A stretch of 64,000 nt of DNA, from assembly GCF_002019695.1 (NCBI RefSeq), contig NZ_KV917376.1, forward strand, positions 2,534,670 through 2,598,669, written 5' to 3'. The position numbers were made by a program, and so were the translations under genes. The stretch comes from Evansella clarkii (GTDB lineage Bacteria > Bacillota > Bacilli > Bacillales > Salisediminibacteriaceae). Position 1 is the stretch's first letter; each line of letters starts with the position of its first letter. Shown here one piece after another: positions 1 to 64,000 of the stretch. A model generated the notes under the pieces. It had not been told where the DNA came from. It was given only the letters and a program-made list of their open reading frames with translations, and made no database searches.

Positions 1-2
1 TT

Positions 3-404
3 CTTGATCTGGACCATTTTAAGAGGATTAATGATTCATATGGACACCAAAGCGGAAACGAGGTGCTGCGGCAGGTTGCTGATGTACTTGTGAATACGGT
101 AGGCAGTTTCGGAACACTTGCCAGGTACGGCGGAGAAGAATTCGTCATTTTAATGGAGGGAACGAATGTAAAGTTTGCTGAAAAAATGGCTGAATCACTC
201 CGGGAAAATATAGAAAACCACCTTTTCGTTGTAACAGATGACCTTGATACTGGAGAAAGAAAATCAGTCCGGCTGACAGCCAGTATCGGAGTTGCGGGAA
301 AAACCGAGCCTGGAGAATCCGCTATGTCGGTGCTCAGAAATGCGGACCGTGCAATGTACACAGGAGCAAAACAAAAGGGAAGAAACCGTGTCTCTCACTT
401 TTAA
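3..404 (+). CDS. GGDEF diguanylate cyclase, C-terminal part
   Basis: The 5' end lies outside the window. The visible 133 residues are the second half of a GGDEF domain: the LDLDHFKRIND metal-binding strand, then RYGGEEF (an active-type GGEEF signature) and the closing NADRAMYTGAKQKGRN segment. Such domains make cyclic di-GMP from two GTP. The RxxD product-inhibition site that often precedes the signature is absent (Gly at both positions), so feedback inhibition there is unlikely. The sensory part is unseen. It lies just upstream of a type IV pilus locus with a cyclic di-GMP riboswitch, which may or may not be meaningful. Confidence 0.93.
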   Translation, partial: LDLDHFKRINDSYGHQSGNEVLRQVADVLVNTVGSFGTLARYGGEEFVILMEGTNVKFAEKMAESLRENIENHLFVVTDDLDTGERKSVRLTASIGVAGKTEPGESAMSVLRNADRAMYTGAKQKGRNRVSHF

Positions 405-527
405 ATTGTAAATTTCCAATTACTATTTGAAAGAATTGACAACAGATGATTTAATAGAATAGTAGGAAGAAATCAGCAATCAGGGAAATCTCCGCCAAAT
501 CGGGGATAAACCCAAAAGGAGACAAAA

Positions 528-779
528 GTGGTTGAAATTATATTGCTGTTAGCAGGGATAAGTATTCTATTAACTATTCTGTTATTATTGCCTTCTGTTT
601 TTTCAAAGAAACTAACAGTAGTTCTCGTACTTATAGCCTCCCTGTATTTTTATACAGGTATCATTCTCCTTGATTATTTCCACTGGGGATACGTGGCAGG
701 AGGTATTGTTGTTCTAATTGTCACTACTTCCTGGATTGTTGCTTATTTACTTGATAAACAGGGGAATAAATCAGCGTAG
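528..779 (+). CDS. small hypothetical membrane protein
   Basis: A GTG start is preceded by AAAAGGAG. The 83-residue product is almost entirely hydrophobic, with about three membrane segments (roughly residues 2-20, 27-46, 50-75) and a short charged tail. I do not recognise the family. It ends 26 bases before the VanW-like gene, so the two probably share a transcript. Confidence 0.7.
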   Translation: MVEIILLLAGISILLTILLLLPSVFSKKLTVVLVLIASLYFYTGIILLDYFHWGYVAGGIVVLIVTTSWIVAYLLDKQGNKSA

Positions 780-805
780 AAGATTTTTAAAACGGGGTGT
801 GCAGG

Positions 806-2428
806 ATGGGGAAATTGCAATGGTTTATATCATCACTGGTTGTCATGACAGGTATCATTATTTTTCTTTCATTATTTAATTTTTCAGGAAATATGCTTTA
901 CGCTATCTGGTTTGAAGAAGAGCGCTATGATGTGGAAACGTATATGGCGAGCGTTGATATTAGCGGTATGAGTGAGGAAGAAGCTGTTACTGCGTTGCGG
1001 GAGCAGACTGAAAACTGGAAGTCAGGCCAGACGATCGAAGTGCGCTGGTTTGAAAAAACAGCAGTCTTTCCTGCTGAAAAACTGAACTTTTTTATAGAGG
1101 AATCTGTTCAGAGTATGTCTAATGGCGAAATTTCTGAAGGTGACCTTATAGTCTCGGCAGACAGAAGAGAGCTGGAAGAAGTTATTGCCTATTTTTCTGA
1201 GCATGCAGGTTTTGAACTTGAGGCAGATGAGGAAGCGCTAAGAGAAGAACTGGAACTAAGAGCCTCAGAGCTTCCGGATGAGAATATAACTATATCACTT
1301 CATGAATTTACTGTTGATCCGGACGGAATGACGGAGGAAGACGTATCTTCGGTTATTTATCAGGCTGAAAGGTCTTATTTTGGCGACCAGCTTGCATTAT
1401 GGCTAAACAGCACAGAACCAGTTATCATCGAACCGGAAGAGAATTATACATTTAGTACGATGTTCGCAGGGGCCGAGATGGAGATTCCTTCGGAAGAATC
1501 TATGTCGATTCTGGCTTCTGCTGTTTATGAAGCGCTGCTTCACACCAATTTCCAGCTTATTGAACGAGTTCAGAGTGACATACTTTATGACACTGTACCT
1601 GAAGGATTTGACGTAAGAGTCGTTGAGTATCAGTCAGATTTGATTTTTCATAATCCTAATCCTGTACCTTATGAGCTGTATTTGTCCGCGGAAAATGGCA
1701 GGATTAGTGCAGAAGTATATGGGGAGGAATTTCCATATTCAATTAATGTGGATATACTCGACCACCAGCAAATTGAGCCAAAGACGATTGTCCGCTATTC
1801 AGATACAGTGCCACAAGGTACGGAGAACGTTATAGAAACGGGAGAGCCTGGGCTTTCCTATCAGTTAGCCAGAACTTTCACCAATATGGAATCTGAGGTA
1901 ATTTTTGAAGAAGTAATTGCTAATGATTATTATCCCGCAGAAGAAAGAGTGGAAGTCTGGAGTAAAGAAGATTATCTCGCCCGGACAACAGATGATGGAA
2001 CGGACGAAGACGAGTTTGATCTGGATGGAGACCCTGCCCGGGACTGGCCTGACTCAGGGTATGACGATGAGTCTGGTTACCAGGGCGGTTCAGACAGGGA
2101 CGGAAGCTATGATGGAGGAGACTCTGATTTTGGCTCCGGCTATGATGGAAGAGGTACGGACGATGACTTTGACCATGGTTCTGGTGGAAGTTCCGGAGAA
2201 GGCTGGAACAGAGACAGAGCTGGCGAAGAGGGAGACTTGGGTACTGGTGATGACAGTGACCGCCAAGGCTGGCAGCAGAATGGTCAGCAGGACCGGGATG
2301 GACAGCAGGGCTGGGAGGATCGTTCCCAGGACGGCAGCGGCACACCAGACATGCGTGAAGATGGAAAACAAAAATTCACTCCGCCATCAGGAATTGATGA
2401 AGAAGGAAGGCCTGTAAAAGGGGAATAA
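806..2428 (+). CDS. VanW-family protein with acidic Gly/Asp-rich tail
   Basis: 540 residues. The ATG at 806 is preferred over an in-frame GTG at 797 because GGGGTG at 794-799 then serves as ribosome binding site. One N-terminal membrane anchor (about residues 5-35) is followed by an extracellular region. Around residues 235-300 it resembles the second half of VanW domains (NFQLIERVQSD...PEGFDVRV...SDLIFHNPNP), and a G5-like segment follows. The first half of the VanW domain is weakly conserved. From about residue 395 to the end the protein is low-complexity Gly/Asp/Ser/Gln, likely disordered and cell-wall exposed. VanW-like genes often accompany type IV pilus loci in Bacillaceae; its role here is not known. 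Confidence 0.72.
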   Translation: MGKLQWFISSLVVMTGIIIFLSLFNFSGNMLYAIWFEEERYDVETYMASVDISGMSEEEAVTALREQTENWKSGQTIEVRWFEKTAVFPAEKLNFFIEESVQSMSNGEISEGDLIVSADRRELEEVIAYFSEHAGFELEADEEALREELELRASELPDENITISLHEFTVDPDGMTEEDVSSVIYQAERSYFGDQLALWLNSTEPVIIEPEENYTFSTMFAGAEMEIPSEESMSILASAVYEALLHTNFQLIERVQSDILYDTVPEGFDVRVVEYQSDLIFHNPNPVPYELYLSAENGRISAEVYGEEFPYSINVDILDHQQIEPKTIVRYSDTVPQGTENVIETGEPGLSYQLARTFTNMESEVIFEEVIANDYYPAEERVEVWSKEDYLARTTDDGTDEDEFDLDGDPARDWPDSGYDDESGYQGGSDRDGSYDGGDSDFGSGYDGRGTDDDFDHGSGGSSGEGWNRDRAGEEGDLGTGDDSDRQGWQQNGQQDRDGQQGWEDRSQDGSGTPDMREDGKQKFTPPSGIDEEGRPVKGE

Positions 2429-2438
2429 GCATTTTAAA

Positions 2439-2470
2439 ACCCACCTGCCGAACTGGCAGGTGGGTATGTT
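2439..2470. terminator. bidirectional terminator between convergent genes
   Basis: A perfect 11-bp stem (ACCCACCTGCC with its complement) and 5-base loop sits between the VanW-like gene (+) and the minor pilin operon (-). Confidence 0.85.
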
Positions 2471-2473
2471 TAT

Positions 2474-3835
2474 TTATTGTTCGTATACAGGATCAAATTG
2501 AAATTGATGTTTCTCAGAGAAAAAATGGTCATATTCACTTTTCTCCACGGGGGCAAATTTAGCTGTTGTGGCACCAGAACCTTCAAACTCATTAGCGATT
2601 ATTGTGCCGGTTCTTACCCCGCCTTCTAAAGTGACTTTTGAATTAGGGGCATAAATTAATTGTGAATCTGCCTGCGCTCCTCCTGTGACTTTAACGTTCT
2701 TTCCTCCGCTAATTAAATGGCCTTTTAAAGATGTACCTCCACCTAGTTCTACATCAGATCTCTTAGCGTGTAAAGAGCCATGTATACTTGTTCCTCCTGC
2801 AGCAGTGAATTTTTCCTCCCCTGCATAAAAGATACTGATATTATCAACATTTTCGTTTGGGAGAATACTGCTGCCACCAACGAAAGTAAATTTATCCTCA
2901 ATAAAGATTGACAAACTTCCTGAACCTACAACCTTAATATGTCCTGCCTGATTAAGCTCCTTTACTCTGATCAAACGGTCACTGTTGCCTGTATCAATAG
3001 TCAATGTGCTGTGAGAGACTATTCTAATTTGATCCAATGAAGCATCTTCTGTAATTGTATATGTTTGATAAGGCCAGGACCCAACAGTAAGAATATTGTT
3101 GTTTACCGGCCCTCCGTCTGGCAACCTAGGAAGGTTGGAAGGTAAGATGGGAAACTCTTCAGGTTCACAATATAGCTTTGGTTTAGACTTTGGTTCACGT
3201 ATATTAATATAATGTGGCTTATTAATAATATTATCCCTCAATGAGGAACCAATAAAAATATCACCTGTTATCCGCCCTGATCCTGTTAAGGTAATAGTAT
3301 TTTCATCGGACATATTAGTCCAAGCCGCTCCCTCAATAGTTGCGCTCCCCGTCAGCGTTATTTTACCATTTGAAAATACTGCAACATCTTCTTCTTGCAG
3401 TTTATCAATACAGCTACCTCCTGCAGTGTTTATGGAGAAAGAGGAGACAGCGGTTCTGGAACGGTTTCCGATTGTACCTGTTGAGACTATTTTATAATTT
3501 GTTAAATCATTAGTTAGTACTGGACCTTCAATAGTAACAATTGCTTTTGGCTGGTTGCCAAAAGACTCCTCAAATTTCTCTTCGCGATAAATAGATGGCT
3601 CAACTGACTCAAGCCGATCCAAATCGACTGTACCTGATAGAATTTCCTGCATTTTTAGATTAACTCCTGCCTCAGCAATATAATACGCAGACTGGTAGTC
3701 TCTTTCCCCAGAACTGAGTTTTACATTGGTAGCGGTTACCCCCATGAGAGCTATTGCGAGAATAGAGATGACGGTGATCATAAGAAGAACAGCGATAAGA
3801 GCAATTCCTTTTTCGTTATTTATGATTTTTTTCAT
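2474..3835 (-). CDS. large PilX-like minor pilin with repetitive C-terminal domain
   Basis: 453 residues, last gene of a three-pilin operon; GGCGGTG precedes the ATG. A short basic leader ends in G before IALIAVLL, and a hydrophobic helix and the AYYIAEAG motif typical of PilX-type pilins follow. It lacks Glu5, as do PilX/GspK-type tip pilins. From about residue 150 onward the sequence is rich in short TGSGxITG, LTGSA and GGTSLKGH-like repeats, suggesting a right-handed beta-helix (bactofilin- or adhesin-like). The size and repeat structure suggest an exposed tip or adhesive subunit; this is inference. Confidence 0.8.
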   Translation of the reverse strand: MKKIINNEKGIALIAVLLMITVISILAIALMGVTATNVKLSSGERDYQSAYYIAEAGVNLKMQEILSGTVDLDRLESVEPSIYREEKFEESFGNQPKAIVTIEGPVLTNDLTNYKIVSTGTIGNRSRTAVSSFSINTAGGSCIDKLQEEDVAVFSNGKITLTGSATIEGAAWTNMSDENTITLTGSGRITGDIFIGSSLRDNIINKPHYINIREPKSKPKLYCEPEEFPILPSNLPRLPDGGPVNNNILTVGSWPYQTYTITEDASLDQIRIVSHSTLTIDTGNSDRLIRVKELNQAGHIKVVGSGSLSIFIEDKFTFVGGSSILPNENVDNISIFYAGEEKFTAAGGTSIHGSLHAKRSDVELGGGTSLKGHLISGGKNVKVTGGAQADSQLIYAPNSKVTLEGGVRTGTIIANEFEGSGATTAKFAPVEKSEYDHFFSEKHQFQFDPVYEQ

Positions 3836-3846
3836 ATTTTCACCGC

Positions 3847-4287
3847 CTATTTTCTAAAATATATTTCGGAAGTGTAGGAGGCTTGACTGCCCTGACCAGG
3901 CTGAGTGCTTGAAATGGTTATAGTTACCCCTGTAACTTCTGATCCGCTGCTAATTTCCTCACAAGAGAAACTCTTAATCTCCTTAACAAAAAGGGTATTA
4001 TGTTTCACTAGATGATCATGTTCCAACTTATAGGATACATCCCCTAATAAAAGCTTCCCTGGACCGCACTCAGTTACAAATGGTGCTTTTCTTATTTCTT
4101 TTGTCATATCACTCATCGCAAGCCGAACATTTGATATCCGTTCAGCCTGAGAGTCCTGGTTATTAAACTGGTTCTGCCCAAAAATATGAAAAGAAGTGAT
4201 GATGAGAAGGACTATTGATAAGAGAGCAGTTGAAACAAGTACTTCTACAAGTGTAAGACCCCGGGCATCGAGAAGCTTTTTCATCAT
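3847..4287 (-). CDS. type IV prepilin-like protein (PilW/ComGF type)
   Basis: 146 residues. The N terminus MMKKLLDARG followed by LTLVEVLVS is a class III prepilin signal: cleavage after Gly, Glu at mature position 5, then a hydrophobic helix. The globular part is short and unremarkable. Its ribosome binding site lies inside the last codons of the preceding pilin gene and it is followed after 11 nt by the PilX-like gene, so the three are translationally linked. It is likely a minor pilin of the adjacent type IV pilus. Confidence 0.85.
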   Translation of the reverse strand: MMKKLLDARGLTLVEVLVSTALLSIVLLIITSFHIFGQNQFNNQDSQAERISNVRLAMSDMTKEIRKAPFVTECGPGKLLLGDVSYKLEHDHLVKHNTLFVKEIKSFSCEEISSGSEVTGVTITISSTQPGQGSQASYTSEIYFRK

Positions 4288-4290
4288 GTT

Positions 4291-4686
4291 TCAGTCCTCC
4301 CTCCATAAGTAAATGGATTCCATTTGGGCTTCGAGCTTGTTTTTACTGCTATCTTCGTAGACCTTTACAATCACCTGAACTAAATTATCTTCAAGGTCTT
4401 TATAATCGGTTTCAATATAAAAATCATTTTCTTCTTTTGTATAACGTAAATCCCCTTTTTCCTCTCCTGATTCTGAGGAACTTACATGGTATAGCCACTC
4501 CATCTCCGTCTGAGCCACATATGTAGCATCTATAATTTCATCTGACACATTAATAGATTTACTTGACTGAACAAACATACCAGCGAAAGGGATAGCAATA
4601 ATCGACAACAACACTATGGAAGCAATGATTTCAATCAATGTTCGTCCTGACTCTTCCTGGGTAAAAAGAACTAAAGTTTTTTTCAT
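4291..4686 (-). CDS. type IV minor prepilin
   Basis: 131 residues from the ATG at 4686, chosen because AAGGGGGC lies just upstream and because the protein then begins MKKTLVLF with a normal leader; an upstream in-frame extension to 4761 would add an unlikely 25 residues. The leader ends ESG before RTLIEIIAS, with Glu5 and a hydrophobic helix. First gene of the minor pilin operon, divergent from pilB across a 278-bp AT-rich gap (4687-4964) that must hold promoters for both directions. Confidence 0.85.
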   Translation of the reverse strand: MKKTLVLFTQEESGRTLIEIIASIVLLSIIAIPFAGMFVQSSKSINVSDEIIDATYVAQTEMEWLYHVSSSESGEEKGDLRYTKEENDFYIETDYKDLEDNLVQVIVKVYEDSSKNKLEAQMESIYLWRED

Positions 4687-4964
4687 GCCTATTGCCCCCT
4701 TGTTAGTAAAATGGATTTCGAATACAGTAAAAAAATAGGAATTATTTACACTAAAACACAAAAGTTAGCAAAAAATTCATACTTAACTCACAATTAATCT
4801 TTATTTTATTACATTATACATTATAATGAACATATAAAGATTATTTAAAATGAAATAATTTTTGAATGAAATAATAGTTTAGCTTCTTATTAAACCGGTC
4901 CTTTAGACCTATTTTTTCTCGACGGTTGTTAACTATATAGAACACTATAAAAGGCGGTGATACT

Positions 4965-6626
4965 ATGATTGCTTCCCGAAAACGGCTTGGGACCCTTTTA
5001 GTAGAATCAGGATTAATAACAGAGGAGCAGCTGCAGACAGCGTTAACTGAAAAAGCGCATGACCAGAAGCTTGGAGACATGCTTTTACAGCAGGGATACA
5101 TAACAGAACAGCAGCTTATTGAAGTTCTGGAATTTCAGCTCGGAATTCCCCATATCAGTCTTTACCGGTACCCGGTGGATTCGAAAGTAACGAGTATCGT
5201 GCCTAAGGAACTTGCAGTAAGAAGCTCACTGATGCCGTTAAGGCTAGAAGGAGACAAATTATTTATCGCTATGTCAGACCCGATGGATTATTTCGCCATT
5301 GATGACATTAGATTATCCACCGGCTTTGAAGTGGAAGTTTCCATTGCTTCCAAGGATGAAATTATTAAAGCAATCCATAAATACTACGAGCTGGATGAAG
5401 CCGTGGAAGAACTTTTTGAAGAGCTTCCTGAACAAAAAGAAAAAAATACTGAGCTAGTCACCCGGGAAGATTCTCCGATGGTTAAACTGGTTAACCAGCT
5501 TTTACTCAGAGCTGTGCAGGAACGGGCGAGTGATATCCACATCGACGCACAGGAAAGCCAGGTAGTTGTACGGTACCGGATTGACGGAATCCTTCGTACG
5601 GAGCGCACCCTGCCAAAACATATGCAGAGCATGCTCACAGCCAGGATAAAAATCATGGCTAATCTAGATATTACGGAAACGAGAATTCCACAGGATGGAA
5701 GAATCAAAGTGGAGGTGAATTACAATCCGGTAGATCTTCGTATTTCTACCCTGCCTACTGTTTTTGGCGAGAAGGTGGTTATGCGGATTCTTGATGCGGG
5801 GCGTTCCCTTAATGACCTTGATAAGCTTGGGTTCAGTGAGAAAAATTACGCTCAGCTGACGGAACTCCTGCAGCAGCCCAACGGAATAATTCTGATTACC
5901 GGTCCTACCGGGTCAGGGAAATCCTCCACTTTGTATGCAGGGCTGAACAAGCTTAACTCAGAGGAAGTTAATATTATCACCGTAGAAGATCCGGTGGAAT
6001 ATCAGCTGGAAGGCATTAATCAGATCCAGGTGAACCCTAAGGTGGGAATGACCTTTGCCAGCGGGCTCCGTTCCATTCTCCGCCAGGACCCTGACATCAT
6101 CATGGTAGGGGAAATCCGGGATTCCGAGACTGCGGAAATTGCAGTTCGGGCCTCTCTTACAGGGCATCTGGTACTCAGCACCATCCATACGAATGATTCT
6201 ATCAGTACAGTTAACAGACTGATAGATATGAAGATTGAACCGTTTCTGGTTGCTTCGTCACTGTCAGGAATTATTTCTCAGAGGCTCGTAAGAAGAATAT
6301 GCCGGGATTGTAAAAGAGAGCATCCTGTCACCGTGAGAGAAGAAGATATTTTTACACGAAGAGGGATTGAAATTGACAAGGTTTACCGTGGTGATGGCTG
6401 TCCAACTTGTAATATGACAGGATACCGGGACCGGATTGCAATTCATGAAATGCTCATAATCGATGATGAAATTAAGCAGATGATCATGAACGAAAAATCC
6501 AGTACGGATATCCGGAACTATGCCATAAAGAAAGAAATGACCTTTTTAATTGATGATGGGCTGCAGAAAGTGAAGGAAGGATTAACGACCACAGAAGAAA
6601 TCCTCCGGGCAGCTGCCGATAAGTAG
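4965..6626 (+). CDS. pilB: type IV pilus assembly ATPase PilB
   Basis: 553 residues. The N-terminal MshEN/GSPII_E_N domain (about 1-150) carries the RLGTLLVESGLI and QLGIPHISL elements; some members bind cyclic di-GMP here. The ATPase core has Walker A GPTGSGKSST near residue 313, Walker B DPDIIMVGEIRD near 376 and a tetracysteine zinc site (CRDC and CPTC, about 445-485), all diagnostic of the PilB/GspE extension motor. It powers pilus polymerisation at the cytoplasmic face. The ATG is preceded by AAAGGCGGTGAT. It is the first gene of pilB-pilT-pilC. Confidence 0.96.
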   Translation: MIASRKRLGTLLVESGLITEEQLQTALTEKAHDQKLGDMLLQQGYITEQQLIEVLEFQLGIPHISLYRYPVDSKVTSIVPKELAVRSSLMPLRLEGDKLFIAMSDPMDYFAIDDIRLSTGFEVEVSIASKDEIIKAIHKYYELDEAVEELFEELPEQKEKNTELVTREDSPMVKLVNQLLLRAVQERASDIHIDAQESQVVVRYRIDGILRTERTLPKHMQSMLTARIKIMANLDITETRIPQDGRIKVEVNYNPVDLRISTLPTVFGEKVVMRILDAGRSLNDLDKLGFSEKNYAQLTELLQQPNGIILITGPTGSGKSSTLYAGLNKLNSEEVNIITVEDPVEYQLEGINQIQVNPKVGMTFASGLRSILRQDPDIIMVGEIRDSETAEIAVRASLTGHLVLSTIHTNDSISTVNRLIDMKIEPFLVASSLSGIISQRLVRRICRDCKREHPVTVREEDIFTRRGIEIDKVYRGDGCPTCNMTGYRDRIAIHEMLIIDDEIKQMIMNEKSSTDIRNYAIKKEMTFLIDDGLQKVKEGLTTTEEILRAAADK

Positions 6627-6635
6627 GTGATAAAT

Positions 6636-7676
6636 TTGAATACAGGCATCGAAAAAATACTGACAGAAGCAATTCACCTGCAGGCTTCGGACATCCATTT
6701 GACAATTGGGAAGCCGCCTGTTCTTCGTATTCATGGAGATTTGGTTACTGTGAGTGACGAGACGCTGACACCAGATGCTATGCAGGGGCTTGTTGCCGAA
6801 GTTCTCCCGCCAATGATGAGGGAGCACCTGGAAACTGCCCGGGAAGCCGATTTTTCCTACGGTATCCCTGGGGTGGCAAGGTTCCGGTTAAATGCTTATT
6901 ATCAGCGTTCACATCTTAGTATGGCTATCAGGGTGATTCCTACGGATATCCCTGACCTTGAGGAACTGCAAATGCCAGCTGTTTTAAGGAAAATAGCGGA
7001 GAAAAAACAAGGGCTTGTACTCGTAACCGGACCAACAGGAAGCGGAAAATCCACGACACAGGCGGCGATGATTAAACATATTAACGAGCATATGAAAAAG
7101 CATATCGTTACTTTGGAAGACCCTATTGAATATCTCCATAAACATAACAACTCGATTATTGATCAGCGGGAAGTGGGCTTTGACACGAAATCATTTGCCG
7201 CAGGATTAAGGGCAGCCCTCAGACAGGACCCTGACGTTATCTTAGTCGGGGAAATGAGAGATCTGGAGACGATATCCACAGCTATCACTGCTGCTGAAAC
7301 CGGGCATCTTGTTTTAGGAACACTTCATACGTCAAGTGCAGCGGCAACTATTAACCGGATTGTGGACGTGTTCGATTCCACCCAGCAGCCGCAAATAAGG
7401 GTGCAGCTCGCTTCTGTATTAGCAGCGATAATCTCCCAGCGGCTGATGCCAGCAGCAGATCGTCATGGACGAGTCGCTGCAACGGAAGTTTTAATTAATA
7501 ATTCAGCTGTTGCGAACATGATTCGCAGTGATAAAGTGCATCAAATCGAAAGTATTCTGCAGACAAGCAGAGCGGACGGCATGCACACACTGGAGATGAG
7601 TATCGGCCATCTGCTTAAGCTGGGAAAAATATCGCAAGATGAAGCACAGCCTTACATCAGGGAGAGAAATTTATAA
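6636..7676 (+). CDS. pilT: type IV pilus retraction ATPase PilT
   Basis: About 346 residues from TTG 6636, which has AGGTG at a proper distance; a GTG at 6627, directly abutting the pilB stop, is the alternative. It has the N-terminal LQASDIHLT motif, Walker A GPTGSGKST, Walker B DPDVILVGEMRD and the His-box region typical of PilT. PilT depolymerises the pilus, allowing twitching or DNA uptake. Presence of a dedicated retraction motor distinguishes this locus from the B. subtilis comG pseudopilus system, which has none. Confidence 0.96.
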   Translation: MNTGIEKILTEAIHLQASDIHLTIGKPPVLRIHGDLVTVSDETLTPDAMQGLVAEVLPPMMREHLETAREADFSYGIPGVARFRLNAYYQRSHLSMAIRVIPTDIPDLEELQMPAVLRKIAEKKQGLVLVTGPTGSGKSTTQAAMIKHINEHMKKHIVTLEDPIEYLHKHNNSIIDQREVGFDTKSFAAGLRAALRQDPDVILVGEMRDLETISTAITAAETGHLVLGTLHTSSAAATINRIVDVFDSTQQPQIRVQLASVLAAIISQRLMPAADRHGRVAATEVLINNSAVANMIRSDKVHQIESILQTSRADGMHTLEMSIGHLLKLGKISQDEAQPYIRERNL

Positions 7677-8881
7677 TGCCTCATTACCGTTATCAGGGCC
7701 GGACGAAAACCGGTATAAAAAAAGAAGGTACTATAAACGGAAAATCACGAAAGCATGCCATTGAAAAACTCCGTGGACAGGGAGTTGCATTAGCCTCAAT
7801 CACTGAGGTCCAGCCCTCTTTTTTTCAAAAGGAGCTGACGATTGGCAACCCGGTGAAGCTCCAGGATTTTGTCCTGTTTCTTCGCCAGTTCGCCACATTA
7901 CTGCAGTCTGGCGTATCAATCGTTAATGCAACTTCCATACTTGCGAGACAGACAAGCAGCAAACCGCTGATGCGGGCACTTGAATCTATCGAAGAGGAAC
8001 TGGTCACTGGCAAACCGCTGTCAGAAGCAGCAGCGAAGCAGAAAAAAATCTTCCCGCCAATTTTTATTAATATGGTTCAGGCTGGGGAGGCTTCGGGAAC
8101 GCTTGATGAGTCTCTGGATCAGCTTGCCTCCCAGTTTGAGAAACAGCACGAGACGAAGCAGAAAGTAAAGTCCGCGATGGCTTATCCTGTCATTGTCGGT
8201 ATTGTCGCTATCGCAGTAGTTATTTTTCTTTTAACGTCAGTAGTGCCAACTTTCGCATCTATGCTTACTGATTTAGGAGGTGAGCTGCCCGCAATCACCG
8301 TATTTGTATTAGGTGCCAGCGAGGTTGTTGCGACGTTATGGTGGCTTCTCCTCCTCTTAGGTTTACTGGCTGCGTTCGGAATATGGGCGCTCAGGCAGAC
8401 TCCTGAAACAAAATATCATCTTGATTACTTCTTGCTGAAAATGCCTGTTTTTGGTCCTTTGCTTCAGAAAGCCGCATTAGCAAGAATGACAAGAACATTA
8501 AGTTCTTTATTCACCAGTTCTGTGCCGATTCTCCAGTCAGTGCAAATAACAGAACGGGTTGTTGGAAACGAAGTCATTAGCAGGACACTGAAGGAGTCGA
8601 GAGATGCGCTGGAAAAAGGGGAGCGGCTGACAGCACCCATGGAAAAGCACTGGGTATTTCCTCCCCTGGTGGTGCAAATGATCAGTATTGGCGAAGAAAC
8701 TGGTTCCCTTGATCAAATGCTCAGCAAAGTAGCGAACTTCTATGAGAAAGAAGTAGAGTACGCCACAGACCGGCTCAAAGCACTTATTGAACCATTGATG
8801 ATAATTTTGCTGGCAGGTGTAGTAGGAGTGATCGTTATTTCTATCATTGTGCCAATGTTCCAGATTTACTCGGAAATTTAA
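7676..8881 (+). CDS. pilC: type IV pilus inner-membrane platform protein PilC
   Basis: 401 residues, ATG overlapping the pilT stop (TAATG). Two GspF domains (about 60-190 and 265-395), each containing a QLASQFEK/KVANFYEK-type motif before a membrane segment, and three predicted membrane helices. PilC couples the motors to pilin addition in the membrane. The close overlap indicates one transcript with pilB and pilT. Confidence 0.96.
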   Translation: MPHYRYQGRTKTGIKKEGTINGKSRKHAIEKLRGQGVALASITEVQPSFFQKELTIGNPVKLQDFVLFLRQFATLLQSGVSIVNATSILARQTSSKPLMRALESIEEELVTGKPLSEAAAKQKKIFPPIFINMVQAGEASGTLDESLDQLASQFEKQHETKQKVKSAMAYPVIVGIVAIAVVIFLLTSVVPTFASMLTDLGGELPAITVFVLGASEVVATLWWLLLLLGLLAAFGIWALRQTPETKYHLDYFLLKMPVFGPLLQKAALARMTRTLSSLFTSSVPILQSVQITERVVGNEVISRTLKESRDALEKGERLTAPMEKHWVFPPLVVQMISIGEETGSLDQMLSKVANFYEKEVEYATDRLKALIEPLMIILLAGVVGVIVISIIVPMFQIYSEI

Positions 8882-8969
8882 AGTGAACTTGCAAATTGGC
8901 GAGCTTAATTACTAAAGGTCTTTGGCAAAGTTTCTCACGTCCTGTGGAAATCAGGGGCGCAGTTGAACA

Positions 8970-9056
8970 ATGAAAAGGAAGCAATAAGGAGGCAATGAAA
9001 AACGGTCTTTATTTGGGCACTTGGACCGTTCGGAGCCAGTAGTGCAACCGGCCTGA
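8970..9056 (+). promoter_or_regulatory. cyclic di-GMP-II riboswitch in the major pilin leader
   Basis: The 209-bp gap between pilC and the pilin holds, in order, CAATGA, a CGGTC...GACCG pair enclosing TTTGGGCACTTG, and AGTAGTGCAACCGGCC. This matches the core of the Clostridium class II cyclic di-GMP aptamer as I remember it (UUGGGCACUUG ... AGUAGUGCAACC with the same enclosing pair). GGCAC can pair with GTGC as the pseudoknot. The 3' edge is about 34 nt before the pilin start. No terminator follows, so control of translation or of RNA stability is likelier than attenuation. The P1 helix is not obvious. Confidence 0.85.
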
Positions 9057-9089
9057 AAATAAAATTAATAAAAAAGGGAGAGAAAGAAA

Positions 9090-9515
9090 ATGTTGAAAAA
9101 ATTTCTCAAGAACCAAAAAGGTCTGACACTCATTGAACTCCTTGTTGTCGTTGTTATTTTAGGAATTATCGCTGCGATTGCAGTGCCGAGTGTTGGTGGA
9201 ATGATTGATAACTCCAAGAAAGATGCCCATGTAGCAAACGCTCAACAGATGATTAATTCGGCAAGGCTCTATCAAACCAGTAACCCAGAAGCTACGGAAG
9301 TTACATTCAAAGATCTTTTAGACGGTGGATATATTGATAGGATGGAAGATCCTGATACGGGTGGGGCAGATTATAGTAATAACAGCAAAGTCAGCTTTGA
9401 TAAAGAGAATGGAACCTACTCTGTATACTTAAGAGGGGGAAAAAGGAGAATTGGAGCAAGTGAAGGTCTTATTCTTCAGTCTAACTTATCGAGAGATGAA
9501 GTAAAAAATAACTAA
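9090..9515 (+). CDS. pilA: major type IV prepilin (PilA/ComGC-like)
   Basis: 141 residues. The leader MLKKFLKNQKG has four lysines and is cut before LTLIELLVVVVILGIIAAIAVPS, with Glu5 present and the canonical hydrophobic helix. Mature residue 1 is Leu instead of the usual Phe. The small C-terminal domain is soluble and charged. AAAGGGAGAGAAAG precedes the ATG. Its position after pilBTC and its own long leader carrying a cyclic di-GMP-II aptamer suggest it is the abundantly made fibre subunit under second-messenger control. Confidence 0.93.
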   Translation: MLKKFLKNQKGLTLIELLVVVVILGIIAAIAVPSVGGMIDNSKKDAHVANAQQMINSARLYQTSNPEATEVTFKDLLDGGYIDRMEDPDTGGADYSNNSKVSFDKENGTYSVYLRGGKRRIGASEGLILQSNLSRDEVKNN

Positions 9516-9555
9516 TTATTAATTATTAATTAACATTCGAAAGGACCAACCTAAA

Positions 9556-10308
9556 ATGGAATTACTACTCCACATATATTTATTTATCTTCGGTGCCATT
9601 TTAGGCTCCTTCTATAATGTTGTAGGTTTAAGAGTACCGGCCGGGCAATCAATTGTCCGGCCAGGTTCTTATTGCCCGAATTGCCGGAAAAAGTTAAAAT
9701 GGAGAGAGCTTGTCCCAATTTTCTCTTTTTTCTTTCAAAAAGGACGATGTGGCGGATGCAGAACGACAATTTCTCCTATATATCCCTTTTTTGAAGCTGT
9801 AACGGGACTTCTTTTTACGATTTCACCCTTTCTGGTGGGATGGTCAAAGGAACTGCCAGTAGCTTTAGCACTGATCTCCCTGCTGGTAATTATTACTGTT
9901 TCTGATATCACTACGATGCTAATACCGAATAAAATACTGATCGTATTTCTCGGTATCTTCATCGTTCTTAGAATAATTTCACCCCTGGATCCATGGTGGA
10001 GCAGCATCCTTGGAGCTGCCACCGGATTTGGTGTGCTCCTTCTTATCGCCATCATCAGTAAAGGGGGCATGGGGGGCGGAGACATTAAGCTTTTTGGAGT
10101 GCTCGGTATTGTACTTGGCCTTCAGGGAGTGCTCCTGACATTATTTTTTGCAAGTTTAATAGGTTCTGTCGCCGGGATAACTGCAATGCTTACGAAAAAA
10201 GTAAAGAAGGGCCAGCCTGTTCCCTTTGGCCCGGCAATAGCCGCCGGATCTCTATTAGCATACTTTTTCTATCATCCATTAATAGAATGGTATATGAGTT
10301 TCTTTTAA
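9556..10308 (+). CDS. pilD: prepilin peptidase (A24 family, PilD/ComC)
   Basis: 250 residues, polytopic. The N-terminal methylase-type region has ILGSFYNVVGLRVP and two zinc-type cysteine pairs (CPNC, CGGC at about 35-75). The aspartyl protease motifs are SDITTMLIPN and GMGGGDIKLFG (GxGD type). It cleaves pilin leaders and N-methylates the new end. Its position before spoIIB is where B. subtilis has comC, so it is probably the comC orthologue. It is likely the only processing enzyme needed for the four prepilins nearby. Confidence 0.96.
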   Translation: MELLLHIYLFIFGAILGSFYNVVGLRVPAGQSIVRPGSYCPNCRKKLKWRELVPIFSFFFQKGRCGGCRTTISPIYPFFEAVTGLLFTISPFLVGWSKELPVALALISLLVIITVSDITTMLIPNKILIVFLGIFIVLRIISPLDPWWSSILGAATGFGVLLLIAIISKGGMGGGDIKLFGVLGIVLGLQGVLLTLFFASLIGSVAGITAMLTKKVKKGQPVPFGPAIAAGSLLAYFFYHPLIEWYMSFF

Positions 10309-10331
10309 GTGAAAAAGGAGGGAGACAATAA

Positions 10332-11324
10332 GTGCTCTCATTAAACATAGGAAAGAAATACGACATCGCCATACAAATAAAAGACCACGTCATTCGCTAT
10401 GTGGCGACGAAACAGCATTCTCTCTCCCATATACATAGCTACGGTGAAAAATACCTCCCTGACGGAATTATAGAGAAAGGGAAAATAATTAACGAGGCAT
10501 CATTTAATCTTATCCTTGAGGAGCTAACAGATGAATGGAAGCTGAAAAATCAGCGGGTCATGTTTTTCGTCCCTGACGCTTCTGTCTTTTTTCGGAAAAT
10601 TTCCGTCCCTGGAGATTTGCCGGAGGAGGAAATCAGAGGCTACTTAAACTTTGAGATTGGTTCTACGATTCATCTTCCATTTGAGGAAGCTTATTTTGAC
10701 TATTACATAATAGATTCAGAAATAGAATCAGAAGAAAATAAAGCGAGAGAGCTACTGTTTTTTGCAGCTCCTGAAACTATTGTCTCAACATATGCTCATA
10801 AACTGGAAGAATTTAAAATGGATCCGGTTGCTGCGGATATCTCGGCACTATCTTTTTACAGACTGTTTAACAGAACGGAAGAAGTCTCACCAGATGAACA
10901 TTATTTATTTATCGAGTGGGATCTTACTTCTGTTAACTTAAGTATTTTCCACGAAGACAAGCCTGTTTTTATGAGACATCTCCCTCCAGGTACCGAAGAG
11001 GAAAGGTGGGAAATTGACTTGCAGGAAAACCATCCTGCAGACAGAGGCACCGGGGATATTTCTGTGAGAGACCAGCTTACAGAAATTGAACGGGTTTATA
11101 ACTTCTATAAGTTCACGCTGAATAAAGGTGAACAGGAAGTTACGAAGATCCTGCTTGCAGGGGACCATCCCCGGCTGAAAGAGATTAAAAGTAAACTGGA
11201 AGAAGCCTTTCCCGCCAGGACAACTGAACTGGTTTCTTCTTTGAGTATCCTGGAAGATACGAACGAAACACTTTCCTATCAGTACATACTGCCGCTTAGT
11301 TTGTGTTTAAAAGAGGTGCGCTAA
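10332..11324 (+). CDS. pilM: PilM-like actin-fold pilus assembly ATPase
   Basis: 330 residues from GTG with AAAAGGAGGGAG upstream. Actin/FtsA-like fold seen in short motifs (DIAIQIKDHVIRYV, FVPDASVFFRKI, a C-terminal KILLAGDHPRL glycine turn). In other bacteria PilM binds the N terminus of PilN on the cytoplasmic side. Its stop overlaps the pilN start (TAATG), consistent with stoichiometric production. The sequence is divergent, so the assignment rests partly on context. Confidence 0.87.
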   Translation: MLSLNIGKKYDIAIQIKDHVIRYVATKQHSLSHIHSYGEKYLPDGIIEKGKIINEASFNLILEELTDEWKLKNQRVMFFVPDASVFFRKISVPGDLPEEEIRGYLNFEIGSTIHLPFEEAYFDYYIIDSEIESEENKARELLFFAAPETIVSTYAHKLEEFKMDPVAADISALSFYRLFNRTEEVSPDEHYLFIEWDLTSVNLSIFHEDKPVFMRHLPPGTEEERWEIDLQENHPADRGTGDISVRDQLTEIERVYNFYKFTLNKGEQEVTKILLAGDHPRLKEIKSKLEEAFPARTTELVSSLSILEDTNETLSYQYILPLSLCLKEVR

Positions 11325-12229
11325 TGAACATAGAAATTAACTTACTTCCTGAAAAACCAAAGAGAAATTTAGCATTTATTATAGCGGCGGTTTCCCTTTT
11401 TGTTGCATCTGTTCTGGTATTGATTTTAGGAATCCTTCATTATCAAAATGTGCAGCGGGAACTTGTCCGGACGGAAAATGAAATCAGCACTGTACAGCAG
11501 CTGCAGGAAATTGAACTCAATGAAGAGAGGCATACGCCAGAAACTGCTGATTTAGAGGCTTCGGTTATTTATCTGGAAGAAAATCAGATACTTGCTTCAA
11601 GGGTGCTGACTCATCTTGTCAGCCTTCTTCCGGAACAGGGATTTTTCACTTCCTATGAATATTCAGAGGGCGGCATCGTTACTATTTCTGCTCAGTTTGA
11701 GACGCAACGGGGAGCAGCAAGCTATCTGCATCATCTGACTCTGTCGGAATTGACAGAGAGTGCAATCCTGAATGAAATAACTACTAACGATATTACAGCT
11801 GAGATGGAAGGAGAACTTGTCGCGGCGGAATATTTGCCGAGATACAATGCTGATTACACCATCGTCATGAATATGGAGCTTGTAAGGAATATCGAAGAGT
11901 GGGAAGCGGAACAAATCGCAGAACAGGAAGCCCTGGAAGGAAACGATGAAGCTGGCCAGAGTGATGATGTGGAAGGGATAGACCCGCCGCCTTGGGATGA
12001 CGGAGAAGAGACAGAAGAACAGGAACTTCCGGGAGAAAACCAGGAGAGTACTGATGATGGAGCAGAAGATACAGGGCAAAATAGGGACGCTGAAGATAAT
12101 GATATCATTTTCGACGGTGAGTATAACGATGCAGAAGGTAATAGTTTTAACCTGGAAGACGATGTATTAAATGACTTTGTGGAAGATAACTGGGAAACGG
12201 AGGAGCAGGAGAATGATTACAGACCTTAA
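11324..12229 (+). CDS. pilN: PilN-like pilus alignment protein with acidic tail
   Basis: 301 residues from ATG 11324 (TAATG overlap with pilM, AGAGGTG upstream). It starts MNIEINLLPEKPKRN, the classical PilN N terminus (INLLP) that contacts PilM. One membrane helix (about 15-37), a coiled-coil and a small ferredoxin-like domain follow. From about residue 195 on, the chain is strongly acidic (Glu/Asp/Gln), which is unusual for PilN and probably disordered outside the membrane. Confidence 0.87.
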   Translation: MNIEINLLPEKPKRNLAFIIAAVSLFVASVLVLILGILHYQNVQRELVRTENEISTVQQLQEIELNEERHTPETADLEASVIYLEENQILASRVLTHLVSLLPEQGFFTSYEYSEGGIVTISAQFETQRGAASYLHHLTLSELTESAILNEITTNDITAEMEGELVAAEYLPRYNADYTIVMNMELVRNIEEWEAEQIAEQEALEGNDEAGQSDDVEGIDPPPWDDGEETEEQELPGENQESTDDGAEDTGQNRDAEDNDIIFDGEYNDAEGNSFNLEDDVLNDFVEDNWETEEQENDYRP

Positions 12230-13025
12230 CAGGAAATATATTTATCTGTCAGCATCTGCTGTTCTTCTGCTCATTTTCTTTGTATCTGCGTATTTTATGT
12301 TTATTGCACCGGCGGAAGGAGAGCTTGAGAGCGTTCAATCCCAGCTGGAATTTGAAGAAAATCTTCTGGAAGAAATAAGTGGGCCTGCTGCAGATACCAG
12401 ACAGTACGAAAGCCATGAGATACAGGCTTTTTTGCAAAAGGTTCCATATGCTCCCAATACGGAACACTGGCTTCTTGACCTGGAACGGGCGGAAGCTGTC
12501 TCCGAGACATTAATTACCTCATACTCATTTAGTGAAGGAGAATATGAAGGTGTAGTGTATGAGACGGCAACAGAAACAGAAGAGGTGGATGTTTCTGTTG
12601 AAGCAGAAGCTGAAGTGGAAGACGGAGATACCACAGCAGAAGCAGAGGTAGAAGCAGAAGTGGAAGTGGAAACTGAGACTGAAGAGAATCTGGTCACAGA
12701 ATCTGCAGTGCCGCCTCCTGTAAACGGGTTGAAGGCAGTGTCTGTATCTCTTGACGTAGATGCGGAAGATTATCCGGAACTTTTCCGTTTTATCGAAGAA
12801 ATTGAGAGATTCGAGAGAGTGACACATATAAACGCTGTTTCCTTTGAAGGGTATGGAGAACCTGAAACACTAAATGAAGATGAGGAACTTACATTGTCTT
12901 TTAATATTGAATTAAGCACATTCTACCTGCCTGAAATGGAGGATGAATTCCAGGATTTCTTCTTCCACCGCAACTTCGAACACCCAGTACAAAAAGTAAA
13001 CCCTCTGTGGGAACCAGGGTTTTAA
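12213..13025 (+). CDS. pilO: PilO-like pilus alignment protein
   Basis: 270 residues from ATG 12213, overlapping the end of pilN, with AGGAGCAGGA as ribosome binding site. One N-terminal membrane helix (about 8-30), a coiled-coil, then a two-part periplasm-type domain as in PilO. An inserted low-complexity stretch near residues 113-160 is made of Glu/Ala/Val alternations. The assignment rests on topology, order after pilM-pilN and domain pattern; sequence identity to known PilO is low. Confidence 0.78.
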   Translation: MITDLNRKYIYLSASAVLLLIFFVSAYFMFIAPAEGELESVQSQLEFEENLLEEISGPAADTRQYESHEIQAFLQKVPYAPNTEHWLLDLERAEAVSETLITSYSFSEGEYEGVVYETATETEEVDVSVEAEAEVEDGDTTAEAEVEAEVEVETETEENLVTESAVPPPVNGLKAVSVSLDVDAEDYPELFRFIEEIERFERVTHINAVSFEGYGEPETLNEDEELTLSFNIELSTFYLPEMEDEFQDFFFHRNFEHPVQKVNPLWEPGF

Positions 13026-13063
13026 CCTGAAAAATAAATAGGCGTTATTTGTCAAAAAACGAT

Positions 13064-13097
13064 GAGAGTTTGTGATAAGTCACAGGCTCTTTTTTTC
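13064..13097 (+). terminator. terminator after the pilus operon
   Basis: GAG...TGTG and CACA...CTC arms with an internal mismatch, followed by seven T, close the pilM-N-O transcript before spoIIB. Confidence 0.7.
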
Positions 13098-13214
13098 TGT
13101 TTTTTCTGTTAAAATAAAATTAAATACTATGTAAATTGCACTTTCCGTTCTATCATTCTAAATCCTTTAATAGACTAGTAACACGAGTCAGAGAAAGGAA
13201 GGAGTCAGGTCGAT

Positions 13215-14348
13215 ATGGAAAAAAAGAAAAACGTCTCGATCCGTCTCAATGGGAAAGAGCAAATATATACGGAGCGTGCCAGGACGCCTGGCCTTTCTGG
13301 TCAGTCCCGGGATAAAGCAGGGGAAGAAACTGCTGCGTCCAGTGAACAGAAAAATACTGAAACAGAGATCGCCGATCTGGAAACAGACCAAACAAATGTG
13401 GAAGATAAGATAATCGATTTTAATAAAAAACAAAAGGAAAAACAGGAAAGGAGCCTTCCTTTCTGGGACGATGGCAAACGTGATGCCGGGCCCCGGCTGC
13501 CTCCTTTTCAGAGAAAGAAAAAGAATTCCTCCGGAGTATCGTTTAACTTAAATTTTATATTTCATTCTGTCTTTCTGGCAATCGCGGCTGCAGTGATCAC
13601 TGGAGGAATTTTTGGATTTATTATGCTTAATATTTTTACAGGAGGGGACAATCCTTCCGATCCGGCAGCGGATGGTGGCTTATCAGTTACGACAGGCACT
13701 GCTGCTGGTGCAGTAGTGCCTGCCGGCGAGGATGGGTCCCGTTCAGTCCCTCCCCTCAATTTATATGTGATTCAGGGAGGCGCCTTTTCCCTGAAGGAAA
13801 AAGCAGAAGAGACTGCGTCAGCACTGCGGGGTGGAGATTTTCCTGCAGTCATTACGGAAAATACCGATCCGCTCTATCTGTTTATCGGAATAGGTAGCAG
13901 CAAAGAAGATGCAGAAAAATTGTCTGTCATTTATAATGAAAGGGGAACAGAAACGTATATAAAATCCTATGATATAACTGGCAGTACTGGTATCCCGGAA
14001 GAATGGGCCGGTTTTTTTGAAAAAGGAACCTCGTGGATGGAGAAAGCAGCTACTATCACAGCAAAAGATATTTCAGGTGAGGCACTGTCAAATGAGGAAG
14101 TAGCAGATATGCTTCAAGCCGGGCAGGCCTGGGAGGAGGAATTTCAGGGACTATCCGGTGAGACTGACAAACCTTATTTCCAGGAGGCCGGGGAATGGCT
14201 GAAAACAGGTGAACCTGCCCTCCGAATGTATTCATCATCGGTTTATTCTTCATCGTCAGCCTGGGAGGTGCAGGAGGCGCTGATTAAGACAATGATTGCT
14301 TATGAAAAGCTTATTCTTGCCGTAAAAAATACCGGGGAGAACCAGTGA
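13215..14348 (+). CDS. spoIIB: SpoIIB-like SPOR-domain sporulation protein
   Basis: 377 residues; AGGAAGGAG upstream. A charged cytoplasmic N terminus (about 1-115), one membrane helix (about 117-140) and an outer part with a SPOR peptidoglycan-binding domain (about 178-258, starting LNLYVIQGGAFS). In B. subtilis SpoIIB helps septal wall thinning and engulfment and its gene lies between comC and maf, the same place as here. Overall similarity is low outside SPOR, so position carries much of the weight. Confidence 0.85.
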   Translation: MEKKKNVSIRLNGKEQIYTERARTPGLSGQSRDKAGEETAASSEQKNTETEIADLETDQTNVEDKIIDFNKKQKEKQERSLPFWDDGKRDAGPRLPPFQRKKKNSSGVSFNLNFIFHSVFLAIAAAVITGGIFGFIMLNIFTGGDNPSDPAADGGLSVTTGTAAGAVVPAGEDGSRSVPPLNLYVIQGGAFSLKEKAEETASALRGGDFPAVITENTDPLYLFIGIGSSKEDAEKLSVIYNERGTETYIKSYDITGSTGIPEEWAGFFEKGTSWMEKAATITAKDISGEALSNEEVADMLQAGQAWEEEFQGLSGETDKPYFQEAGEWLKTGEPALRMYSSSVYSSSSAWEVQEALIKTMIAYEKLILAVKNTGENQ

Positions 14349-14365
14349 TTATTCACTGGTTTTTT
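14341..14365 (+). terminator. terminator overlapping the spoIIB stop
   Basis: ACCAGTGA and TCACTGGT with a 4-base loop, then five T. The left arm includes the stop codon. Confidence 0.85.
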
Positions 14366-14477
14366 AATGAGAGTCTGAAAGAAATATGTCGTATTGGAAA
14401 ATATATTCGGGAAAAATCATGTATTCCCGGCTGGCGGCAAATACTAGTAACTGCAAAGCAGAAAGGAAGGACTAATA

Positions 14478-15920
14478 ATGGCTGAAGAGAGCAACATGGA
14501 GTTCAGATCAGAAAGAGATCTTTTAGGAGAGGTGATGGTGCCTGCAAATGCGTATTACGGGATACAGACAGTCCGCGCAAAGCAGAATTTCCCTATCACC
14601 GGATATCCGCCTCATAAGGAGCTTATCAGGGCGTTTGGATATGTAAAAAAAGCAGCAGCGAAGGCAAACTCCGAGGTAGGTGTATTGAACAAAGGTATCG
14701 CTGAAGCAATTATGAAAGCTGCTGATGACGTTATTGAAGGGAAACTTGATAAACATTTTATCGTGGACAGTATTCAGGGAGGCGCAGGAACCTCTTTTAA
14801 TATGAATGCGAACGAGGTTATCGCTAACAGGGCGATTGAGTACCTCGGCGGACAAAAAGGAGACTATTTAAAAGTCAGCCCAAACACTCATGTCAATATG
14901 GCCCAGTCAACAAACGATACTTTTCCAACTTCAATACATATTGCATGCCTGAACTTATCAGCCGGCCTGCTTAAATCACTGAAAGAACTTGTAGAAACAA
15001 TGGGGCGGAAGGAAAAAGAATTTGATGACGTTATAAAAATGGGCAGAACCCACTTGCAGGATGCGGTACCGATCCGCCTCGGCCAGGAATTCGGTGCGTA
15101 CCGCCGTATGCTCACAAGAGATCTTCGGCGTGTAAAAAACTCTGTAGATATGCTCTATGAAGTAAATATGGGGGCAACTGCAGTAGGTACAGGCCTAAAC
15201 GCAATGCCGGATTATATTGAAAAAGTGACAGAGTATCTTGCTGCATACACAAATCACCCATTCCACAGAGCTGAAGATTTAGTAGACGCCACACAAAACA
15301 CAGATGCATACACTCAGCTTTCAAGCGCATTGAAAATTCTGGCAATCAACTTATCAAAGATCGCCAATGACTTGAGAATGATGAGCTCCGGCCCGCGGAC
15401 CGGCCTTAATGAAATTAATTTGCCTCCAAGGCAGGCAGGTTCTTCAATCATGCCTGGTAAAGTAAATCCGGTAATGGCAGAGGTTGTTAACCAGATATCA
15501 TTCCAGGTAATCGGCAATGACCATACGATCAGTCTTGCATCTGAAGCAGGGCAGCTGGAATTAAATGTTATGGAGCCTGTTCTTGTTTTTAACCTGCTGC
15601 AGTCCTTTACAATACTGCAAAATGGCATCCGGGTATTCAGAGAATATGCTGTAGAAGAACTTACTGCCAATGTAGACAGATGTAAGGAAATGGTAGAGGG
15701 CAGTGTCGGTATTATTACAGCGATTAATCCTCATGTAGGCTATGAAACCGCGGCAAGGATTGCAAAGGAAGCAATTACTTCCGGAAGACCGGTCAGGGAA
15801 ATCTGCCTGGAAAGAGGACTGCTCTCTGAAGAAGAGCTGGACAGAATTCTCGATCCGAAAGAGATGACAAGACCAGGTATTGCAGCACCGGAACTGATTT
15901 TTGGGGACGACGGGAGATAA
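14478..15920 (+). CDS. ansB: aspartate ammonia-lyase
   Basis: 480 residues, full length for the aspartase/fumarase superfamily. The signature GSSIMPGKVNP is at about 321-331. QGGAGTSFNMNANEVIANRA, MGRTHLQDAVPIRLGQEF and VDATQNTDAYT agree closely with B. subtilis AnsB rather than fumarase. It converts aspartate to fumarate and ammonia. GAAAGGAAGG precedes the ATG. In B. subtilis ansB sits with ansA, not between spoIIB and maf, so this is a lineage-specific insertion into the conserved block. Confidence 0.94.
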   Translation: MAEESNMEFRSERDLLGEVMVPANAYYGIQTVRAKQNFPITGYPPHKELIRAFGYVKKAAAKANSEVGVLNKGIAEAIMKAADDVIEGKLDKHFIVDSIQGGAGTSFNMNANEVIANRAIEYLGGQKGDYLKVSPNTHVNMAQSTNDTFPTSIHIACLNLSAGLLKSLKELVETMGRKEKEFDDVIKMGRTHLQDAVPIRLGQEFGAYRRMLTRDLRRVKNSVDMLYEVNMGATAVGTGLNAMPDYIEKVTEYLAAYTNHPFHRAEDLVDATQNTDAYTQLSSALKILAINLSKIANDLRMMSSGPRTGLNEINLPPRQAGSSIMPGKVNPVMAEVVNQISFQVIGNDHTISLASEAGQLELNVMEPVLVFNLLQSFTILQNGIRVFREYAVEELTANVDRCKEMVEGSVGIITAINPHVGYETAARIAKEAITSGRPVREICLERGLLSEEELDRILDPKEMTRPGIAAPELIFGDDGR

Positions 15921-15993
15921 TATTTTTTCCCTGAAAAACTGGATGCTGTATACGCTGAACTTAAATAGTAACAGAGATCATAAATAAAAAGAT

Positions 15994-16049
15994 TGTTCCT
16001 TTTGCCAGAGTTTTGTATACTTAAAGCAACCTCTGGCAAAACAGGAACA
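15994..16049 (+). promoter_or_regulatory. long hairpin between aspartase gene and maf
   Basis: Arms TGTTCCTTTTGCCAGAG and CTCTGGCAAAACAGGAACA (two-base insertion in the second) enclose 20 bases and end just before the maf ribosome binding site (AAGGAGG). It may terminate the aspartase transcript, though only TTTT follows, or influence maf expression. Confidence 0.55.
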
Positions 16050-16068
16050 TTTTGCAAGGAGGACCCGC

Positions 16069-16644
16069 ATGAAACCTTTCGTACTAGCCTCACAATCACC
16101 TCGAAGGAAACAACTTCTTGAGCAGGTGCAGATCCCTTTTTCCGTACAGAAAAGCAATGTCGACGAAAAAATGAATATGGAAGACACCCCGGAAGAAATC
16201 GTAAAAACACTTGCCTCCCAAAAAGCCGAGGATGTTTTTTCCTATGCCCCCGATACCGTAGTGCTTGGCGCAGACACTATTGTCGTTTATGATGGGCAAA
16301 TTCTTGGAAAGCCTGCAGATGAGGTGGAAGCCCGGAACACCCTCAGGATGTTGTCAGGCAAAACACATGTGGTGTATACCGGGGTGGCAATAGTCAGTGA
16401 AGAGAAGTCTATTTCCTTTTGTGTCAAAACAGAAGTAGAATTTTATGAGCTTACGGATGAAGAGATTACAGAGTATATTGAGTCAGGTGATCCGTTTGAC
16501 AAAGCAGGAAGCTACGGAATACAAGGAATTGGCGCCACTCTTGTTAAGAGGATCAGCGGCGATTACTTTGCCGTCGTTGGGCTGCCGGTAGCGAAAGTAG
16601 TACGGGCTTTGAAGGATTTTCCAATTATTAAAAAAGCGGACTGA
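16069..16644 (+). CDS. maf: Maf nucleotide pyrophosphatase
   Basis: 191 residues, normal length. The N-terminal LASQSPRRKQLLEQ substrate loop, the DTVVLGADTIV segment and FDKAGSYGIQG are the family's signatures. Maf proteins hydrolyse dTTP/UTP and modified nucleotides; B. subtilis maf overexpression blocks septation. GCAAGGAGG precedes the ATG. It lies next to radC as in B. subtilis. Confidence 0.96.
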   Translation: MKPFVLASQSPRRKQLLEQVQIPFSVQKSNVDEKMNMEDTPEEIVKTLASQKAEDVFSYAPDTVVLGADTIVVYDGQILGKPADEVEARNTLRMLSGKTHVVYTGVAIVSEEKSISFCVKTEVEFYELTDEEITEYIESGDPFDKAGSYGIQGIGATLVKRISGDYFAVVGLPVAKVVRALKDFPIIKKAD

Positions 16645-16726
16645 CCCACTGGAGACAGTTTCCCCCTCATGGCGGCTCCAGCATCAGTGCTTCATGGACA
16701 GCCGCCGGAAAGGGGAAGAAATAATA

Positions 16727-17407
16727 ATGGTAATGATGATCCGTGATGTACCAAAAAGTGAAAGGCCGAGGGAGAGGCTGCTGAAGGAAGGGCCGCAAAC
16801 CTTATCCAATCAGGAACTGATCGCCCTGCTCCTCGGGTCGGGAACAAAGGAAGAATCAGTTATTCATCTGTCTGCCAGAGTGATCCAGCATTTCGACGGC
16901 CTGAAGCTCTTAAAGGAAGCCTCAGTGAAAGAGCTGCAGGATATTCGCGGGATCGGGGAAGCAAAAGCGGTCCAGTTAAAAGCAGCTATTGAACTAGGCA
17001 AACGTATATCAAAATTTACTATAGAAGACAGATACACGATCCGGTCACCGGAAGATGTCGCAAACTACGTAATGGAAGAAATGCGCCACCTCACTCAGGA
17101 ACACTTCGTAGCCCTCTATTTAAACACCAAAAATCATGTTCTCCATAAACAAACTGTTTTTATTGGAAGCCTCAATGCTTCAATCGTGCACCCAAGAGAG
17201 GTGTTTAAGGAAGCTTTCCGCTATTCTGCCGCCTCTATTGTCTGCCTCCATAACCATCCATCCGGCGATGTTTCCCCAAGCCATGAAGACATAGAAGTGA
17301 CCAAGCGCCTGGTGGAATGCGGCCGGATGCTTGGCATTGATGTGCTGGACCATGTCATTATCGGCGATAAACGATTTTGTTCACTGAAGGAAAAGGGTTA
17401 TTTGTAG
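16727..17407 (+). CDS. radC: RadC-family JAB/MPN protein
   Basis: 226 residues from ATG 16727; an upstream in-frame ATG at 16694 has no ribosome binding site. A helix-hairpin-helix region (DIRGIGEAKAVQLKAAIELG) precedes a JAMM metalloprotease-like domain with HNHPSGDVSPSHED. Despite the name, a DNA repair role is not established for the family. It is the ysxA/radC position of the conserved block. Confidence 0.95.
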   Translation: MVMMIRDVPKSERPRERLLKEGPQTLSNQELIALLLGSGTKEESVIHLSARVIQHFDGLKLLKEASVKELQDIRGIGEAKAVQLKAAIELGKRISKFTIEDRYTIRSPEDVANYVMEEMRHLTQEHFVALYLNTKNHVLHKQTVFIGSLNASIVHPREVFKEAFRYSAASIVCLHNHPSGDVSPSHEDIEVTKRLVECGRMLGIDVLDHVIIGDKRFCSLKEKGYL

Positions 17408-17412
17408 CACAT

Positions 17413-17447
17413 AAAACGTCTGGGTTTTATTATCCAGGCGTTTTAGT
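17413..17447 (+). terminator. terminator after radC
   Basis: AAAACGTCTGG and CCAGGCGTTTT form a stem (one mismatch) with a 10-base loop and T-rich end. Confidence 0.8.
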
Positions 17448-17703
17448 TTGTGGGTTAGACTTAATGTGCTTATTACTTGCGGTTCGGAACCTCATTCCGC
17501 TACCCTATATATAATTTCTTAATACATGGTTTCAGATCAACTTTTCGTGAGCCAATGCCCCCTTGCTCCTTAAGTTATATAAAATTCATGAGACCTCCGA
17601 CAAAACCATGGCTATTTGAAAGCTTCCCCGCAATTACTCCCGCCCCCTAATATAAGTGAAAAATGTTAATCTTCAGCATATTCCTTTTTATTTCAGCAAT
17701 TAT

Positions 17704-17718
17704 TTATTATAATTATAA
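17704..17718. promoter_or_regulatory. PerR-type operator upstream of katG
   Basis: TTATTATAATTATAA matches the PerR consensus TTATAATnATTATAA at 13 of 14 defined positions. It lies 88 bp before katG, whose function in peroxide defence fits PerR control. The rest of the 398-bp gap between radC and katG holds the radC terminator and no other clear gene. Confidence 0.75.
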
Positions 17719-17802
17719 ATTAAGAATGGATATTAAATTCATTCGATGTCGTTCAACATGATCGTTTCTGCTTAAATTTTCTTAAAACAGAAAGGAGAAT
17801 AA

Positions 17803-20025
<2,223 letters not shown>

Positions 20026-20053
20026 GAATCGAATGTAATTAAGCAGCTATTTT

Positions 20054-20092
20054 AAAAGCTTCACGAGACTCCTTGTCTTGTGAAGCTTTTTT
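20054..20092 (+). terminator. katG terminator
   Basis: AAAAGCTTCAC-GAGA and TCT-GTGAAGCTTTT arms followed by TTTTTT. Confidence 0.9.
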
Positions 20093-20239
20093 CTTTCAAA
20101 AAAAACTCCAGAATCTCAAAAACTGCACAATCCCGGAAGCATTCATAGTAATCAAAGCCGGTGCAGAGTATTAATATACAAGATTACTGCAATGTGATAG
20201 GATAATATGAGGCAATTTTTGAGACAGATAAGCTTTGTA

Positions 20240-20383
20240 CCGATGTAAACGTCCCTATAACTATCCCCTAATACGATAAGGTGAAGCGTAGATGTTAAGG
20301 GAGGGAACGGACGCTATCTTGATTGGTTCAGCTAACAATCAGCAGGGAGTAAACAAAAAATACTGATTGATGTCTCACTTTAT
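20240..20383 (+). repeat. dispersed structured repeat, divergent copy 1
   Basis: This most divergent of four copies shares CCGATGTAA, AACGGACGCTA, GATTGGTTCA, CTAACAATCAG and TCACTTTAT with the copies at 37557, 38767 and 53667, and keeps the same order. It fills part of the 592-bp katG-mreB gap. The remainder is AT-rich and presumably holds the mreB promoter (a TATAAT at 20571-20576); I see no gene in it. Confidence 0.8.
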
Positions 20384-20617
20384 GCTAAAAAAGAATATAC
20401 AAATTCTTAATAATATTATAGTATAAAAAAATCCGCTGTTTTTCTGCTTCGAAAATCCGGCAGGTTGGATATACAGGAGACTTTATTATAAGTTTCCATG
20501 CAGAAAACAGGCAGTAAAAAGATTTATCACTGTTGAATGAAAATGCTACTCATTCCGAAAGATATTGAGTATAATTAACGATATGAGTTTTGTTAACTAT
20601 GAAGGGAGATTACATAG

Positions 20618-21658
20618 ATGTTCGGTGGTTTTTCAAAAGATTTGGGAATTGACTTAGGTACTGCTAATACACTTGTTTATGTTAAAGGAAAAGGTGTTAT
20701 TTTACGGGAGCCGTCCGTTGTTGCGATTCGTTCGGATTCCGGTTCAATAGAAGCTGTAGGTAATGATGCTAAAAATATGATTGGACGTACTCCGGGAAAT
20801 ATCGTAGCCATTCGTCCAATGAAAGACGGAGTTATCGCCGACTTTGATACTACGGCCACTATGATGAAGTATTTTATCCGCCAGGCATTGAGGAATCGTT
20901 CTATTTTTACAAGGAAGCCTAACGTTATGGTTTGTGTGCCGTCCGGCATTACAGCTGTTGAAAAAAGAGCTGTTGAGGATGCTACGAAACAGGCTGGAGC
21001 GAAGGAAGCATATACGATTGAAGAACCGTTTGCCGCAGCGATTGGAGCAGATCTGCCAGTCTGGGAGCCAACAGGAAGCATGGTTGTTGATATCGGAGGC
21101 GGAACGACGGAAGTGGCAATTATTTCACTGGGTGGAATTGTAACGAGCCAGTCTGTCCGTGTAGCAGGGGATGAAATGGACGATGCCATCGTACAGTATG
21201 TGAAGAAAAATTATAATTTGATGATCGGTGAAAGAACTGCTGAATCCATTAAATTCGAAATAGGTTCTGCAGGCAAGCCGGATACAAATGATGACATGGA
21301 AATTCGCGGACGTGACCTTGTGAGCGGACTTCCAAAAACAATCACTATTAACGCATATGAAATTGCGGGAGCTCTGGAAGACACAGTGGCTATGATCGTT
21401 CAGTCTGTTAAAGATACTTTAGAACAATCACCTCCGGAACTTGCGGCAGATATTATGGACCGGGGAATTGTCCTTACCGGTGGCGGTGCATTATTGCGCA
21501 ACCTGGACAGAGTTTTAGCTGAAGAAACGAATATGCCTGTACTTGTATCCGAGAACCCTCTTGACTGCGTGGCTATAGGTACAGGAAGAGCGTTAGAAAA
21601 TCTCCATCTCTTTCGTTCAAAAGCTGGCATTACGGTAAGATCAAACAGAAAAGGATAG
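20618..21658 (+). CDS. mreB: rod-shape determining protein MreB
   Basis: 346 residues, normal length. Actin-family motifs: [10 protein letters not shown] (phosphate 1), [19 protein letters not shown] (phosphate 2), and [12 protein letters not shown] (adenosine). It polymerises under the membrane and guides side-wall synthesis with MreC/D. GAAGGGAG precedes the ATG. First gene of mreBCD-minCD. Confidence 0.98.
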
Positions 21659-21670
21659 CAGGTGTCGCAA

Positions 21671-22549
21671 ATGCCTTCATTTTTTTCCAATAAGCGACTG
21701 ATCGTTTTACTTGTATGCATTATCATCCTGGTAGCCCTCATCGGCTATTCCATGAGTGAAAGGCGTTCATTATCCTGGCCTGAACAGTTTCTGACAGACA
21801 GTATCGGATGGGTTCAGTCCGGATTCTCTAGACCCGCTCATTTTGCAGCGGGTTTCTTTGAGAGTGTAAATGATATGCGCAATATCTATGAGGAAAACCA
21901 GGTTTTAAAGTCTCATCTCGATGAATATGCCGCTCTTCAGGTGGAACTTACTGAGTTACGGAGGGTTAACGAAGAACTGAAAGATTCCCTTGATATGAGT
22001 GAGAATCTCTATGACTATACGGTGCGCTCTGCACTGGTCATTCATCGCTCTCCTGACCGGTGGAATGAATACATCGGCATTAATAAAGGCGGCCAGGACG
22101 GAATTGAAGAAAACATGGCTGTAATGACTTCAAGTGGATTAATCGGAAAGGTGCATCAGGTTTCCCAGTTCAGCTCTACGATACAGCTGCTGAGTGACCA
22201 GGATCATACGAACCGTATTTCCGCTTTTGCGGATAATGGAGAACCAACATATGGCTTTATCGAAGGAATCCATGAGGAATCCGGTTATCTGCAGTTTACA
22301 AAGATTGATATAGATGCCGAGCTGGAAGAAGGGCAGATGGTCGTTACCTCCGGACTGGGCGGCATTTTCCCCCGTGGTCTCCCTATTGGAGAAATCGTTT
22401 ATTTTGAGCCGGACGAATTTGGTCTGAGTCAGACTGCTTTTATCGAGCCTGCTGCCGATTTCAGGCAGCTTGATTCTGTCCTTGTAATAGAGCGTGGAGC
22501 AAGCTCTCTGGAGCCTGACATTGACCCTGAAGCTGAGGGCGGAGAATGA
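21671..22549 (+). CDS. mreC: rod-shape determining protein MreC
   Basis: 292 residues from ATG 21671; a GTG at 21662 is in frame but overlaps the AGGTG that serves as ribosome binding site. Short cytoplasmic MPSFFSNKRL, one membrane helix, a coiled-coil (about 70-105) and the beta-barrel MreC domain. It links MreB to penicillin-binding proteins outside the membrane. Its stop overlaps the mreD start. Confidence 0.95.
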   Translation: MPSFFSNKRLIVLLVCIIILVALIGYSMSERRSLSWPEQFLTDSIGWVQSGFSRPAHFAAGFFESVNDMRNIYEENQVLKSHLDEYAALQVELTELRRVNEELKDSLDMSENLYDYTVRSALVIHRSPDRWNEYIGINKGGQDGIEENMAVMTSSGLIGKVHQVSQFSSTIQLLSDQDHTNRISAFADNGEPTYGFIEGIHEESGYLQFTKIDIDAELEEGQMVVTSGLGGIFPRGLPIGEIVYFEPDEFGLSQTAFIEPAADFRQLDSVLVIERGASSLEPDIDPEAEGGE

Positions 22550-23073
22550 TGAGGAAATATTCTTTATTTCTTGTACTCTTTGTTTTGTTTATAATAGAAG
22601 GAACAGTGTTTCAGATTTTTGCTCCTGATCAGTTCGGTTCTGACCTCCTGTTTATCCCAAGATGGTCATTCATGCTGATTATATTTGCCGGAATTTTCCG
22701 GGGCAGAGGTACAGGAACCTTATATGGTGTGATTTTTGGTATCATGTTTGATGTTATTTACTCTGCGCTCCTGGGAATATATACGTTTGCCATGGGACTG
22801 CTGGCATACCTTTTATCCATTTCAATTCCGTTTTTTCAAAGGAATCTTCCCGCAGCTGTTTTTTTAACGATAACAGCGGTAATCCTGCTGGAATATTTTC
22901 TATACGGTATGATGCTCCTTCTGGGGATGACTGCTATTCCCCATCAGGAATTTCTGTACAGCCGTTTTCTGCCAAGCCTTGCTATGAATTTCTTCGTACT
23001 GGCTGCTGCTGCATATCCGCTGAGAAAGTGGTTTGAATATATAAAGCGGAATGAAGATGACGGCCTGCTTTAA
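22546..23073 (+). CDS. mreD: rod-shape determining protein MreD
   Basis: 175 residues, five or so membrane helices, starting ATGATGAGG across the mreC stop. Topology, the RWSFMLIIFAGIFRGRGTG segment and position identify it. It works with MreC in the elongation machinery. Confidence 0.93.
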   Translation: MMRKYSLFLVLFVLFIIEGTVFQIFAPDQFGSDLLFIPRWSFMLIIFAGIFRGRGTGTLYGVIFGIMFDVIYSALLGIYTFAMGLLAYLLSISIPFFQRNLPAAVFLTITAVILLEYFLYGMMLLLGMTAIPHQEFLYSRFLPSLAMNFFVLAAAAYPLRKWFEYIKRNEDDGLL

Positions 23074-23173
23074 CTTTTTATAGTAGTGCAGGACGAGCGT
23101 GTTAAAGGGGAAAACAACTAAAAATTTACAAGGTCTGATCAAAGAAACAGCTAAAGTGAGGTGTAAGGAACAG

Positions 23174-23857
23174 ATGGTTCAGAAACAGCTTAGAAAACAA
23201 AATGTGTTAATTAAAGGAACAAAGGACGGTCTGACCTTTATTCTGAATGACCAGTGTTCCTTCGACTCACTGTTAACTGAATTAAATGATAAGCTCTCCG
23301 ATCGTCCTCCTTCGAGTGACAGTGAAGAAGGGCAGGTCCGTATAAAGCTCGTTTCAGGAAAAAGATATCTCGATCCACAGCAGCTGGATGCTTTGAAAGA
23401 AGCATTATTAAACCATATTAATGGCGTGGAAATGACAGTAGAATCAGAGGTCATGTCCAAAGAAGAAGCGGAGAAGGCAATCCAGAGCCAGGAAGTTAAC
23501 CGCCTGCTGCGAATTGTCCGTTCAGGCCAGGTAATTGAGGTGACCGGAGACCTGCTTTTAATTGGGGATGTTAATCCTGGAGGGACTATTAAAGCTTCCG
23601 GTAATATTTTTGTTATTGGCAAAATGCGCGGAATCGCCCATGCAGGCTGTGAAGGTAACAGACAGGCTGTTATTTGCGGATCTTCCATGCTTCCTTCCCA
23701 GCTCAGGATAGCCGATGTAATAAGCAGGCCTCCTGAGGAGGAAAGTGATAAAGAGCTTATAATGGAATGTGCTTTTGTCGATGAAACAGGAGAGATGGTT
23801 ATTGACAAAGTGCAGCATCTTCAGAAAATACGTCCGGAGATCGCCAGCATGATGTAA
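23174..23857 (+). CDS. minC: septum site-determining protein MinC
   Basis: 227 residues from ATG 23174 with AAGGAA just upstream; the frame is open upstream to a GTG at 23099, but B. subtilis MinC begins at the matching place (VLIKGTKDGL). N-terminal MinC_N domain and C-terminal right-handed beta-helix (VTGDLLLIGDVNPGGTIKASGNIFVIGKMRGIAHAG appears in pieces). It inhibits FtsZ assembly away from mid-cell together with MinD. Confidence 0.95.
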   Translation: MVQKQLRKQNVLIKGTKDGLTFILNDQCSFDSLLTELNDKLSDRPPSSDSEEGQVRIKLVSGKRYLDPQQLDALKEALLNHINGVEMTVESEVMSKEEAEKAIQSQEVNRLLRIVRSGQVIEVTGDLLLIGDVNPGGTIKASGNIFVIGKMRGIAHAGCEGNRQAVICGSSMLPSQLRIADVISRPPEEESDKELIMECAFVDETGEMVIDKVQHLQKIRPEIASMM

Positions 23858-24040
23858 AAAGAGACAGGTTTTATCTTCCCTTTAAATTTCTTTTCACATA
23901 GAGAAATCATGGTGTGTTAAAATTAAGTTACCTGTTCTGAATAAAAAGGGCACTGGATTTTTTCAGATTATAAAGTATCTCTTTGTTCCTTAAGTATAAT
24001 TTACATAGTTTTACAGGTTTAGGAGAAAGGGGAGAATGAC

Positions 24041-24841
24041 GTGGGAGAAGCGATCGTTGTAACATCAGGTAAGGGCGGTGTTGGTAAAACTACCACTACT
24101 GCGAACGTAGGAACTGCATTGGCATTAGCAGGAAAGAGAGTCTGTTTAGTAGACACCGATATAGGACTCCGTAACCTTGACGTGGTTATGGGACTCGAAA
24201 ACAGGATCATTTATGATCTGGTAGATGTAGTGGAGGGACGCTGCCGTCTTCATCAGGCTCTTGTAACTGATAAACGCTTTGAATGTCTGAACCTTCTTCC
24301 TGCAGCACAGACGAAGGATAAGTCAGCAATCAAACCTGAACAAATGAAAGTGCTGATAGATGAACTGAAAAAAGATTACGATTATATTCTGATTGACTGT
24401 CCGGCAGGTATTGAACAGGGCTTTAAAAATGCTGTTGCGGGGGCAGATAAAGCGATCGTAGTTACTACACCGGAAATCTCTTCTGTCCGTGATGCCGACA
24501 GGATTATCGGGCTCCTGGAAAAGGAAGAACATATTGATGCTGCTAAACTTGTGATCAACCGAATCAGGCCTCACATGAGTAAAAGCGGGGATTCCCTTGA
24601 TGTGGAAGAAGTTGTTTCCATCCTTTCTATTGAGCTTCTCGGAATTGTCGTCGATGAAGACGAAGTGATAAAAGCTTCTAATTCCGGTGAGCCAGTAGCA
24701 ATGAACCCTAAAGTGAAAGCAGCAATTGCCTACAGAAATATTGCCCGGAGAATATGCGGCGAATCGGTTCCCCTCATGTCTCTGGAAAACGATAAAGGTG
24801 TTTTTACAAGAATGAAAAAATTCCTCGGAATTCGAGGGTAA
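24041..24841 (+). CDS. minD: septum site-determining ATPase MinD
   Basis: 266 residues from GTG with AGAAAGGGGAG upstream. Deviant Walker A GKGGVGKTTTT near residues 10-19, the VDTDIGLRNLD switch and a C-terminal amphipathic helix (FTRMKKFLGIRG) for membrane attachment. It recruits MinC. A 183-bp gap separates it from minC, and a TATAAT at 23994-23999 could provide its own promoter. Confidence 0.97.
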   Translation: MGEAIVVTSGKGGVGKTTTTANVGTALALAGKRVCLVDTDIGLRNLDVVMGLENRIIYDLVDVVEGRCRLHQALVTDKRFECLNLLPAAQTKDKSAIKPEQMKVLIDELKKDYDYILIDCPAGIEQGFKNAVAGADKAIVVTTPEISSVRDADRIIGLLEKEEHIDAAKLVINRIRPHMSKSGDSLDVEEVVSILSIELLGIVVDEDEVIKASNSGEPVAMNPKVKAAIAYRNIARRICGESVPLMSLENDKGVFTRMKKFLGIRG

Positions 24842-24846
24842 TAAAA

Positions 24847-24882
24847 AGCCGCTTGTCCGTGAAACTGGACAAGCGGTTTCTT
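24847..24882 (+). terminator. minD terminator
   Basis: CCGCTTGTCC and GGACAAGCGG perfect 10-bp stem with an 8-base loop, followed by TTTCTT. Confidence 0.88.
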
Positions 24883-25131
24883 GGTGGCTGGATCAATTTA
24901 TACCGCAGTGAATGTTCAGCAAGGATGGATCTGTTAATACTTTAACACTTTTAGTGCTGGCGGAATAAAATACACTACCCCCTGATTATTATTTTCTTAA
25001 CCTTCGTTCTCCATCTGGAAAACGGAGGTCTTTTCTTTGTGAAAAGAAAGTTTAGAGATTGTGATTTTCGTCACTGGTTAACTGTGCTTAATGTCACACT
25101 TTAGTCACCAGTCTGCAACAGAACGGTCACA

Positions 25132-25168
25132 CATGTGAATATTTTCACATGCAAAACCGATATATAAT
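25132..25168 (+). promoter_or_regulatory. palindromic operator (Rex- or Fnr-like) and -10 box before the DoxX gene
   Basis: A perfect 8+4+8 palindrome at 25132-25151, CATGTGAA-TATT-TTCACATG, fits both the Rex site core (TGTGAA-N4-TTCACA) and the Fnr/CRP core (TGTGA-N6-TCACA). A TATAAT at 25163-25168 places it over the -35 region, so a bound protein would likely repress or, for Fnr-type proteins, depend on exact spacing. Several extra GTCAC motifs lie at 25069-25130. The rest of the 442-bp gap after minD holds the terminator and no gene. Confidence 0.6.
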
Positions 25169-25283
25169 AAAAGTGTAGAAAACGTTAGTGATCACCTAAC
25201 AATCTAACAAACAAGAATACTTCATATATGGTTTACAAACGAAAGTGCAATTATAAAATTCTATTTCGACAGGGGGAATTAAT

Positions 25284-25796
25284 ATGTTTATGGATTTTAT
25301 CAGGAATAATAAGATTGCGGCGGGAATTCTGACAATTTTACGTGTGTATCTCGGATGGAGCTGGCTGTCAGCAGGATGGGGTAAAGTTACGGATGGCTTT
25401 GACGCATCAGGGTATCTCACAGGTGTAGTAAATAATGAAATGGTTATGGAACAGTATCCAACTTATCACGCATTTATTGAGTCTTTCGCTCTGCCAAACG
25501 CTGAAATGTTCAGCTTCCTTGTAGCATGGGGCGAGGTAGCTGTAGGTCTCGGATTGATGCTTGGAATACTAACAACAGCGGCAGCCTTCTTCGGAATTGT
25601 AATGAATTTCGCATTCATGTTTGCAGGTACGATCTCTTCCAATCCATGGATGGTTCTCCTGACAATTTTCATCCTTGCAGCAGGCTATAACGCAGGAAGA
25701 ATCGGCGGCGACCGCTGGGTGATCCCTTACCTGAAGTCTCTATTCACTCGCAAGAAATTGATTGGTACAGAAGGGCCACAAGGGCAGGCAGCATAA
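25284..25796 (+). CDS. DoxX-family membrane protein
   Basis: 170 residues, four membrane helices, with the family pattern ILRVYLGWSWLSAGWGK at the start and AWGEVAVGLGLMLG in the middle. Related proteins have been tied to quinone or thiosulfate redox and stress resistance, but the activity of this one cannot be told. CAGGGGGAA precedes the ATG. It is a single-gene unit inserted between minD and spoIVFA, with its own palindromic operator and terminator. Confidence 0.85.
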   Translation: MFMDFIRNNKIAAGILTILRVYLGWSWLSAGWGKVTDGFDASGYLTGVVNNEMVMEQYPTYHAFIESFALPNAEMFSFLVAWGEVAVGLGLMLGILTTAAAFFGIVMNFAFMFAGTISSNPWMVLLTIFILAAGYNAGRIGGDRWVIPYLKSLFTRKKLIGTEGPQGQAA

Positions 25797-25814
25797 AATA
25801 AAAAAATAAAATGA

Positions 25815-25850
25815 AACGGTATCCGAAATTGGATGCCGTTTTTTTTCTTT
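25815..25850 (+). terminator. terminator after the DoxX gene
   Basis: AACGGTATCC and GGATGCCGTT arms (one mismatch) with a 6-base loop and eight T. Confidence 0.88.
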
Positions 25851-25965
25851 TTCCTGGAGGCAGCAGATTATACACAGGCTCAGAGGGCTTTTACAGGGAC
25901 AAACTGGCATATCTGCTGAGGACAAGTCATACATTGTACAAAGAAACGAAGTGGGTGAGGAAGCT

Positions 25966-26802
25966 ATGAATAATCGGGTGGATAAATTAAAACGGAGGAT
26001 GGAGGCAAAGCGGAGAAAAAGAAGGCCGGTGCCTCACAGACAGATTGCAAGGGAAAGATCCTCCGGAGGACCAATACTGCCGTACAGCTGGAAACATGAG
26101 GAGGAAAGGGAAGACACCCTTTATACTTTTGAAGGGAAGTATAAAGATGTCAGCAGCCAGAAAAAAAACGAACCCTTTTTCCGGAAAGACCGATTCATTA
26201 TGCAGATTCTGGCAAGTATCTGCCTGTTTTTTGTCATTGGCATATTATTTCAGTCACAAAGTTCTTCTCTGGAAGGTATGCGTAATTATGTCCAGACTTC
26301 GTTTAGCGAGGATTTCCAGTTCAGTACAGTAGCAGGCTGGTATGAAGAAGCCTTTGGACGGCCGGTTGCCCTGCTGCCGCCGCAGATGGAAGTAGTTGCT
26401 CCCGGGGATTATGAACAGGAAAGAGACCCTGCTGATATTTATGCGCTGCCTGCTTCAGGAACTATAAGAGAGTCTTTTGAACAAAATGGGCGGGGAATCT
26501 ATGTAGAGACAAATAGAGGGGAAAAAGTAGAAGCGGTCCGAAGCGGCATAGTAAGATTTATTGGAGAAGATGAAGCGAATGAATGGGGAAATGTCATAGT
26601 AATCCGCCATTATGACGGGGGAGAATCCTGGTATGGAAGGCTGGAGAACATACCGGTTCAGCTTTATGATCATGTAGACAGCGGGGATTTTATCGGGGAA
26701 GTTTCTCCCCATCAGGAAGAGGAAAATCTCGGGGTTTACTATTTTGCACTAAAGGAAGGAGATACATTTATAGATCCTAACGAAGTGATCAATTTTGATT
26801 AG
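25966..26802 (+). CDS. spoIVFA: stage IV sporulation protein SpoIVFA
   Basis: 278 residues from ATG 25966, with GTGAGGAAG upstream; an in-frame GTG at 25951 lacks a good site. Very basic N terminus (KLKRRMEAKRRKRR), one membrane helix (about 80-100) and a C-terminal M23/LytM-like domain (about 155-275) without a full set of catalytic residues. In B. subtilis it tethers and regulates SpoIVFB during pro-sigma-K processing. It overlaps spoIVFB by 8 nt. Confidence 0.92.
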   Translation: MNNRVDKLKRRMEAKRRKRRPVPHRQIARERSSGGPILPYSWKHEEEREDTLYTFEGKYKDVSSQKKNEPFFRKDRFIMQILASICLFFVIGILFQSQSSSLEGMRNYVQTSFSEDFQFSTVAGWYEEAFGRPVALLPPQMEVVAPGDYEQERDPADIYALPASGTIRESFEQNGRGIYVETNRGEKVEAVRSGIVRFIGEDEANEWGNVIVIRHYDGGESWYGRLENIPVQLYDHVDSGDFIGEVSPHQEEENLGVYYFALKEGDTFIDPNEVINFD

Positions 26803-27628
26803 TCTCCTGAAGAAAGTCCATATACACCCTGTTTTCTGGGGTATTCTTGGTATAGGCGGACTGACGGGCTATTTTAAGGAAATCATTATGCTTTTTCTCA
26901 TCGTGTTCGTACACGAACTTGGCCATAGTTACGCTGCTTACCGATTTGGCTGGCGCATCAGGAAAATTATGCTTCTTCCATTTGGAGGAATGGCTGAGAC
27001 GGAAGAGTACGGAAACCGGCCTGTGAAGGAAGAGATCATCGTGACGATCAGCGGCCCTCTTCAGCATTTGTGGCTTATCGGGGCAAGCTATCTTCTTCTT
27101 GCTACACCTCTGTGGAATGAAGGGGATCACCAGGTTTTTCTATTCCATAATTTAACGATTCTTCTGTTTAATTTATTGCCGGTCCTCCCGCTGGACGGGG
27201 GGAAGCTGCTTTTTTCCATCCAGTCATGGCTTCTGCCTTTTCATCAGGCTGTCCGGATTAGTTTCTATTTCTCTGCCCTTCTCTTGTCGGCAATAACAAT
27301 AATTTCTCTTTTCATCCTGCCTTTTCACTTAAACTTAATAATCGTGGTTTTATTCTTATGGGTTCACCATTATCTGGAGTGGAAACAACGGCATTTTCTT
27401 TTTCTCAGGTTTCTCCTGGAAAGGAAAAGAAAAGCTGGATTCAAGGGGGAAAAGCAAGTGAAAGTCTCTCCAGCCACTACAGTTACTGAGGCAATCAAAA
27501 AGGTAAATCGGGAGAGGTACCATTATTTCACTTTAGGGAAAAACTATGGAGTGATAGAGGAACAAGAGATACTGAATGCTTTCTTCGATGAAAAGAAGCG
27601 GCTGCTTCCTCTAATGAAAATATTATAA
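26795..27628 (+). CDS. spoIVFB: intramembrane protease SpoIVFB
   Basis: 277 residues from TTG, overlapping spoIVFA. Site-2 protease (M50) with zinc motif HELGH near residue 43, the LPFGG turn, and NLLPVLPLDGGK carrying the third ligand Asp. Several membrane helices and a C-terminal CBS-like part. It cuts pro-sigma-K in the mother cell in B. subtilis. Orthology is supported by sequence and by position. Confidence 0.94.
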   Translation: MISLLKKVHIHPVFWGILGIGGLTGYFKEIIMLFLIVFVHELGHSYAAYRFGWRIRKIMLLPFGGMAETEEYGNRPVKEEIIVTISGPLQHLWLIGASYLLLATPLWNEGDHQVFLFHNLTILLFNLLPVLPLDGGKLLFSIQSWLLPFHQAVRISFYFSALLLSAITIISLFILPFHLNLIIVVLFLWVHHYLEWKQRHFLFLRFLLERKRKAGFKGEKQVKVSPATTVTEAIKKVNRERYHYFTLGKNYGVIEEQEILNAFFDEKKRLLPLMKIL

Positions 27629-27645
27629 AAGAACTTTTACTGTGA

Positions 27646-27679
27646 CAGTCTGCCGGTAGATACAGGCAGGCTTTTTTTG
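27646..27679 (+). terminator. terminator after spoIVFB
   Basis: AGTCTGCC and GGCAGGCT arms with a 10-base loop and seven T. Confidence 0.85.
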
Positions 27680-27812
27680 TTGTTCAGCAGGCAAAAGATA
27701 AACACGGTCGTTTTGTGGATAATAAACAGGGGCTTGAAATGAAATTCATAGATACAGTGTACGGCCAGGGCTTGTCAGTTTTACGTCTTTACATATATAA
27801 TAGTCGCAACTA

Positions 27813-29336
27813 ATGTACGGATTGGAGCAAAATGTATTGAGAAAAGTGATATTAAGCATGAAAACAGGTGAAAAGCGGGGAGCGGTAACAGAGGACGGCA
27901 ATATAGCCCAGTGGCTGTTTGAACAGGAAAATGAGCTGACCCGGTCAGGAAATATCATTCTTGGGAAAGTGGAAGACATTGTTCCTGGTATGGAAGCTGC
28001 TTTTGTAAATATCGGAGCAGAGAGAAACGGTTTTTTGTACCGGAATGAACTGATCGGCTATCTCCCGTACAGGGAAAATGAAGATCAGGGGAAAGCTCCT
28101 TCTGTCAGTTCTCTTCTTACAAAAGGGCAGACTATCGTTGTCCAGGTTACAAAGGAAGAGACAGGAAACAAAGGAGTAAGGCTCACAGAAGATATTTCAC
28201 TTCCTGGAAAATATATTGTGTATATGCCTCATGCAAATTACGTAGCGGTGTCGAAAAAGATGAAGTCTGGTGAGGTAAGAGAAAAGTGGCGGTCTTTCGG
28301 AAAAACAGCTCTTAAAGATCAGGAAGGGATGATTATCCGTACAGTTGCTGAATCAGCAGAAGAAGGGGCTGTGCTCGAGGAATTGGGCAGGCTTAGAGAC
28401 CAGCACGAAGAGATGATGCAAAAAACAAAAGAAGCCGCACCGCCTTACCTTCTTTTCGATCAGTCTTCCCTTATTTATCGTGTACACCGGGATCTGTTCA
28501 CCGATGGAAAAACGGAAGTAATTACCGATGATTATCAGGCGTACCAAAGCCTGCTGAAGTGGAGCGGCGACGATGCCAGAGAGCGTCTGCAGCTGTATCA
28601 GGGAAAAGAGGATTTATTTGACGCTTTTGGACTGGGCCAGCAGCTGGACAAATCCTTGAAAAAGCATGTCTGGCTGAAAAACGGGGGATTTTTAATTGTC
28701 GAAAGTACGGAAGCTATGACGGTGATTGATGTGAACACCGGCAAGTATACCGGGAAAGGCAGCCTTCGGGAAACGGTTTTAAAAACCAATACAGATGCAG
28801 CATATGCGGTGGCAGAACAGCTGAGGCTAAGAGACATTGGCGGGATTGTAATTATCGATTTCATCGATATGAAGCAGGAGGAAGACAAGGCGGTTGTGCT
28901 TAAAGCTTTAAAAAAAGGAACATCTGCCGACCCCGGCCTGACAAATATAGCAGGGTTTACTCATTTTGGCCTGGTTGAAATGACCAGGAAAAAAGTGAGG
29001 AAACCTCTGGAAGAATTGCTGACAGAACCGTGCGAAGTATGCAGCGGCACCGGCAGATTACGAACAGTGAAAAGCGGAGCAGCAGAGCTGGAAAGAGGGA
29101 TTCTGGAACTGAAAAATACGGAGGATGAAGCGGTTTTGGTGGAAGTTTCTCCTCGACTGCTGAAAGAGATGCTTGGTAATGGCAATGTATCAAGGCTTCA
29201 TAAACTGGAAGGTTCATCAGGGAAAAAATTATTTCTGCTGTCCAGTACGGAACTGCAGGGGAAATTCCCTTATTATATAATCAGAATGCTGGGAAGCAGG
29301 GAAAAAATTAAGAATGTCTGGCTTGAAAGAAAGTAA
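27813..29336 (+). CDS. rng: ribonuclease G/E family protein
   Basis: 507 residues. S1-like RNA-binding part (about 35-125, GNIILGKVEDIVPGMEAAFVNIG), the DNase-like catalytic part with VIDVNTGKYTGK and IVIIDFIDM (two metal-binding Asp), and the zinc-link CEVCSGTG near residue 408. It cuts single-stranded RNA, likely in rRNA or mRNA processing. B. subtilis lacks this enzyme, but many other Bacillaceae carry it between spoIVFB and rplU. Confidence 0.93.
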   Translation: MYGLEQNVLRKVILSMKTGEKRGAVTEDGNIAQWLFEQENELTRSGNIILGKVEDIVPGMEAAFVNIGAERNGFLYRNELIGYLPYRENEDQGKAPSVSSLLTKGQTIVVQVTKEETGNKGVRLTEDISLPGKYIVYMPHANYVAVSKKMKSGEVREKWRSFGKTALKDQEGMIIRTVAESAEEGAVLEELGRLRDQHEEMMQKTKEAAPPYLLFDQSSLIYRVHRDLFTDGKTEVITDDYQAYQSLLKWSGDDARERLQLYQGKEDLFDAFGLGQQLDKSLKKHVWLKNGGFLIVESTEAMTVIDVNTGKYTGKGSLRETVLKTNTDAAYAVAEQLRLRDIGGIVIIDFIDMKQEEDKAVVLKALKKGTSADPGLTNIAGFTHFGLVEMTRKKVRKPLEELLTEPCEVCSGTGRLRTVKSGAAELERGILELKNTEDEAVLVEVSPRLLKEMLGNGNVSRLHKLEGSSGKKLFLLSSTELQGKFPYYIIRMLGSREKIKNVWLERK

Positions 29337-29370
29337 TTTATCATGTTTTTAAGTGGATGAAAAGGAGTTA

Positions 29371-29400
29371 TTGACACAGATCTTCAAAATATGGTATGAT
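29371..29400 (+). promoter_or_regulatory. sigma-A type promoter for rplU-prp-rpmA
   Basis: Perfect TTGACA at 29371-29376, 18-bp spacer and TATGAT at 29395-29400 preceded by TGG (extended -10). Confidence 0.85.
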
Positions 29401-29408
29401 TTCTTTTG

Positions 29409-29515
29409 TTAGTTGTTTGGAAGCACCCAAAGAACTACAACCGCGCAGATCAGGTTCTTAAGCGGATTTCAATGGAAACCGCACCTGTAATGGCGAGTCT
29501 GAGTACTAGAAGGAG
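29409..29515 (+). ncRNA. ribosomal protein L21 leader
   Basis: The structured 5' leader between promoter and rplU. It holds GTTTGG...CCAA-type pairing, a GCGGATTTC...GGAAACCGC hairpin (29462-29482) and the conserved end GGCGAGTCTGAGTACTAGAAGGAGG. This matches the known Bacillales L21 leader family, thought to give autogenous control of the operon. Confidence 0.85.
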
Positions 29516-29523
29516 GTGCCGTC

Positions 29524-29832
29524 GTGTACGCAATTATTGAAACAGGTGGAAAACAAGTAAAAGTAACAGAAGGCCAAGAGGTTTTCATCGAGAAGCTTGA
29601 TGCAGCTGAAGGAGACACTGTTACATTCGAAAACGTAATCCTTGTAGGTGGAGACGAAACAAAAGTTGGAGCTCCATTCGTAGAAGGTGCGACAGTTTCA
29701 GCTAAAGTTGAAAAACAGGGTCGTGGAAAGAAACTGACTGTGTTTAAATACAAAGCTAAGAAAAACTACCGTCGTAAGCAAGGACATCGTCAGCCTTACA
29801 CTAAAGTAACAATCGAAAAAATCAACGCGTAA
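29524..29832 (+). CDS. rplU: 50S ribosomal protein L21
   Basis: 102 residues, GTG start after [25 protein letters not shown] start and the [16 protein letters not shown]-terminal signature are diagnostic. It binds 23S rRNA. First gene of rplU-prp-rpmA. Confidence 0.99.
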
Positions 29833-29840
29833 GGTGTCTT

Positions 29841-30170
29841 ATGATTAACGTTGTTTTTGACAGGAATCAGGACGGAACCATCCATACATTTACAATGAGC
29901 GGACATGCTGACTTTGCTGAAAATGGCAAAGACCTCGTTTGCGCTGGCGCTTCTACCGTATCGTTTGGTACGGTGAACGCAATCGCGGCGATTTGCGGTG
30001 TGGAGCTTGATGTAGAAATGGAAGGTGAAGGAGGCTTTCTCCGCTGTCGTGTTCCGAAAAAACTCGATACGGACACTTACGAGAAAGTTCAACTATTACT
30101 GGAAGGTATGTTCTACTCGCTGAAAACGCTGGAAGAACAATACGGACAGTTTATTCAAATTAAAACATAA
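29841..30170 (+). CDS. prp: ribosomal-processing cysteine protease Prp
   Basis: 109 residues. Catalytic His in [19 protein letters not shown] and the Cys 12 residues later in the same segment are the family hallmark (YsxB). Prp removes the N-terminal extension of L27, whose gene follows directly. Confidence 0.95.
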
Positions 30171-30187
30171 TCCAGGAGGTGAAGACC

Positions 30188-30481
30188 ATGTTTTTAAAAT
30201 TAGACATTCAGTTTTTCGCTCAAAAGAAGGGTGTAGGTAGTACAAAGAACGGTCGTGACTCCATTGCGAAGCGTCTTGGTACTAAGCGCGGAGACGGACA
30301 AATGGTAACAGGCGGATCTATCCTTGTACGTCAGCGTGGAACTCGTATCTACCCTGGAGTGAACGTAGGTAAAGGCGGAGACGACACATTGTTCGCGAAA
30401 GTGGACGGTGTTGTTAAATTCGAACGTGTTGGACGTGACCGCAAGCGTGTGAGCGTCTACCCTGAAGCTCAGGAAGCTTAA
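30188..30481 (+). CDS. rpmA: 50S ribosomal protein L27
   Basis: 97 residues from ATG 30188, served by CCAGGAGGTG; the in-frame GTG at 30179 is part of that site. The protein begins [15 protein letters not shown]: the FFA-type extension that Prp cleaves in Firmicutes, giving a mature Gln/Lys-rich end that reaches the peptidyl transferase centre. In B. subtilis spo0B and obg follow; here a terminator and an unrelated gene follow. Confidence 0.98.
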
Positions 30482-30491
30482 GGTGATAAGA

Positions 30492-30525
30492 AACCCGTAA
30501 TGACTCAGGTCATTGCGGGTTTTTG
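30492..30525 (+). terminator. rpmA terminator
   Basis: AACCCGTAATGAC and GTCATTGCGGGTT arms (one mismatch), 4-base loop, T-run. Confidence 0.9.
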
Positions 30526-30610
30526 GTTATCTCTGGCTTTCACTTATATGTCAGGCGTGTTATCTTCATACTAAGGGACGTCTCATATTCACGAGAAAGG
30601 ACGATGTTCG

Positions 30611-31354
30611 ATGAAGATTACTGTCATAGGCTATTGGGGCGGATACCCCGGACCGGATGGGGCAACTTCTGCTTATTTGCTGGAAGAGGAAGATGTTAAA
30701 GTACTGCTGGACTGCGGCAGCGGAGCAGTCTCAAAACTGCAGAAATATATTGAAACTGCCGACCTTGATGCCTTAATACTTACCCATTACCATCATGACC
30801 ATGTGGCAGACGTTGGTGTTCTGCAGTACAGTCGTGTTGTTGATATCAATCTGGAGAGGTCAACCCGGCCGTTAAAAATATACGGGCATACAGGAGATCC
30901 GGAAGGTTTTCAGCGACTAGGAAAAGAACCGTATGCAATCGCGGAAGCATATGATCCTGCCGGAGTGCTGACAATCGGCCCGTTTACTTTTACTTTTCAG
31001 GAAACCTCGCATCCTGCAGTGTGTTATGCGATTAAGGTGGAATCTTCCGTGAGCGGAAAGTCGTTCGTGTATACGGGAGATACGACATATAATAAAAAGT
31101 TGGTTCCTCTTATGAAAGGGAGCGAGCTCCTGATCGCGGAAGCAAGTTTCTATGATGGACAGGAAGCAGAGAAGTACGGCCATATGACAAGCAGTGAAGC
31201 TGCCCGGCTGGCGGCTGCTGGCGAGGTTGAAAAGCTTCTGTTAAGCCACCTGCCTCATTTTGGGGAGCATAAGGATTTGGTGACAGAAGCGGAAAAGCAT
31301 TTTTCCGGCGAGGTTGCGCTGGCGTATGAAGGTCTGGAGATTGAAATTAAATAA
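30611..31354 (+). CDS. MBL-fold metallo-hydrolase (YhfI-like)
   Basis: 247 residues. Metallo-beta-lactamase fold with THYHHDHVAD (HxHxDH) near residue 58, further ligands in SHPAV, YTGDT and LLSHLPHF. It resembles RNase Z-like and phosphodiesterase-type MBL proteins such as B. subtilis YhfI; the substrate is unknown. CGAGAAAGGACGATG gives the ribosome binding site. Confidence 0.9.
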   Translation: MKITVIGYWGGYPGPDGATSAYLLEEEDVKVLLDCGSGAVSKLQKYIETADLDALILTHYHHDHVADVGVLQYSRVVDINLERSTRPLKIYGHTGDPEGFQRLGKEPYAIAEAYDPAGVLTIGPFTFTFQETSHPAVCYAIKVESSVSGKSFVYTGDTTYNKKLVPLMKGSELLIAEASFYDGQEAEKYGHMTSSEAARLAAAGEVEKLLLSHLPHFGEHKDLVTEAEKHFSGEVALAYEGLEIEIK

Positions 31355-31368
31355 TTTTTTGTTGCGGG

Positions 31369-31405
31369 CAAGCCTTTCCGAATGAATTTCGGGAAGGCTT
31401 GTTTG
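31369..31405. terminator. bidirectional terminator
   Basis: 14-bp stem (CAAGCCTTTCCGAA against TTCGGGAAGGCTTG, one mismatch) with T-runs on either side, between the MBL gene and the repeat array. Confidence 0.85.
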
Positions 31406-31406
31406 G

Positions 31407-31547
31407 TTAATCAACGAAATTGAGTGTTTAATCAACGAAATTGAGTGTTTAATCAACGAAATGTAGAGTTTAATCAACGAAAAAGCGGGGTCAATCAACG
31501 AACCGGAATTTAACCAACAAAATATAGAGAACAATTAGTGAAATTGG
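31407..31547. repeat. 21-bp period array, motif TTAATCAACGAAAT
   Basis: TTAATC/TCAATC motifs start at 31407, 31428, 31449, 31470 and 31491, exactly 21 bp apart, and two decayed copies follow. The first two units are identical. It lies between the 3' ends of the MBL and NERD genes. The frame that stays open through it encodes ISLIKHS-type repeats but has no ribosome binding site. Confidence 0.88.
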
Positions 31548-31572
31548 CATCCTTAAAATAGCACTTTTTTAA

Positions 31573-32451
31573 TTAATCTAAAGGAAGATAGTATACTCTG
31601 TATCGTTGTTCTCCTTTATAAAGCAGTTTCATATTGGAAAGTATACGGTAAGCTGTAGCGAAAGAGGATAAGTGGAGAAAGTTTCTCAACTGTGAGTTGC
31701 AAATCATGGGGCCAAAAATAAGTGCAAAGTCATCAAGAGCTGACAGATGACAATTTCGATCTTCATATTTACAAGACTGATTAATACACCTCCAGTTTCC
31801 ATGCCTCCTTTCCATCGGCCTCCACCCGCACTTCGGGCAAAAAATACCAGTTAATATCTCATCAGGAGAGATTCTGTATTTTTGGAGAAGGTCTTCCCAA
31901 GAAGGAGTATGTTGTTTAATGAGCTGACGGCAAATTTTCTGAAGTTCCTTGCTTGAAAAAACGGGGCGCCGGTATTTTTGCTGCAAACTAGTAATGGTTT
32001 CAATTAATAAAGCATTTTTTATGATGCAATGCCTGTAGGGGTGACCATTTAAAATGGTGACGTAGGCGTTGGAATGAGTAAAAACAACGAGGGATTCAAA
32101 GGGAAGAAGAGGGTGTTTGTTCACTTGCATCCATTCTCTAAGCTGTATTTCGTGGCGTTTTATCTGGAGGGTGGGATCATTATAAACATCTACCTCATTA
32201 TTCAGTCGCAACCGTTCCATCTGTCCTAAAGTATGGTCAATCTCAATTTTTCCTGATAAGTGCTTAGCATCAATATGAAGAAAAAAGTATGGGGAGATGA
32301 GCAGGGAATCAAGTTGAAAATGTTTACCTTGGTGGGGCAGCCGGAGGTCGTTGAGTATGAGGAATTCATGATCTCTGAGAAAAGTGAGATCATAGTCAAG
32401 CTGCTGTTCGCCCTTGTAGCCGGCCCTTTCTTTAAATAAATCATCCTCCAC
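31573..32451 (-). CDS. NERD-domain protein with C-terminal zinc ribbon
   Basis: 292 residues from GTG with AGGAGGAAAG upstream. The N-terminal nuclease-related (NERD) domain (about 15-130) shows GYKGEQQLDYDL, FQLDSLLISPYFFLHIDAKHLSG, with the Asp and Lys expected of the active-site strands. A zinc ribbon near 210-240 has CPKC and CINQSC pairs. NERD proteins are putative nucleases or DNA-processing factors, function unproven. Some context suggests defence or plasmid roles elsewhere, but no such neighbours are seen here. Confidence 0.82.
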   Translation of the reverse strand: MEDDLFKERAGYKGEQQLDYDLTFLRDHEFLILNDLRLPHQGKHFQLDSLLISPYFFLHIDAKHLSGKIEIDHTLGQMERLRLNNEVDVYNDPTLQIKRHEIQLREWMQVNKHPLLPFESLVVFTHSNAYVTILNGHPYRHCIIKNALLIETITSLQQKYRRPVFSSKELQKICRQLIKQHTPSWEDLLQKYRISPDEILTGIFCPKCGWRPMERRHGNWRCINQSCKYEDRNCHLSALDDFALIFGPMICNSQLRNFLHLSSFATAYRILSNMKLLYKGEQRYRVYYLPLD

Positions 32452-32773
32452 ATCTTTCCTCCTGGGATGGGTCGTGTTTAATCGCCGGAAGAGAGCATCA
32501 AGCTGCCTTAATTTAATTGATGGTTTGCTGTGTTTTTGATCACATCATAGCCTCCTTATTAAAATTTTTAACTTACTTCGTATGGAAAACCCCTGCTTAA
32601 TTCTTAATTTAACAACAAAATCCTCCCCCATTCTCCCCAAAATTAGAGAAAGTGCTTTTTTGCTTAACTGCTTTGCTGGATTACTTGAGCAGCTTCGGAG
32701 CCGCAGCTAACAATTAAGCAAATCTTTTAATTATTAGTTTTATGTAACCCGTCTGAATGTGAAGCAAATTCTC

Positions 32774-32836
32774 ATTCTCGAAATCAGCACGCCAATCCTC
32801 GAAATAAGGTATCCAATTCTCAAAATAATGGATGGC
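32774..32836. repeat. three-unit 21-bp period array, motif ATTCTCGAAAT
   Basis: ATTCTCGAAAT, ATCCTCGAAAT and ATTCTCAAAAT start at 32774, 32795 and 32816. Same 21-bp period as the array at the other end of the NERD gene but a different motif. The 578-bp gap between NERD and pstS otherwise holds the Pho box and no gene; a short open frame here is only the repeat. Confidence 0.65.
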
Positions 32837-32888
32837 TGTCCCAGATCCAACCTCCTGCTTCACCACAAAGCCAATTGTAAAAGCGACC

Positions 32889-32953
32889 TTTACATAACCT
32901 TCACAATGGATTTACACCACATTTATTTGTCCTTAACATTCGCTTCTTATAAT
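32889..32953 (+). promoter_or_regulatory. Pho box and -10 of the pst operon
   Basis: TTTACA, TTCACA, TTTACA, TTTATT and TTAACA start at 32889, 32900, 32911, 32922 and 32933, exactly 11 bp apart, which is the arrangement bound by PhoP dimers in Bacillus (TTAACA-like repeats). A TATAAT at 32948-32953 follows. Phosphate-starvation induction of pstSCAB-phoU is strongly indicated. Confidence 0.92.
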
Positions 32954-33029
32954 CAGAATTAGAGATAGAGAGACAACAAACAACAAACTCTATCAAACTT
33001 TGAAGCTGATTTTAAGGAGGAACTTATTA

Positions 33030-34049
33030 ATGATGATTAAAAAGACGGCCTTATTTTCTATGTTAACAGCTATGGTGATTGCTACTGCAGCTTGTAGTTC
33101 TGGAGGAGCTGAAGGAACTGAACAAAGCGGGGGCAATAATAACAGCAGCGAAAATAATAGTAACAGCGGAAACGATGGGAACGGAGGGGAGCTTTCAGGC
33201 TCGGTAGTTATTGATGGGTCTGGTACCGTTTATCCGTTAATGTCCCGAATTGCTGAAGAATTTATGGTGAACGAGCATGAAAATGTAAGTGTTGAAGTGG
33301 CCCGTGCAGGGACAAGTGCCGGCATGCAAAAATATGTAGCAGGGGAAACTGATTTTGCGAATGCGTCTCGTGAAATAAAGGAAGAAGAAGTCGCCGAACT
33401 GGAAGCTAACGGAATCGAATCAAAGGAATTTAAAGTTGCTCTTGACGGTTTAACAATGGTTATTAATCCGGAGAACGACTGGGCTGAAGAGATGACAGAA
33501 GAAGAAATAAGCACAATGTTTGTGACTGGAAATTACAAAGACGATGATGTGGTACTCTGGTCTGATATCCGTTCTGAATGGCCTGAAGAAGAAATCAATT
33601 TTTACGGGCCGAACGAAAACCATGGAACTAATGAATTTTTCGTTAAAGAAATTATCGAAGAGCAGGACTTGGTCGAGACGATCAACCTGCAGCAGGAGTA
33701 TTCCACTCTCGTAAACTTAGTTGCGGAAGACGAAAATGCGATTGCATTCTTCGGTTATGGCTATTATGCAAACAATGACGACAAGATTAAAGCCGTGGAA
33801 GTGGATTTTGGAAACGGACCGGTCGCCCCTTCTCTGGACACAATTGCTGAAGATGGAGAATATGGACCGTTCACCCGTCCAGTGTTTACAAACCTTAGCA
33901 TCGACGCAGCAAAAGAAAAGCCTCAGGTGAAAGCATTTGCTGAATATATTTTCCAGGTTGCAAATGACTTCGCCGGAGATACAGGCTTTGCTCCCCTGCC
34001 TGAAGAGGAGCTGCAGGAAAGCCTGGAGTTTATCCAATCTATAAATTAA
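33030..34049 (+). CDS. pstS: phosphate ABC transporter substrate-binding lipoprotein PstS
   Basis: 339 residues from ATG 33030 (TTAAGGAGG upstream). Signal peptide with lipobox ATAAC, a Ser/Asn/Gly-rich linker, then the phosphate-binding domain starting GSVVIDGSGTVYPLMSRIAEEF and including VARAGTSAGMQKYVAGETDFANASREI. It delivers phosphate to PstCAB. First gene of the Pho-controlled operon. Confidence 0.97.
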   Translation: MMIKKTALFSMLTAMVIATAACSSGGAEGTEQSGGNNNSSENNSNSGNDGNGGELSGSVVIDGSGTVYPLMSRIAEEFMVNEHENVSVEVARAGTSAGMQKYVAGETDFANASREIKEEEVAELEANGIESKEFKVALDGLTMVINPENDWAEEMTEEEISTMFVTGNYKDDDVVLWSDIRSEWPEEEINFYGPNENHGTNEFFVKEIIEEQDLVETINLQQEYSTLVNLVAEDENAIAFFGYGYYANNDDKIKAVEVDFGNGPVAPSLDTIAEDGEYGPFTRPVFTNLSIDAAKEKPQVKAFAEYIFQVANDFAGDTGFAPLPEEELQESLEFIQSIN

Positions 34050-34061
34050 TAACAATTAACC

Positions 34062-34098
34062 GGGAGAAGCGGAATGCTTGCTTCTCCCCTTATTTTTT
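34062..34098 (+). terminator. intra-operon attenuator between pstS and pstC
   Basis: GGGAGAAGC and GCTTCTCCC perfect 9-bp stem, 9-base loop, then CTTATTTTTT. Partial termination here would give more pstS than pstCAB mRNA, as expected for a binding protein. Confidence 0.82.
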
Positions 34099-34119
34099 CG
34101 TCTGGGAGGATAACCGTCC

Positions 34120-35055
34120 ATGGAAAAAGCAATTAGTGTAAAAGCAATGATAGAGGAGAAGAAGAGCAAAGCAGGCATCAGGAGAATAACGGAAAAAGTA
34201 ATTCCGTTCATTTTATTTCTGCTTGCATTTGTTTCTGTTCTCACTACTGCAGGGATAATTTCCACATTAGTCTATGAAACTGTGTTGTTTTTCAGAGAAG
34301 TATCATTCACTGAATTTTTCGGCACCACGGAATTGAAACCTTTAAGCCCTGTTGAACCAAAATTCAGCATCCTGCCCCTGCTGACAGGAACAATTATGAT
34401 CTCACTTGTGGCGATGGCAGTAGCTGTTCCTGTCGGATTAGCAACCGCAGTATTTTTAAGTGAATACGCGTCTGACAGCACCAGAAAAATGTTAAAACCA
34501 GTATTGGAAGTTCTGGCTGGAATACCTACAATTGTCTATGGATTCTTTGCTTTTACTTTTGTGACTCCTGTATTAAGAGAGCTGATACCCGGTCTGCAGG
34601 CAACAAATGCATTAAGCCCGGGAATCGTGATGGGCATTATGATTATCCCGATGGTTGCCTCTCTCTCAGAAGATGCGATGAATTCTGTTCCAAACGTAAT
34701 GAGAGAAGGCGCACTCGCCCTTGGTTCAACAAAACTGGAAGTTACTTTGCGTGTAGTTATTCCAGCTGCAATTTCCGGAATTATCGCCTCATTCGTTCTG
34801 GGGGTCTCACGTGCGATCGGGGAAACGATGATTGTTACGATAGCCAGCGGAAGTTCTAAAAATTTAACTTTTGACCTTACACAGTCCATGCAGACGATGA
34901 CAGCATATATCGTTGAAGTAACGAGCGGGGACGCAGCAAGCGGAACAACTGCTTACTACAGTCTGTATGCGGTAGCATTCACATTATTTATCTTTACACT
35001 GCTCATGAATCTGTTGGCAAGATACATTTCCCGAAGATACAGGGAGGTTTACTAA
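34120..35055 (+). CDS. pstC: phosphate ABC transporter permease PstC
   Basis: 311 residues, six membrane helices, with the EAA loop near the C-terminal half (EGALALGSTKLEVTLRVVIPAAISGI). LVAMAVAVPVGLATAVFLSEYAS is typical of PstC. GGGAGGA precedes the ATG. Ends three bases before pstA. Confidence 0.96.
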   Translation: MEKAISVKAMIEEKKSKAGIRRITEKVIPFILFLLAFVSVLTTAGIISTLVYETVLFFREVSFTEFFGTTELKPLSPVEPKFSILPLLTGTIMISLVAMAVAVPVGLATAVFLSEYASDSTRKMLKPVLEVLAGIPTIVYGFFAFTFVTPVLRELIPGLQATNALSPGIVMGIMIIPMVASLSEDAMNSVPNVMREGALALGSTKLEVTLRVVIPAAISGIIASFVLGVSRAIGETMIVTIASGSSKNLTFDLTQSMQTMTAYIVEVTSGDAASGTTAYYSLYAVAFTLFIFTLLMNLLARYISRRYREVY

Positions 35056-35058
35056 AAA

Positions 35059-35943
35059 ATGAAGTATATTGACCTGGATACAGTAAACAAAAGAATGACC
35101 ACCCGAATTCTGATTAACAAGCTCGTTAAGTATTTGTTTCTGGCAGCAACACTCTTTGGGCTGATAGTATTAGCAGTTCTGCTGTACAGAGTATTTGCGG
35201 ATACGATTGGCTGGCTGAACCTTGATTTTTTAACAAACAGATTATCCACTATCCCTGAAAATGCCGGCATAAAAGGTGCTATTACCGGGACCCTCTGGCT
35301 TATGCTGATTGTCGGTCCGGTAACAATGATATTAGGTGTCGGTACGGCAGTTTATTTGGAGGAATACGCGAAGAGAGGGCGTCTTCACTCTTTTATTCAG
35401 ACTAATATAAATAATCTTGCCGGTGTTCCTTCTATTGTTTTCGGTCTCCTCGGCCTGACGGTGTTTGTCAGAGTACTCGGCTTCGGAACGAGTGTAATTG
35501 CCGGAGGTTTAACAATGTCCCTCCTCGTGCTGCCGATTGTTGTCGTGGCTGCGCAGGAAGCTATCAGATCTGTACCTGGATTTTTGCGGGAAGCGTCCTT
35601 TGGAATGGGGGCGACAAAATGGCAGACCATAAAAAATATTGTACTGCCGGCTGCTCTTCCTGGCATTTTAACAGGTACTATTCTCGCTCTTTCCCGTGCT
35701 ATTGGGGAAACTGCTCCATTAGTAGCTTTAGGAATACCTGCTCTGTTAATCCCTATCCCGAGCGGTATTTTTGATAACTTCACAGCACTGCCTATGCAGA
35801 TCTATTACTGGACATTAGATTCAGTTCTTGTAGATGAGTATGCAAACCTGGCAGCTGCTACCATTCTCGTTTTACTGATAATCTTGTTTTTAATGAATTC
35901 GGTGGCGATTATTTTGAGGAACAAGTTTCAAAAACGATATTAA
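35059..35943 (+). CDS. pstA: phosphate ABC transporter permease PstA
   Basis: 294 residues, six membrane helices, EAA loop REASFGMGATKWQTIKNIVLPAALPGI. Pairs with PstC to form the phosphate channel. Start ATG four bases after the pstC stop, with GGGAGG inside the end of pstC. Confidence 0.96.
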   Translation: MKYIDLDTVNKRMTTRILINKLVKYLFLAATLFGLIVLAVLLYRVFADTIGWLNLDFLTNRLSTIPENAGIKGAITGTLWLMLIVGPVTMILGVGTAVYLEEYAKRGRLHSFIQTNINNLAGVPSIVFGLLGLTVFVRVLGFGTSVIAGGLTMSLLVLPIVVVAAQEAIRSVPGFLREASFGMGATKWQTIKNIVLPAALPGILTGTILALSRAIGETAPLVALGIPALLIPIPSGIFDNFTALPMQIYYWTLDSVLVDEYANLAAATILVLLIILFLMNSVAIILRNKFQKRY

Positions 35944-35961
35944 ATACGGAGGCGAAGCAAA

Positions 35962-36801
35962 ATGTCAGCAGTAACAGTCACGGATAACAGGAATAAAACA
36001 GTATACTCCGATGAACTGCGCAGGAATATAGTTGAAATAGAATCTGGCAAACGTGTTTACGAAACAAAGAGCTTAAATCTCTGGTATGGAAAAGACCATG
36101 CATTAAAAAATATTAATCTGCCAATACAGGAAAATGAAGTGACAGCGATCATAGGCCCTTCAGGATGCGGAAAATCCACGTACCTGAAGACATTAAACAG
36201 AATGGTTGAACTTGTTTCCGGTGTTAGAGTTTCAGGTGAAATATTATACAAAGGGCGGAATATTCTTGATAAAAACTATAAAGTAGAAGAACTCCGGACA
36301 AGGGTGGGGATGGTCTTTCAGAAACCGAATCCATTCCCAAAATCAATCTTTGAAAATGTGGCATACGGCCCCAAAATTCATGGTATTCGTAATAAAAAGC
36401 TTTTGCATGAAATTGTAGAAAACAGCCTGAGAGGAGCAGCCATCTGGGATGAAGTGAAAGACCGTCTTCATGAAAATGCGTACGGCCTTTCAGGAGGGCA
36501 GCAGCAGCGTCTCTGTATTGCCCGGTGTCTTGCTATTGAGCCGGATGTAATTCTGATGGATGAACCAACTTCTGCGCTGGATCCAGTCTCCACATTGAAG
36601 GTCGAAGAACTGGTTCAGAATTTAAAAAAGGATTACAGTATTGTCATCGTTACCCATAATATGCAGCAGGCGGCGAGGATTTCCAGCAGCACAGCATTCT
36701 TTTTACACGGGGAAGTCATTGAATATGGAAATACAGACCATATATTTTCTACTCCGGACGATAAGCGGACAGAAGATTATATTTCGGGCAGATTTGGGTG
36801 A
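35962..36801 (+). CDS. pstB: phosphate ABC transporter ATPase PstB
   Basis: 279 residues. Walker [10 protein letters not shown], signature LSGGQQQR, Walker [13 protein letters not shown] and His switch VTHNM. The N terminus is about 30 residues longer than the shortest PstB proteins. It energises phosphate import through PstCA. Confidence 0.97.
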
Positions 36802-36813
36802 AGGGGGAGAATT

Positions 36814-37473
36814 ATGGTAATCAGAGAGCAATTTTCAACAAGTCTTTCGTCATTGAAAGAAGAGGTTCTTAGTTTAGGCAGTATGGCGGAGGAAGCTTTA
36901 GCGGAAACAATGAAAGCCGTCTCCCGCCACGATAGTGAGAAGCTTAATATTATCATTACAAATGACAGACTGATTAATAATAAAGAGTTAATAATAAATG
37001 AGAATGCTACGCTGTTAATTACAAAGCAGCAGCCTGTTGCTTCTGATCTCAGGAAAGTGGTCGTCAGCCTGAAAATTTCCAGCGACCTGGAACGGATTGG
37101 GGATTTGTCTGTTGATATAGCTAAGGCGGCGTTAAGAATTAACGAATTACCTGGCGGCCAAGGTTTTGAGCAGGAAATTCAGAAGATGGGTGCAAGAACT
37201 AATGAAATGTTAAAGGCTGTTATATCAGCTTACCGGGATGGGAATGTGCTCGAAGCCCAGAAGATCGCTGCGATTGACGATGAGATTGATAAAGCGTACG
37301 GGGAATTTGTTCAGTCCATATTTAAAACAGCTGTACTCAAGCCTGGAATGATCGAGAACATAACCCAGCTTGCATATATTTCCCGCTATATAGAACGAAT
37401 TGCGGACTACAGCACGAATATTGCAGAATGGATTATTTACGAAGTGAACGGAAGAAGGTTTGATCTTAATTAA
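36814..37473 (+). CDS. phoU: phosphate signalling protein PhoU
   Basis: 219 residues, helical, with two PhoU repeats (ITKQQPVASDLRKVVVSLKISSDLERIGD and the matching QLAYISRYIERIADYSTNIAEW). It connects Pst transport with PhoR activity or phosphate homeostasis. AAGGGGGAG precedes the ATG. Confidence 0.96.
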   Translation: MVIREQFSTSLSSLKEEVLSLGSMAEEALAETMKAVSRHDSEKLNIIITNDRLINNKELIINENATLLITKQQPVASDLRKVVVSLKISSDLERIGDLSVDIAKAALRINELPGGQGFEQEIQKMGARTNEMLKAVISAYRDGNVLEAQKIAAIDDEIDKAYGEFVQSIFKTAVLKPGMIENITQLAYISRYIERIADYSTNIAEWIIYEVNGRRFDLN

Positions 37474-37484
37474 TATTATTCAGT

Positions 37485-37518
37485 GCCCTGGTTATCATCA
37501 TTTGCCGGGCCTGTTTTT
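37485..37518 (+). terminator. terminator of the pst operon
   Basis: GCCCTGG and CCGGGC arms with one bulge, then TGTTTTTG. Moderate strength. Confidence 0.7.
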
Positions 37519-37556
37519 GTTTCAGCCGGATAAAATGTTTTAAATTGCTGATTAAT

Positions 37557-37707
37557 CCCGATGTAACCGTCCGTAAAACTCCCGCCTCAAAACATGAGTG
37601 GAAGCGAAGATGTTCATGCGGGAGATAACGGACGCTAACATCCCGATTAGTTCAACTAACAATCAGTGGGGGATATATAACCCCCACTGATTGAAGGTTC
37701 ACTTTAT
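37557..37707 (+). repeat. dispersed structured repeat, copy 2
   Basis: About 151 bp. Nested complementary arms: CCGTCCGT with ACGGACG, CTCCCGC with GCGGGAG, GATT..AATC around AGTTCAACTAAC, and ATCAGTGGGGG with CCCCCACTGAT. It begins CCCGATG and ends TTCACTTTAT. Closely similar to the copies at 38767 and 53667. Confidence 0.92.
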
Positions 37708-37818
37708 GGAGAAGGTGAAAATAAGCTGTAAAAGGCGTTTTAGTTTACTTAGAGAGGGAATTTTTTGTATACTACATAGAGTTGAAGCATTGCTTGTATA
37801 TTAAAGGAGGAAAATGTT

Positions 37819-38166
37819 GTGGTACATGCTCATAATCTTGTCTGGCTTCTTATGCTGATCGTATTTTTCCTTACACTTTTCTTTGTGAAATCCGGAAAAG
37901 CAAAACCAGCTAAAATTTCTCAGATGACTCTTCGTTTATTTTATATCTTAGTCATTGTTACAGGAGGAACCCTGCTCGTTACTTATCAATTCTACTGGGT
38001 TGCTGTAATTAAAGGACTTCTTGCTATCTGGCTGATATATTCTATGGAAATGATTTCTACGAGAAGCGCAAAAGGGACCCTTGCAGGGACTCCAAAAGTC
38101 GCTTACTGGGCCCAGTTCGGAATCGCCCTGGTAATCGTCTTATTCCTCGGCTGGACAGCAATTTAA
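37819..38166 (+). CDS. yisL: YisL-family (DUF1516) membrane protein
   Basis: 115 residues from GTG with AAAGGAGG upstream. Four membrane helices; the MVHAHNLVW start, SGKAKPAKISQMTLRLFYILVIVTGG and the C-terminal membrane pair match B. subtilis YisL. The function of the family is unknown. Confidence 0.88.
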   Translation: MVHAHNLVWLLMLIVFFLTLFFVKSGKAKPAKISQMTLRLFYILVIVTGGTLLVTYQFYWVAVIKGLLAIWLIYSMEMISTRSAKGTLAGTPKVAYWAQFGIALVIVLFLGWTAI

Positions 38167-38184
38167 CAAACAAAAATTTAAAAA

Positions 38185-38226
38185 GCTGCTCTTTCTTTTA
38201 CTAAAGAAAGAGCAGCATTTTTTTTG
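38185..38226 (+). terminator. yisL terminator
   Basis: GCTGCTCTTTC and GAAAGAGCAGC perfect 11-bp stem followed by ATTTTTTTT. Confidence 0.92.
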
Positions 38227-38446
38227 GGCTTGGCGCATAAGATTTATCGTAGGCTGCAGCGGATTTTTGGCTTTCCTGGGAAATACGGAATCATCGAAAA
38301 ATGACCAGCATATAATTGTATGGTGAAAGGGAACGATAAAAAAAGTTTAAAAAATTCTAAATTGTGTCTTTACAAATGCAAACAATAGGAGTAGAATACG
38401 TGGTGGAAGAAGTTAATGAAAATTATGGAAAGGAGGCTTATCTAAA

Positions 38447-38536
38447 ATGATGATGATCAATTTAACTCAATTAAAGTCAGACTCTAAATTAAATAATTCA
38501 ACCCCTTTAGCCTCCGTTAAGGTATTCCTGCATTAA
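38447..38536 (+). CDS. 29-residue leader-type small ORF
   Basis: MMMINLTQLKSDS... preceded by a strong AAAGGAGG. The ribosome binding site stretch AAAGGAGGCT (38429-38438) is complementary at 9 of 10 bases to AGCCTCCGTT (38509-38518) inside the ORF, so it can be hidden in a long hairpin. Two terminator-like hairpins follow downstream (38572, 38660) before the YrzI cluster. It may be a regulatory leader peptide or a degenerate YrzI relative. Function unknown. Confidence 0.5.
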   Translation: MMMINLTQLKSDSKLNNSTPLASVKVFLH

Positions 38537-38571
38537 TTGCAGAGAAGCTTTTATATCCATTTTGGTATGCG

Positions 38572-38599
38572 CAGGTTAAAGACAGACCTGTGTTTTTTT
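38572..38599 (+). terminator. terminator-like hairpin 1 upstream of the yrzI cluster
   Basis: CAGGT and ACCTG, 9-base loop, then TGTTTTTTTA. Confidence 0.5.
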
Positions 38600-38659
38600 A
38601 TGCTTTTTTCCGGGAAGGATCGAACTAACGTTTTCGGCATCCGGAATAGGGATACTATC

Positions 38660-38690
38660 AGCACAGGTGCGTCCACCTGTGCTTTTTTGT
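38660..38690 (+). terminator. terminator hairpin 2 upstream of the yrzI cluster
   Basis: AGCACAGGTG and CACCTGTGCT perfect 10-bp stem, CGTC loop, followed by TTTTT. Confidence 0.88.
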
Positions 38691-38766
38691 GTCTGAAAAT
38701 TGTACTTAGGATGGACTAAAGTTCGTTAGAGTGTAAATTCGCCAACTGAGAGGATTAAAAATTTAT

Positions 38767-38916
38767 TCCGATGTAACCGTTCGTAAAACTCCCGCCTCAA
38801 AACAAGAGTGGAAGCGAAGATGCTTAGGCGGGAGTTAACGGACGCTAACATCCCGATTGGTTCAACTAACAATCAGCGGGGGGAATACCCCCCCACTGAT
38901 TGAAGGTTCACTTTAT
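38767..38916 (+). repeat. dispersed structured repeat, copy 3
   Basis: Same architecture as the copy at 37557 with compensating or neutral changes (for example CCGTTCGT, GGCGGGAG, CAGCGGGGGG with CCCCCCCACTG). It shares direct orientation with copy 2 about 1.2 kb upstream. The 947-bp stretch from yisL to the first yrzI-like gene is made of this repeat, the small leader ORF and two terminators. Confidence 0.92.
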
Positions 38917-39112
38917 ATTTTTTTCCAACAGTTTGCGTTTTTGAAACGTTATCTTTATGAAGAGCAACACGATCGGCCGTTTATGGTATTAATAAAACCG
39001 GCACATAATGAGATGTGTTGCCCTACAACTATTGTTGTAGATAAATTTGCAACTATAAAACGAAGTAAAAAATTTAAAACTTTTATATTGTTAATGTAAG
39101 GGGGTGATCTAA

Positions 39113-39268
39113 ATGATGTTGTTTAATCTGTTTTTTCTGACGATAACAGTGGCACGAAGAAAGCATGATGGTAAAGATATTGAAAGGGCTTATGAGTACC
39201 AGGAATCTGTTAAGCATAGTGCAGCTGTCCGCGCAAAGCAATCCGAATATCTGAATCGTCTAATGTAA
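39113..39268 (+). CDS. YrzI-family small protein, paralogue 1
   Basis: 51 residues, MMLFNLFFLTITVARRKHDG..., with GGGGGTGAT upstream. The NLFFLTITxxRRK start, an amphipathic charged middle and a YLNRLM end match the Bacillus YrzI family (probable sporulation proteins, function unknown). First of four tandem copies separated by 21-23 nt. Confidence 0.8.
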   Translation: MMLFNLFFLTITVARRKHDGKDIERAYEYQESVKHSAAVRAKQSEYLNRLM

Positions 39269-39291
39269 TGGGTGTTAAGGAGGTGGAAATT

Positions 39292-39447
39292 ATGGCGTTT
39301 AATTTGTTTTTTCTCACAATAACAGTGTACCGCAGAAAACCCGATCGAAAAGAAGTTGAGCGGGCCCATGTATATCAGGAATCTGTAAAACACAGGGAGG
39401 CAGTTCGTGCAAGGCAGGCTAATTATTTGAATCGAATAATAATGTAG
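39292..39447 (+). CDS. YrzI-family small protein, paralogue 2
   Basis: 51 residues, MAFNLFFLTITVYRRKPDR..., AAGGAGGTG upstream. Shares YQESVKHREAVRARQ with paralogue 3, so these two are the most alike. Probably co-transcribed with its neighbours. Confidence 0.8.
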   Translation: MAFNLFFLTITVYRRKPDRKEVERAHVYQESVKHREAVRARQANYLNRIIM

Positions 39448-39469
39448 TGACTTAAAGGAGGTGAAAATT

Positions 39470-39622
39470 ATGGTTTTTAATTTGTTTATTCTCACGATTA
39501 CAGTGACCAGAAGAAAATCCGATGGTAAAGATGTTGAGGAAGCTCGCCTGTACCAGGAATCTGTAAAACACAGAGAGGCAGTTCGTACAAGGCAGGCTGA
39601 ATATTTAAATCGTATGATGTAA
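39470..39622 (+). CDS. YrzI-family small protein, paralogue 3
   Basis: 50 residues, MVFNLFILTITVTRRKSDG..., AAAGGAGGTG upstream; ends YLNRMM. Confidence 0.8.
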   Translation: MVFNLFILTITVTRRKSDGKDVEEARLYQESVKHREAVRTRQAEYLNRMM

Positions 39623-39645
39623 TCGTTTTACAGGAGGTGATAAGT

Positions 39646-39798
39646 ATGATGTTTAATCTGTTTTTTCTAACTGTGACAATCACCCGCAGAAAATACAACG
39701 GAGCAGAAATTGAACGGGCCCACAGGCATGAAGCGTCAAATAAGCACCGTGAGGCGATCCGTGCAAAGCAAGCTGAATATATGAATCGAATGATGTAA
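39646..39798 (+). CDS. YrzI-family small protein, paralogue 4
   Basis: 50 residues, MMFNLFFLTVTITRRKYNG..., CAGGAGGTGAT upstream; ends YMNRMM. The middle (RHEASNKHREAI) differs most from the other three. Confidence 0.8.
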   Translation: MMFNLFFLTVTITRRKYNGAEIERAHRHEASNKHREAIRAKQAEYMNRMM

Positions 39799-39826
39799 TG
39801 GAACCAAAATAAATTAGAAAGGATTG

Positions 39827-39895
39827 ATGATGATGATAATGCAAGCAGTTGTTTTTTATCTGGTGAGACTTCCTGAGGGGAAAGGCTTTGTTTAG
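39827..39895 (+). CDS. 22-residue small ORF after the yrzI cluster
   Basis: MMMIMQAVVFYLVRLPEGKGFV, preceded by AGAAAGGATTG. Starts with repeated ATG like the leader ORF at 38447. It may be a translated microprotein or chance. Confidence 0.3.
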   Translation: MMMIMQAVVFYLVRLPEGKGFV

Positions 39896-39925
39896 CTAAT
39901 GAACATTGAATAACTATCCTGAATG

Positions 39926-39957
39926 CGGCCGCAGACATTTAATGCGGCCGTATTTAT
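39926..39957 (+). terminator. terminator of the yrzI cluster
   Basis: CGGCCGC and GCGGCCG stem with 11-base loop, then TATTTATT. Confidence 0.8.
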
Positions 39958-40071
39958 TATTCCAGGGAAACTCCACGTTCGTCTAATCAAAAGATGAGCG
40001 GGATACATACACTGTTTATGTCAACCGTGACGTGAACCTATGAAATCTTATTATGTTAGGAGAGATAAGCT

Positions 40072-40464
40072 ATGGTTAACAGAAGATCAGACCATCCTTT
40101 TGGGTTATTCGGATTTCCGTTCTTCTCAGGGACTCAGCCTCAGCCTTACCATTTCGATGTTCAGGATACTGAAAATGAACTGATAATGGAAGGCAAGCTC
40201 GAGGGCTTTGAAAAAGAGCATATTACTATTGAAGCAGTACGAAACGGAGTGGTTATTACAGCAGAAAAACCGGCGGAAACGAAGGATGGCGAAGGGGATG
40301 AGGTGCCTGTACAGTCTCATCACACAGGTAAAGTCGAACGTTTTATCCCGGTCTATTTTCCGTTCACAGAATCTGATATTTCCGCTTCTTTCAGTGAAGA
40401 TAAAGTTCTGAATGTAAAAGTTGCCAAAAATAAGGCGAACAGAAAATTCATATCAATCGAGTAA
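40072..40464 (+). CDS. Hsp20/alpha-crystallin family protein
   Basis: 130 residues with a short N-terminal arm (FGLFGFPFF) and an alpha-crystallin domain (about 30-125): YHFDVQDTENELIMEGKLEGFEKEHITIEAVRNGVVITAEK and a closing DKVLNVKVAKN. Small heat-shock proteins hold unfolded proteins; some Bacillus members (CotP type) are spore coat proteins, which would fit the small sporulation-type genes nearby. AGGAGAGATA precedes the ATG. Confidence 0.88.
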   Translation: MVNRRSDHPFGLFGFPFFSGTQPQPYHFDVQDTENELIMEGKLEGFEKEHITIEAVRNGVVITAEKPAETKDGEGDEVPVQSHHTGKVERFIPVYFPFTESDISASFSEDKVLNVKVAKNKANRKFISIE

Positions 40465-40526
40465 AGGAATTCAGCTTCTTACGTCTGCAGGTAGTACCCT
40501 AAGCTTTTTATACCTCCTCAACTTAT

Positions 40527-40552
40527 GCCGCCGGATCACTGGCGGCTTTTTT
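40527..40552 (+). terminator. terminator after the Hsp20 gene
   Basis: GCCGCC and GGCGGC with an 8-base loop and six T. Confidence 0.85.
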
Positions 40553-40640
40553 ATTGCAGTATCGCCCGCGCACAAACGGATGGCCAGCCATACACATATA
40601 ATAATTAAGGAAAAACGTAATGTAATAAAGGAGGGTTCTT

Positions 40641-41003
40641 ATGCATCAGGGAGGCAGAGACAGGGACGGCTCCCGCACAGATCCATTCACTAATATGATG
40701 TTCGGCTCCGCCAGACCACCGGGCCAGGGGTCACCCCACTTTTTTCAACAGCATCAGCAGGCAGGACAACATCCGGCAAACTATCAAAGCTATGCTCACG
40801 GACAGTATTCGCACCAAACTCCGTACCAGCAGCCGCAAGCCCATCAGTCAAAAAAAGGAGTGCTATCTCATTTTATGAAGGAAGACGGGACATGGGATTA
40901 TGTAAAAATAGGAAATGGTGTACAGCAAGCATACGGTATAGCTGGAAAAGTCAGCCCAATGGTAAAGCAGATATCTCCTTTACTCGCTTTGCTGAAAAAA
41001 TAA
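40641..41003 (+). CDS. YppG-like His/Gln-rich protein
   Basis: 120 residues, AAAGGAGGG upstream. The N-terminal two thirds are rich in Gln, His, Pro, Tyr and Ser (low complexity). The C terminus KKGVLSHFMKEDGTWDYVKIGNGVQQAYGIAGKVSPMVKQISPLL resembles the end of B. subtilis YppG-like proteins. Probably a spore or coat-associated protein; function unknown. Confidence 0.72.
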   Translation: MHQGGRDRDGSRTDPFTNMMFGSARPPGQGSPHFFQQHQQAGQHPANYQSYAHGQYSHQTPYQQPQAHQSKKGVLSHFMKEDGTWDYVKIGNGVQQAYGIAGKVSPMVKQISPLLALLKK

Positions 41004-41072
41004 ACAGGCTGCCCCGTACTGCTTATTAAACCATGTTTAAACGAATTGGAAAAAATGTATAGCTGAAGCTCT

Positions 41073-41298
41073 GAGGCTGGGACATAACTAAAGTGCTTGA
41101 ATGAAAATACGAACAACATATCACTATGGCGGAGGAAATATAAAAGACTCCTTCGGGAGCAAAGGCAACGGTGAGACCCCGAAGCGCGAATCACGAGGAG
41201 GCTCACCATCCGCCCGAGGAAAACGAAGTGTATTTCCGTAGGGGTATTTTTGTCATTGTTCGGATTTTCAATCCATCAAACACTTTTGTCCCAGCCTC
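41073..41298. repeat. palindrome-ended dispersed repeat (GAGGCTGGGACA type)
   Basis: Outer arms GAGGCTGGGACA (41073-41084) and TGTCCCAGCCTC (41287-41298), with further inner complementarity (ACTAAAGTG/CACTTTTG, ACGAACAA/TTGTTCGG). The core has GACTCC-TTCGGGAG, GTGAGACCCCGAAGCGCGA and GAGGAGGCTCACC, which I recognise from repeats found in very many Bacillaceae genomes. No transposase inside. The open frame through it is not a gene. With the hairpin-rich 41300-41430 stretch it fills the 500-bp gap. Confidence 0.85.
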
Positions 41299-41429
41299 AC
41301 ACTATTTAAGTAATGGACACAGGAAAAACTTTGAAAGGTCAACGGCGGAACGTACCGCTGTCTGTTCGTTTGCAAAGCTGACCACAGGTTTCTTTTTGCG
41401 GGACAGCCATCTTGTACAGGAAAACAGAA

Positions 41430-41473
41430 AATTGCCCTTGCCACATAAAGTCAGGCACAGGGCAAGGGCAATT
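41430..41473 (-). terminator. terminator of the Gly/His-rich gene
   Basis: AATTGCCCTTGCC arms in perfect inverted order around 18 bases; a T-rich run follows on the minus strand. Confidence 0.8.
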
Positions 41474-41503
41474 CAGATATTCATTTCATTAATAAAATAT
41501 TTG

Positions 41504-41866
41504 TTACCAGAAGAAGGCGGACCCGAGGGCAAAACCTCCTACTCCCGCTAAAGCTACCGGGACCCAGTGAGGATTTCCCGCGAATCCAGGACCATATCCT
41601 CCTCCAAAACCTGGTCTGTGGCCGTACGCTCCTCCATATCCGTGGTGGCCGTACCCATGCTGGCCGTAGCTGTAATGACCGTAACTATGGTGGCCATATC
41701 CATGAGGCGGGTACCCGTATCCAAAACCGCGCCTCCGGGCAGCTGGCTCAATATACACATACTGCTGATCTACCTCAGCAATTTTTCCCACATGCACTTT
41801 TCCTGATTTTTCAGTGATTTGAGCCAGTTTCCCTTTATGCTGGCAGCAAAGTTGATAATAATCCAC
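41504..41866 (-). CDS. Gly/Tyr/His-rich small protein with LSm-like N terminus
   Basis: 120 residues, GAAAGGAGGG upstream on the minus strand. Residues 1-45 (YYQLCCQHKGKLAQITEKSGKVHVGKIAEVDQQYVYIEP) look like a small beta-barrel of SH3/LSm type with a CC-HKG motif. A Gly-Tyr-His repeat stretch (about 48-98) follows, and a hydrophobic end VPVALAGVGGFALGSAFFW. Clearly paralogous to the gene at 52373, which lacks the repeat stretch. Likely spore coat or envelope related; unproven. Confidence 0.75.
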   Translation of the reverse strand: MDYYQLCCQHKGKLAQITEKSGKVHVGKIAEVDQQYVYIEPAARRRGFGYGYPPHGYGHHSYGHYSYGQHGYGHHGYGGAYGHRPGFGGGYGPGFAGNPHWVPVALAGVGGFALGSAFFW

Positions 41867-42075
41867 TATCTTCCCTCCTTTCAGGGGAATCTTTTACCAT
41901 ATTATTAGCAAACGTCTAAGTTGATTGTACAAATGTGCTAGTTTTATAAAAAAATTGGTTTTGGCAAACATTGAATTTATATCGGCATTCGTCTATACAA
42001 AGTAAACTCTCCACACATATCTTATTATTGCGAAGCGGTATTCGCGAGAGAAACAGTTATAGGGAGGGAAGCTGA

Positions 42076-42189
42076 ATGGGTGCACCGGCAGGAGGATATG
42101 CAGGAGGATTTGCGTTTATTATCGTGATTTTCATTTTGCTTGTAATTATCGGTGCTGCTGTGGTCAGACCGGGAGGATACTGGTACTAA
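42076..42189 (+). CDS. YjcZ-family small protein, type A copy 1
   Basis: 37 residues, [37 protein letters not shown], written here as its Gly-rich start, one membrane helix and RPGGYWY end; AGGGAGGG upstream. YjcZ-type sporulation proteins share this [20 protein letters not shown] pattern. First of four alternating A/B genes. Confidence 0.85.
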   Translation: MGAPAGGYAGGFAFIIVIFILLVIIGAAVVRPGGYWY

Positions 42190-42271
42190 GTTAATTCCCG
42201 GCGTCCACTAAAAGCGGATGAAAGAAATCCGATTAAATGTTAATTAATTAATATATTAAAGGGAGGAATAA

Positions 42272-42436
42272 ATGATGGGATACTATGGTGAACCAGGATA
42301 TTATGGATGCTGCCCGCCTGCTGCAGCTCCTGTAGCGGGATATGGACACGGAGGGTATGGTTTTGGCGCAGGTTTCGCGTTAATTCTCGTACTGTTTATC
42401 CTGCTTGTAATCATTGGAGCAGCTCTGGCTTACTAA
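42272..42436 (+). CDS. YjcZ-family small protein, type B copy 1
   Basis: 54 residues with a Tyr/Gly/Pro-rich head containing a CCPP motif, then [36 protein letters not shown] upstream. The head is longer than in type A and the tail ends right after the helix. Confidence 0.85.
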   Translation: MMGYYGEPGYYGCCPPAAAPVAGYGHGGYGFGAGFALILVLFILLVIIGAALAY

Positions 42437-42677
42437 TAAGCTCATAACAGGCTGCCGATTGTTCCGGCGGCCTGAGCTTCCAAAGGACCTTAGCCGATTA
42501 AACCCCATATATTAGACTCGGAGCCGGGAAATGTTGTTTTAAGTAACTACTGCCTCCCCGCCCGAGCCTATTTTTAGACACTTTAGTGATTTCGTTTAGA
42601 CAGTGTAACGTATCAGACCATAAAGTATTAATGCGAAGGAAATCGCAAACCATTACAAAATACAGGAGGGGAAGTCA

Positions 42678-42791
42678 ATGGGTGCACACGCACACAGAGG
42701 AGCAGGAGCAGGATTTGCGTTTATCCTTGTAGTATTTATCCTGCTTGTAATCATCGGAGCAGCAGTTGTAAGGCCAGGCGGCTACTACTAA
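42678..42791 (+). CDS. YjcZ-family small protein, type A copy 2
   Basis: 37 residues, starting MGAHAHRGAGAGFAFIL and ending VVRPGGYY; ACAGGAGGGG upstream. Same layout as the gene at 42076. Confidence 0.85.
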   Translation: MGAHAHRGAGAGFAFILVVFILLVIIGAAVVRPGGYY

Positions 42792-42865
42792 ACCTAGCCG
42801 GTAATAGCTGGAAGTATGAAGAGTTTTAAGCTAAAACTATAACTTCTGAAGGAGGAGAAATTGTA

Positions 42866-43021
42866 ATGAGTCACTATGGATACGGTTATGTTGATCCTTG
42901 CTGCCCTGCACCGGTAGCAGCTCCTGTAGCTCATGGCGGGTATGGATTCGGAGCAGGTTTCGCGTTAATTTTGGTTCTGTTCATCCTGCTTGTAATTATC
43001 GGAGCAGCTTGGGCTTACTAG
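42866..43021 (+). CDS. YjcZ-family small protein, type B copy 2
   Basis: 51 residues, [20 protein letters not shown] head, [18 protein letters not shown] helix and AAWAY end; GAAGGAGGAG upstream. Same layout as the gene at 42272, so the A-B pair has been duplicated as a unit. Confidence 0.85.
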
Positions 43022-43034
43022 GGTGAAGTATGAT

Positions 43035-43072
43035 AAAACAGCTGCCGGGAATTTGCCTGGCAGCTGTTTTAA
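43035..43072 (+). terminator. terminator of the yjcZ cluster
   Basis: AAAACAGCTGCC and GGCAGCTGTTTT perfect 12-bp stem extended by CGG/CCT pairs. Confidence 0.9.
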
Positions 43073-43200
43073 TTATATGTGTTATGAATATTTTTATTGA
43101 GATGTTATTGAAATATTTTCAAACGGGAGGTATCTTTAATGTAAGGTGAAAAATGACTGAAAAAATCAAAAATTATCAATTTTAGAAAGAAGGTGGGATA

Positions 43201-44691
43201 TTGGCAGGAAATATAGAAACTGCAGAACAAAGAAATATACTTATGACAAAATTACTTTGGTTCGCTTATTTGCTTGGGCTGGGAAGTAACTTTGCTGCAG
43301 GAGTTTCTCCCCAGGGGATTGCGGCCTTTGGAGTTATAGGCTTTGCAGCAGTAGGCTCAATAACAGCCGCAGTTTATTTTCTTAAGAACTTTTCTCCCTA
43401 TGTGCAGTATTTGATAGCAGTGAATTTCTCTATCCTTATATTTTTTATGGTAAGCACTTCTCCAAAGTTATCTAATTATATGATGATCTATGTCTCTATT
43501 GCTTTTATCACTCTTTATCATAATTATAAATCCATCGCATTGTCTGCTGTACTTGGATTGGTTTTATCAAACTATTTTTTTCTTACATATAACTCGGAAA
43601 TGTTTTATGGTGCAGGTTTAGATATTTTAATATCACTTAATGTGATGTTTATCGTAATAACCTCCGCTCTGACAGCTCAGGCTCTAATAGGGGAAAGAAT
43701 ACAGAAAAAAATTGATGCCCAGCACATTGAACTTAAAAAGAGAAAACAGCAGATGGAAGAAATGCTCGAGGAAGTGAAACAGTCGATTAATGTTATTACT
43801 GATTTCAGCAACAAGCTCAATAATAATATTATATCGGCGGAGGGTATATCGGGAGACCTCACACAGGCATTTACTGAAATGGCAAAAGGAGTGGAATCTT
43901 CTGCAGCAAGTGTTGGGGATATGAGCAAATCCATTAGCTCTTCTGTTAGTTTTATTAACGACGTTAACGATTCGGTCAAGGATCTGAATGAAAGAGCAAT
44001 ATCCACGACGATGGTGACAAAAGAAGGCGGCGAAGATGTACAAAAATTGATGAAGGGGATGGAAGCCGTCCATCATATTACTGGGGAACAAAGCAAAATA
44101 GCAGAAGCGCTGTTTCAGGAAAGTAAAGAAATTGGAGAAATCCTCACTTCTATAAAGGAAATATCTGAGCAGACAAATCTGCTGGCATTGAATGCTTCCA
44201 TTGAGGCTGCCAGGGCTGGCGAGCATGGGAGAGGGTTTGCTGTAGTAGCCAACGAAGTGCGCAGGCTTGCAGAAACATCAAATCTGTCAACGAATAAGAT
44301 AAGCATTATACTGCAGAAACTGTACCAAAAGATTGAACTGATGAAGGAACAAACAGATGAAACCAAAAAAGCAATTGATGAAAATGTAACTACTACGAGA
44401 GAAACTACAAATCGTTTCCTTAATATTGACACCTATGCAAAGAAATCAGCTGAACAATCGGAGAATGTAAATATTAAGGTTGCAGGGATTAGTACCGCTT
44501 CGGAAGAAATGATGAAAGAAATCGCAGCTGTAACAGAGTATGCGGAAAGCTCCAGTGCTTCCGTTCAAGAAATTCTTGCTTCTGTGGAAGAACAGCATCA
44601 ACGGATTCAAATGATAAGGAACAGCTTTGGAGAGCTGGAGCAATTGACGAAAAAGCTGAGCAGGCTCGCTGTAACAGCAGCGGATGCCTGA
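43201..44691 (+). CDS. methyl-accepting chemotaxis protein with membrane-embedded sensor
   Basis: 496 residues from TTG with AGAAGGTGG upstream. About six membrane helices in residues 15-165 form the sensor (no extracellular Cache domain), then a coiled-coil and the signalling hairpin with [39 protein letters not shown] at about 322-360. It should signal to CheA/CheW. A membrane-buried sensor suggests detection of membrane, redox or energy state; ligand unknown. With pili nearby, a motility role is possible. Confidence 0.92.
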
Positions 44692-44708
44692 GCTGTATGA
44701 GCGAAAGA

Positions 44709-44750
44709 AACCCGGCAAAGGATGAGACATCATCACTTGCCGGGTTTTTA
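44709..44750. terminator. bidirectional terminator
   Basis: AACCCGGCAA and TTGCCGGGTT perfect 10-bp stem, T-run on the plus side, between the chemoreceptor and ald. Confidence 0.85.
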
Positions 44751-44758
44751 CGTCTGAT

Positions 44759-45877
44759 TTAATATAAAAGAGATCCTTCCACTGTTTTATATTCATATCC
44801 AAGGTCCCTTGCCACTGCCTCATAAGTTACATTACCCGCAGCTGTATTCACACCTTTAACAAGTCCCGGGTTTTCTCTGAGAGCTGTACTCAGTCCTTTG
44901 TTTGCGATCTGAAGAGCGTATGGCACCGTTACGTTGGTTAAAGCTATCGTTGAAGTCCGTGGGACTGCGCCAGGCATATTAGCTACAGCATAATGTACGA
45001 CACCATGTTTTGTGTAAGTCGGGTCATCGTGTGTAGTAATACGGTCCACAGTTTCAAAAATACCGCCCTGGTCGATTGCTACATCCACGATTACTGAACC
45101 AGGCATCATATCTTTTATCATTTCCTCTGTAACGAGCTTCGGCGCTTTAGCTCCAGGAATCAGGACCGCTCCGATAACAAGATCTGACTCCCTTACTGCA
45201 TTTGCAATATTCAGCGGGTTGCTCATCAGCGTATTAATTTCCGTTCCGAAAATATCGTCCAGCTGCCTTAGGCGTTCGTGGCTCAGATCAATAATGGTGA
45301 CGTCAGCGCCAAGCCCCATGGCAATTTTTGCTGCGTTTGTTCCTACAACTCCTCCTCCAATAATAGTTACCTTTCCTCTTTTTACTCCAGGCACCCCTGA
45401 GAGAAGGATACCGCTTCCGCCTTTAGGCTTTTCTAAAAACTGGGCACCAATCTGGGATGCCATCCGGCCTGCTACTTCACTCATAGGAGTTAACAGAGGC
45501 AAAGTCCGGTTTACTTCCACAGTCTCATAAGCAACAGCCGTAACTTTTTTTTCAGTAAGTGCCTCGGCAAGCTCCGGCACTGCCGCAAGGTGAAGGTATG
45601 TAAATAAAATCAGATCTTCCCTGAAATAACCATATTCAGAAGGTAAGGGTTCTTTCACCTTCATTACCATCTCAGCAGTTTCCCATGTTTCACGTGCTTT
45701 ATCCAATATAACGGCACCTGCGTCTCTGTAGTCCTGGTCAGTGAAACCGCTTCCAATTCCAGCGTCTTTTTCTACAAAGATCTCATGGCCGGCCTGATGG
45801 AGTGTAAGAACACCTGCAGGAGTTAATGCAACACGATTTTCATTATTCTTTATTTCTCTTGGCACACCGATATTCAT
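44759..45877 (-). CDS. ald: alanine dehydrogenase
   Basis: 372 residues, normal length. [23 protein letters not shown] start, substrate-binding [10 protein letters not shown] and LFTYLHLA, and the NAD-binding [27 protein letters not shown]. It interconverts alanine and pyruvate plus ammonia and is needed for normal sporulation in B. subtilis. AGGAGG lies upstream of the ATG. Confidence 0.98.
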
Positions 45878-46027
45878 GGATATCCTCCTTAAATTTAAAT
45901 AGTATCTTAATTATTGTAGCTAATTAGCAACTACCTGTCACTTATTTGCTGTTTCAGGAAGAGTTGCATTGGTCAGCCAGAACATAAATTAAAACCAGGG
46001 GATGACAAAAGGCCCCCTGGCCAGTTT

Positions 46028-46246
46028 TTAGGCGTTATTTATTGTTTTAAAAGGGTAACGAGTCTGAATTCTTTCTTCAAAATACTTACTCATATTGTCA
46101 CTTGAAAAGATTCCCACATAGTCGATTTTGAATACTTCGTAATAGATCAGATAATCGCCGTTTTCAAATCTCACATGCAGTTCCCGTGTCATTTCATCAT
46201 ATCCGATGGATTTAATATTGCCGTCGTTTAGTTCGGTCATTTCCAT
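46028..46246 (-). CDS. KTSC-domain small protein
   Basis: 72 residues from ATG 46246, with GGGGAGG eight bases upstream; upstream in-frame codons have no such site. The sequence NIKSIGYDEMTRELHVRFENGDYLIYYEV...FSSDNMSKYFEERI matches the KTSC domain, a short beta-rich fold of unknown function found alone or fused to tRNA synthetase-like and phage proteins. Single-gene unit. Confidence 0.82.
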   Translation of the reverse strand: MEMTELNDGNIKSIGYDEMTRELHVRFENGDYLIYYEVFKIDYVGIFSSDNMSKYFEERIQTRYPFKTINNA

Positions 46247-46486
46247 AACGATATCCTCCCCTTCCAAATACTGTGAGGAAAAATTATTGCTGTGAATTTT
46301 GCCATGACAGTTCACCATTTTCTTGTTATATGTTAGAATACCCAAATTTAATAAAAAGAAACCTTTAATATCTGGAGGCTTACATCGTCTACAGCAAAAG
46401 TTTGATTCTTATAGAGAGGCTTTGTCACCGTGAAAAGGGGTAAAATAGTTTAAACTAGGAATATTATACAAAGTTGTGCAAAAATA

Positions 46487-46516
46487 TTGAAAATTGGTAT
46501 GGAATAATACTAAAAT
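46487..46516 (+). promoter_or_regulatory. candidate promoter for the riboswitch-controlled PAS-GGDEF-EAL gene
   Basis: TTGAAA at 46487-46492, 18-bp spacer and TAAAAT at 46511-46516, placing the RNA start just before the cyclic di-GMP aptamer. Confidence 0.5.
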
Positions 46517-46539
46517 TGATATATCAGCGAATAATGCAA

Positions 46540-46613
46540 TCATTAAGGGATGCGAGGAACACATATCTTCATCTGGGCACTTGGATATGTAGGAGCAATT
46601 AGTGCAACCGGCC
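46540..46613 (+). promoter_or_regulatory. cyclic di-GMP-II riboswitch upstream of the GGDEF-EAL gene
   Basis: ACATATC and GATATGT enclose TTCATCTGGGCACTTG, followed by TTAGTGCAACCGG. The same order and nearly the same loop bases as the pilin-leader element at 8970 and the Clostridium class II aptamer. The last aptamer bases CCGGCC are also the left arm of the terminator at 46608, so ligand binding and termination are in competition. Confidence 0.85.
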
Positions 46614-46637
46614 ATTTATTCAGGCCGGCTTTTTTTA
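46608..46637 (+). terminator. riboswitch expression-platform terminator
   Basis: CCGGCC and GGCCGG with a 9-base loop, then CTTTTTTT. The left arm overlaps the aptamer's 3' end. Confidence 0.85.
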
Positions 46638-46787
46638 TGGATAAGAACCTTACAGGCCAGAAGCAGGCAGCAGTTACTTGACGAAAAAAAATCCATATCA
46701 TGACTTCCGGACCTGTATTCCGGTACAGCTGGAAATTAGCTCTCCTGGAGCAGCTATGAGAAAAGAGAAGAAAGAAGGAGGGAGAAT

Positions 46788-48611
46788 ATGAAAGAAGAAC
46801 ATAATGCTTTTACTATATCTGAACAGAAAGGATTCAGCATAAAAGATTCAAACGAAGAGCTGGTGAATTTGTTCCAATCATGGGACGACATAAATATGGG
46901 AGAAACGAAAGCTGGCTTTCCTGGCTTGATAAGAAATTTATTTAACGCCCTTGAAGAAACATCTCATGTAGTAATTTCAGATGAAAAGGGAAGTATGGCA
47001 TATGTTAGTGAATCGTTTTGCAGCATATTGAAATACAGGAAAGAGGAACTTGAAGGAAAGTACTATACAGAACTGCGGGACCGTTTAATGACCGGAAGTG
47101 ACAGGGAGAGGCTTAAAGAAGTGTTTTTATCAGGAACGAATTACGAGACAGAAACTATGCCTGTTTCTAAAGATGGCAACCCTTTTATTATGAAAACGAG
47201 TATAATGCCGCTGGTTAAATCAGAAGAAGGGATAACTAAGTTTTCGATCATACTCCATCAGGACATTACAAGACTGACGCAGGCAGAGAAAGCGATTAAG
47301 CAGCTGGCAAGTACTGATAATTTAACAGGGCTGCCAAACCGGGGCAAGTTTGAACAGGATGTTGCTGAATATATAGAAGGTGATAAGAGTCTTCAGAGAT
47401 CTTTCGCTGTTTTATTAATTGATCTTGACCGTCTCGGTTATTATAGTGAAATCCTTGGCCAGCATACAGGGGATAAACTGACAAGGAATATTGCGAACGC
47501 TCTTGTAGGGCTGAATCATAAGGGGATACAAATATACAGGTACGGGGCTAATGAATTTTCCATCCTTTTGAAAGAACCTGAATCAGCTTCAGAAGCAGAA
47601 GGGATTGCTAAGGACATCCTTCAATTGTTTAACAGTCCTTTCTCAGCTGATGGTGATGAGCTGATGTTATCCGCCAGTATTGGCATTACCGTATATCCTG
47701 ACCAGGGAAACACACAGGAAGCTGTTATTAATCATGCGGAAGACGCGATGCATCATGCAAAAGAAGCAGGTCAGGCAAACCTGCAATGGTTCAGACCTTC
47801 TATACGAACAAAGCAAAAGGAAAAATTAATTATGGAACGGAAGCTGCGGGCAGCAGTGGAGAATAAAGCTTTTCAATTGAAATACCAGCCTCAGATTGAT
47901 CTGAAGAATATGGCAGTGATCGGTGCAGAGGCATTAATAAGATGGGAAGATAAGGAACTGGGAGCTGTTTCTCCGGAAAGGTTTATTCCTCTGGCGGAAG
48001 AAACAGGGCTGATTAATCCGATTGGGGACTGGGTGCTGGAGGAAGCATGCAGACAGGCAAAGAAATGGAGTGATGAGGGATATTCATTACGCATCGGAAT
48101 TAATATTTCCCCGCTGCAGTTTCAAAAGCGAGGGTTTGTAGAAAAAGTAAATGCGGTTCTTCAGGACAGTGGCCTGGAACCTGGTAAGCTGGACTTAGAA
48201 ATTACCGAAAATCATTTACTTCGTAACAGAGAAGAAAGCCTTCGTACACTTGGAAAGCTCAAAAAAATCGGTATTCGGATTTCAATAGACGATTTCGGCA
48301 CGGGATATTCTTCGTTAAGCTATTTACAGCGCTTTCCTGTAGATACTCTGAAAATCGACCGGACATTCATTAAAGATATTATAAATAACAGTAAAGACCA
48401 GGCAATTGTTACATCGATTATACAACTGGCCCATAATATGAACCTGCGTGTTATTGCTGAAGGAGTGGAATCTTCGGATATGCTTCCCTTTTTAAACGCG
48501 AGAAACTGTAATGAAATGCAGGGTTTTTTATACAGTAAGCCTCTCCCTCCTTCCGAATTCACACAATACATAAAGATAATACCACCGGCTGAAATTCTGA
48601 CGGGCAGCTGA
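46788..48611 (+). CDS. PAS-GGDEF-EAL cyclic di-GMP protein
   Basis: 607 residues, AGAAGGAGGGAG upstream. PAS domain (about 45-165), GGDEF domain (about 170-335) in which the signature reads RYGANEF instead of GGDEF, and EAL domain (about 350-595) with EALIRW, the DDFGTGYSSLSYL loop and KIDRTFI. The EAL motifs for catalysis are intact while the GGDEF motif is degenerate. It therefore probably hydrolyses cyclic di-GMP, with GGDEF as a possible GTP-sensing part. The riboswitch upstream implies feedback by cyclic di-GMP. Confidence 0.94.
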   Translation: MKEEHNAFTISEQKGFSIKDSNEELVNLFQSWDDINMGETKAGFPGLIRNLFNALEETSHVVISDEKGSMAYVSESFCSILKYRKEELEGKYYTELRDRLMTGSDRERLKEVFLSGTNYETETMPVSKDGNPFIMKTSIMPLVKSEEGITKFSIILHQDITRLTQAEKAIKQLASTDNLTGLPNRGKFEQDVAEYIEGDKSLQRSFAVLLIDLDRLGYYSEILGQHTGDKLTRNIANALVGLNHKGIQIYRYGANEFSILLKEPESASEAEGIAKDILQLFNSPFSADGDELMLSASIGITVYPDQGNTQEAVINHAEDAMHHAKEAGQANLQWFRPSIRTKQKEKLIMERKLRAAVENKAFQLKYQPQIDLKNMAVIGAEALIRWEDKELGAVSPERFIPLAEETGLINPIGDWVLEEACRQAKKWSDEGYSLRIGINISPLQFQKRGFVEKVNAVLQDSGLEPGKLDLEITENHLLRNREESLRTLGKLKKIGIRISIDDFGTGYSSLSYLQRFPVDTLKIDRTFIKDIINNSKDQAIVTSIIQLAHNMNLRVIAEGVESSDMLPFLNARNCNEMQGFLYSKPLPPSEFTQYIKIIPPAEILTGS

Positions 48612-48621
48612 AATCAGGAAG

Positions 48622-48660
48622 AGACTCCACCTTGTTTATAGGCGGAGTCTTTGTTTTTTA
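48622..48660 (+). terminator. terminator after the GGDEF-EAL gene
   Basis: AGACTCCACC and GGCGGAGTCT arms (one mismatch) and TTGTTTTTT. Confidence 0.85.
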
Positions 48661-48773
48661 CAGTTATCCCTAATAATTTATTGAAAATAAACAAAAGTTA
48701 AAATTCCTATTTGCTATTGCTTTGGTTCATTATATGATAAACAGACAGGGAGAGATGAAAGAGAGGGAAGCGC

Positions 48774-49193
48774 TTGAACAAAAAGATTGAGAATGCCTTA
48801 TTTGGTGCATGGGCAATCGCGTTAACAGCAACAGCAGGTTCTTTGTACTTTTCAGAAATACAAAACTTCATACCGTGCACTCTATGCTGGTATCAGCGAA
48901 TATTCATGTATCCTCTTGTTATTATTTTGGCGATTGCTTCGGTCAGAAAAGATCCTGGCCAGGCTGTTTACACACTTTCGCTCAGCCTGGCAGGGGGAGG
49001 AATTGCGATCTATCATTATATGCTGGAAAAAATTCCTGCGCTTAATAACCAGGCTGCAGCGTGCGGGACGGTACCGTGTAATTACGAATATGTTAATTAT
49101 CTTGGTTTTATAACGATACCATTTATGTCGATGACCTCGTTTTTGCTGATCTCCGGACTGCTGATTTATATCATAAAAGTTTCTAAGGAGTGA
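48774..49193 (+). CDS. bdbC: disulfide oxidoreductase BdbC (DsbB family)
   Basis: 139 residues from TTG with AGAGAGGGAAG upstream. Four membrane helices; Cys pair CTLC at about 35-38 (IPCTLCWYQR is the family signature) and a second pair in CGTVPCNY near 97-102. It passes electrons from a thiol partner to quinone. Followed after 4 nt by the thioredoxin-like gene, its likely partner. Confidence 0.94.
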   Translation: MNKKIENALFGAWAIALTATAGSLYFSEIQNFIPCTLCWYQRIFMYPLVIILAIASVRKDPGQAVYTLSLSLAGGGIAIYHYMLEKIPALNNQAAACGTVPCNYEYVNYLGFITIPFMSMTSFLLISGLLIYIIKVSKE

Positions 49194-49197
49194 CTGT

Positions 49198-49659
49198 ATG
49201 AAAAAGTTAATTATTTTCGCTGTTATTATAGTAGTTCTTTTTTCTGCCCTGGCATTGATCACTTCCGCACAAAATAAGCAGCAGTCGGAAGGAAATCCGT
49301 TTGGAAAGAGTACGCTGCATCCCGAAACGATTAAACAACTGGAAGATCCGAATTACCAGAATATAATTCTCCCCGAAGAACTCTATTCTGCTCTTAAACT
49401 GGAAGAGAAAGTAACGGTTTATTTCTACAGCCCAACTTGTGAGTACTGTAACCTGGCAACTCCTCAAATTGTGTCAGTTGCTGAAGAACTTGGCACAGAA
49501 GTTAAGATGTTCAACCTCCTTGAGTTTGAACAAGGATGGAGAGAATACGAAATAGACGGAACACCGACATTAGTCCATTACGAGAATGGGCGTGAAACCG
49601 CCCGAATCGACGGACTGAGAGAAAGAGAGGACTATGAAAGCTTCCTTGGAAATAATTAA
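49198..49659 (+). CDS. membrane-anchored thioredoxin-like protein (BdbC partner)
   Basis: 153 residues; AAGGAGTG upstream. One N-terminal membrane helix, then a thioredoxin fold with YFYSPTCEYCNLATPQ (CxxC near 80-83) and a cis-Pro at GTPTLVHYENG. It is shorter than BdbD and closer to the thioredoxin/BdbA type. It probably oxidises or relays secreted-protein thiols with BdbC. Confidence 0.88.
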   Translation: MKKLIIFAVIIVVLFSALALITSAQNKQQSEGNPFGKSTLHPETIKQLEDPNYQNIILPEELYSALKLEEKVTVYFYSPTCEYCNLATPQIVSVAEELGTEVKMFNLLEFEQGWREYEIDGTPTLVHYENGRETARIDGLREREDYESFLGNN

Positions 49660-49671
49660 GTAAGAGATACA

Positions 49672-49706
49672 AAACAACTTCTGTCTAAAAGACCGGGGTT
49701 GTTTTA
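49672..49706 (+). terminator. weak terminator after the thioredoxin-like gene
   Basis: AAAACAAC and GTTGTTTT arms around a 19-base loop. Confidence 0.5.
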
Positions 49707-49861
49707 ATTTGCATATAATTTTCGAAAACAGACAGTGTTTGTTAAAATAAACACTCAAACTGTTTATAAAAAGGGTAAACAGGAAATTCATATAATAAAT
49801 AATGTGGAAAATGGGTATATTTTATGTAGAAGCTGCATACTACGCTGGGAGGTGAGCGGAA

Positions 49862-50146
49862 ATGAAGAAGTTGTTATTATACATAGGCATCGGTTTATTC
49901 ACGGGCTGGATTATTGCTATGGTAAGTAATTTTCAGATTTACCGTGAGACTACACAGCAGCCAATTTTATTCAGTCCACTGATTGACGGAATTGTGTTTA
50001 TGGCAATCATGCTTATATTGTATCTGGGCATTATTGGTTTATATAACCGTAGGCCGGCGAATGCCTCATATGCACTGGCAATACTGGGAGCTGTATCTCT
50101 TGGATTTGCGATCTTTCTTTATATGGCCAGTTTCCCGGGCACTTGA
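49862..50146 (+). CDS. hypothetical three-helix membrane protein
   Basis: 94 residues; GGGAGGTGAG upstream. Three membrane segments (about 4-22, 43-62, 70-90). I do not recognise the family. It stands alone with its own terminator. Confidence 0.7.
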   Translation: MKKLLLYIGIGLFTGWIIAMVSNFQIYRETTQQPILFSPLIDGIVFMAIMLILYLGIIGLYNRRPANASYALAILGAVSLGFAIFLYMASFPGT

Positions 50147-50179
50147 ACCACCTCGGTACAAAACAGACCTGTTCAGGTT

Positions 50180-50221
50180 AAAAAGGTTCCAATCATACAT
50201 TGATGATTGGAACCTTTTTTG
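50180..50221 (+). terminator. strong terminator
   Basis: AAAAAGGTTCCAATCAT and ATGATTGGAACCTTTTTT arms, perfect 17-bp stem. Confidence 0.93.
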
Positions 50222-50316
50222 GTGGTCTCAAACAGCCTGGCAATGTCCCGCCCCCTTTTTTATGTTATATTGATTTTGATCGAAATGTTTAGAAAATTTT
50301 GTGAGGAGCATTCAGA

Positions 50317-51486
50317 ATGATTACACTGCTGAAAAGTGGAGAGGTATACGCACCGGATTATCTGGGGCAAAAGGATATTCTTACAGCCGGAGGAAAAATT
50401 GCTGCGATTGAAGATAACATTGAGTTGCCAAACTCATTTAATGATCATATTGAGGTGTATGACGCAGCGGGAAAAATAATAATACCAGGGCTGATTGACG
50501 GTCACGTACATATAACAGGCGGGGGAGGAGAGGGCAGTTTTAAAACACGCACCCCGGAATTAATGCTTTCTGATTGTGTTAAAGGCGGAATAACTACTGT
50601 CGTAGGAGTTATTGGGACAGATGGTTCTACGAGGACGATGACAAACTTAATCGCAAAAGCGAAAGGGCTTACTGAAGAAGGGATTACCTGTTACTGCCTT
50701 AGCGGTAACTATCACGTTCCTGTGAAAACAGTTACCGGCTCTGTGGAGACAGATATTATCCTGATCCATGAGGTAATCGGAACAGGGGAAATCGCCATCG
50801 CAGACCACCGCTCATCACAGCCTGCCTTGCAGGAGCTGGCCCGCTTGTCAAGTGAATCGAGGATCGGAGGTTTACTTGCCGGAAAAGGAGGCGCTGTAGT
50901 AGTCCATGTAGGTGACAGCAGACAAAGGCTGACTCTTCTTGAGAAACTTGTAGAAAAAACAGACATTCCCATCAGTCAGTTTATTCCGACTCATATTAAC
51001 AGAAACAGGGAACTTCTTAAGGCAGGAATCGAGTATGGGAAAAGAGGGGGCTATATTGATTTAACGACGAGCAGTGTTCACGGAGAAGACAATGAACTGA
51101 GCAGCAGCAAATGCCTGAAAAAGCTTCTAGACAGTGGGGTTGATATATCAAGAATCAGTTTTACTTCTGACGGGCAGGGAAGCCTTCCAAAGTTTAATTC
51201 CTACGGAGAGCTGACAGGGATGGAAGTTGGCAGAGTAACAAGTCTTTTCCAGGAAGTCAGGAATGCATTTTTAAAAGAAGGGGTAACTATGGAAGACGCA
51301 GTGAGAACAGCAACTTCCAACCCTGCTGAGATGCTGAAGCTAACTGAAAAAGGAAGGATAGAAGCTGGAAAAGACGCAGATTTTGCGTTACTGGACAGAA
51401 CAGATTACTCAGTTAGCGGGGTCATAGCTTTAGGAAAATGGATGATGAAGGAAAAGGAAATTATTAAAAAAGGGACATTTGAATAA
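50317..51486 (+). CDS. iadA: isoaspartyl dipeptidase
   Basis: 389 residues, amidohydrolase fold. Metal ligands in GLIDGHVHITGG, the active-site loops THINRNRELL and FTSDGQGSLPKFN (Asp ligand), and substrate-binding GEGSFKTRTPE. It removes isoaspartyl residues from dipeptides produced by damaged proteins. TGTGAGGAGC gives the ribosome binding site. Confidence 0.93.
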   Translation: MITLLKSGEVYAPDYLGQKDILTAGGKIAAIEDNIELPNSFNDHIEVYDAAGKIIIPGLIDGHVHITGGGGEGSFKTRTPELMLSDCVKGGITTVVGVIGTDGSTRTMTNLIAKAKGLTEEGITCYCLSGNYHVPVKTVTGSVETDIILIHEVIGTGEIAIADHRSSQPALQELARLSSESRIGGLLAGKGGAVVVHVGDSRQRLTLLEKLVEKTDIPISQFIPTHINRNRELLKAGIEYGKRGGYIDLTTSSVHGEDNELSSSKCLKKLLDSGVDISRISFTSDGQGSLPKFNSYGELTGMEVGRVTSLFQEVRNAFLKEGVTMEDAVRTATSNPAEMLKLTEKGRIEAGKDADFALLDRTDYSVSGVIALGKWMMKEKEIIKKGTFE

Positions 51487-51494
51487 GCATTAAA

Positions 51495-51538
51495 CAGCAG
51501 CCAGGAGGATCTTTCTCCCAGGCTGCTGTTTTGCCTTT
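51495..51538. terminator. bidirectional terminator
   Basis: CAGCAGCC-GGAG and CTCC-GGCTGCTG arms, TTTTG on the plus side, between convergent genes. Confidence 0.8.
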
Positions 51539-51539
51539 T

Positions 51540-52253
51540 TTAAGCTTTCTCACAGATAAAACAGGCATAATCAAAATACGCAAGATATTTATTTGTCAGC
51601 TCCATATGTTTTTCCAGTGTTTCAATGTGTTCTTGCTGAAGCTGAGGATCGAGTACAAATTCAGGAATATTACTCTCTTCTTCAGGTTCGCCTGTAACAT
51701 CGTCACCGTATACAATTTCTTTACTGGTAAACTGATAGCGGGAAAACAGCTTTTTCCATTCGTTCTCACTTAAAAGTGATTTAAATCCATAAAACTTTTT
51801 GTATTCCTGCAGTATTTCTTCGGGAAGTCCTCCTGAATAGACTGGTTCCAGCATACATACTTTTCCCCCAGGTTTCAGCAATCTGCAGAATTTCTCTATA
51901 CAGTTTTCCGGATCAACGAAGGAGAGAACGGATTCACCAATAATAAGATCAAACTGTTTGTCCTGGAAATTCTGTTCAAGAAAACAACCTTCTATCCATG
52001 TTATTCCTGGAACCCCTTCATGTCTCTGCCTTGCTTTTTTGATCATTTTTCGGTTTTTGTCAATGGCCGTTACTTTTGCCTTACTGTTACAGGCAAGTTT
52101 TTTGGCTGTATCTCCTAAACCACAGCCTATTTCCACAACCTCCTTACCTTCGGTTACACATAAGCGTTCAAGCAGCTGGTCGGTAAAATCTCCTCCTCCA
52201 GGATGGGCGTTAGTCACTCCATATGCAGCAAGCATTTCCGTGTATTTACTCAT
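51540..52253 (-). CDS. SAM-dependent methyltransferase
   Basis: 237 residues from ATG 52253, with AAAGGAGG upstream. Class I Rossmann fold: motif I VVEIGCGLGDTAKKLA, acidic strand end VTAIDKN, and FDLIIGESVLSFVDPENCIEKFCRLLKPGGKVCMLEPV. The final third contains a conserved-looking Glu/Gln-rich helix. Substrate unknown; a small molecule is likely. Confidence 0.88.
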   Translation of the reverse strand: MSKYTEMLAAYGVTNAHPGGGDFTDQLLERLCVTEGKEVVEIGCGLGDTAKKLACNSKAKVTAIDKNRKMIKKARQRHEGVPGITWIEGCFLEQNFQDKQFDLIIGESVLSFVDPENCIEKFCRLLKPGGKVCMLEPVYSGGLPEEILQEYKKFYGFKSLLSENEWKKLFSRYQFTSKEIVYGDDVTGEPEEESNIPEFVLDPQLQQEHIETLEKHMELTNKYLAYFDYACFICEKA

Positions 52254-52372
52254 AGCAAACCTCCTTTGAATCAATATATGCAAAATGACTGCAAGGTCGT
52301 GACAGTTGTCCAATCCTTCTTTTGACTATGAAATACAATATGAGTGTAAGGGATAAAAAGGAGGTGCTGTCT

Positions 52373-52630
52373 ATGGGAAATGGCCATCATTATTATGATC
52401 TGTGCTGTAAACACAAAGGGAAAGTGGTTACAATTCATGACCGTTCAGGGAAGGTATATACAGGAAGGATAATGCATGTTGACCATCAGAACGTGTGGCT
52501 TGAACCAGTCCGCTCCGGAGCAGGAGGATTTGGCTTCGGATGGGGGTGGGGCTGGGGAGGATTATGGTTCCCGGTTGCTTTAGCTGCCATTGGAGGATTT
52601 GCATTGGGTGCCGCATTCTTCTGGTGGTAA
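52373..52630 (+). CDS. Gly/Trp-rich small protein with LSm-like N terminus
   Basis: 85 residues from ATG 52373 (AAAAGGAGGTG upstream). YYDLCCKHKGKVVTIHDRSGKVYTGRIMHVDHQNVWLEP is paralogous to the start of the protein at 41504. A Gly/Trp/Phe stretch and WFPVALAAIGGFALGAAFFWW close it. Possibly a coat or envelope protein. Confidence 0.75.
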   Translation: MGNGHHYYDLCCKHKGKVVTIHDRSGKVYTGRIMHVDHQNVWLEPVRSGAGGFGFGWGWGWGGLWFPVALAAIGGFALGAAFFWW

Positions 52631-52661
52631 AACAGGAGAAGGGTGAATGCTTGCGATCATT

Positions 52662-52689
52662 GCCGGTTCCAGGGGAGCCGGCTTTTTTT
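52662..52689 (+). terminator. terminator
   Basis: GCCGG...CC and GG...CCGGC arms followed by seven T. The remaining gap to 53003 holds no gene; a TATAAT at 52926-52931 may be the -10 of the next gene. Confidence 0.85.
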
Positions 52690-53003
52690 GTTTCATTCGA
52701 CAATGGGTAACAGATATGGTCAATTTAACACTCTTTTCAAATACTGTCATGGAATGATAAAATAAAAATCAATTTAAATATTTCGAAACAGGCAGTTTCC
52801 TGCTGATATTCAGGAAGATAAAAGGAATACAAAGCCCCGAAGAGAATATGCGGATATGCCCGGCAGGTAGTTTTACCTATGATTTCTTTCATATAAAGCA
52901 GGGTTCTTTTCCAAAAGAAATTATGTATAATAGAATACGGGTAATTTAAGAGAGCAATATTAAACATGCCTTAACGGCAAAAAAGGTTAAAGGAGTCAGT
53001 CCT

Positions 53004-53660
53004 ATGAAAAGAGGGTTAGGGGCTTTTATCATCGTCTGCCTGCTATTTATAAGCGCTTGTACAAGTGATGAAACGCCAGCTGATACTAACACGATAAACG
53101 CCAGCGGGAACAGCGATCTCGATACATTAATCTTAACAAATGAACGCCTGGTGGATGAAGTTTCCGAGGAAAGAAAGGAAAACGACCGACTGAGCGAGCG
53201 TATTGCAGAACTGGAGGAAGAAAACAGGATATTGAAAGATGATTTACTTACCTATAAACAGAGGGTGATAGATCAGGAAAACTATCGGATGGATGAAATG
53301 AAATTAAAAGTTACTATTGATGAACTTGCTAAGGATATTTTCCATGCAATGCATACGGATGATCATAACTTACTAAATGAACTTACTGCTGACAATATCA
53401 CATCTGTTTCCGCCAATAGTACTCTGGAGATTGAGGAAGAAGATGGCAGGCTGCAAACCTTCCATTACTTAAAGCTTAATTCAGTGAATTATTCAAGGCA
53501 GTCGGCCTTTGAATATAATCAGGAGGATAGTAAGTTCGTCGCTTTATACACTTTTTATTCTGCAGAGGAAAAGGACGTCCATCTAATAACAGAGGTTCAG
53601 CTTACTTTTAAAGAAGAGGAAAGTTGGAAGTTAGCATCTATACAATATAATCATAAATAA
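53004..53660 (+). CDS. lipoprotein with coiled-coil
   Basis: 218 residues; AAAGGAGTC upstream. Signal peptide with lipobox FISAC (Cys19), a Thr/Ser/Asn linker, a coiled-coil of Glu/Leu/Arg heptads (about 45-95) and a C-terminal alpha+beta domain resembling a small NTF2-like/IseA fold (DIFHAMHTDDHNLLNELTADNI... WKLASIQYN). I do not recognise the family with certainty. Confidence 0.82.
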   Translation: MKRGLGAFIIVCLLFISACTSDETPADTNTINASGNSDLDTLILTNERLVDEVSEERKENDRLSERIAELEEENRILKDDLLTYKQRVIDQENYRMDEMKLKVTIDELAKDIFHAMHTDDHNLLNELTADNITSVSANSTLEIEEEDGRLQTFHYLKLNSVNYSRQSAFEYNQEDSKFVALYTFYSAEEKDVHLITEVQLTFKEEESWKLASIQYNHK

Positions 53661-53666
53661 ATTTAT

Positions 53667-53786
53667 CCCGATGTAACCGTCCGTAATACTCCCGCCTCAA
53701 AACATGAGTGGATAACATCCCGATTGGTTCAACTAACAATCAGTGGGGGATGAATAAAACCCCAACTGATTGAAGGTTCACTTTAT
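53667..53786 (+). repeat. dispersed structured repeat, deleted copy 4
   Basis: Identical in most places to copies 2 and 3 but missing about 33 bases between GAGTGGA and TAACATCCC. The right arms of two helices (GCGGGAG and ACGGACG) are gone. The last hairpin is also weakened (GGGGG against CCCC-AACTG). Confidence 0.9.
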
Positions 53787-53849
53787 AAATTGAATCAATT
53801 TCATAATTCGAGATTTTCATCATTAATTCGAACTTTATCTTAAAATGTT

Positions 53850-54300
53850 ACTTTTTTGTTCGATTTTCGCTTCAGACGGACGCGTTCTGCAGGTGCGGCT
53901 TCAACTAATTTTTTATGACGGCTGAATGCCGTCAAAAATGGATTTTCAGCTCGCACTTTTCCCGCAGGAACGAGCATCTTCTTCACCGCAAATGCATCGA
54001 GTTGTCTCGACGGATATTCTACGGAGCTAAGCTTGCAAAACTCTTTTTGCGACGAGTAACCGCAGGAGCAAAACTCTTTTTGCGACGAGTAACCGCAGGA
54101 GCAAACTCTTTTTTGCGACGAGTAACCGCAGGAGCAAAACTCTTTTTGCGACGAGTAACCGCAGGAGCAAAACTCTTTTTGCGACGAGTAACCGCAGGAG
54201 CAGAGGAAGAGACAGTCACCGCCGTCTTCCGTTACAATCGAAAAGTAATGTTCGTCTTTTTTTATGCCAAGTCTATATATGAAATTCATTCAATTAAGCC
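53850..54300 (-). repeat. coding-like repeat element with 33-bp tandem array, copy A
   Basis: On the minus strand one frame stays open for 149 codons (54289 to 53840): it begins MNFIYRLGIKKDEHYFS, passes through SCGYSSQKEFC repeats and ends with ARAENPFLTAFS, KLVEAAPAERVRLKRKSN. The ends match the element at 57556 in the opposite orientation. No convincing ribosome binding site is present. The whole element looks like a member of a repeat family that keeps an open frame. Confidence 0.65.
54035..54199. repeat. five-unit 33-bp tandem repeat
   Basis: GCAAAACTC starts at 54035, 54068, 54101, 54134 and 54167, exactly 33 bp apart; units are identical but for one A/T slip in the third. Because 33 is divisible by three, both strands remain open (LFLRRVTAGAK on plus, SCGYSSQKEFC on minus). 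There is no spacer sequence, so it is not a CRISPR. Confidence 0.95.
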
Positions 54301-54367
54301 TTAAATGAAATAATTAGTTAGTACAGCAGCCAGGGGGGAGCAGCCCTGGCTGTTTTGCTTATATCTG

Positions 54368-54607
54368 TTATAAAAGGAAGAAATATATAAAATGAACACT
54401 TATGTAGAAAAGATAAATAGCTGCTGACACGAAGAAAAAAGGTATAAAACGTTTTAATAATTTATCCAGAAGATTCACCGTTCCAGTAACGGCAAGTTCT
54501 TTTTTTTCTGAGATGTTATCATCAGCTGTACTACTTATATTATTCTTCTGATTATAAACAGACGGATAATTATTAATAAGTGGTGATGTAAGAGACAGTG
54601 TTTTCAT
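54368..54607 (-). CDS. hypothetical small membrane protein
   Basis: 79 residues, GAAGGAGGAAAAAA upstream of the ATG. Polar Ser/Asn-rich N terminus (1-45) and a hydrophobic C-terminal helix (about 52-78, rich in Phe). Unknown family. Confidence 0.65.
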   Translation of the reverse strand: MKTLSLTSPLINNYPSVYNQKNNISSTADDNISEKKELAVTGTVNLLDKLLKRFIPFFFVSAAIYLFYISVHFIYFFLL

Positions 54608-54812
54608 TTTTTTCCTCCTTCAGGCTTGTCCATTTTATTTCCTTCCCCATTTGTTCTCTTCAGCATTTACCGGCCGGAGTTGAACGGGTTAGTTATATCT
54701 TCTCCGGCCAGTTTCTGCATAATTTCTTCTTATACATAGAAGAACTAGTCCAGTGAAAGCTTTTTTAAAATCTATGCGGTTTCTGCTGAAACTATGCTGT
54801 GTGCTCTCAATT

Positions 54813-55037
54813 TTATTTTTCCATGTTTATTTTCTGCTTGCCGCCAGGGTGAACGGGCCACTCGGGGACGGGGTCAGAATCTGATGGCTGGAAACCAGCA
54901 TCATGCTGATAAAGCTTTGCCAGGTAAAGAACAGAATGATTTAACTGATCGAGTTTCTTTTCAATTCGGTAGAGCAAATAAAAAGTTACAGCGACAGGAA
55001 AACCATATTCTCCTATAAGGACTGGCCAAAATTCCAT
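54813..55037 (-). CDS. YvrJ-family protein
   Basis: 74 residues; GGAAGGAGGAAA upstream. MEFWPVLIGEYGFPVAVTFYLLYRIEKKLDQLNHSV is the YvrJ family pattern: one membrane helix and a short amphipathic helix. Family function unknown. It belongs with the DUF2922 and DUF1659 genes upstream, a trio often seen together in Bacillaceae. Confidence 0.88.
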   Translation of the reverse strand: MEFWPVLIGEYGFPVAVTFYLLYRIEKKLDQLNHSVLYLAKLYQHDAGFQPSDSDPVPEWPVHPGGKQKINMEK

Positions 55038-55135
55038 TGGGTATTTCCTCCTTCCTGTATGAAAGTGCTATTCCTGCGTTTTTTCGGCTATTTAATAAAA
55101 CACGGAGAGAAACGCTTCTCTCCGTGTACTTCCAA

Positions 55136-55357
55136 TTAATCTTCAAACTCAAAGTTCTGAACGGTACGTTCAACTAATCTGGCGCCACGCTTTTTTACAA
55201 ATGCTCCTTCCCGTGATGTGAAAACATTGTTGCTGATTATTTCATCCATCGCTGCTTCAACTGCCTGTTCGTTCACAGGCTCAGCAGGTTCGTCAATAGA
55301 AAGTGTTACACTTTTTCCTCCCTGGTTTAGAAAAAGAAGTTCAAGTTTTTTTGCCAT
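55136..55357 (-). CDS. DUF2922 family protein
   Basis: 73 residues; AGAGAGGAGGTG upstream. MAKKLELLFLNQGGKSVTLSIDEPAEPVNEQAVEAAMDEII matches DUF2922, a short all-beta/alpha family of unknown function. Follows the DUF1659 gene after 37 bp. Confidence 0.88.
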   Translation of the reverse strand: MAKKLELLFLNQGGKSVTLSIDEPAEPVNEQAVEAAMDEIISNNVFTSREGAFVKKRGARLVERTVQNFEFED

Positions 55358-55394
55358 TTAACGGCACCTCCTCTCTTTTAAATTTCAGCTGATA

Positions 55395-55607
55395 CTATTC
55401 AGCCAGTTCGTAACTGTTGTTTCGCTCCACCCTATGGAGTTCGTGCTGCTGTAAGGAAGAAATTGCTACAGCCGCGTTAAACAAATTTTCATTTGAAGCC
55501 TGAGGCAGAATGTTTCTGAACTGTCTTACTTTAAAAACAGGGTCCCCGTCAGTTGTGTAATCCGCAATATACACCACAGACAGCCGGGTAGATGTTAAGT
55601 CTCCCAT
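55395..55607 (-). CDS. DUF1659 family protein
   Basis: 70 residues from ATG 55607; AAAGGAGGTGATAAG upstream decides this start. TSTRLSVVYIADYTTDGDPVFKVRQFRNILPQAS matches DUF1659. First gene of the DUF1659-DUF2922-YvrJ group. Confidence 0.88.
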   Translation of the reverse strand: MGDLTSTRLSVVYIADYTTDGDPVFKVRQFRNILPQASNENLFNAAVAISSLQQHELHRVERNNSYELAE

Positions 55608-55793
55608 TCTTATCACCTCCTTTCACTTTCTATGTACACAAAAGTGATGAAAAAGGAGGGGGGGAAATAAAATTTTTTTCAGCTGGTTTATGAGACTGGG
55701 ACCCAATGCTGCTCCTCGCATTAAGTCCAAGGTTGCATACGCCATTGTTTTACCGGGAAATAGGACCAATCTGCCAAGCAATTCGGGGCAATA

Positions 55794-55832
55794 AAAAAGC
55801 GCCTCATTCCTTAAGAGGAATCAGGCGCATGA
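55794..55832 (-). terminator. terminator of the minus-strand membrane gene
   Basis: GCGCCT-ATTCCT and AGGAAT-AGGCGC arms with T-run on the minus strand. Confidence 0.85.
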
Positions 55833-55849
55833 TGCATTTGAGAAAAGCT

Positions 55850-56353
55850 TTATTTAATTTTTGTGTAGTCTACAAGGATTTTTTCCAGGTCTTCTGTTTC
55901 CTCATTAGCAATTGAAGTCTTAATTTTCGTGCCTTTATCAAGCTCCATGATGAGCTTTGTCCGTTTTTTTCCCCGCTTCCCCCAGGTAAGGCAGCGGATT
56001 CTGCTCCACGGAGCATGGTAACCAGCGAACAGCAGAGAATTAGTCCGCAGCTCAAATGTTCTGTCAATCGTTAACAATACATATATGCCAAAGGAAAAGA
56101 TAATAAAAAAGAGAAGTGTTGCTGTATAAAAGCTGGTGAATATGGCGAGATACATGAAAATTACAAGAAAAAGAATAATATAGGAAAAGGGGATAGTCAG
56201 TGCATAATAAACAGACCTGGACGATAATTTTCCTGGATCCTTCAGTGTATACAGTATTTCGTCGTTGGCTCTGATTCTTTTTCTATGTGAAAAAATATGA
56301 TAAACAGCTATAAGCGCGAAAATGGTACCGAAAATAAAATAAAGCAGATACAT
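55850..56353 (-). CDS. membrane protein with C-terminal PH-like segment
   Basis: 167 residues from ATG 56353; GGAGG lies inside an upstream in-frame ATG at 56365, which is therefore unlikely to be the start. Three membrane helices (about 2-20, 50-75, 77-98) and a cytosolic beta-rich tail with TFELRTNSLLFAGYHAPWSRIRCLTWGKRG, as in DUF5673/PH-like proteins. Function unknown. Confidence 0.75.
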   Translation of the reverse strand: MYLLYFIFGTIFALIAVYHIFSHRKRIRANDEILYTLKDPGKLSSRSVYYALTIPFSYIILFLVIFMYLAIFTSFYTATLLFFIIFSFGIYVLLTIDRTFELRTNSLLFAGYHAPWSRIRCLTWGKRGKKRTKLIMELDKGTKIKTSIANEETEDLEKILVDYTKIK

Positions 56354-56516
56354 AAAGTCCTCCATATTAAATTATGTTAAATAATTATCCTGCTGGCAGA
56401 CTTGAACGGCCAGTTATTTGAAAGACAATTCTAACATATTTTCGGGGGAATGAAAATAACAGGAAAAGCAGCCCCAGGGAGAGGCTGCTTCATAAGGCAA
56501 TTGTTATGCGACCGTC

Positions 56517-56807
56517 TTAAATATACTTCTCATATGTACGGTCATAAGCATAAGCAGATTCAAAGTCTTTTTGAGTTAATCCTTGTTTATCCATGGTGCT
56601 GAGCTTAACCTGAACTCTTCTGCGGTCGATTGAAATTTTCGGGTGATGCTGCCGGTCCTGGGCAAGTCCTGCAATTTCATTCACAAAGCTGATGGCTTTT
56701 CTGAAGCTCCTGAATTCATACTCCTTTTTAATCCATTTTCCGTCTTCCGCGTCCCAGCCTTCTGAGTCATACAAACTTGCTTCTACTTCTTCGGCAGTTA
56801 ATACCAT
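56517..56807 (-). CDS. 4a-hydroxytetrahydrobiopterin dehydratase
   Basis: 96 residues from ATG 56807 (AAAAGGAGGAG upstream), the usual length. The active-site motif is DRQHHPKISIDRRRVQV, followed by GLTQKDFESAYAYD. It regenerates pterin cofactors after aromatic hydroxylation or acts in a related step. No hydroxylase is seen in the window. Confidence 0.92.
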   Translation of the reverse strand: MVLTAEEVEASLYDSEGWDAEDGKWIKKEYEFRSFRKAISFVNEIAGLAQDRQHHPKISIDRRRVQVKLSTMDKQGLTQKDFESAYAYDRTYEKYI

Positions 56808-56979
56808 GCAACAATCTCCTCCTTTTGTTCTGAAGCTCTTAGTCACCTGTGAAAAGAAAGAATGTTCCAAAAACTTGTTATTATAATAACAAACAGGAGG
56901 AGATTTTTAAAGTGGTATACAAGTTAAATTTTATCTTTTTTTCTCTGAAAATGGTTTTGTTAAATGTTGCAGTTGTTAT

Positions 56980-57432
56980 TTATAAATCTTCAGGCGGGTA
57001 TGGCGTATCAGTTGGATCAGCATAAATGGAATAAGTTTCATCAATATATTCTCTGATTTCAGTTAAAGGCTTACCGTCTTCTTTCATGTCTTGCACATCC
57101 AGTGCAATATCTATACAGATTCCTCAGCCGGCGCCATGAGGGTCGTATACGATTGTTTCACTGTCAGAATGCTCATTATTTATAAAGCAGTCTTTGACGT
57201 TTCGATGGTTGAATGGATCTACATAACAATTACAGTAGCATGGGATGTATTCTAAATATTCTCCGTTATCAACTGCATATTTATAAGCATCGACAGCGCC
57301 CGGGTGATTTGCTTCCATCACATAATCGGGAAAATTATATCCATCTGTTTCTGCTGAGTCTTCCGTACTGCACCCGGCAGCCAGCAGCAGAAACAGACTC
57401 AAAAAAACAAGGCATGCGAAAAGTTTTTGCAT
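56980..57432 (-). CDS. PCYCGC-motif lipoprotein with in-frame UGA: candidate selenoprotein
   Basis: Signal peptide with lipobox LAAGC (Cys21), then PCYCNC (the family PCYCGC motif, about residues 64-69) and DCFIN. Relatives then have HGxxCGxC; here the frame reads HGAG-UGA-GIC at codon 103 (57124-57126). It continues IDIALDVQDMKEDGKPLTEIREYIDETYSIYADPTDTP (in pieces as in the family) to a TAA at 56980. Reading UGA as Sec gives 150 residues and a UxxC redox motif. Sixteen nt after UGA a hairpin TTGCAC-TGGAT-GTGCAA (57091-57107) has a G in loop position 2, as bacterial SECIS elements do. GAGGAGG precedes the ATG. The alternative is a point-mutated pseudogene. Confidence 0.8.
57091..57107 (-). 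promoter_or_regulatory. candidate bacterial SECIS hairpin
   Basis: Minus-strand RNA: 6-bp upper stem TTGCAC/GTGCAA with loop TGGAT. The stem starts 16 nt and the loop 22 nt after the UGA, inside the 16-37 nt UGA-to-loop window I recall for bacterial SECIS models. Confidence 0.6.
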
Positions 57433-57555
57433 ATTGCCTCCTCACTTTCAGGTTAATAAATTTCATCTGACTTTAATATTATACAATAACAAAGGACAGG
57501 GCAGAGCCCATACAGCCATCTGTCAAAAATTCCTCACTTTTTAGTAACCTTATTA

Positions 57556-57775
57556 GAGGAAATGAATTTCATATATAGACTTTGTATAAAAAAAGACGAA
57601 CGTTTCTTTCGATTGCAGAGTAAAACGGCGACTCTTGCGGGAACAGCGCGAGCTGAAAATCCATTTTTGACGGCGTTCAGCTGTCAAAAATTAGTTGAAG
57701 CCGTGCCTGCAGAACGCGTCCGTCTGAAGCGTAAATCGAACAACGAGTTAACCTTTTAAGATAATGTTCGTATTA
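57556..57775 (+). repeat. coding-like repeat element, copy B (no tandem array)
   Basis: Plus-strand frame of 65 codons (57562-57759): MNFIYRLCIKKDERFF, then ARAENPFLTAFS, KLVEAVPAERVRLKRKSN. It matches both ends of the element at 53850 but in opposite orientation and without the 33-bp array. No ribosome binding site at proper spacing. Together the two copies form inverted repeats around a 3.3-kb segment. Confidence 0.65.
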
Positions 57776-57908
57776 AATTGAAAAATCTTGAATTATGAAA
57801 TTGATTCAGAGATTAAAAAATCAACAATAAAACAAAAGAAGTAATGCAAGTTGTTCCAAAAATAAGTATCATGGAAAAGAGAGAAAAAATGGAAGGGGAG
57901 AAAAGAAT

Positions 57909-58784
57909 TTGAGGGAGCTGGAGGTCGAGATTTTAAGAAGTTTTACTAGCCTGCAAAATCCCGTACTTGATTATTTTGCATGGTTTCTGACTTTTTTAGG
58001 TAATGAGGAATTTTATTTCATTATTCTTCCTTTTGTTTACTGGTGTATTTCTAAAGGATTCGGTATCAGGCTTTTGTATGTATTTATTATTTCGGTATAT
58101 ATTAATTCCTTTATAAAAGTACTTACTGCAGTAACTCGTCCAATTAATATTGAAGGTGTGAATTCATTGTTTATCGACTCTGCGGAAGTAGGGTCTCACT
58201 ATCCTCATGACAGTTTCCCAAGCGGGCACGCCCAAGGATCTGCTACGCTCTGGGGATTCATCGCCTACAAAGTCAACAGACGAAATGTGTGGCTGGCCCT
58301 GGGGTTGCTTGTTTTGTTAATTTCTTTAGCACGGCTGTACACCGGAGTGCACTGGCCTCTTGATATTATAGTGGGCATTGCTATAGCTGTAATCATTATC
58401 ACAGTTTATCACTTTGTTGTAAAAGGGCTAAGCAGGCTGGAGGATATTTGGAAAATCGCTCTCGCTGTAATTATACCTGTCATTATGATTCTTTTGTTTC
58501 CACACCCTGAAGGTTATTCGTACGGCGGATTCCTGCTCGGTGCGGGGCTTGGTTACTTTCTGGAGAAAAAATATGTCTCAATGAAAATTCCCTTTTCATG
58601 GGGACGCAAAATCACCGCTTATATTATTGGAGCCGCCGGACTTTTTGCCTTGCAGGCTGGCCTGAAGCTGGTGCTGCCGGAAGCAGATATCTTCAGCGCT
58701 GTCCGTTATGCAGTAATGGGCATCTGGGGGATATGGCTAGCTCCTTACTTGTTCGTGAAAACTGGCCTTTATAAGCGCAGCTGA
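57909..58784 (+). CDS. PAP2-family membrane phosphatase
   Basis: 291 residues from TTG (GAAGGGGAG upstream). Polytopic with the three phosphatase motifs KVLTAVTRP, FPSGHAQGS and SLARLYTGVHWPLDI. Such enzymes remove phosphate from phosphatidic acid or undecaprenyl pyrophosphate at the outer membrane face. The extra C-terminal helices are typical of the larger PAP2 subgroup. Confidence 0.92.
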   Translation: MRELEVEILRSFTSLQNPVLDYFAWFLTFLGNEEFYFIILPFVYWCISKGFGIRLLYVFIISVYINSFIKVLTAVTRPINIEGVNSLFIDSAEVGSHYPHDSFPSGHAQGSATLWGFIAYKVNRRNVWLALGLLVLLISLARLYTGVHWPLDIIVGIAIAVIIITVYHFVVKGLSRLEDIWKIALAVIIPVIMILLFPHPEGYSYGGFLLGAGLGYFLEKKYVSMKIPFSWGRKITAYIIGAAGLFALQAGLKLVLPEADIFSAVRYAVMGIWGIWLAPYLFVKTGLYKRS

Positions 58785-58814
58785 TAATAGCGGATAAGCA
58801 AGTTCAATAAAAAA

Positions 58815-58852
58815 GGACTTTGTGTACTAAAACACAGAGTCCTCTTTTGTTA
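58815..58852. terminator. bidirectional terminator
   Basis: GGACTTTGTGT and ACACAGAGTCC arms with TCTTTTG, between convergent genes. Confidence 0.82.
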
Positions 58853-59542
58853 TATTCCCGGGGTTATATATGCCATATTGCCGGTTATGAGAAGAATACC
58901 AAGGATCAGAAGGAGTATTCCGCTGATTGTGGAAAGTATTTTCACATGTTTTTGCAGAAACCGAAGTAGCTTAAGGCTTGAAGCACTCGCAAATCCTATG
59001 AGAATAAAAGGCAGGCCAAGACCAGCTCCATATACGAGGAGCAAACCGCCGCCTCGCCACACTGTCTCGGAATCAGCAGCAAGTATTAAGATAGAACTCA
59101 GCATGGGCCCGATGCATGGAGTCCAGCCGAAGCCAAAGGCCATTCCCATTAACCCGGTTGTTAATAAACCGCCTTTTCTCTGAAATACCTTGTTAAAACG
59201 TATCTCCCGCTGAAGGAAACGAATATTCAGCAGTCCCAACAGGTGCAGACCAAATATGATAACTAAAAAACCGAGAAGCTGTGAAAGAAAATCTGAAAAA
59301 GCAGGTGTGAAAAACCCTCCGACAGTTGTTGCTCCCATTCCTATTAAAATTAAAGGAATAATGAGTCCAATTACGAATGCTGCTGACTTTGGGAGAATTT
59401 TAAACCTTTCCAGTTTATCTGTACTTTTAAGTTCTGTGACTGTCAGCCCGGTTATAACAGCTATATAACCAGGAATTAACGGCAATATACATGCCGAGGC
59501 AAAAGACAGAACACCGGCTGCGAAAGCGAACAGTATGTCCAT
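58850..59542 (-). CDS. ccdA: CcdA-family thiol-disulfide electron carrier
   Basis: 230 residues, six membrane helices. The two conserved Cys lie in ASACILPLIPGY and GWTPCIGPML. It carries reducing power across the membrane to extracytoplasmic thioredoxin-like proteins. The stop of the redoxin gene is two bases upstream, so the pair is an operon. Confidence 0.93.
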   Translation of the reverse strand: MDILFAFAAGVLSFASACILPLIPGYIAVITGLTVTELKSTDKLERFKILPKSAAFVIGLIIPLILIGMGATTVGGFFTPAFSDFLSQLLGFLVIIFGLHLLGLLNIRFLQREIRFNKVFQRKGGLLTTGLMGMAFGFGWTPCIGPMLSSILILAADSETVWRGGGLLLVYGAGLGLPFILIGFASASSLKLLRFLQKHVKILSTISGILLLILGILLITGNMAYITPGI

Positions 59543-59544
59543 TA

Positions 59545-60057
59545 TTATGCCCCTTCGCCGTGGAACTCTTCGTCATTATATCTCTCCCCTAGTTCCTCGC
59601 CTGTTCCAATAATGTATGGGTGAGTGCCAAGTATGTTTCCATCCTCATCGAAAAAGACATATGTTGGGGAAACAGAAACACCGTAATGATTGGCAAGGCT
59701 TCTGTCCAGATCGACGCCCCATAAATGCTCTGCTGTGTATTCATTAGTGAATTTATCCAGTATCTCTTTTTCCCTTCCGTAAAATACAATAGTTATAACT
59801 TCGATCTCATCCTGATTCCTTACAAACTCCTGAATAAACGGCATGGAATAGCTGCAGCATTCGCATGGGACGGCTACGAACTGCAGAATGGTTTTCTTCT
59901 GTCCGATGAATTCGTCAAGCTGAATCGGTTCATTACCATCAATACGTTCTACTATAGTAAGATCTCCCGGGTCGCCGGCAAAGAAATAAGAATAAGCAGT
60001 ATATCCCATACCGGCAGCAATGAAAATTATTAATAGTATACCAATTTTATTTGCCAT
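59545..60057 (-). CDS. membrane-anchored redoxin (ResA/TlpA-like)
   Basis: 170 residues; GGGGGGAAAAAGG upstream. N-terminal membrane anchor (5-25), then thioredoxin/AhpC fold with QFVAVPCECCSYSMPF: active Cys in PCECC, an odd CxCC arrangement rather than CxxC. The VSVSPTYVFFDEDGNILG segment holds the cis-Pro. With CcdA it probably reduces an extracytoplasmic partner, possibly the PCYCGC lipoprotein nearby (speculative). Confidence 0.87.
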   Translation of the reverse strand: MANKIGILLIIFIAAGMGYTAYSYFFAGDPGDLTIVERIDGNEPIQLDEFIGQKKTILQFVAVPCECCSYSMPFIQEFVRNQDEIEVITIVFYGREKEILDKFTNEYTAEHLWGVDLDRSLANHYGVSVSPTYVFFDEDGNILGTHPYIIGTGEELGERYNDEEFHGEGA

Positions 60058-60169
60058 CCTTTTTCCCCCCTCAAAAGTTCAGGAATTATTCATAATGAAT
60101 TTACTCCTTACCCCTTATAATCATATTAGACAGCTACTATTATCATAACTAAGCGAATGGGGGATGCAG

Positions 60170-60607
60170 ATGAAAAATATCGTCTATTTATTGACAATTT
60201 TATTTATGATTACAGCTGCCGCAGCTGGATGCAGCAGCGTGGGTGCTCTGGGGAATACGGATATTCAGCTGGAAAATGCAGGGGAAACGTATCAGACGAA
60301 AGAGTTTATTACTTTTGAGGTTAATCTGCAGGACAAGGATGGGGAAGCAGTTTCTCCTGAGAGAGTGTATCTCTATATGAATATGGAAAGGATGCACCAT
60401 CCCATGGAAGGTACAATGAAAGAAACGGAACCTGGAAATTTTGTGATTAATCTTCCACTTGCCATGGAAGGGGAATGGTATGCAATTGTCACCATTTCAG
60501 AAGGGGAGAAAGAAGTGGAAGAACGGTTTGAGGTTTTCGCAGAAGGTGAAATGGAACCTGAACTGCTTAAAGGGTATAATGCAGATGAAGCAGAAAACGG
60601 AGATTAA
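60170..60607 (+). CDS. YtkA-like domain lipoprotein
   Basis: 145 residues from ATG 60170, with GGGGGATG upstream (an ATG at 60164 overlaps that site). Lipobox AAAGC, then an immunoglobulin-like domain (about 35-130) with ITFEVNLQDKDGEAVSPERVYLYMNMERMHHPMEG and GEWYAIVTISEGE as in YtkA/FixH-like proteins. The Met/His-rich segment could bind copper, as proposed for some relatives. Confidence 0.83.
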   Translation: MKNIVYLLTILFMITAAAAGCSSVGALGNTDIQLENAGETYQTKEFITFEVNLQDKDGEAVSPERVYLYMNMERMHHPMEGTMKETEPGNFVINLPLAMEGEWYAIVTISEGEKEVEERFEVFAEGEMEPELLKGYNADEAENGD

Positions 60608-60624
60608 TTTCGGGAGGCGGAAGA

Positions 60625-61227
60625 ATGAATCATCTGATCGTATTTATGCACCCTGACAAAAACAGTTTCAACGGAGCGCTGTTAAAAGAATATAAAAATA
60701 AACTTATTGATCTGGGAAACACTGTAACCGTAAGGTATTTGTATGAGGATAACTTTCAGCCGCTTTTATCTCAAAAAGAGTATGATCATAGTTTACAAGA
60801 GAATTATTTGCCTGATATAAAAACAGAACACGAAGAAATAGAAAAGGCAGATGTTATCTCATTTATATTTCCTTTCTGGTGGGGCGGGTTTCCGGCTTCT
60901 GGAAAGGGATATATTGACCGTGTTTTTTCATATGGCTTTGCATACAAACTTAAAGGGGAGTCACCCATACCGTTACTTTCGGGAAAAAAAGCAGTTCTTA
61001 TTTTTACCACAGGCACTCCTGAAGAAGAAATGCACGAATCAGGAATGTATGAGAACTTTAAAGACCTGACAGAGAAAAGCATTTTCCAGTTCTGCGGTAT
61101 AGAACTGGAAAAGACAGTCCATTTTGGAGATGTAATTCAATGCACCGTAGAGGAACGTGAAAAAATGCTCAGGAGGGTGAAAGAAACTGCAGAAATCCTT
61201 TCTGGCCAGAATGGCAGGAAGATGTGA
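60625..61227 (+). CDS. flavodoxin-fold NAD(P)H oxidoreductase
   Basis: 200 residues, CGGGAGGCGG upstream. IVFMHPDKNSFNGALLKEY start, FIFPFWWGGFPASGKGYIDRVFSYGFAY and FTTGTPEEEM are the FMN/FAD loops of the NQO/YwrO family. Two-electron reduction of quinones or similar. Starts 18 bases after the lipoprotein gene, so co-transcription is likely. Confidence 0.9.
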   Translation: MNHLIVFMHPDKNSFNGALLKEYKNKLIDLGNTVTVRYLYEDNFQPLLSQKEYDHSLQENYLPDIKTEHEEIEKADVISFIFPFWWGGFPASGKGYIDRVFSYGFAYKLKGESPIPLLSGKKAVLIFTTGTPEEEMHESGMYENFKDLTEKSIFQFCGIELEKTVHFGDVIQCTVEEREKMLRRVKETAEILSGQNGRKM

Positions 61228-61336
61228 TTGTTTTTAGGAGCGTCCATCTTTTGTTACAATATAAAGTAATGGAGGATTACACGTCTGATAGTGTTGCCAG
61301 AATTTAACTAATACATACAGAAAGGTGGTTCCTCTT

Positions 61337-62161
61337 TTGCGAAAATGGGATAAGCTCCAGTATGAAACAACAGCAGTACTGAACTCCTTTACAGATAACG
61401 TATTTATTGCGGATACAGATTTAAAGTTAGTCTGGATGAACGAAGCTGCAGAAAAGCTTATCAGTAAATTCACCCATCATATTAAAGTATCAGATCCTGA
61501 AGAATTAATCGGGATAGATCTTACAAAAATGCACGGTAAGGAAACAAGGTTTCTGCGAGTAATGACAAAGCATGAACTCCCATACAGAGCGACGATTAAT
61601 ATTTTTGACGGTTATGTTGCTGATATTGTGATCAGCAATCTGGAAACGAAAGAAGGAAACCACTATGGTTATTTGTTGTTCTGGAGGGATGTCACCACCG
61701 AAGAGAAGAGAAAAGAAAGGGACCGGGCTTTAATTGAAGAACTGTCCACACCTGTTCTTCCAAGCGTACTGGATAATACACTGTTTGTGCCCCTTATCGG
61801 TAATTTTGACGAGAACAGAATGGAGCACCTAAAGGAAACGGTGCTTCATGAAGTAGTCAGGAGAGGCTCGGACTATTTAATTTTTGATATGTCAGGAATC
61901 AGGGCTATGGAAAACAACTCTATGATCGCACAGTTCCATAACTTTAATGAAACAGTAGCGCTTACTGGAGTTGAAACTTATTTCGTAGGGTTTACAAGGG
62001 ATCTCGTAAAATCCTTTATTGCCGGTGGGGTGAAAGTAGAGTCAAAGTCTTTTCCGCATTATCGTCAGGCAGTGCTCCATATATTGAAGCAAGAAGGACT
62101 GGAACTGCAAAAAGCAGCGAATAAGGATAAAAATAAGAACAGGAAGAACAAGAGTGAATAA
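61337..62161 (+). CDS. PAS-STAS protein (RsbR-like)
   Basis: 274 residues from TTG 61337, with AAAGGTGG eight bases upstream; a GTG at 61325 lies inside that site. N-terminal PAS domain (about 12-120) and C-terminal STAS domain (about 135-255, VPLIGNFDENRMEHLKETVLHEVVRRGSDYLIFDMSGI). RsbR paralogues form the stressosome controlling sigma-B. The usual phosphorylated Thr after DMSG is not present (DMSGIRAMENN), so it may be an unregulated or divergent member. Highly charged Lys/Asn tail. Confidence 0.85.
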   Translation: MRKWDKLQYETTAVLNSFTDNVFIADTDLKLVWMNEAAEKLISKFTHHIKVSDPEELIGIDLTKMHGKETRFLRVMTKHELPYRATINIFDGYVADIVISNLETKEGNHYGYLLFWRDVTTEEKRKERDRALIEELSTPVLPSVLDNTLFVPLIGNFDENRMEHLKETVLHEVVRRGSDYLIFDMSGIRAMENNSMIAQFHNFNETVALTGVETYFVGFTRDLVKSFIAGGVKVESKSFPHYRQAVLHILKQEGLELQKAANKDKNKNRKNKSE

Positions 62162-62163
62162 TC

Positions 62164-62200
62164 AAACCGGAAGCCGCAATGGGGGCTCCGGTTTATTTTT
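62164..62200 (+). terminator. terminator after the PAS-STAS gene
   Basis: AAACCGG-AGCC and GGCT-CCGGTTT arms followed by ATTTTT. Confidence 0.82.
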
Positions 62201-62234
62201 ACAGAATTACTAAAGTGCTATAAGGGAGGAGTTT

Positions 62235-62740
62235 TCTGGACAAATCCCATGTCAAAAAGCAAAATTTGTCCAGAAACGCAGGCTATCTGGACAAATTAAC
62301 TGAGGTTGGGACAAATTTGTCCAGAAAAAACGATTTGCAGGACAAATCTCAGTAAAGGAGCGAAGATTTGTCCAGAGTAACTTACTTATATTTACAATTA
62401 TAACTATTAAAGGAATCTTTCTGGACAAATCCCATGTCCAAAAGCAAAATTTGTCCAGAAACGCAGGTTATCTGGACAAATTAACTGAGGTTGGGACAAA
62501 TTTGTCCAGAAAAAACGATTTGCAGGACAAATCTCAGTAAAGGAGCGAAGATTTGTCCAGAGTAACTTACTGATATTTACAATTATAACTATTAAAGGAA
62601 TCTTTCTGGACAAATCCCATGTCAAAAAGCAAAATTTGTCCAGAAACGCAGGTTATCTGGACAAATTAACTGAGGTTGGGATAAATTTGTCCAGAAAAAA
62701 AGATTTGCAGGACAAATCTCAGTAAAAGAACGAAGATTTA
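62235..62740. repeat. three tandem copies of a 185-bp unit with TCTGGACAAA/TTTGTCCAGA motifs
   Basis: The units start at 62235, 62420 and 62605, 185 bp apart, and differ at only a few positions; the third decays after about 130 bp. Each carries TCTGGACAAA twice, its complement TTTGTCCAGA three times and shorter GGACAAAT variants. No ribosome binding site or gene. The 656-bp gap to the EamA gene is almost all repeat. Confidence 0.93.
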
Positions 62741-62817
62741 TCCCGCTTGGACTTAATATATTCACAAAATTAACATAGAGCAATTAAATCTTAATACCTT
62801 CCGTTCCGAACTAATTT

Positions 62818-63735
62818 TTATACCCCCGTACCGCTTTTTTCCAATGGTTTCATTGGAGCAGGCTGTTTTCCTTTTATGTTAATCAGGAAAACAGCTGAAA
62901 TGACAAGAAGCATACCAAACGTCTGCCAGCCACCCAGGACATCATGGAAAATGAAAACTCCGATCAGCGCGGCAACAACCGGCTCGATTGTAGAAGCTAT
63001 GGAAGCTTTACTCGATTCCACATAGTGAAGGCCCGTCGTATACAGTAAGTAAGCAACTACGGTAGGAAGGAGCCCGAGTCCAATGCTGTACCAGAGCACT
63101 TCAGCATTCCATACTTCCAGGCCTTTTGTAAAGAGGCCGGTTGTAGGAAGGAGTGCAGCCGAAGCAACGAGAAAGGTATAAGTGGTCGTCGTAAGAGATG
63201 AATACGAAGAAAGTGCCGCTTTCCCAAATATACTGTACAGCGCGTAGCCAAATCCGGAAATCAGACCAACCATTATTCCGTAAAATGATAATGTGCCAGT
63301 ATTTAACGGAAATAAACCAATTACAAAAATACAGCCAATAAACGTGGTACATAAAGCTGCTATTTTCTGCTTAGTCAGGAGCTCCTTAAAGAATATCCTG
63401 GCAAGAATTGTAACAAAAACAGGGCCTGTATATAGAAGAACAGCAGCGACAGATAAGTTCATTTCCTGAATTGCAGTAAAGTAAGCCCAGTTAAAAAGAA
63501 CAATGCTGCAAATCCCGGTACCAATAAAAAACGGGAAGTGCTTCCATTTAATTTTTATTGCTTTTGCGTCTTTAATGAGCAGGTAAACCACCAGGAAGAT
63601 AAAAGCGACAGTAACCCGGATTGTAACGACTTCAATAGGGGTAAAACCCAAGTCATAAAGCGCCTGAACGAAAATCCCGATCGAACCCCAGAGAGCGGCT
63701 CCAAGTATTATTAATAGTAATGCGAATTTATGCAT
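62818..63735 (-). CDS. EamA/DMT-family transporter
   Basis: 305 residues, ten membrane helices in two EamA halves (about 5-140 and 150-290). Motifs ILGAALWGSIGIFVQAL and the matching YVESSKASIASTIEPVVAALIGVFIF are typical of drug/metabolite exporters. Substrate unknown. AAAGGGGGAAA upstream of the ATG. Confidence 0.92.
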   Translation of the reverse strand: MHKFALLLIILGAALWGSIGIFVQALYDLGFTPIEVVTIRVTVAFIFLVVYLLIKDAKAIKIKWKHFPFFIGTGICSIVLFNWAYFTAIQEMNLSVAAVLLYTGPVFVTILARIFFKELLTKQKIAALCTTFIGCIFVIGLFPLNTGTLSFYGIMVGLISGFGYALYSIFGKAALSSYSSLTTTTYTFLVASAALLPTTGLFTKGLEVWNAEVLWYSIGLGLLPTVVAYLLYTTGLHYVESSKASIASTIEPVVAALIGVFIFHDVLGGWQTFGMLLVISAVFLINIKGKQPAPMKPLEKSGTGV

Positions 63736-63783
63736 CCGGTTTCCCCCTTTAACTGCGTCTGCTTAAATAAATGAAGCAAGAAT

Positions 63784-64000
63784 TTAATAGACTAATTCAT
63801 TTTTTACTCTTGAATAAAACTTCTTTGATTCCTGTCCTGGCTGGTAATGTACGACAAAATAATATTCCCCTTTTATAAGCTCTCTGTCGGTTATCCAGGC
63901 AGAAGCATCAATGGAAAGTTCTTCTGCAATAATGTTTTTCATGAGACTTTTTCGATTCTGGCTATCCGCACCGGGAATAACTTCTTCTATAGTCAGGCTG
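63784..64000 (-). CDS. hypothetical protein, C-terminal part
   Basis: The last 71 residues of a minus-strand gene whose start is beyond the window (SLTIEEVIPGAD...). The visible part ends ...YYFVVHYQPGQESKKFYSRVKNELVY. It has no recognisable motif; codon pattern and uninterrupted frame suggest a real gene. Confidence 0.6.
   Translation of the reverse strand, partial: SLTIEEVIPGADSQNRKSLMKNIIAEELSIDASAWITDRELIKGEYYFVVHYQPGQESKKFYSRVKNELVY

Follow-up and report, generated by a model that had tools for sequence, protein, structure and literature searches.

A PCYCGC-family lipoprotein gene of Evansella clarkii with an in-frame UGA very probably read as selenocysteine

We find that the window—the whole 64-kb stretch of Evansella clarkii DNA analysed here, from a genome of 5.48 Mb—encodes a lipoprotein of the PF13798 (PCYCGC) family whose codon 103 is a UGA, very probably read as selenocysteine (Sec). 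We give this reading a probability of about 0.93, a figure that covers the decoding and the family assignment and leaves aside any role with metals. The original prediction had proposed Sec at this codon; the Sec machinery of the host genome, the Cys/UGA pairs found among homologues and a covarying hairpin all favour it.

The frame and its UGA codon

Read on the minus strand from 57432 to 56980, the frame consists of an AGGAGG, an ATG, 102 codons, the TGA, 47 codons and a TAA; re-reading it confirms that the TGA at 57124-57126 is the sole interruption, as had been claimed. The match to PF13798, obtained with C substituted for U, reaches 99.7 bits for a cut-off of 25 and spans the TGA; the proposal of a PCYCGC lipoprotein is supported. 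Along the 150-aa product the motifs succeed one another in the order LAAGC lipobox, C-Y-C-N-C, DCF and HGAG-U-G-I-C. The six mature Cys/Sec columns of CxCxC, DC and [CU]xxC (Cys 65, 67, 69 and 82, Sec 103, Cys 106) are invariant in 41/41 aligned rows, and His 76 is also invariant; the announced UxxC redox motif has its Sec in one of these invariant Cys/Sec columns. The structure predicted for the Sec protein (pLDDT 92.4) is made of helices, with no strand of three residues or more, and its comparison with 41 PDB chains gave no clear structural match.

Table 1. Features of the Sec gene and of its neighbours, in window coordinates
Feature	Position	Strand	Basis
PCYCGC-family lipoprotein gene, UGA predicted to be read as Sec, 150 aa	56980..57432	minus	stop TAA 56980-56982; PF13798 E 1.9e-28, residues 35-146
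In-frame TGA, codon 103, invariant Cys/Sec column	57124..57126	minus	column UGA 35, Cys 45 (80 distinct homologous sites)
SECIS-like hairpin, stem TTGCAC/GTGCAA 6 bp, loop TGGAT	57091..57107	minus	conserved in UGA homologues, covariation
Redox-type motif U-G-I-C, residues 103-106	57115..57126	minus	frame reading and alignment
C-Y-C-N-C motif, residues 65-69	57226..57240	minus	three Cys invariant, 41/41 aligned rows
Signal peptide, lipobox LAAGC, Cys 21	57370..57432	minus	lipobox Cys in 40/41 rows; signal peptide judged by eye
PAP2 phosphatase, between ccdA and the Sec gene	57909..58784	plus	Pfam PAP2 E 1.8e-19
CcdA/DsbD-TM-like electron carrier, 230 aa	58850..59542	minus	Pfam DsbD_TM E 3e-15; conserved neighbour
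ResA-like redoxin, 170 aa, N-terminal hydrophobic stretch (by eye)	59545..60057	minus	Pfam Redoxin E 4.4e-9
YtkA-like lipoprotein, divergent from the redoxin, co-conserved	60164..60607	plus	Pfam YtkA E 1.2e-5, 26.3 bits vs 25.9

The part of the frame beyond the UGA behaves as coding sequence. Past the UGA, the 48 codons (counting the stop) differ from those of the nearest relative, G005, by 7 silent changes and 1 replacement; the 102 codons that precede it differ by 17 silent changes and 16 replacements. In 11/11 pairs a smaller fraction of codons is replaced downstream of the UGA than upstream, where the fast-changing signal peptide and linker lie. No further stop is met past the TGA, as the original prediction had stated.

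Homologues, hairpin and selenocysteine machinery

In the GTDB family of the host, the PCYCGC gene was found in 10 of 35 genomes, at 11 loci, ten with TGA and one with TGC. The latter is in E. caseinilytica (genome G002, whose proteins are those of the E. caseinilytica record, as those of G006 are of the Evansella sp. AB-P1 record), and provides within the same genus one of the Cys/UGA pairs that the original prediction had suggested looking for. In an even sample of 299 Bacillales genomes PF13798 is present in 163, and 27 genomes, across ten GTDB families, bear a UGA form. When distinct sites are defined by the 75 nt from the Sec/Cys codon, 80 are counted, 35 with UGA and 45 with Cys. Two loci of the order and one of Thermomicrobium roseum were added after this scoring, bringing the UGA loci to 38 distinct ones, 37 of them in the order of the window. 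The 35 scored UGA sites comprise 15 window-like ones (HGxxUGIC..LDVQ or R) and 20 others, namely 19 with MGxGUxxC..IAREA and a single HGATUQIC (locus L128); all 35 frames were read and are open on both sides of the UGA. Some genomes have two copies: one Cys and one Sec in G050 (loci L130 and L050), two Sec in each of G183, G291 and G004. The two copies of G183, L127 and L128, are of different lineages, and one stands just upstream of ars-type genes.

In T. roseum the gene is on plasmid NC_011961.1 (L199 4848-5303, i.e. 573004-573459) and its PCYCGC match continues past the UGA, whereas the RefSeq CDS TRD_RS14940 (WP_012642643.1) stops at this UGA, which aligns with the Sec codon. TRD_RS14940 is probably a selenoprotein gene whose annotation has been cut short.

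Four changes of the Sec/Cys label, all forced by well supported branches, are required in a tree built from 77 rows out of the 80 (33 with Sec and 44 with Cys; 114 columns kept, midpoint root). It displays two large Sec groups, the lone Sec row L128, and the Cys row of E. caseinilytica nested within the Sec group of the window; this Cys form is best read, from its place in the tree, as a change from Sec to Cys. The deep forks are uncertain because of the small number of columns, the midpoint root, and the long branches flagged for L128 and for the Atribacterota row L086.

The hairpin was confirmed as it had been described: 16 nt past the TGA, TTGCAC (57107-57102) and GTGCAA (57096-57091) form a stem of 6 bp around the 5-nt loop TGGAT (57101-57097), whose second position is G. 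Four or more Watson-Crick pairs enclosing a 5-nt loop, at an offset that varies by no more than one nucleotide, are present at 35/35 UGA sites (four pairs at 3 sites, five at 15, six at 16, seven at 1) and at 0/45 Cys sites, where the longest stem has three pairs. Compensatory changes are seen in both UGA sets. In the window-like set 90/90 cells are paired, with two-sided changes in 2 of the 6 pairs (6 cells); in five rows the 5' arm changes Ala to Val (GCA to GTA) and this accompanies a silent change from GTG to GTA on the 3' arm. In the second set 100/100 cells are paired, with two-sided changes in 2 of the 5 pairs (3 cells). Slid registers, taken as a control, gave 16.7-65.6% and 21-53% of paired cells respectively. 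The hairpin of T. roseum, CATCACG-CGTGA-CGTGATG (7 bp), has the loop typical of the second clade, CGTGA, on a stem of different sequence, and the Cys gene of E. caseinilytica keeps a weakened hairpin of four pairs, counting G-U. This signal comes from the comparison of related genes and is weak for any single gene: taken alone, the hairpin of the window is unremarkable (z -1.76; 12/200 shuffles fold equally well), and a synonymous-codon null gives P 0.012 for the window and 0.003-0.08 per gene.

The host genome encodes what the decoding of Sec would need. The tRNA-Sec (62.2 bits, above cut-off; ARAGORN agrees, tRNA-SeC(tca)), selB (363.6 bits for a cut-off of 242), selD (412.7 bits, with its own in-frame TGA) and selA (544.3 bits), whose presence had been proposed as a check, all lie inside 6.3 kb. 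As tRNA-Sec passes the cut-off in 5/14 control genomes and selB in 2/14, selB is the better marker. It is above cut-off in 137/299 genomes of the Bacillales sample and in 8/9 genomes of Evansella, the exception being G004, 76% complete. Sec decoding is therefore common in this group, and the statement that Sec use is uncommon in Bacillaceae is not supported. Complete selB (E <= 1e-70) is present in 26 of the 27 UGA genomes of the sample; in the 27th the selB frame runs off a contig of 4,787 bases. Among the UGA genomes checked first selB was present in 25/25 (hypergeometric 9e-10, relatedness ignored). G004, which is outside the sample, has two UGA loci and yielded no selB above cut-off; its incomplete assembly may explain this absence.

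Within the region of the machinery (L010), selD at 12317-13363 (G000 C1 3118418-3119347) has its in-frame UGA in the context KAG-U-GCKIGP. Transposase/integrase-like fragments, named by eye, adjoin tRNA-Sec and selB at 7337-9600, and repeat-like frames were seen by eye behind selA and selB.

These data can be set against other readings of the codon. The UGA could be an ordinary or regulated stop, giving a product of 102 aa and leaving a downstream frame that is residual or rarely read through. The standard annotation does end such a gene at the UGA, as RefSeq does in Thermomicrobium, and the 102-aa part would contain the CYCNC motif and Cys 82. Against this stand the fewer replacements per codon after the UGA in all 11 pairs (with the fast signal peptide in the upstream part), the invariance of [CU]xxC in the 41 rows, the hairpin present at every UGA site scored and at no Cys site, and the presence of selB, in part for one of them, in the 27 sampled UGA genomes; we consider a stop very improbable. 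Decoding as Cys or Trp by a near-cognate or misacylated tRNA is compatible, for Cys, with the residue that homologues have at this site. But the genome encodes a dedicated tRNA-Sec with SelA, SelB and SelD, and 9 of the 45 non-overlapping window ORFs of at least 150 aa end in TGA, which is thus a working stop; such decoding appears even less credible. Finally, a single in-frame stop is just what a pseudogene or a sequencing error at 57124-57126 would produce. The same TGA recurs at 38 distinct loci in many assemblies, so that an error is hardly plausible, and the open frames of the relatives and the SECIS-like covariation speak against a decaying gene; this explanation is close to negligible.

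Gene neighbourhood and possible function

The original prediction had placed CcdA and a redoxin beside the gene. Both were found there, in the minus-strand order redoxin, ccdA, Sec gene, with the PAP2 gene on the plus strand between the last two. The PAP2 gene is not thought to be part of the system, and it is absent from this place in Salipaludibacillus (L077), where redoxin, ccdA and Sec gene follow head to tail. The redoxin of the window scores 44.9 bits with the NCBIfam ResA model, below its cut-off of 170, and its best PDB match is YkuV (1.4e-8), for 1.5e-6 with ResA. At L134 (in G005), L077, L078, L079 (= L137), L081 and L135, the Sec gene has the redoxin, CcdA and the divergent YtkA-like gene as conserved neighbours. 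The same order as in the window, ResA (269.7 bits), a CcdA-like gene and a UGA PCYCGC gene, is found again in the second clade at L126; the CcdA of this locus has no Pfam match at 1e-10 and only below-cut-off matches to DsbD-related NCBIfam models, and shares 34% identity with that of the window. Unlike several Sec relatives, the 8.5-kb locus of the E. caseinilytica Cys form (L080 / L026) gave no match to CcdA or a redoxin; it keeps the PAP2 gene.

Genes for metals and metalloids are found near a number of the relatives; names such as ACR3 or ArsC are our interpretation of Pfam matches. Directly downstream of the UGA gene and on the same strand are a CsoR-type regulator and a heavy-metal P-type ATPase at L122 and L120, and an ArsR-type regulator, an SBF/ACR3-type transporter and an LMW-phosphatase/ArsC-type gene at L128. 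At L084, ArsR-, SBF/ACR3- and ArsC-type genes, mostly on the opposite strand, come with ArsD. A P-type ATPase and an ArsR-type regulator occur at L118 and L126, with Nramp also at L118; zinc ABC genes lie near L120-L123 and L131, CopD and a multicopper oxidase near L119, and SCO1 near L127. No metal-gene match was found near the UGA loci L124, L125, L129, L130, L132, L133 and L136, nor in the 12 kb around the gene of the window.

We compared 26 test windows with 40 control regions of the same genomes, using 23 query proteins from these loci. A metal query taken from a different locus matched in 9/26 test windows and 1/40 controls (Fisher 0.0006), and CcdA in 7/26, six of them in the lineage of the window, and 0/40 (0.0008). 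This test is exploratory, since the queries were picked after viewing the loci, several loci are related, one is a Cys form (L080), two overlap (L119), and some test windows are shorter than the 12-kb controls. On plasmids, 17 records had a homologue, of which seven, hand-picked for variety, were viewed; among the six annotated ones, five have a full-length CDS and one is the UGA gene of T. roseum. Metal genes lie within 4-5 kb of four of these six loci (P-type ATPase, ArsR/SmtB, CDF, multicopper oxidase, copper-binding protein) and near none of the other two.

From the machinery and the covariation, we propose that SelB and tRNA-Sec, recruited by the in-frame hairpin downstream, would insert Sec at residue 103. 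The mature protein, judging by its lipobox, would sit as a lipoprotein on the outside of the membrane, where CxCxC, Cys 82, His 76 and UxxC could form a soft-metal site and/or a selenenylsulfide couple in a small domain predicted to be all-helical. The recurrent neighbours suggest that U-G-I-C is most likely kept reduced by a route in which CcdA would move electrons across the membrane to the ResA-like redoxin. As to what the protein does, its likeliest task, at just under an even chance on these sequence data, would be to bind extracellular ions of soft metals or metalloids (Cu, As, Cd/Zn) and/or to handle their redox state.

A general function also has to be considered, in which the protein, fed by CcdA/ResA, would act as a thiol-disulfide reductase outside the cytoplasm or in the repair of oxidative damage, the metal genes being nearby only through a shared thiol-stress response. 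CcdA with its ResA-like partner, present in seven of the 26 test windows and found in that order once more at L126 of the second clade, points this way, as do the redox nature of UxxC and the lack of a metal transporter near the gene of the window. On the other hand, the predicted all-helical fold would not be thioredoxin-like, the CsoR/ATPase and ArsR/SBF/ACR3-type/ArsC-type genes of L122, L120 and L128 follow the UGA gene directly on its strand, and four of six annotated plasmid loci have metal genes close by. We see in this general thiol function the main alternative, at somewhat less than even odds.

Going further with metal handling, we put forward tentatively, and with more doubt than confidence, that PCYCGC-Sec proteins might be an under-annotated class of surface selenoproteins, present in at least ten families of the order and in Thermomicrobium. 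Outside the cell they would trap soft metals and metalloids or reduce them, have their selenol/thiol groups recharged by a dedicated ResA-like/CcdA relay, and provide the homeostasis of copper, arsenic and cadmium with a selenium-based arm; in this single family, Sec would have been gained or lost several times within one order.

Relation to known proteins

A selenoprotein of this family has already been described. PF13798 includes the "CYCXC family protein (hypothetical protein OS_HP4)", which appears as one entry, with UxxC, in a table excerpted from PMC13188914; the same motif is given for OS_HP4/CYCXC in an excerpt of PMC9312934, and the reviews cite for it Zhang & Gladyshev 2007, on the Olavius delta-1 symbiont. 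OS_HP4/CYCXC (NF041379) and the protein of the window share the Pfam family and Sec in UxxC, the UxxC of OS_HP4 probably corresponding, to judge by spacing, to the pair at residues 103-106. All 41 members of our alignment A4 match NF041379 at E <= 0.001; the window protein scores 67.6 bits (E 7.6e-19), under the curated cut-off of 90, so that it is related to this equivalog yet not filed as such. It differs from OS_HP4 in being a Gram-positive lipoprotein with CcdA/ResA and, at its relatives, metal-gene neighbours.

With Cys PCYCGC lipoproteins such as AOT13_14730 of Parageobacillus thermoglucosidasius, the window protein shares the domain, the lipobox and the conserved Cys set; these forms have Cys where it has UGA, as at our 45 Cys sites (AOT13_14730 is outside this set). 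According to an excerpt of PMC13068155, no function can be confidently assigned to a lipoprotein of this type. In 2006 three selenoprotein families were listed for Bacillales (PMC1794560, in the part available), and the excerpts of PMC12013277 and PMC5029168 do not name the PCYCGC family. Among the CC0, CC BY and CC BY-SA papers of PubMed Central, as represented by excerpts, we found none dealing with Bacillales selenoproteins of the PCYCGC family or with a metal role for the family. The new leads are the breadth of the Sec form within the order, its three lineages, the recurrent ResA-like/CcdA partnership and the frequent metal or arsenic neighbours.

The CcdA-ResA/TlpA systems of extracytoplasmic reduction, whose clients are apocytochrome c and spore proteins, have in common with the present locus a CcdA-like carrier and a ResA-like redoxin; here, by contrast, the adjacent likely client would be a Sec lipoprotein.

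An annotation that stops at the Sec codon, as in T. roseum, the one annotated UGA case viewed, and a score below the cut-off make such proteins easily missed, in an order where selB is carried by 137 of 299 sampled genomes. With natural Sec/Cys pairs, including the two forms present together in G050, the benefit of Sec can be measured, and a domain without assigned function gains a testable connection between selenium and the handling of metals.

Elsewhere in the window, Rfam RF01786, the class II cyclic di-GMP riboswitch, has two matches, at 8979-9062 (74.4 bits) and at 46539-46622 (65 bits). Tandem arrays occur at 54035-54202 (33-bp x5.1), 62233-62743 (185-bp x2.8), 39111-39668 (176-bp x3.2) and 31405-31502 (42-bp x2.3).
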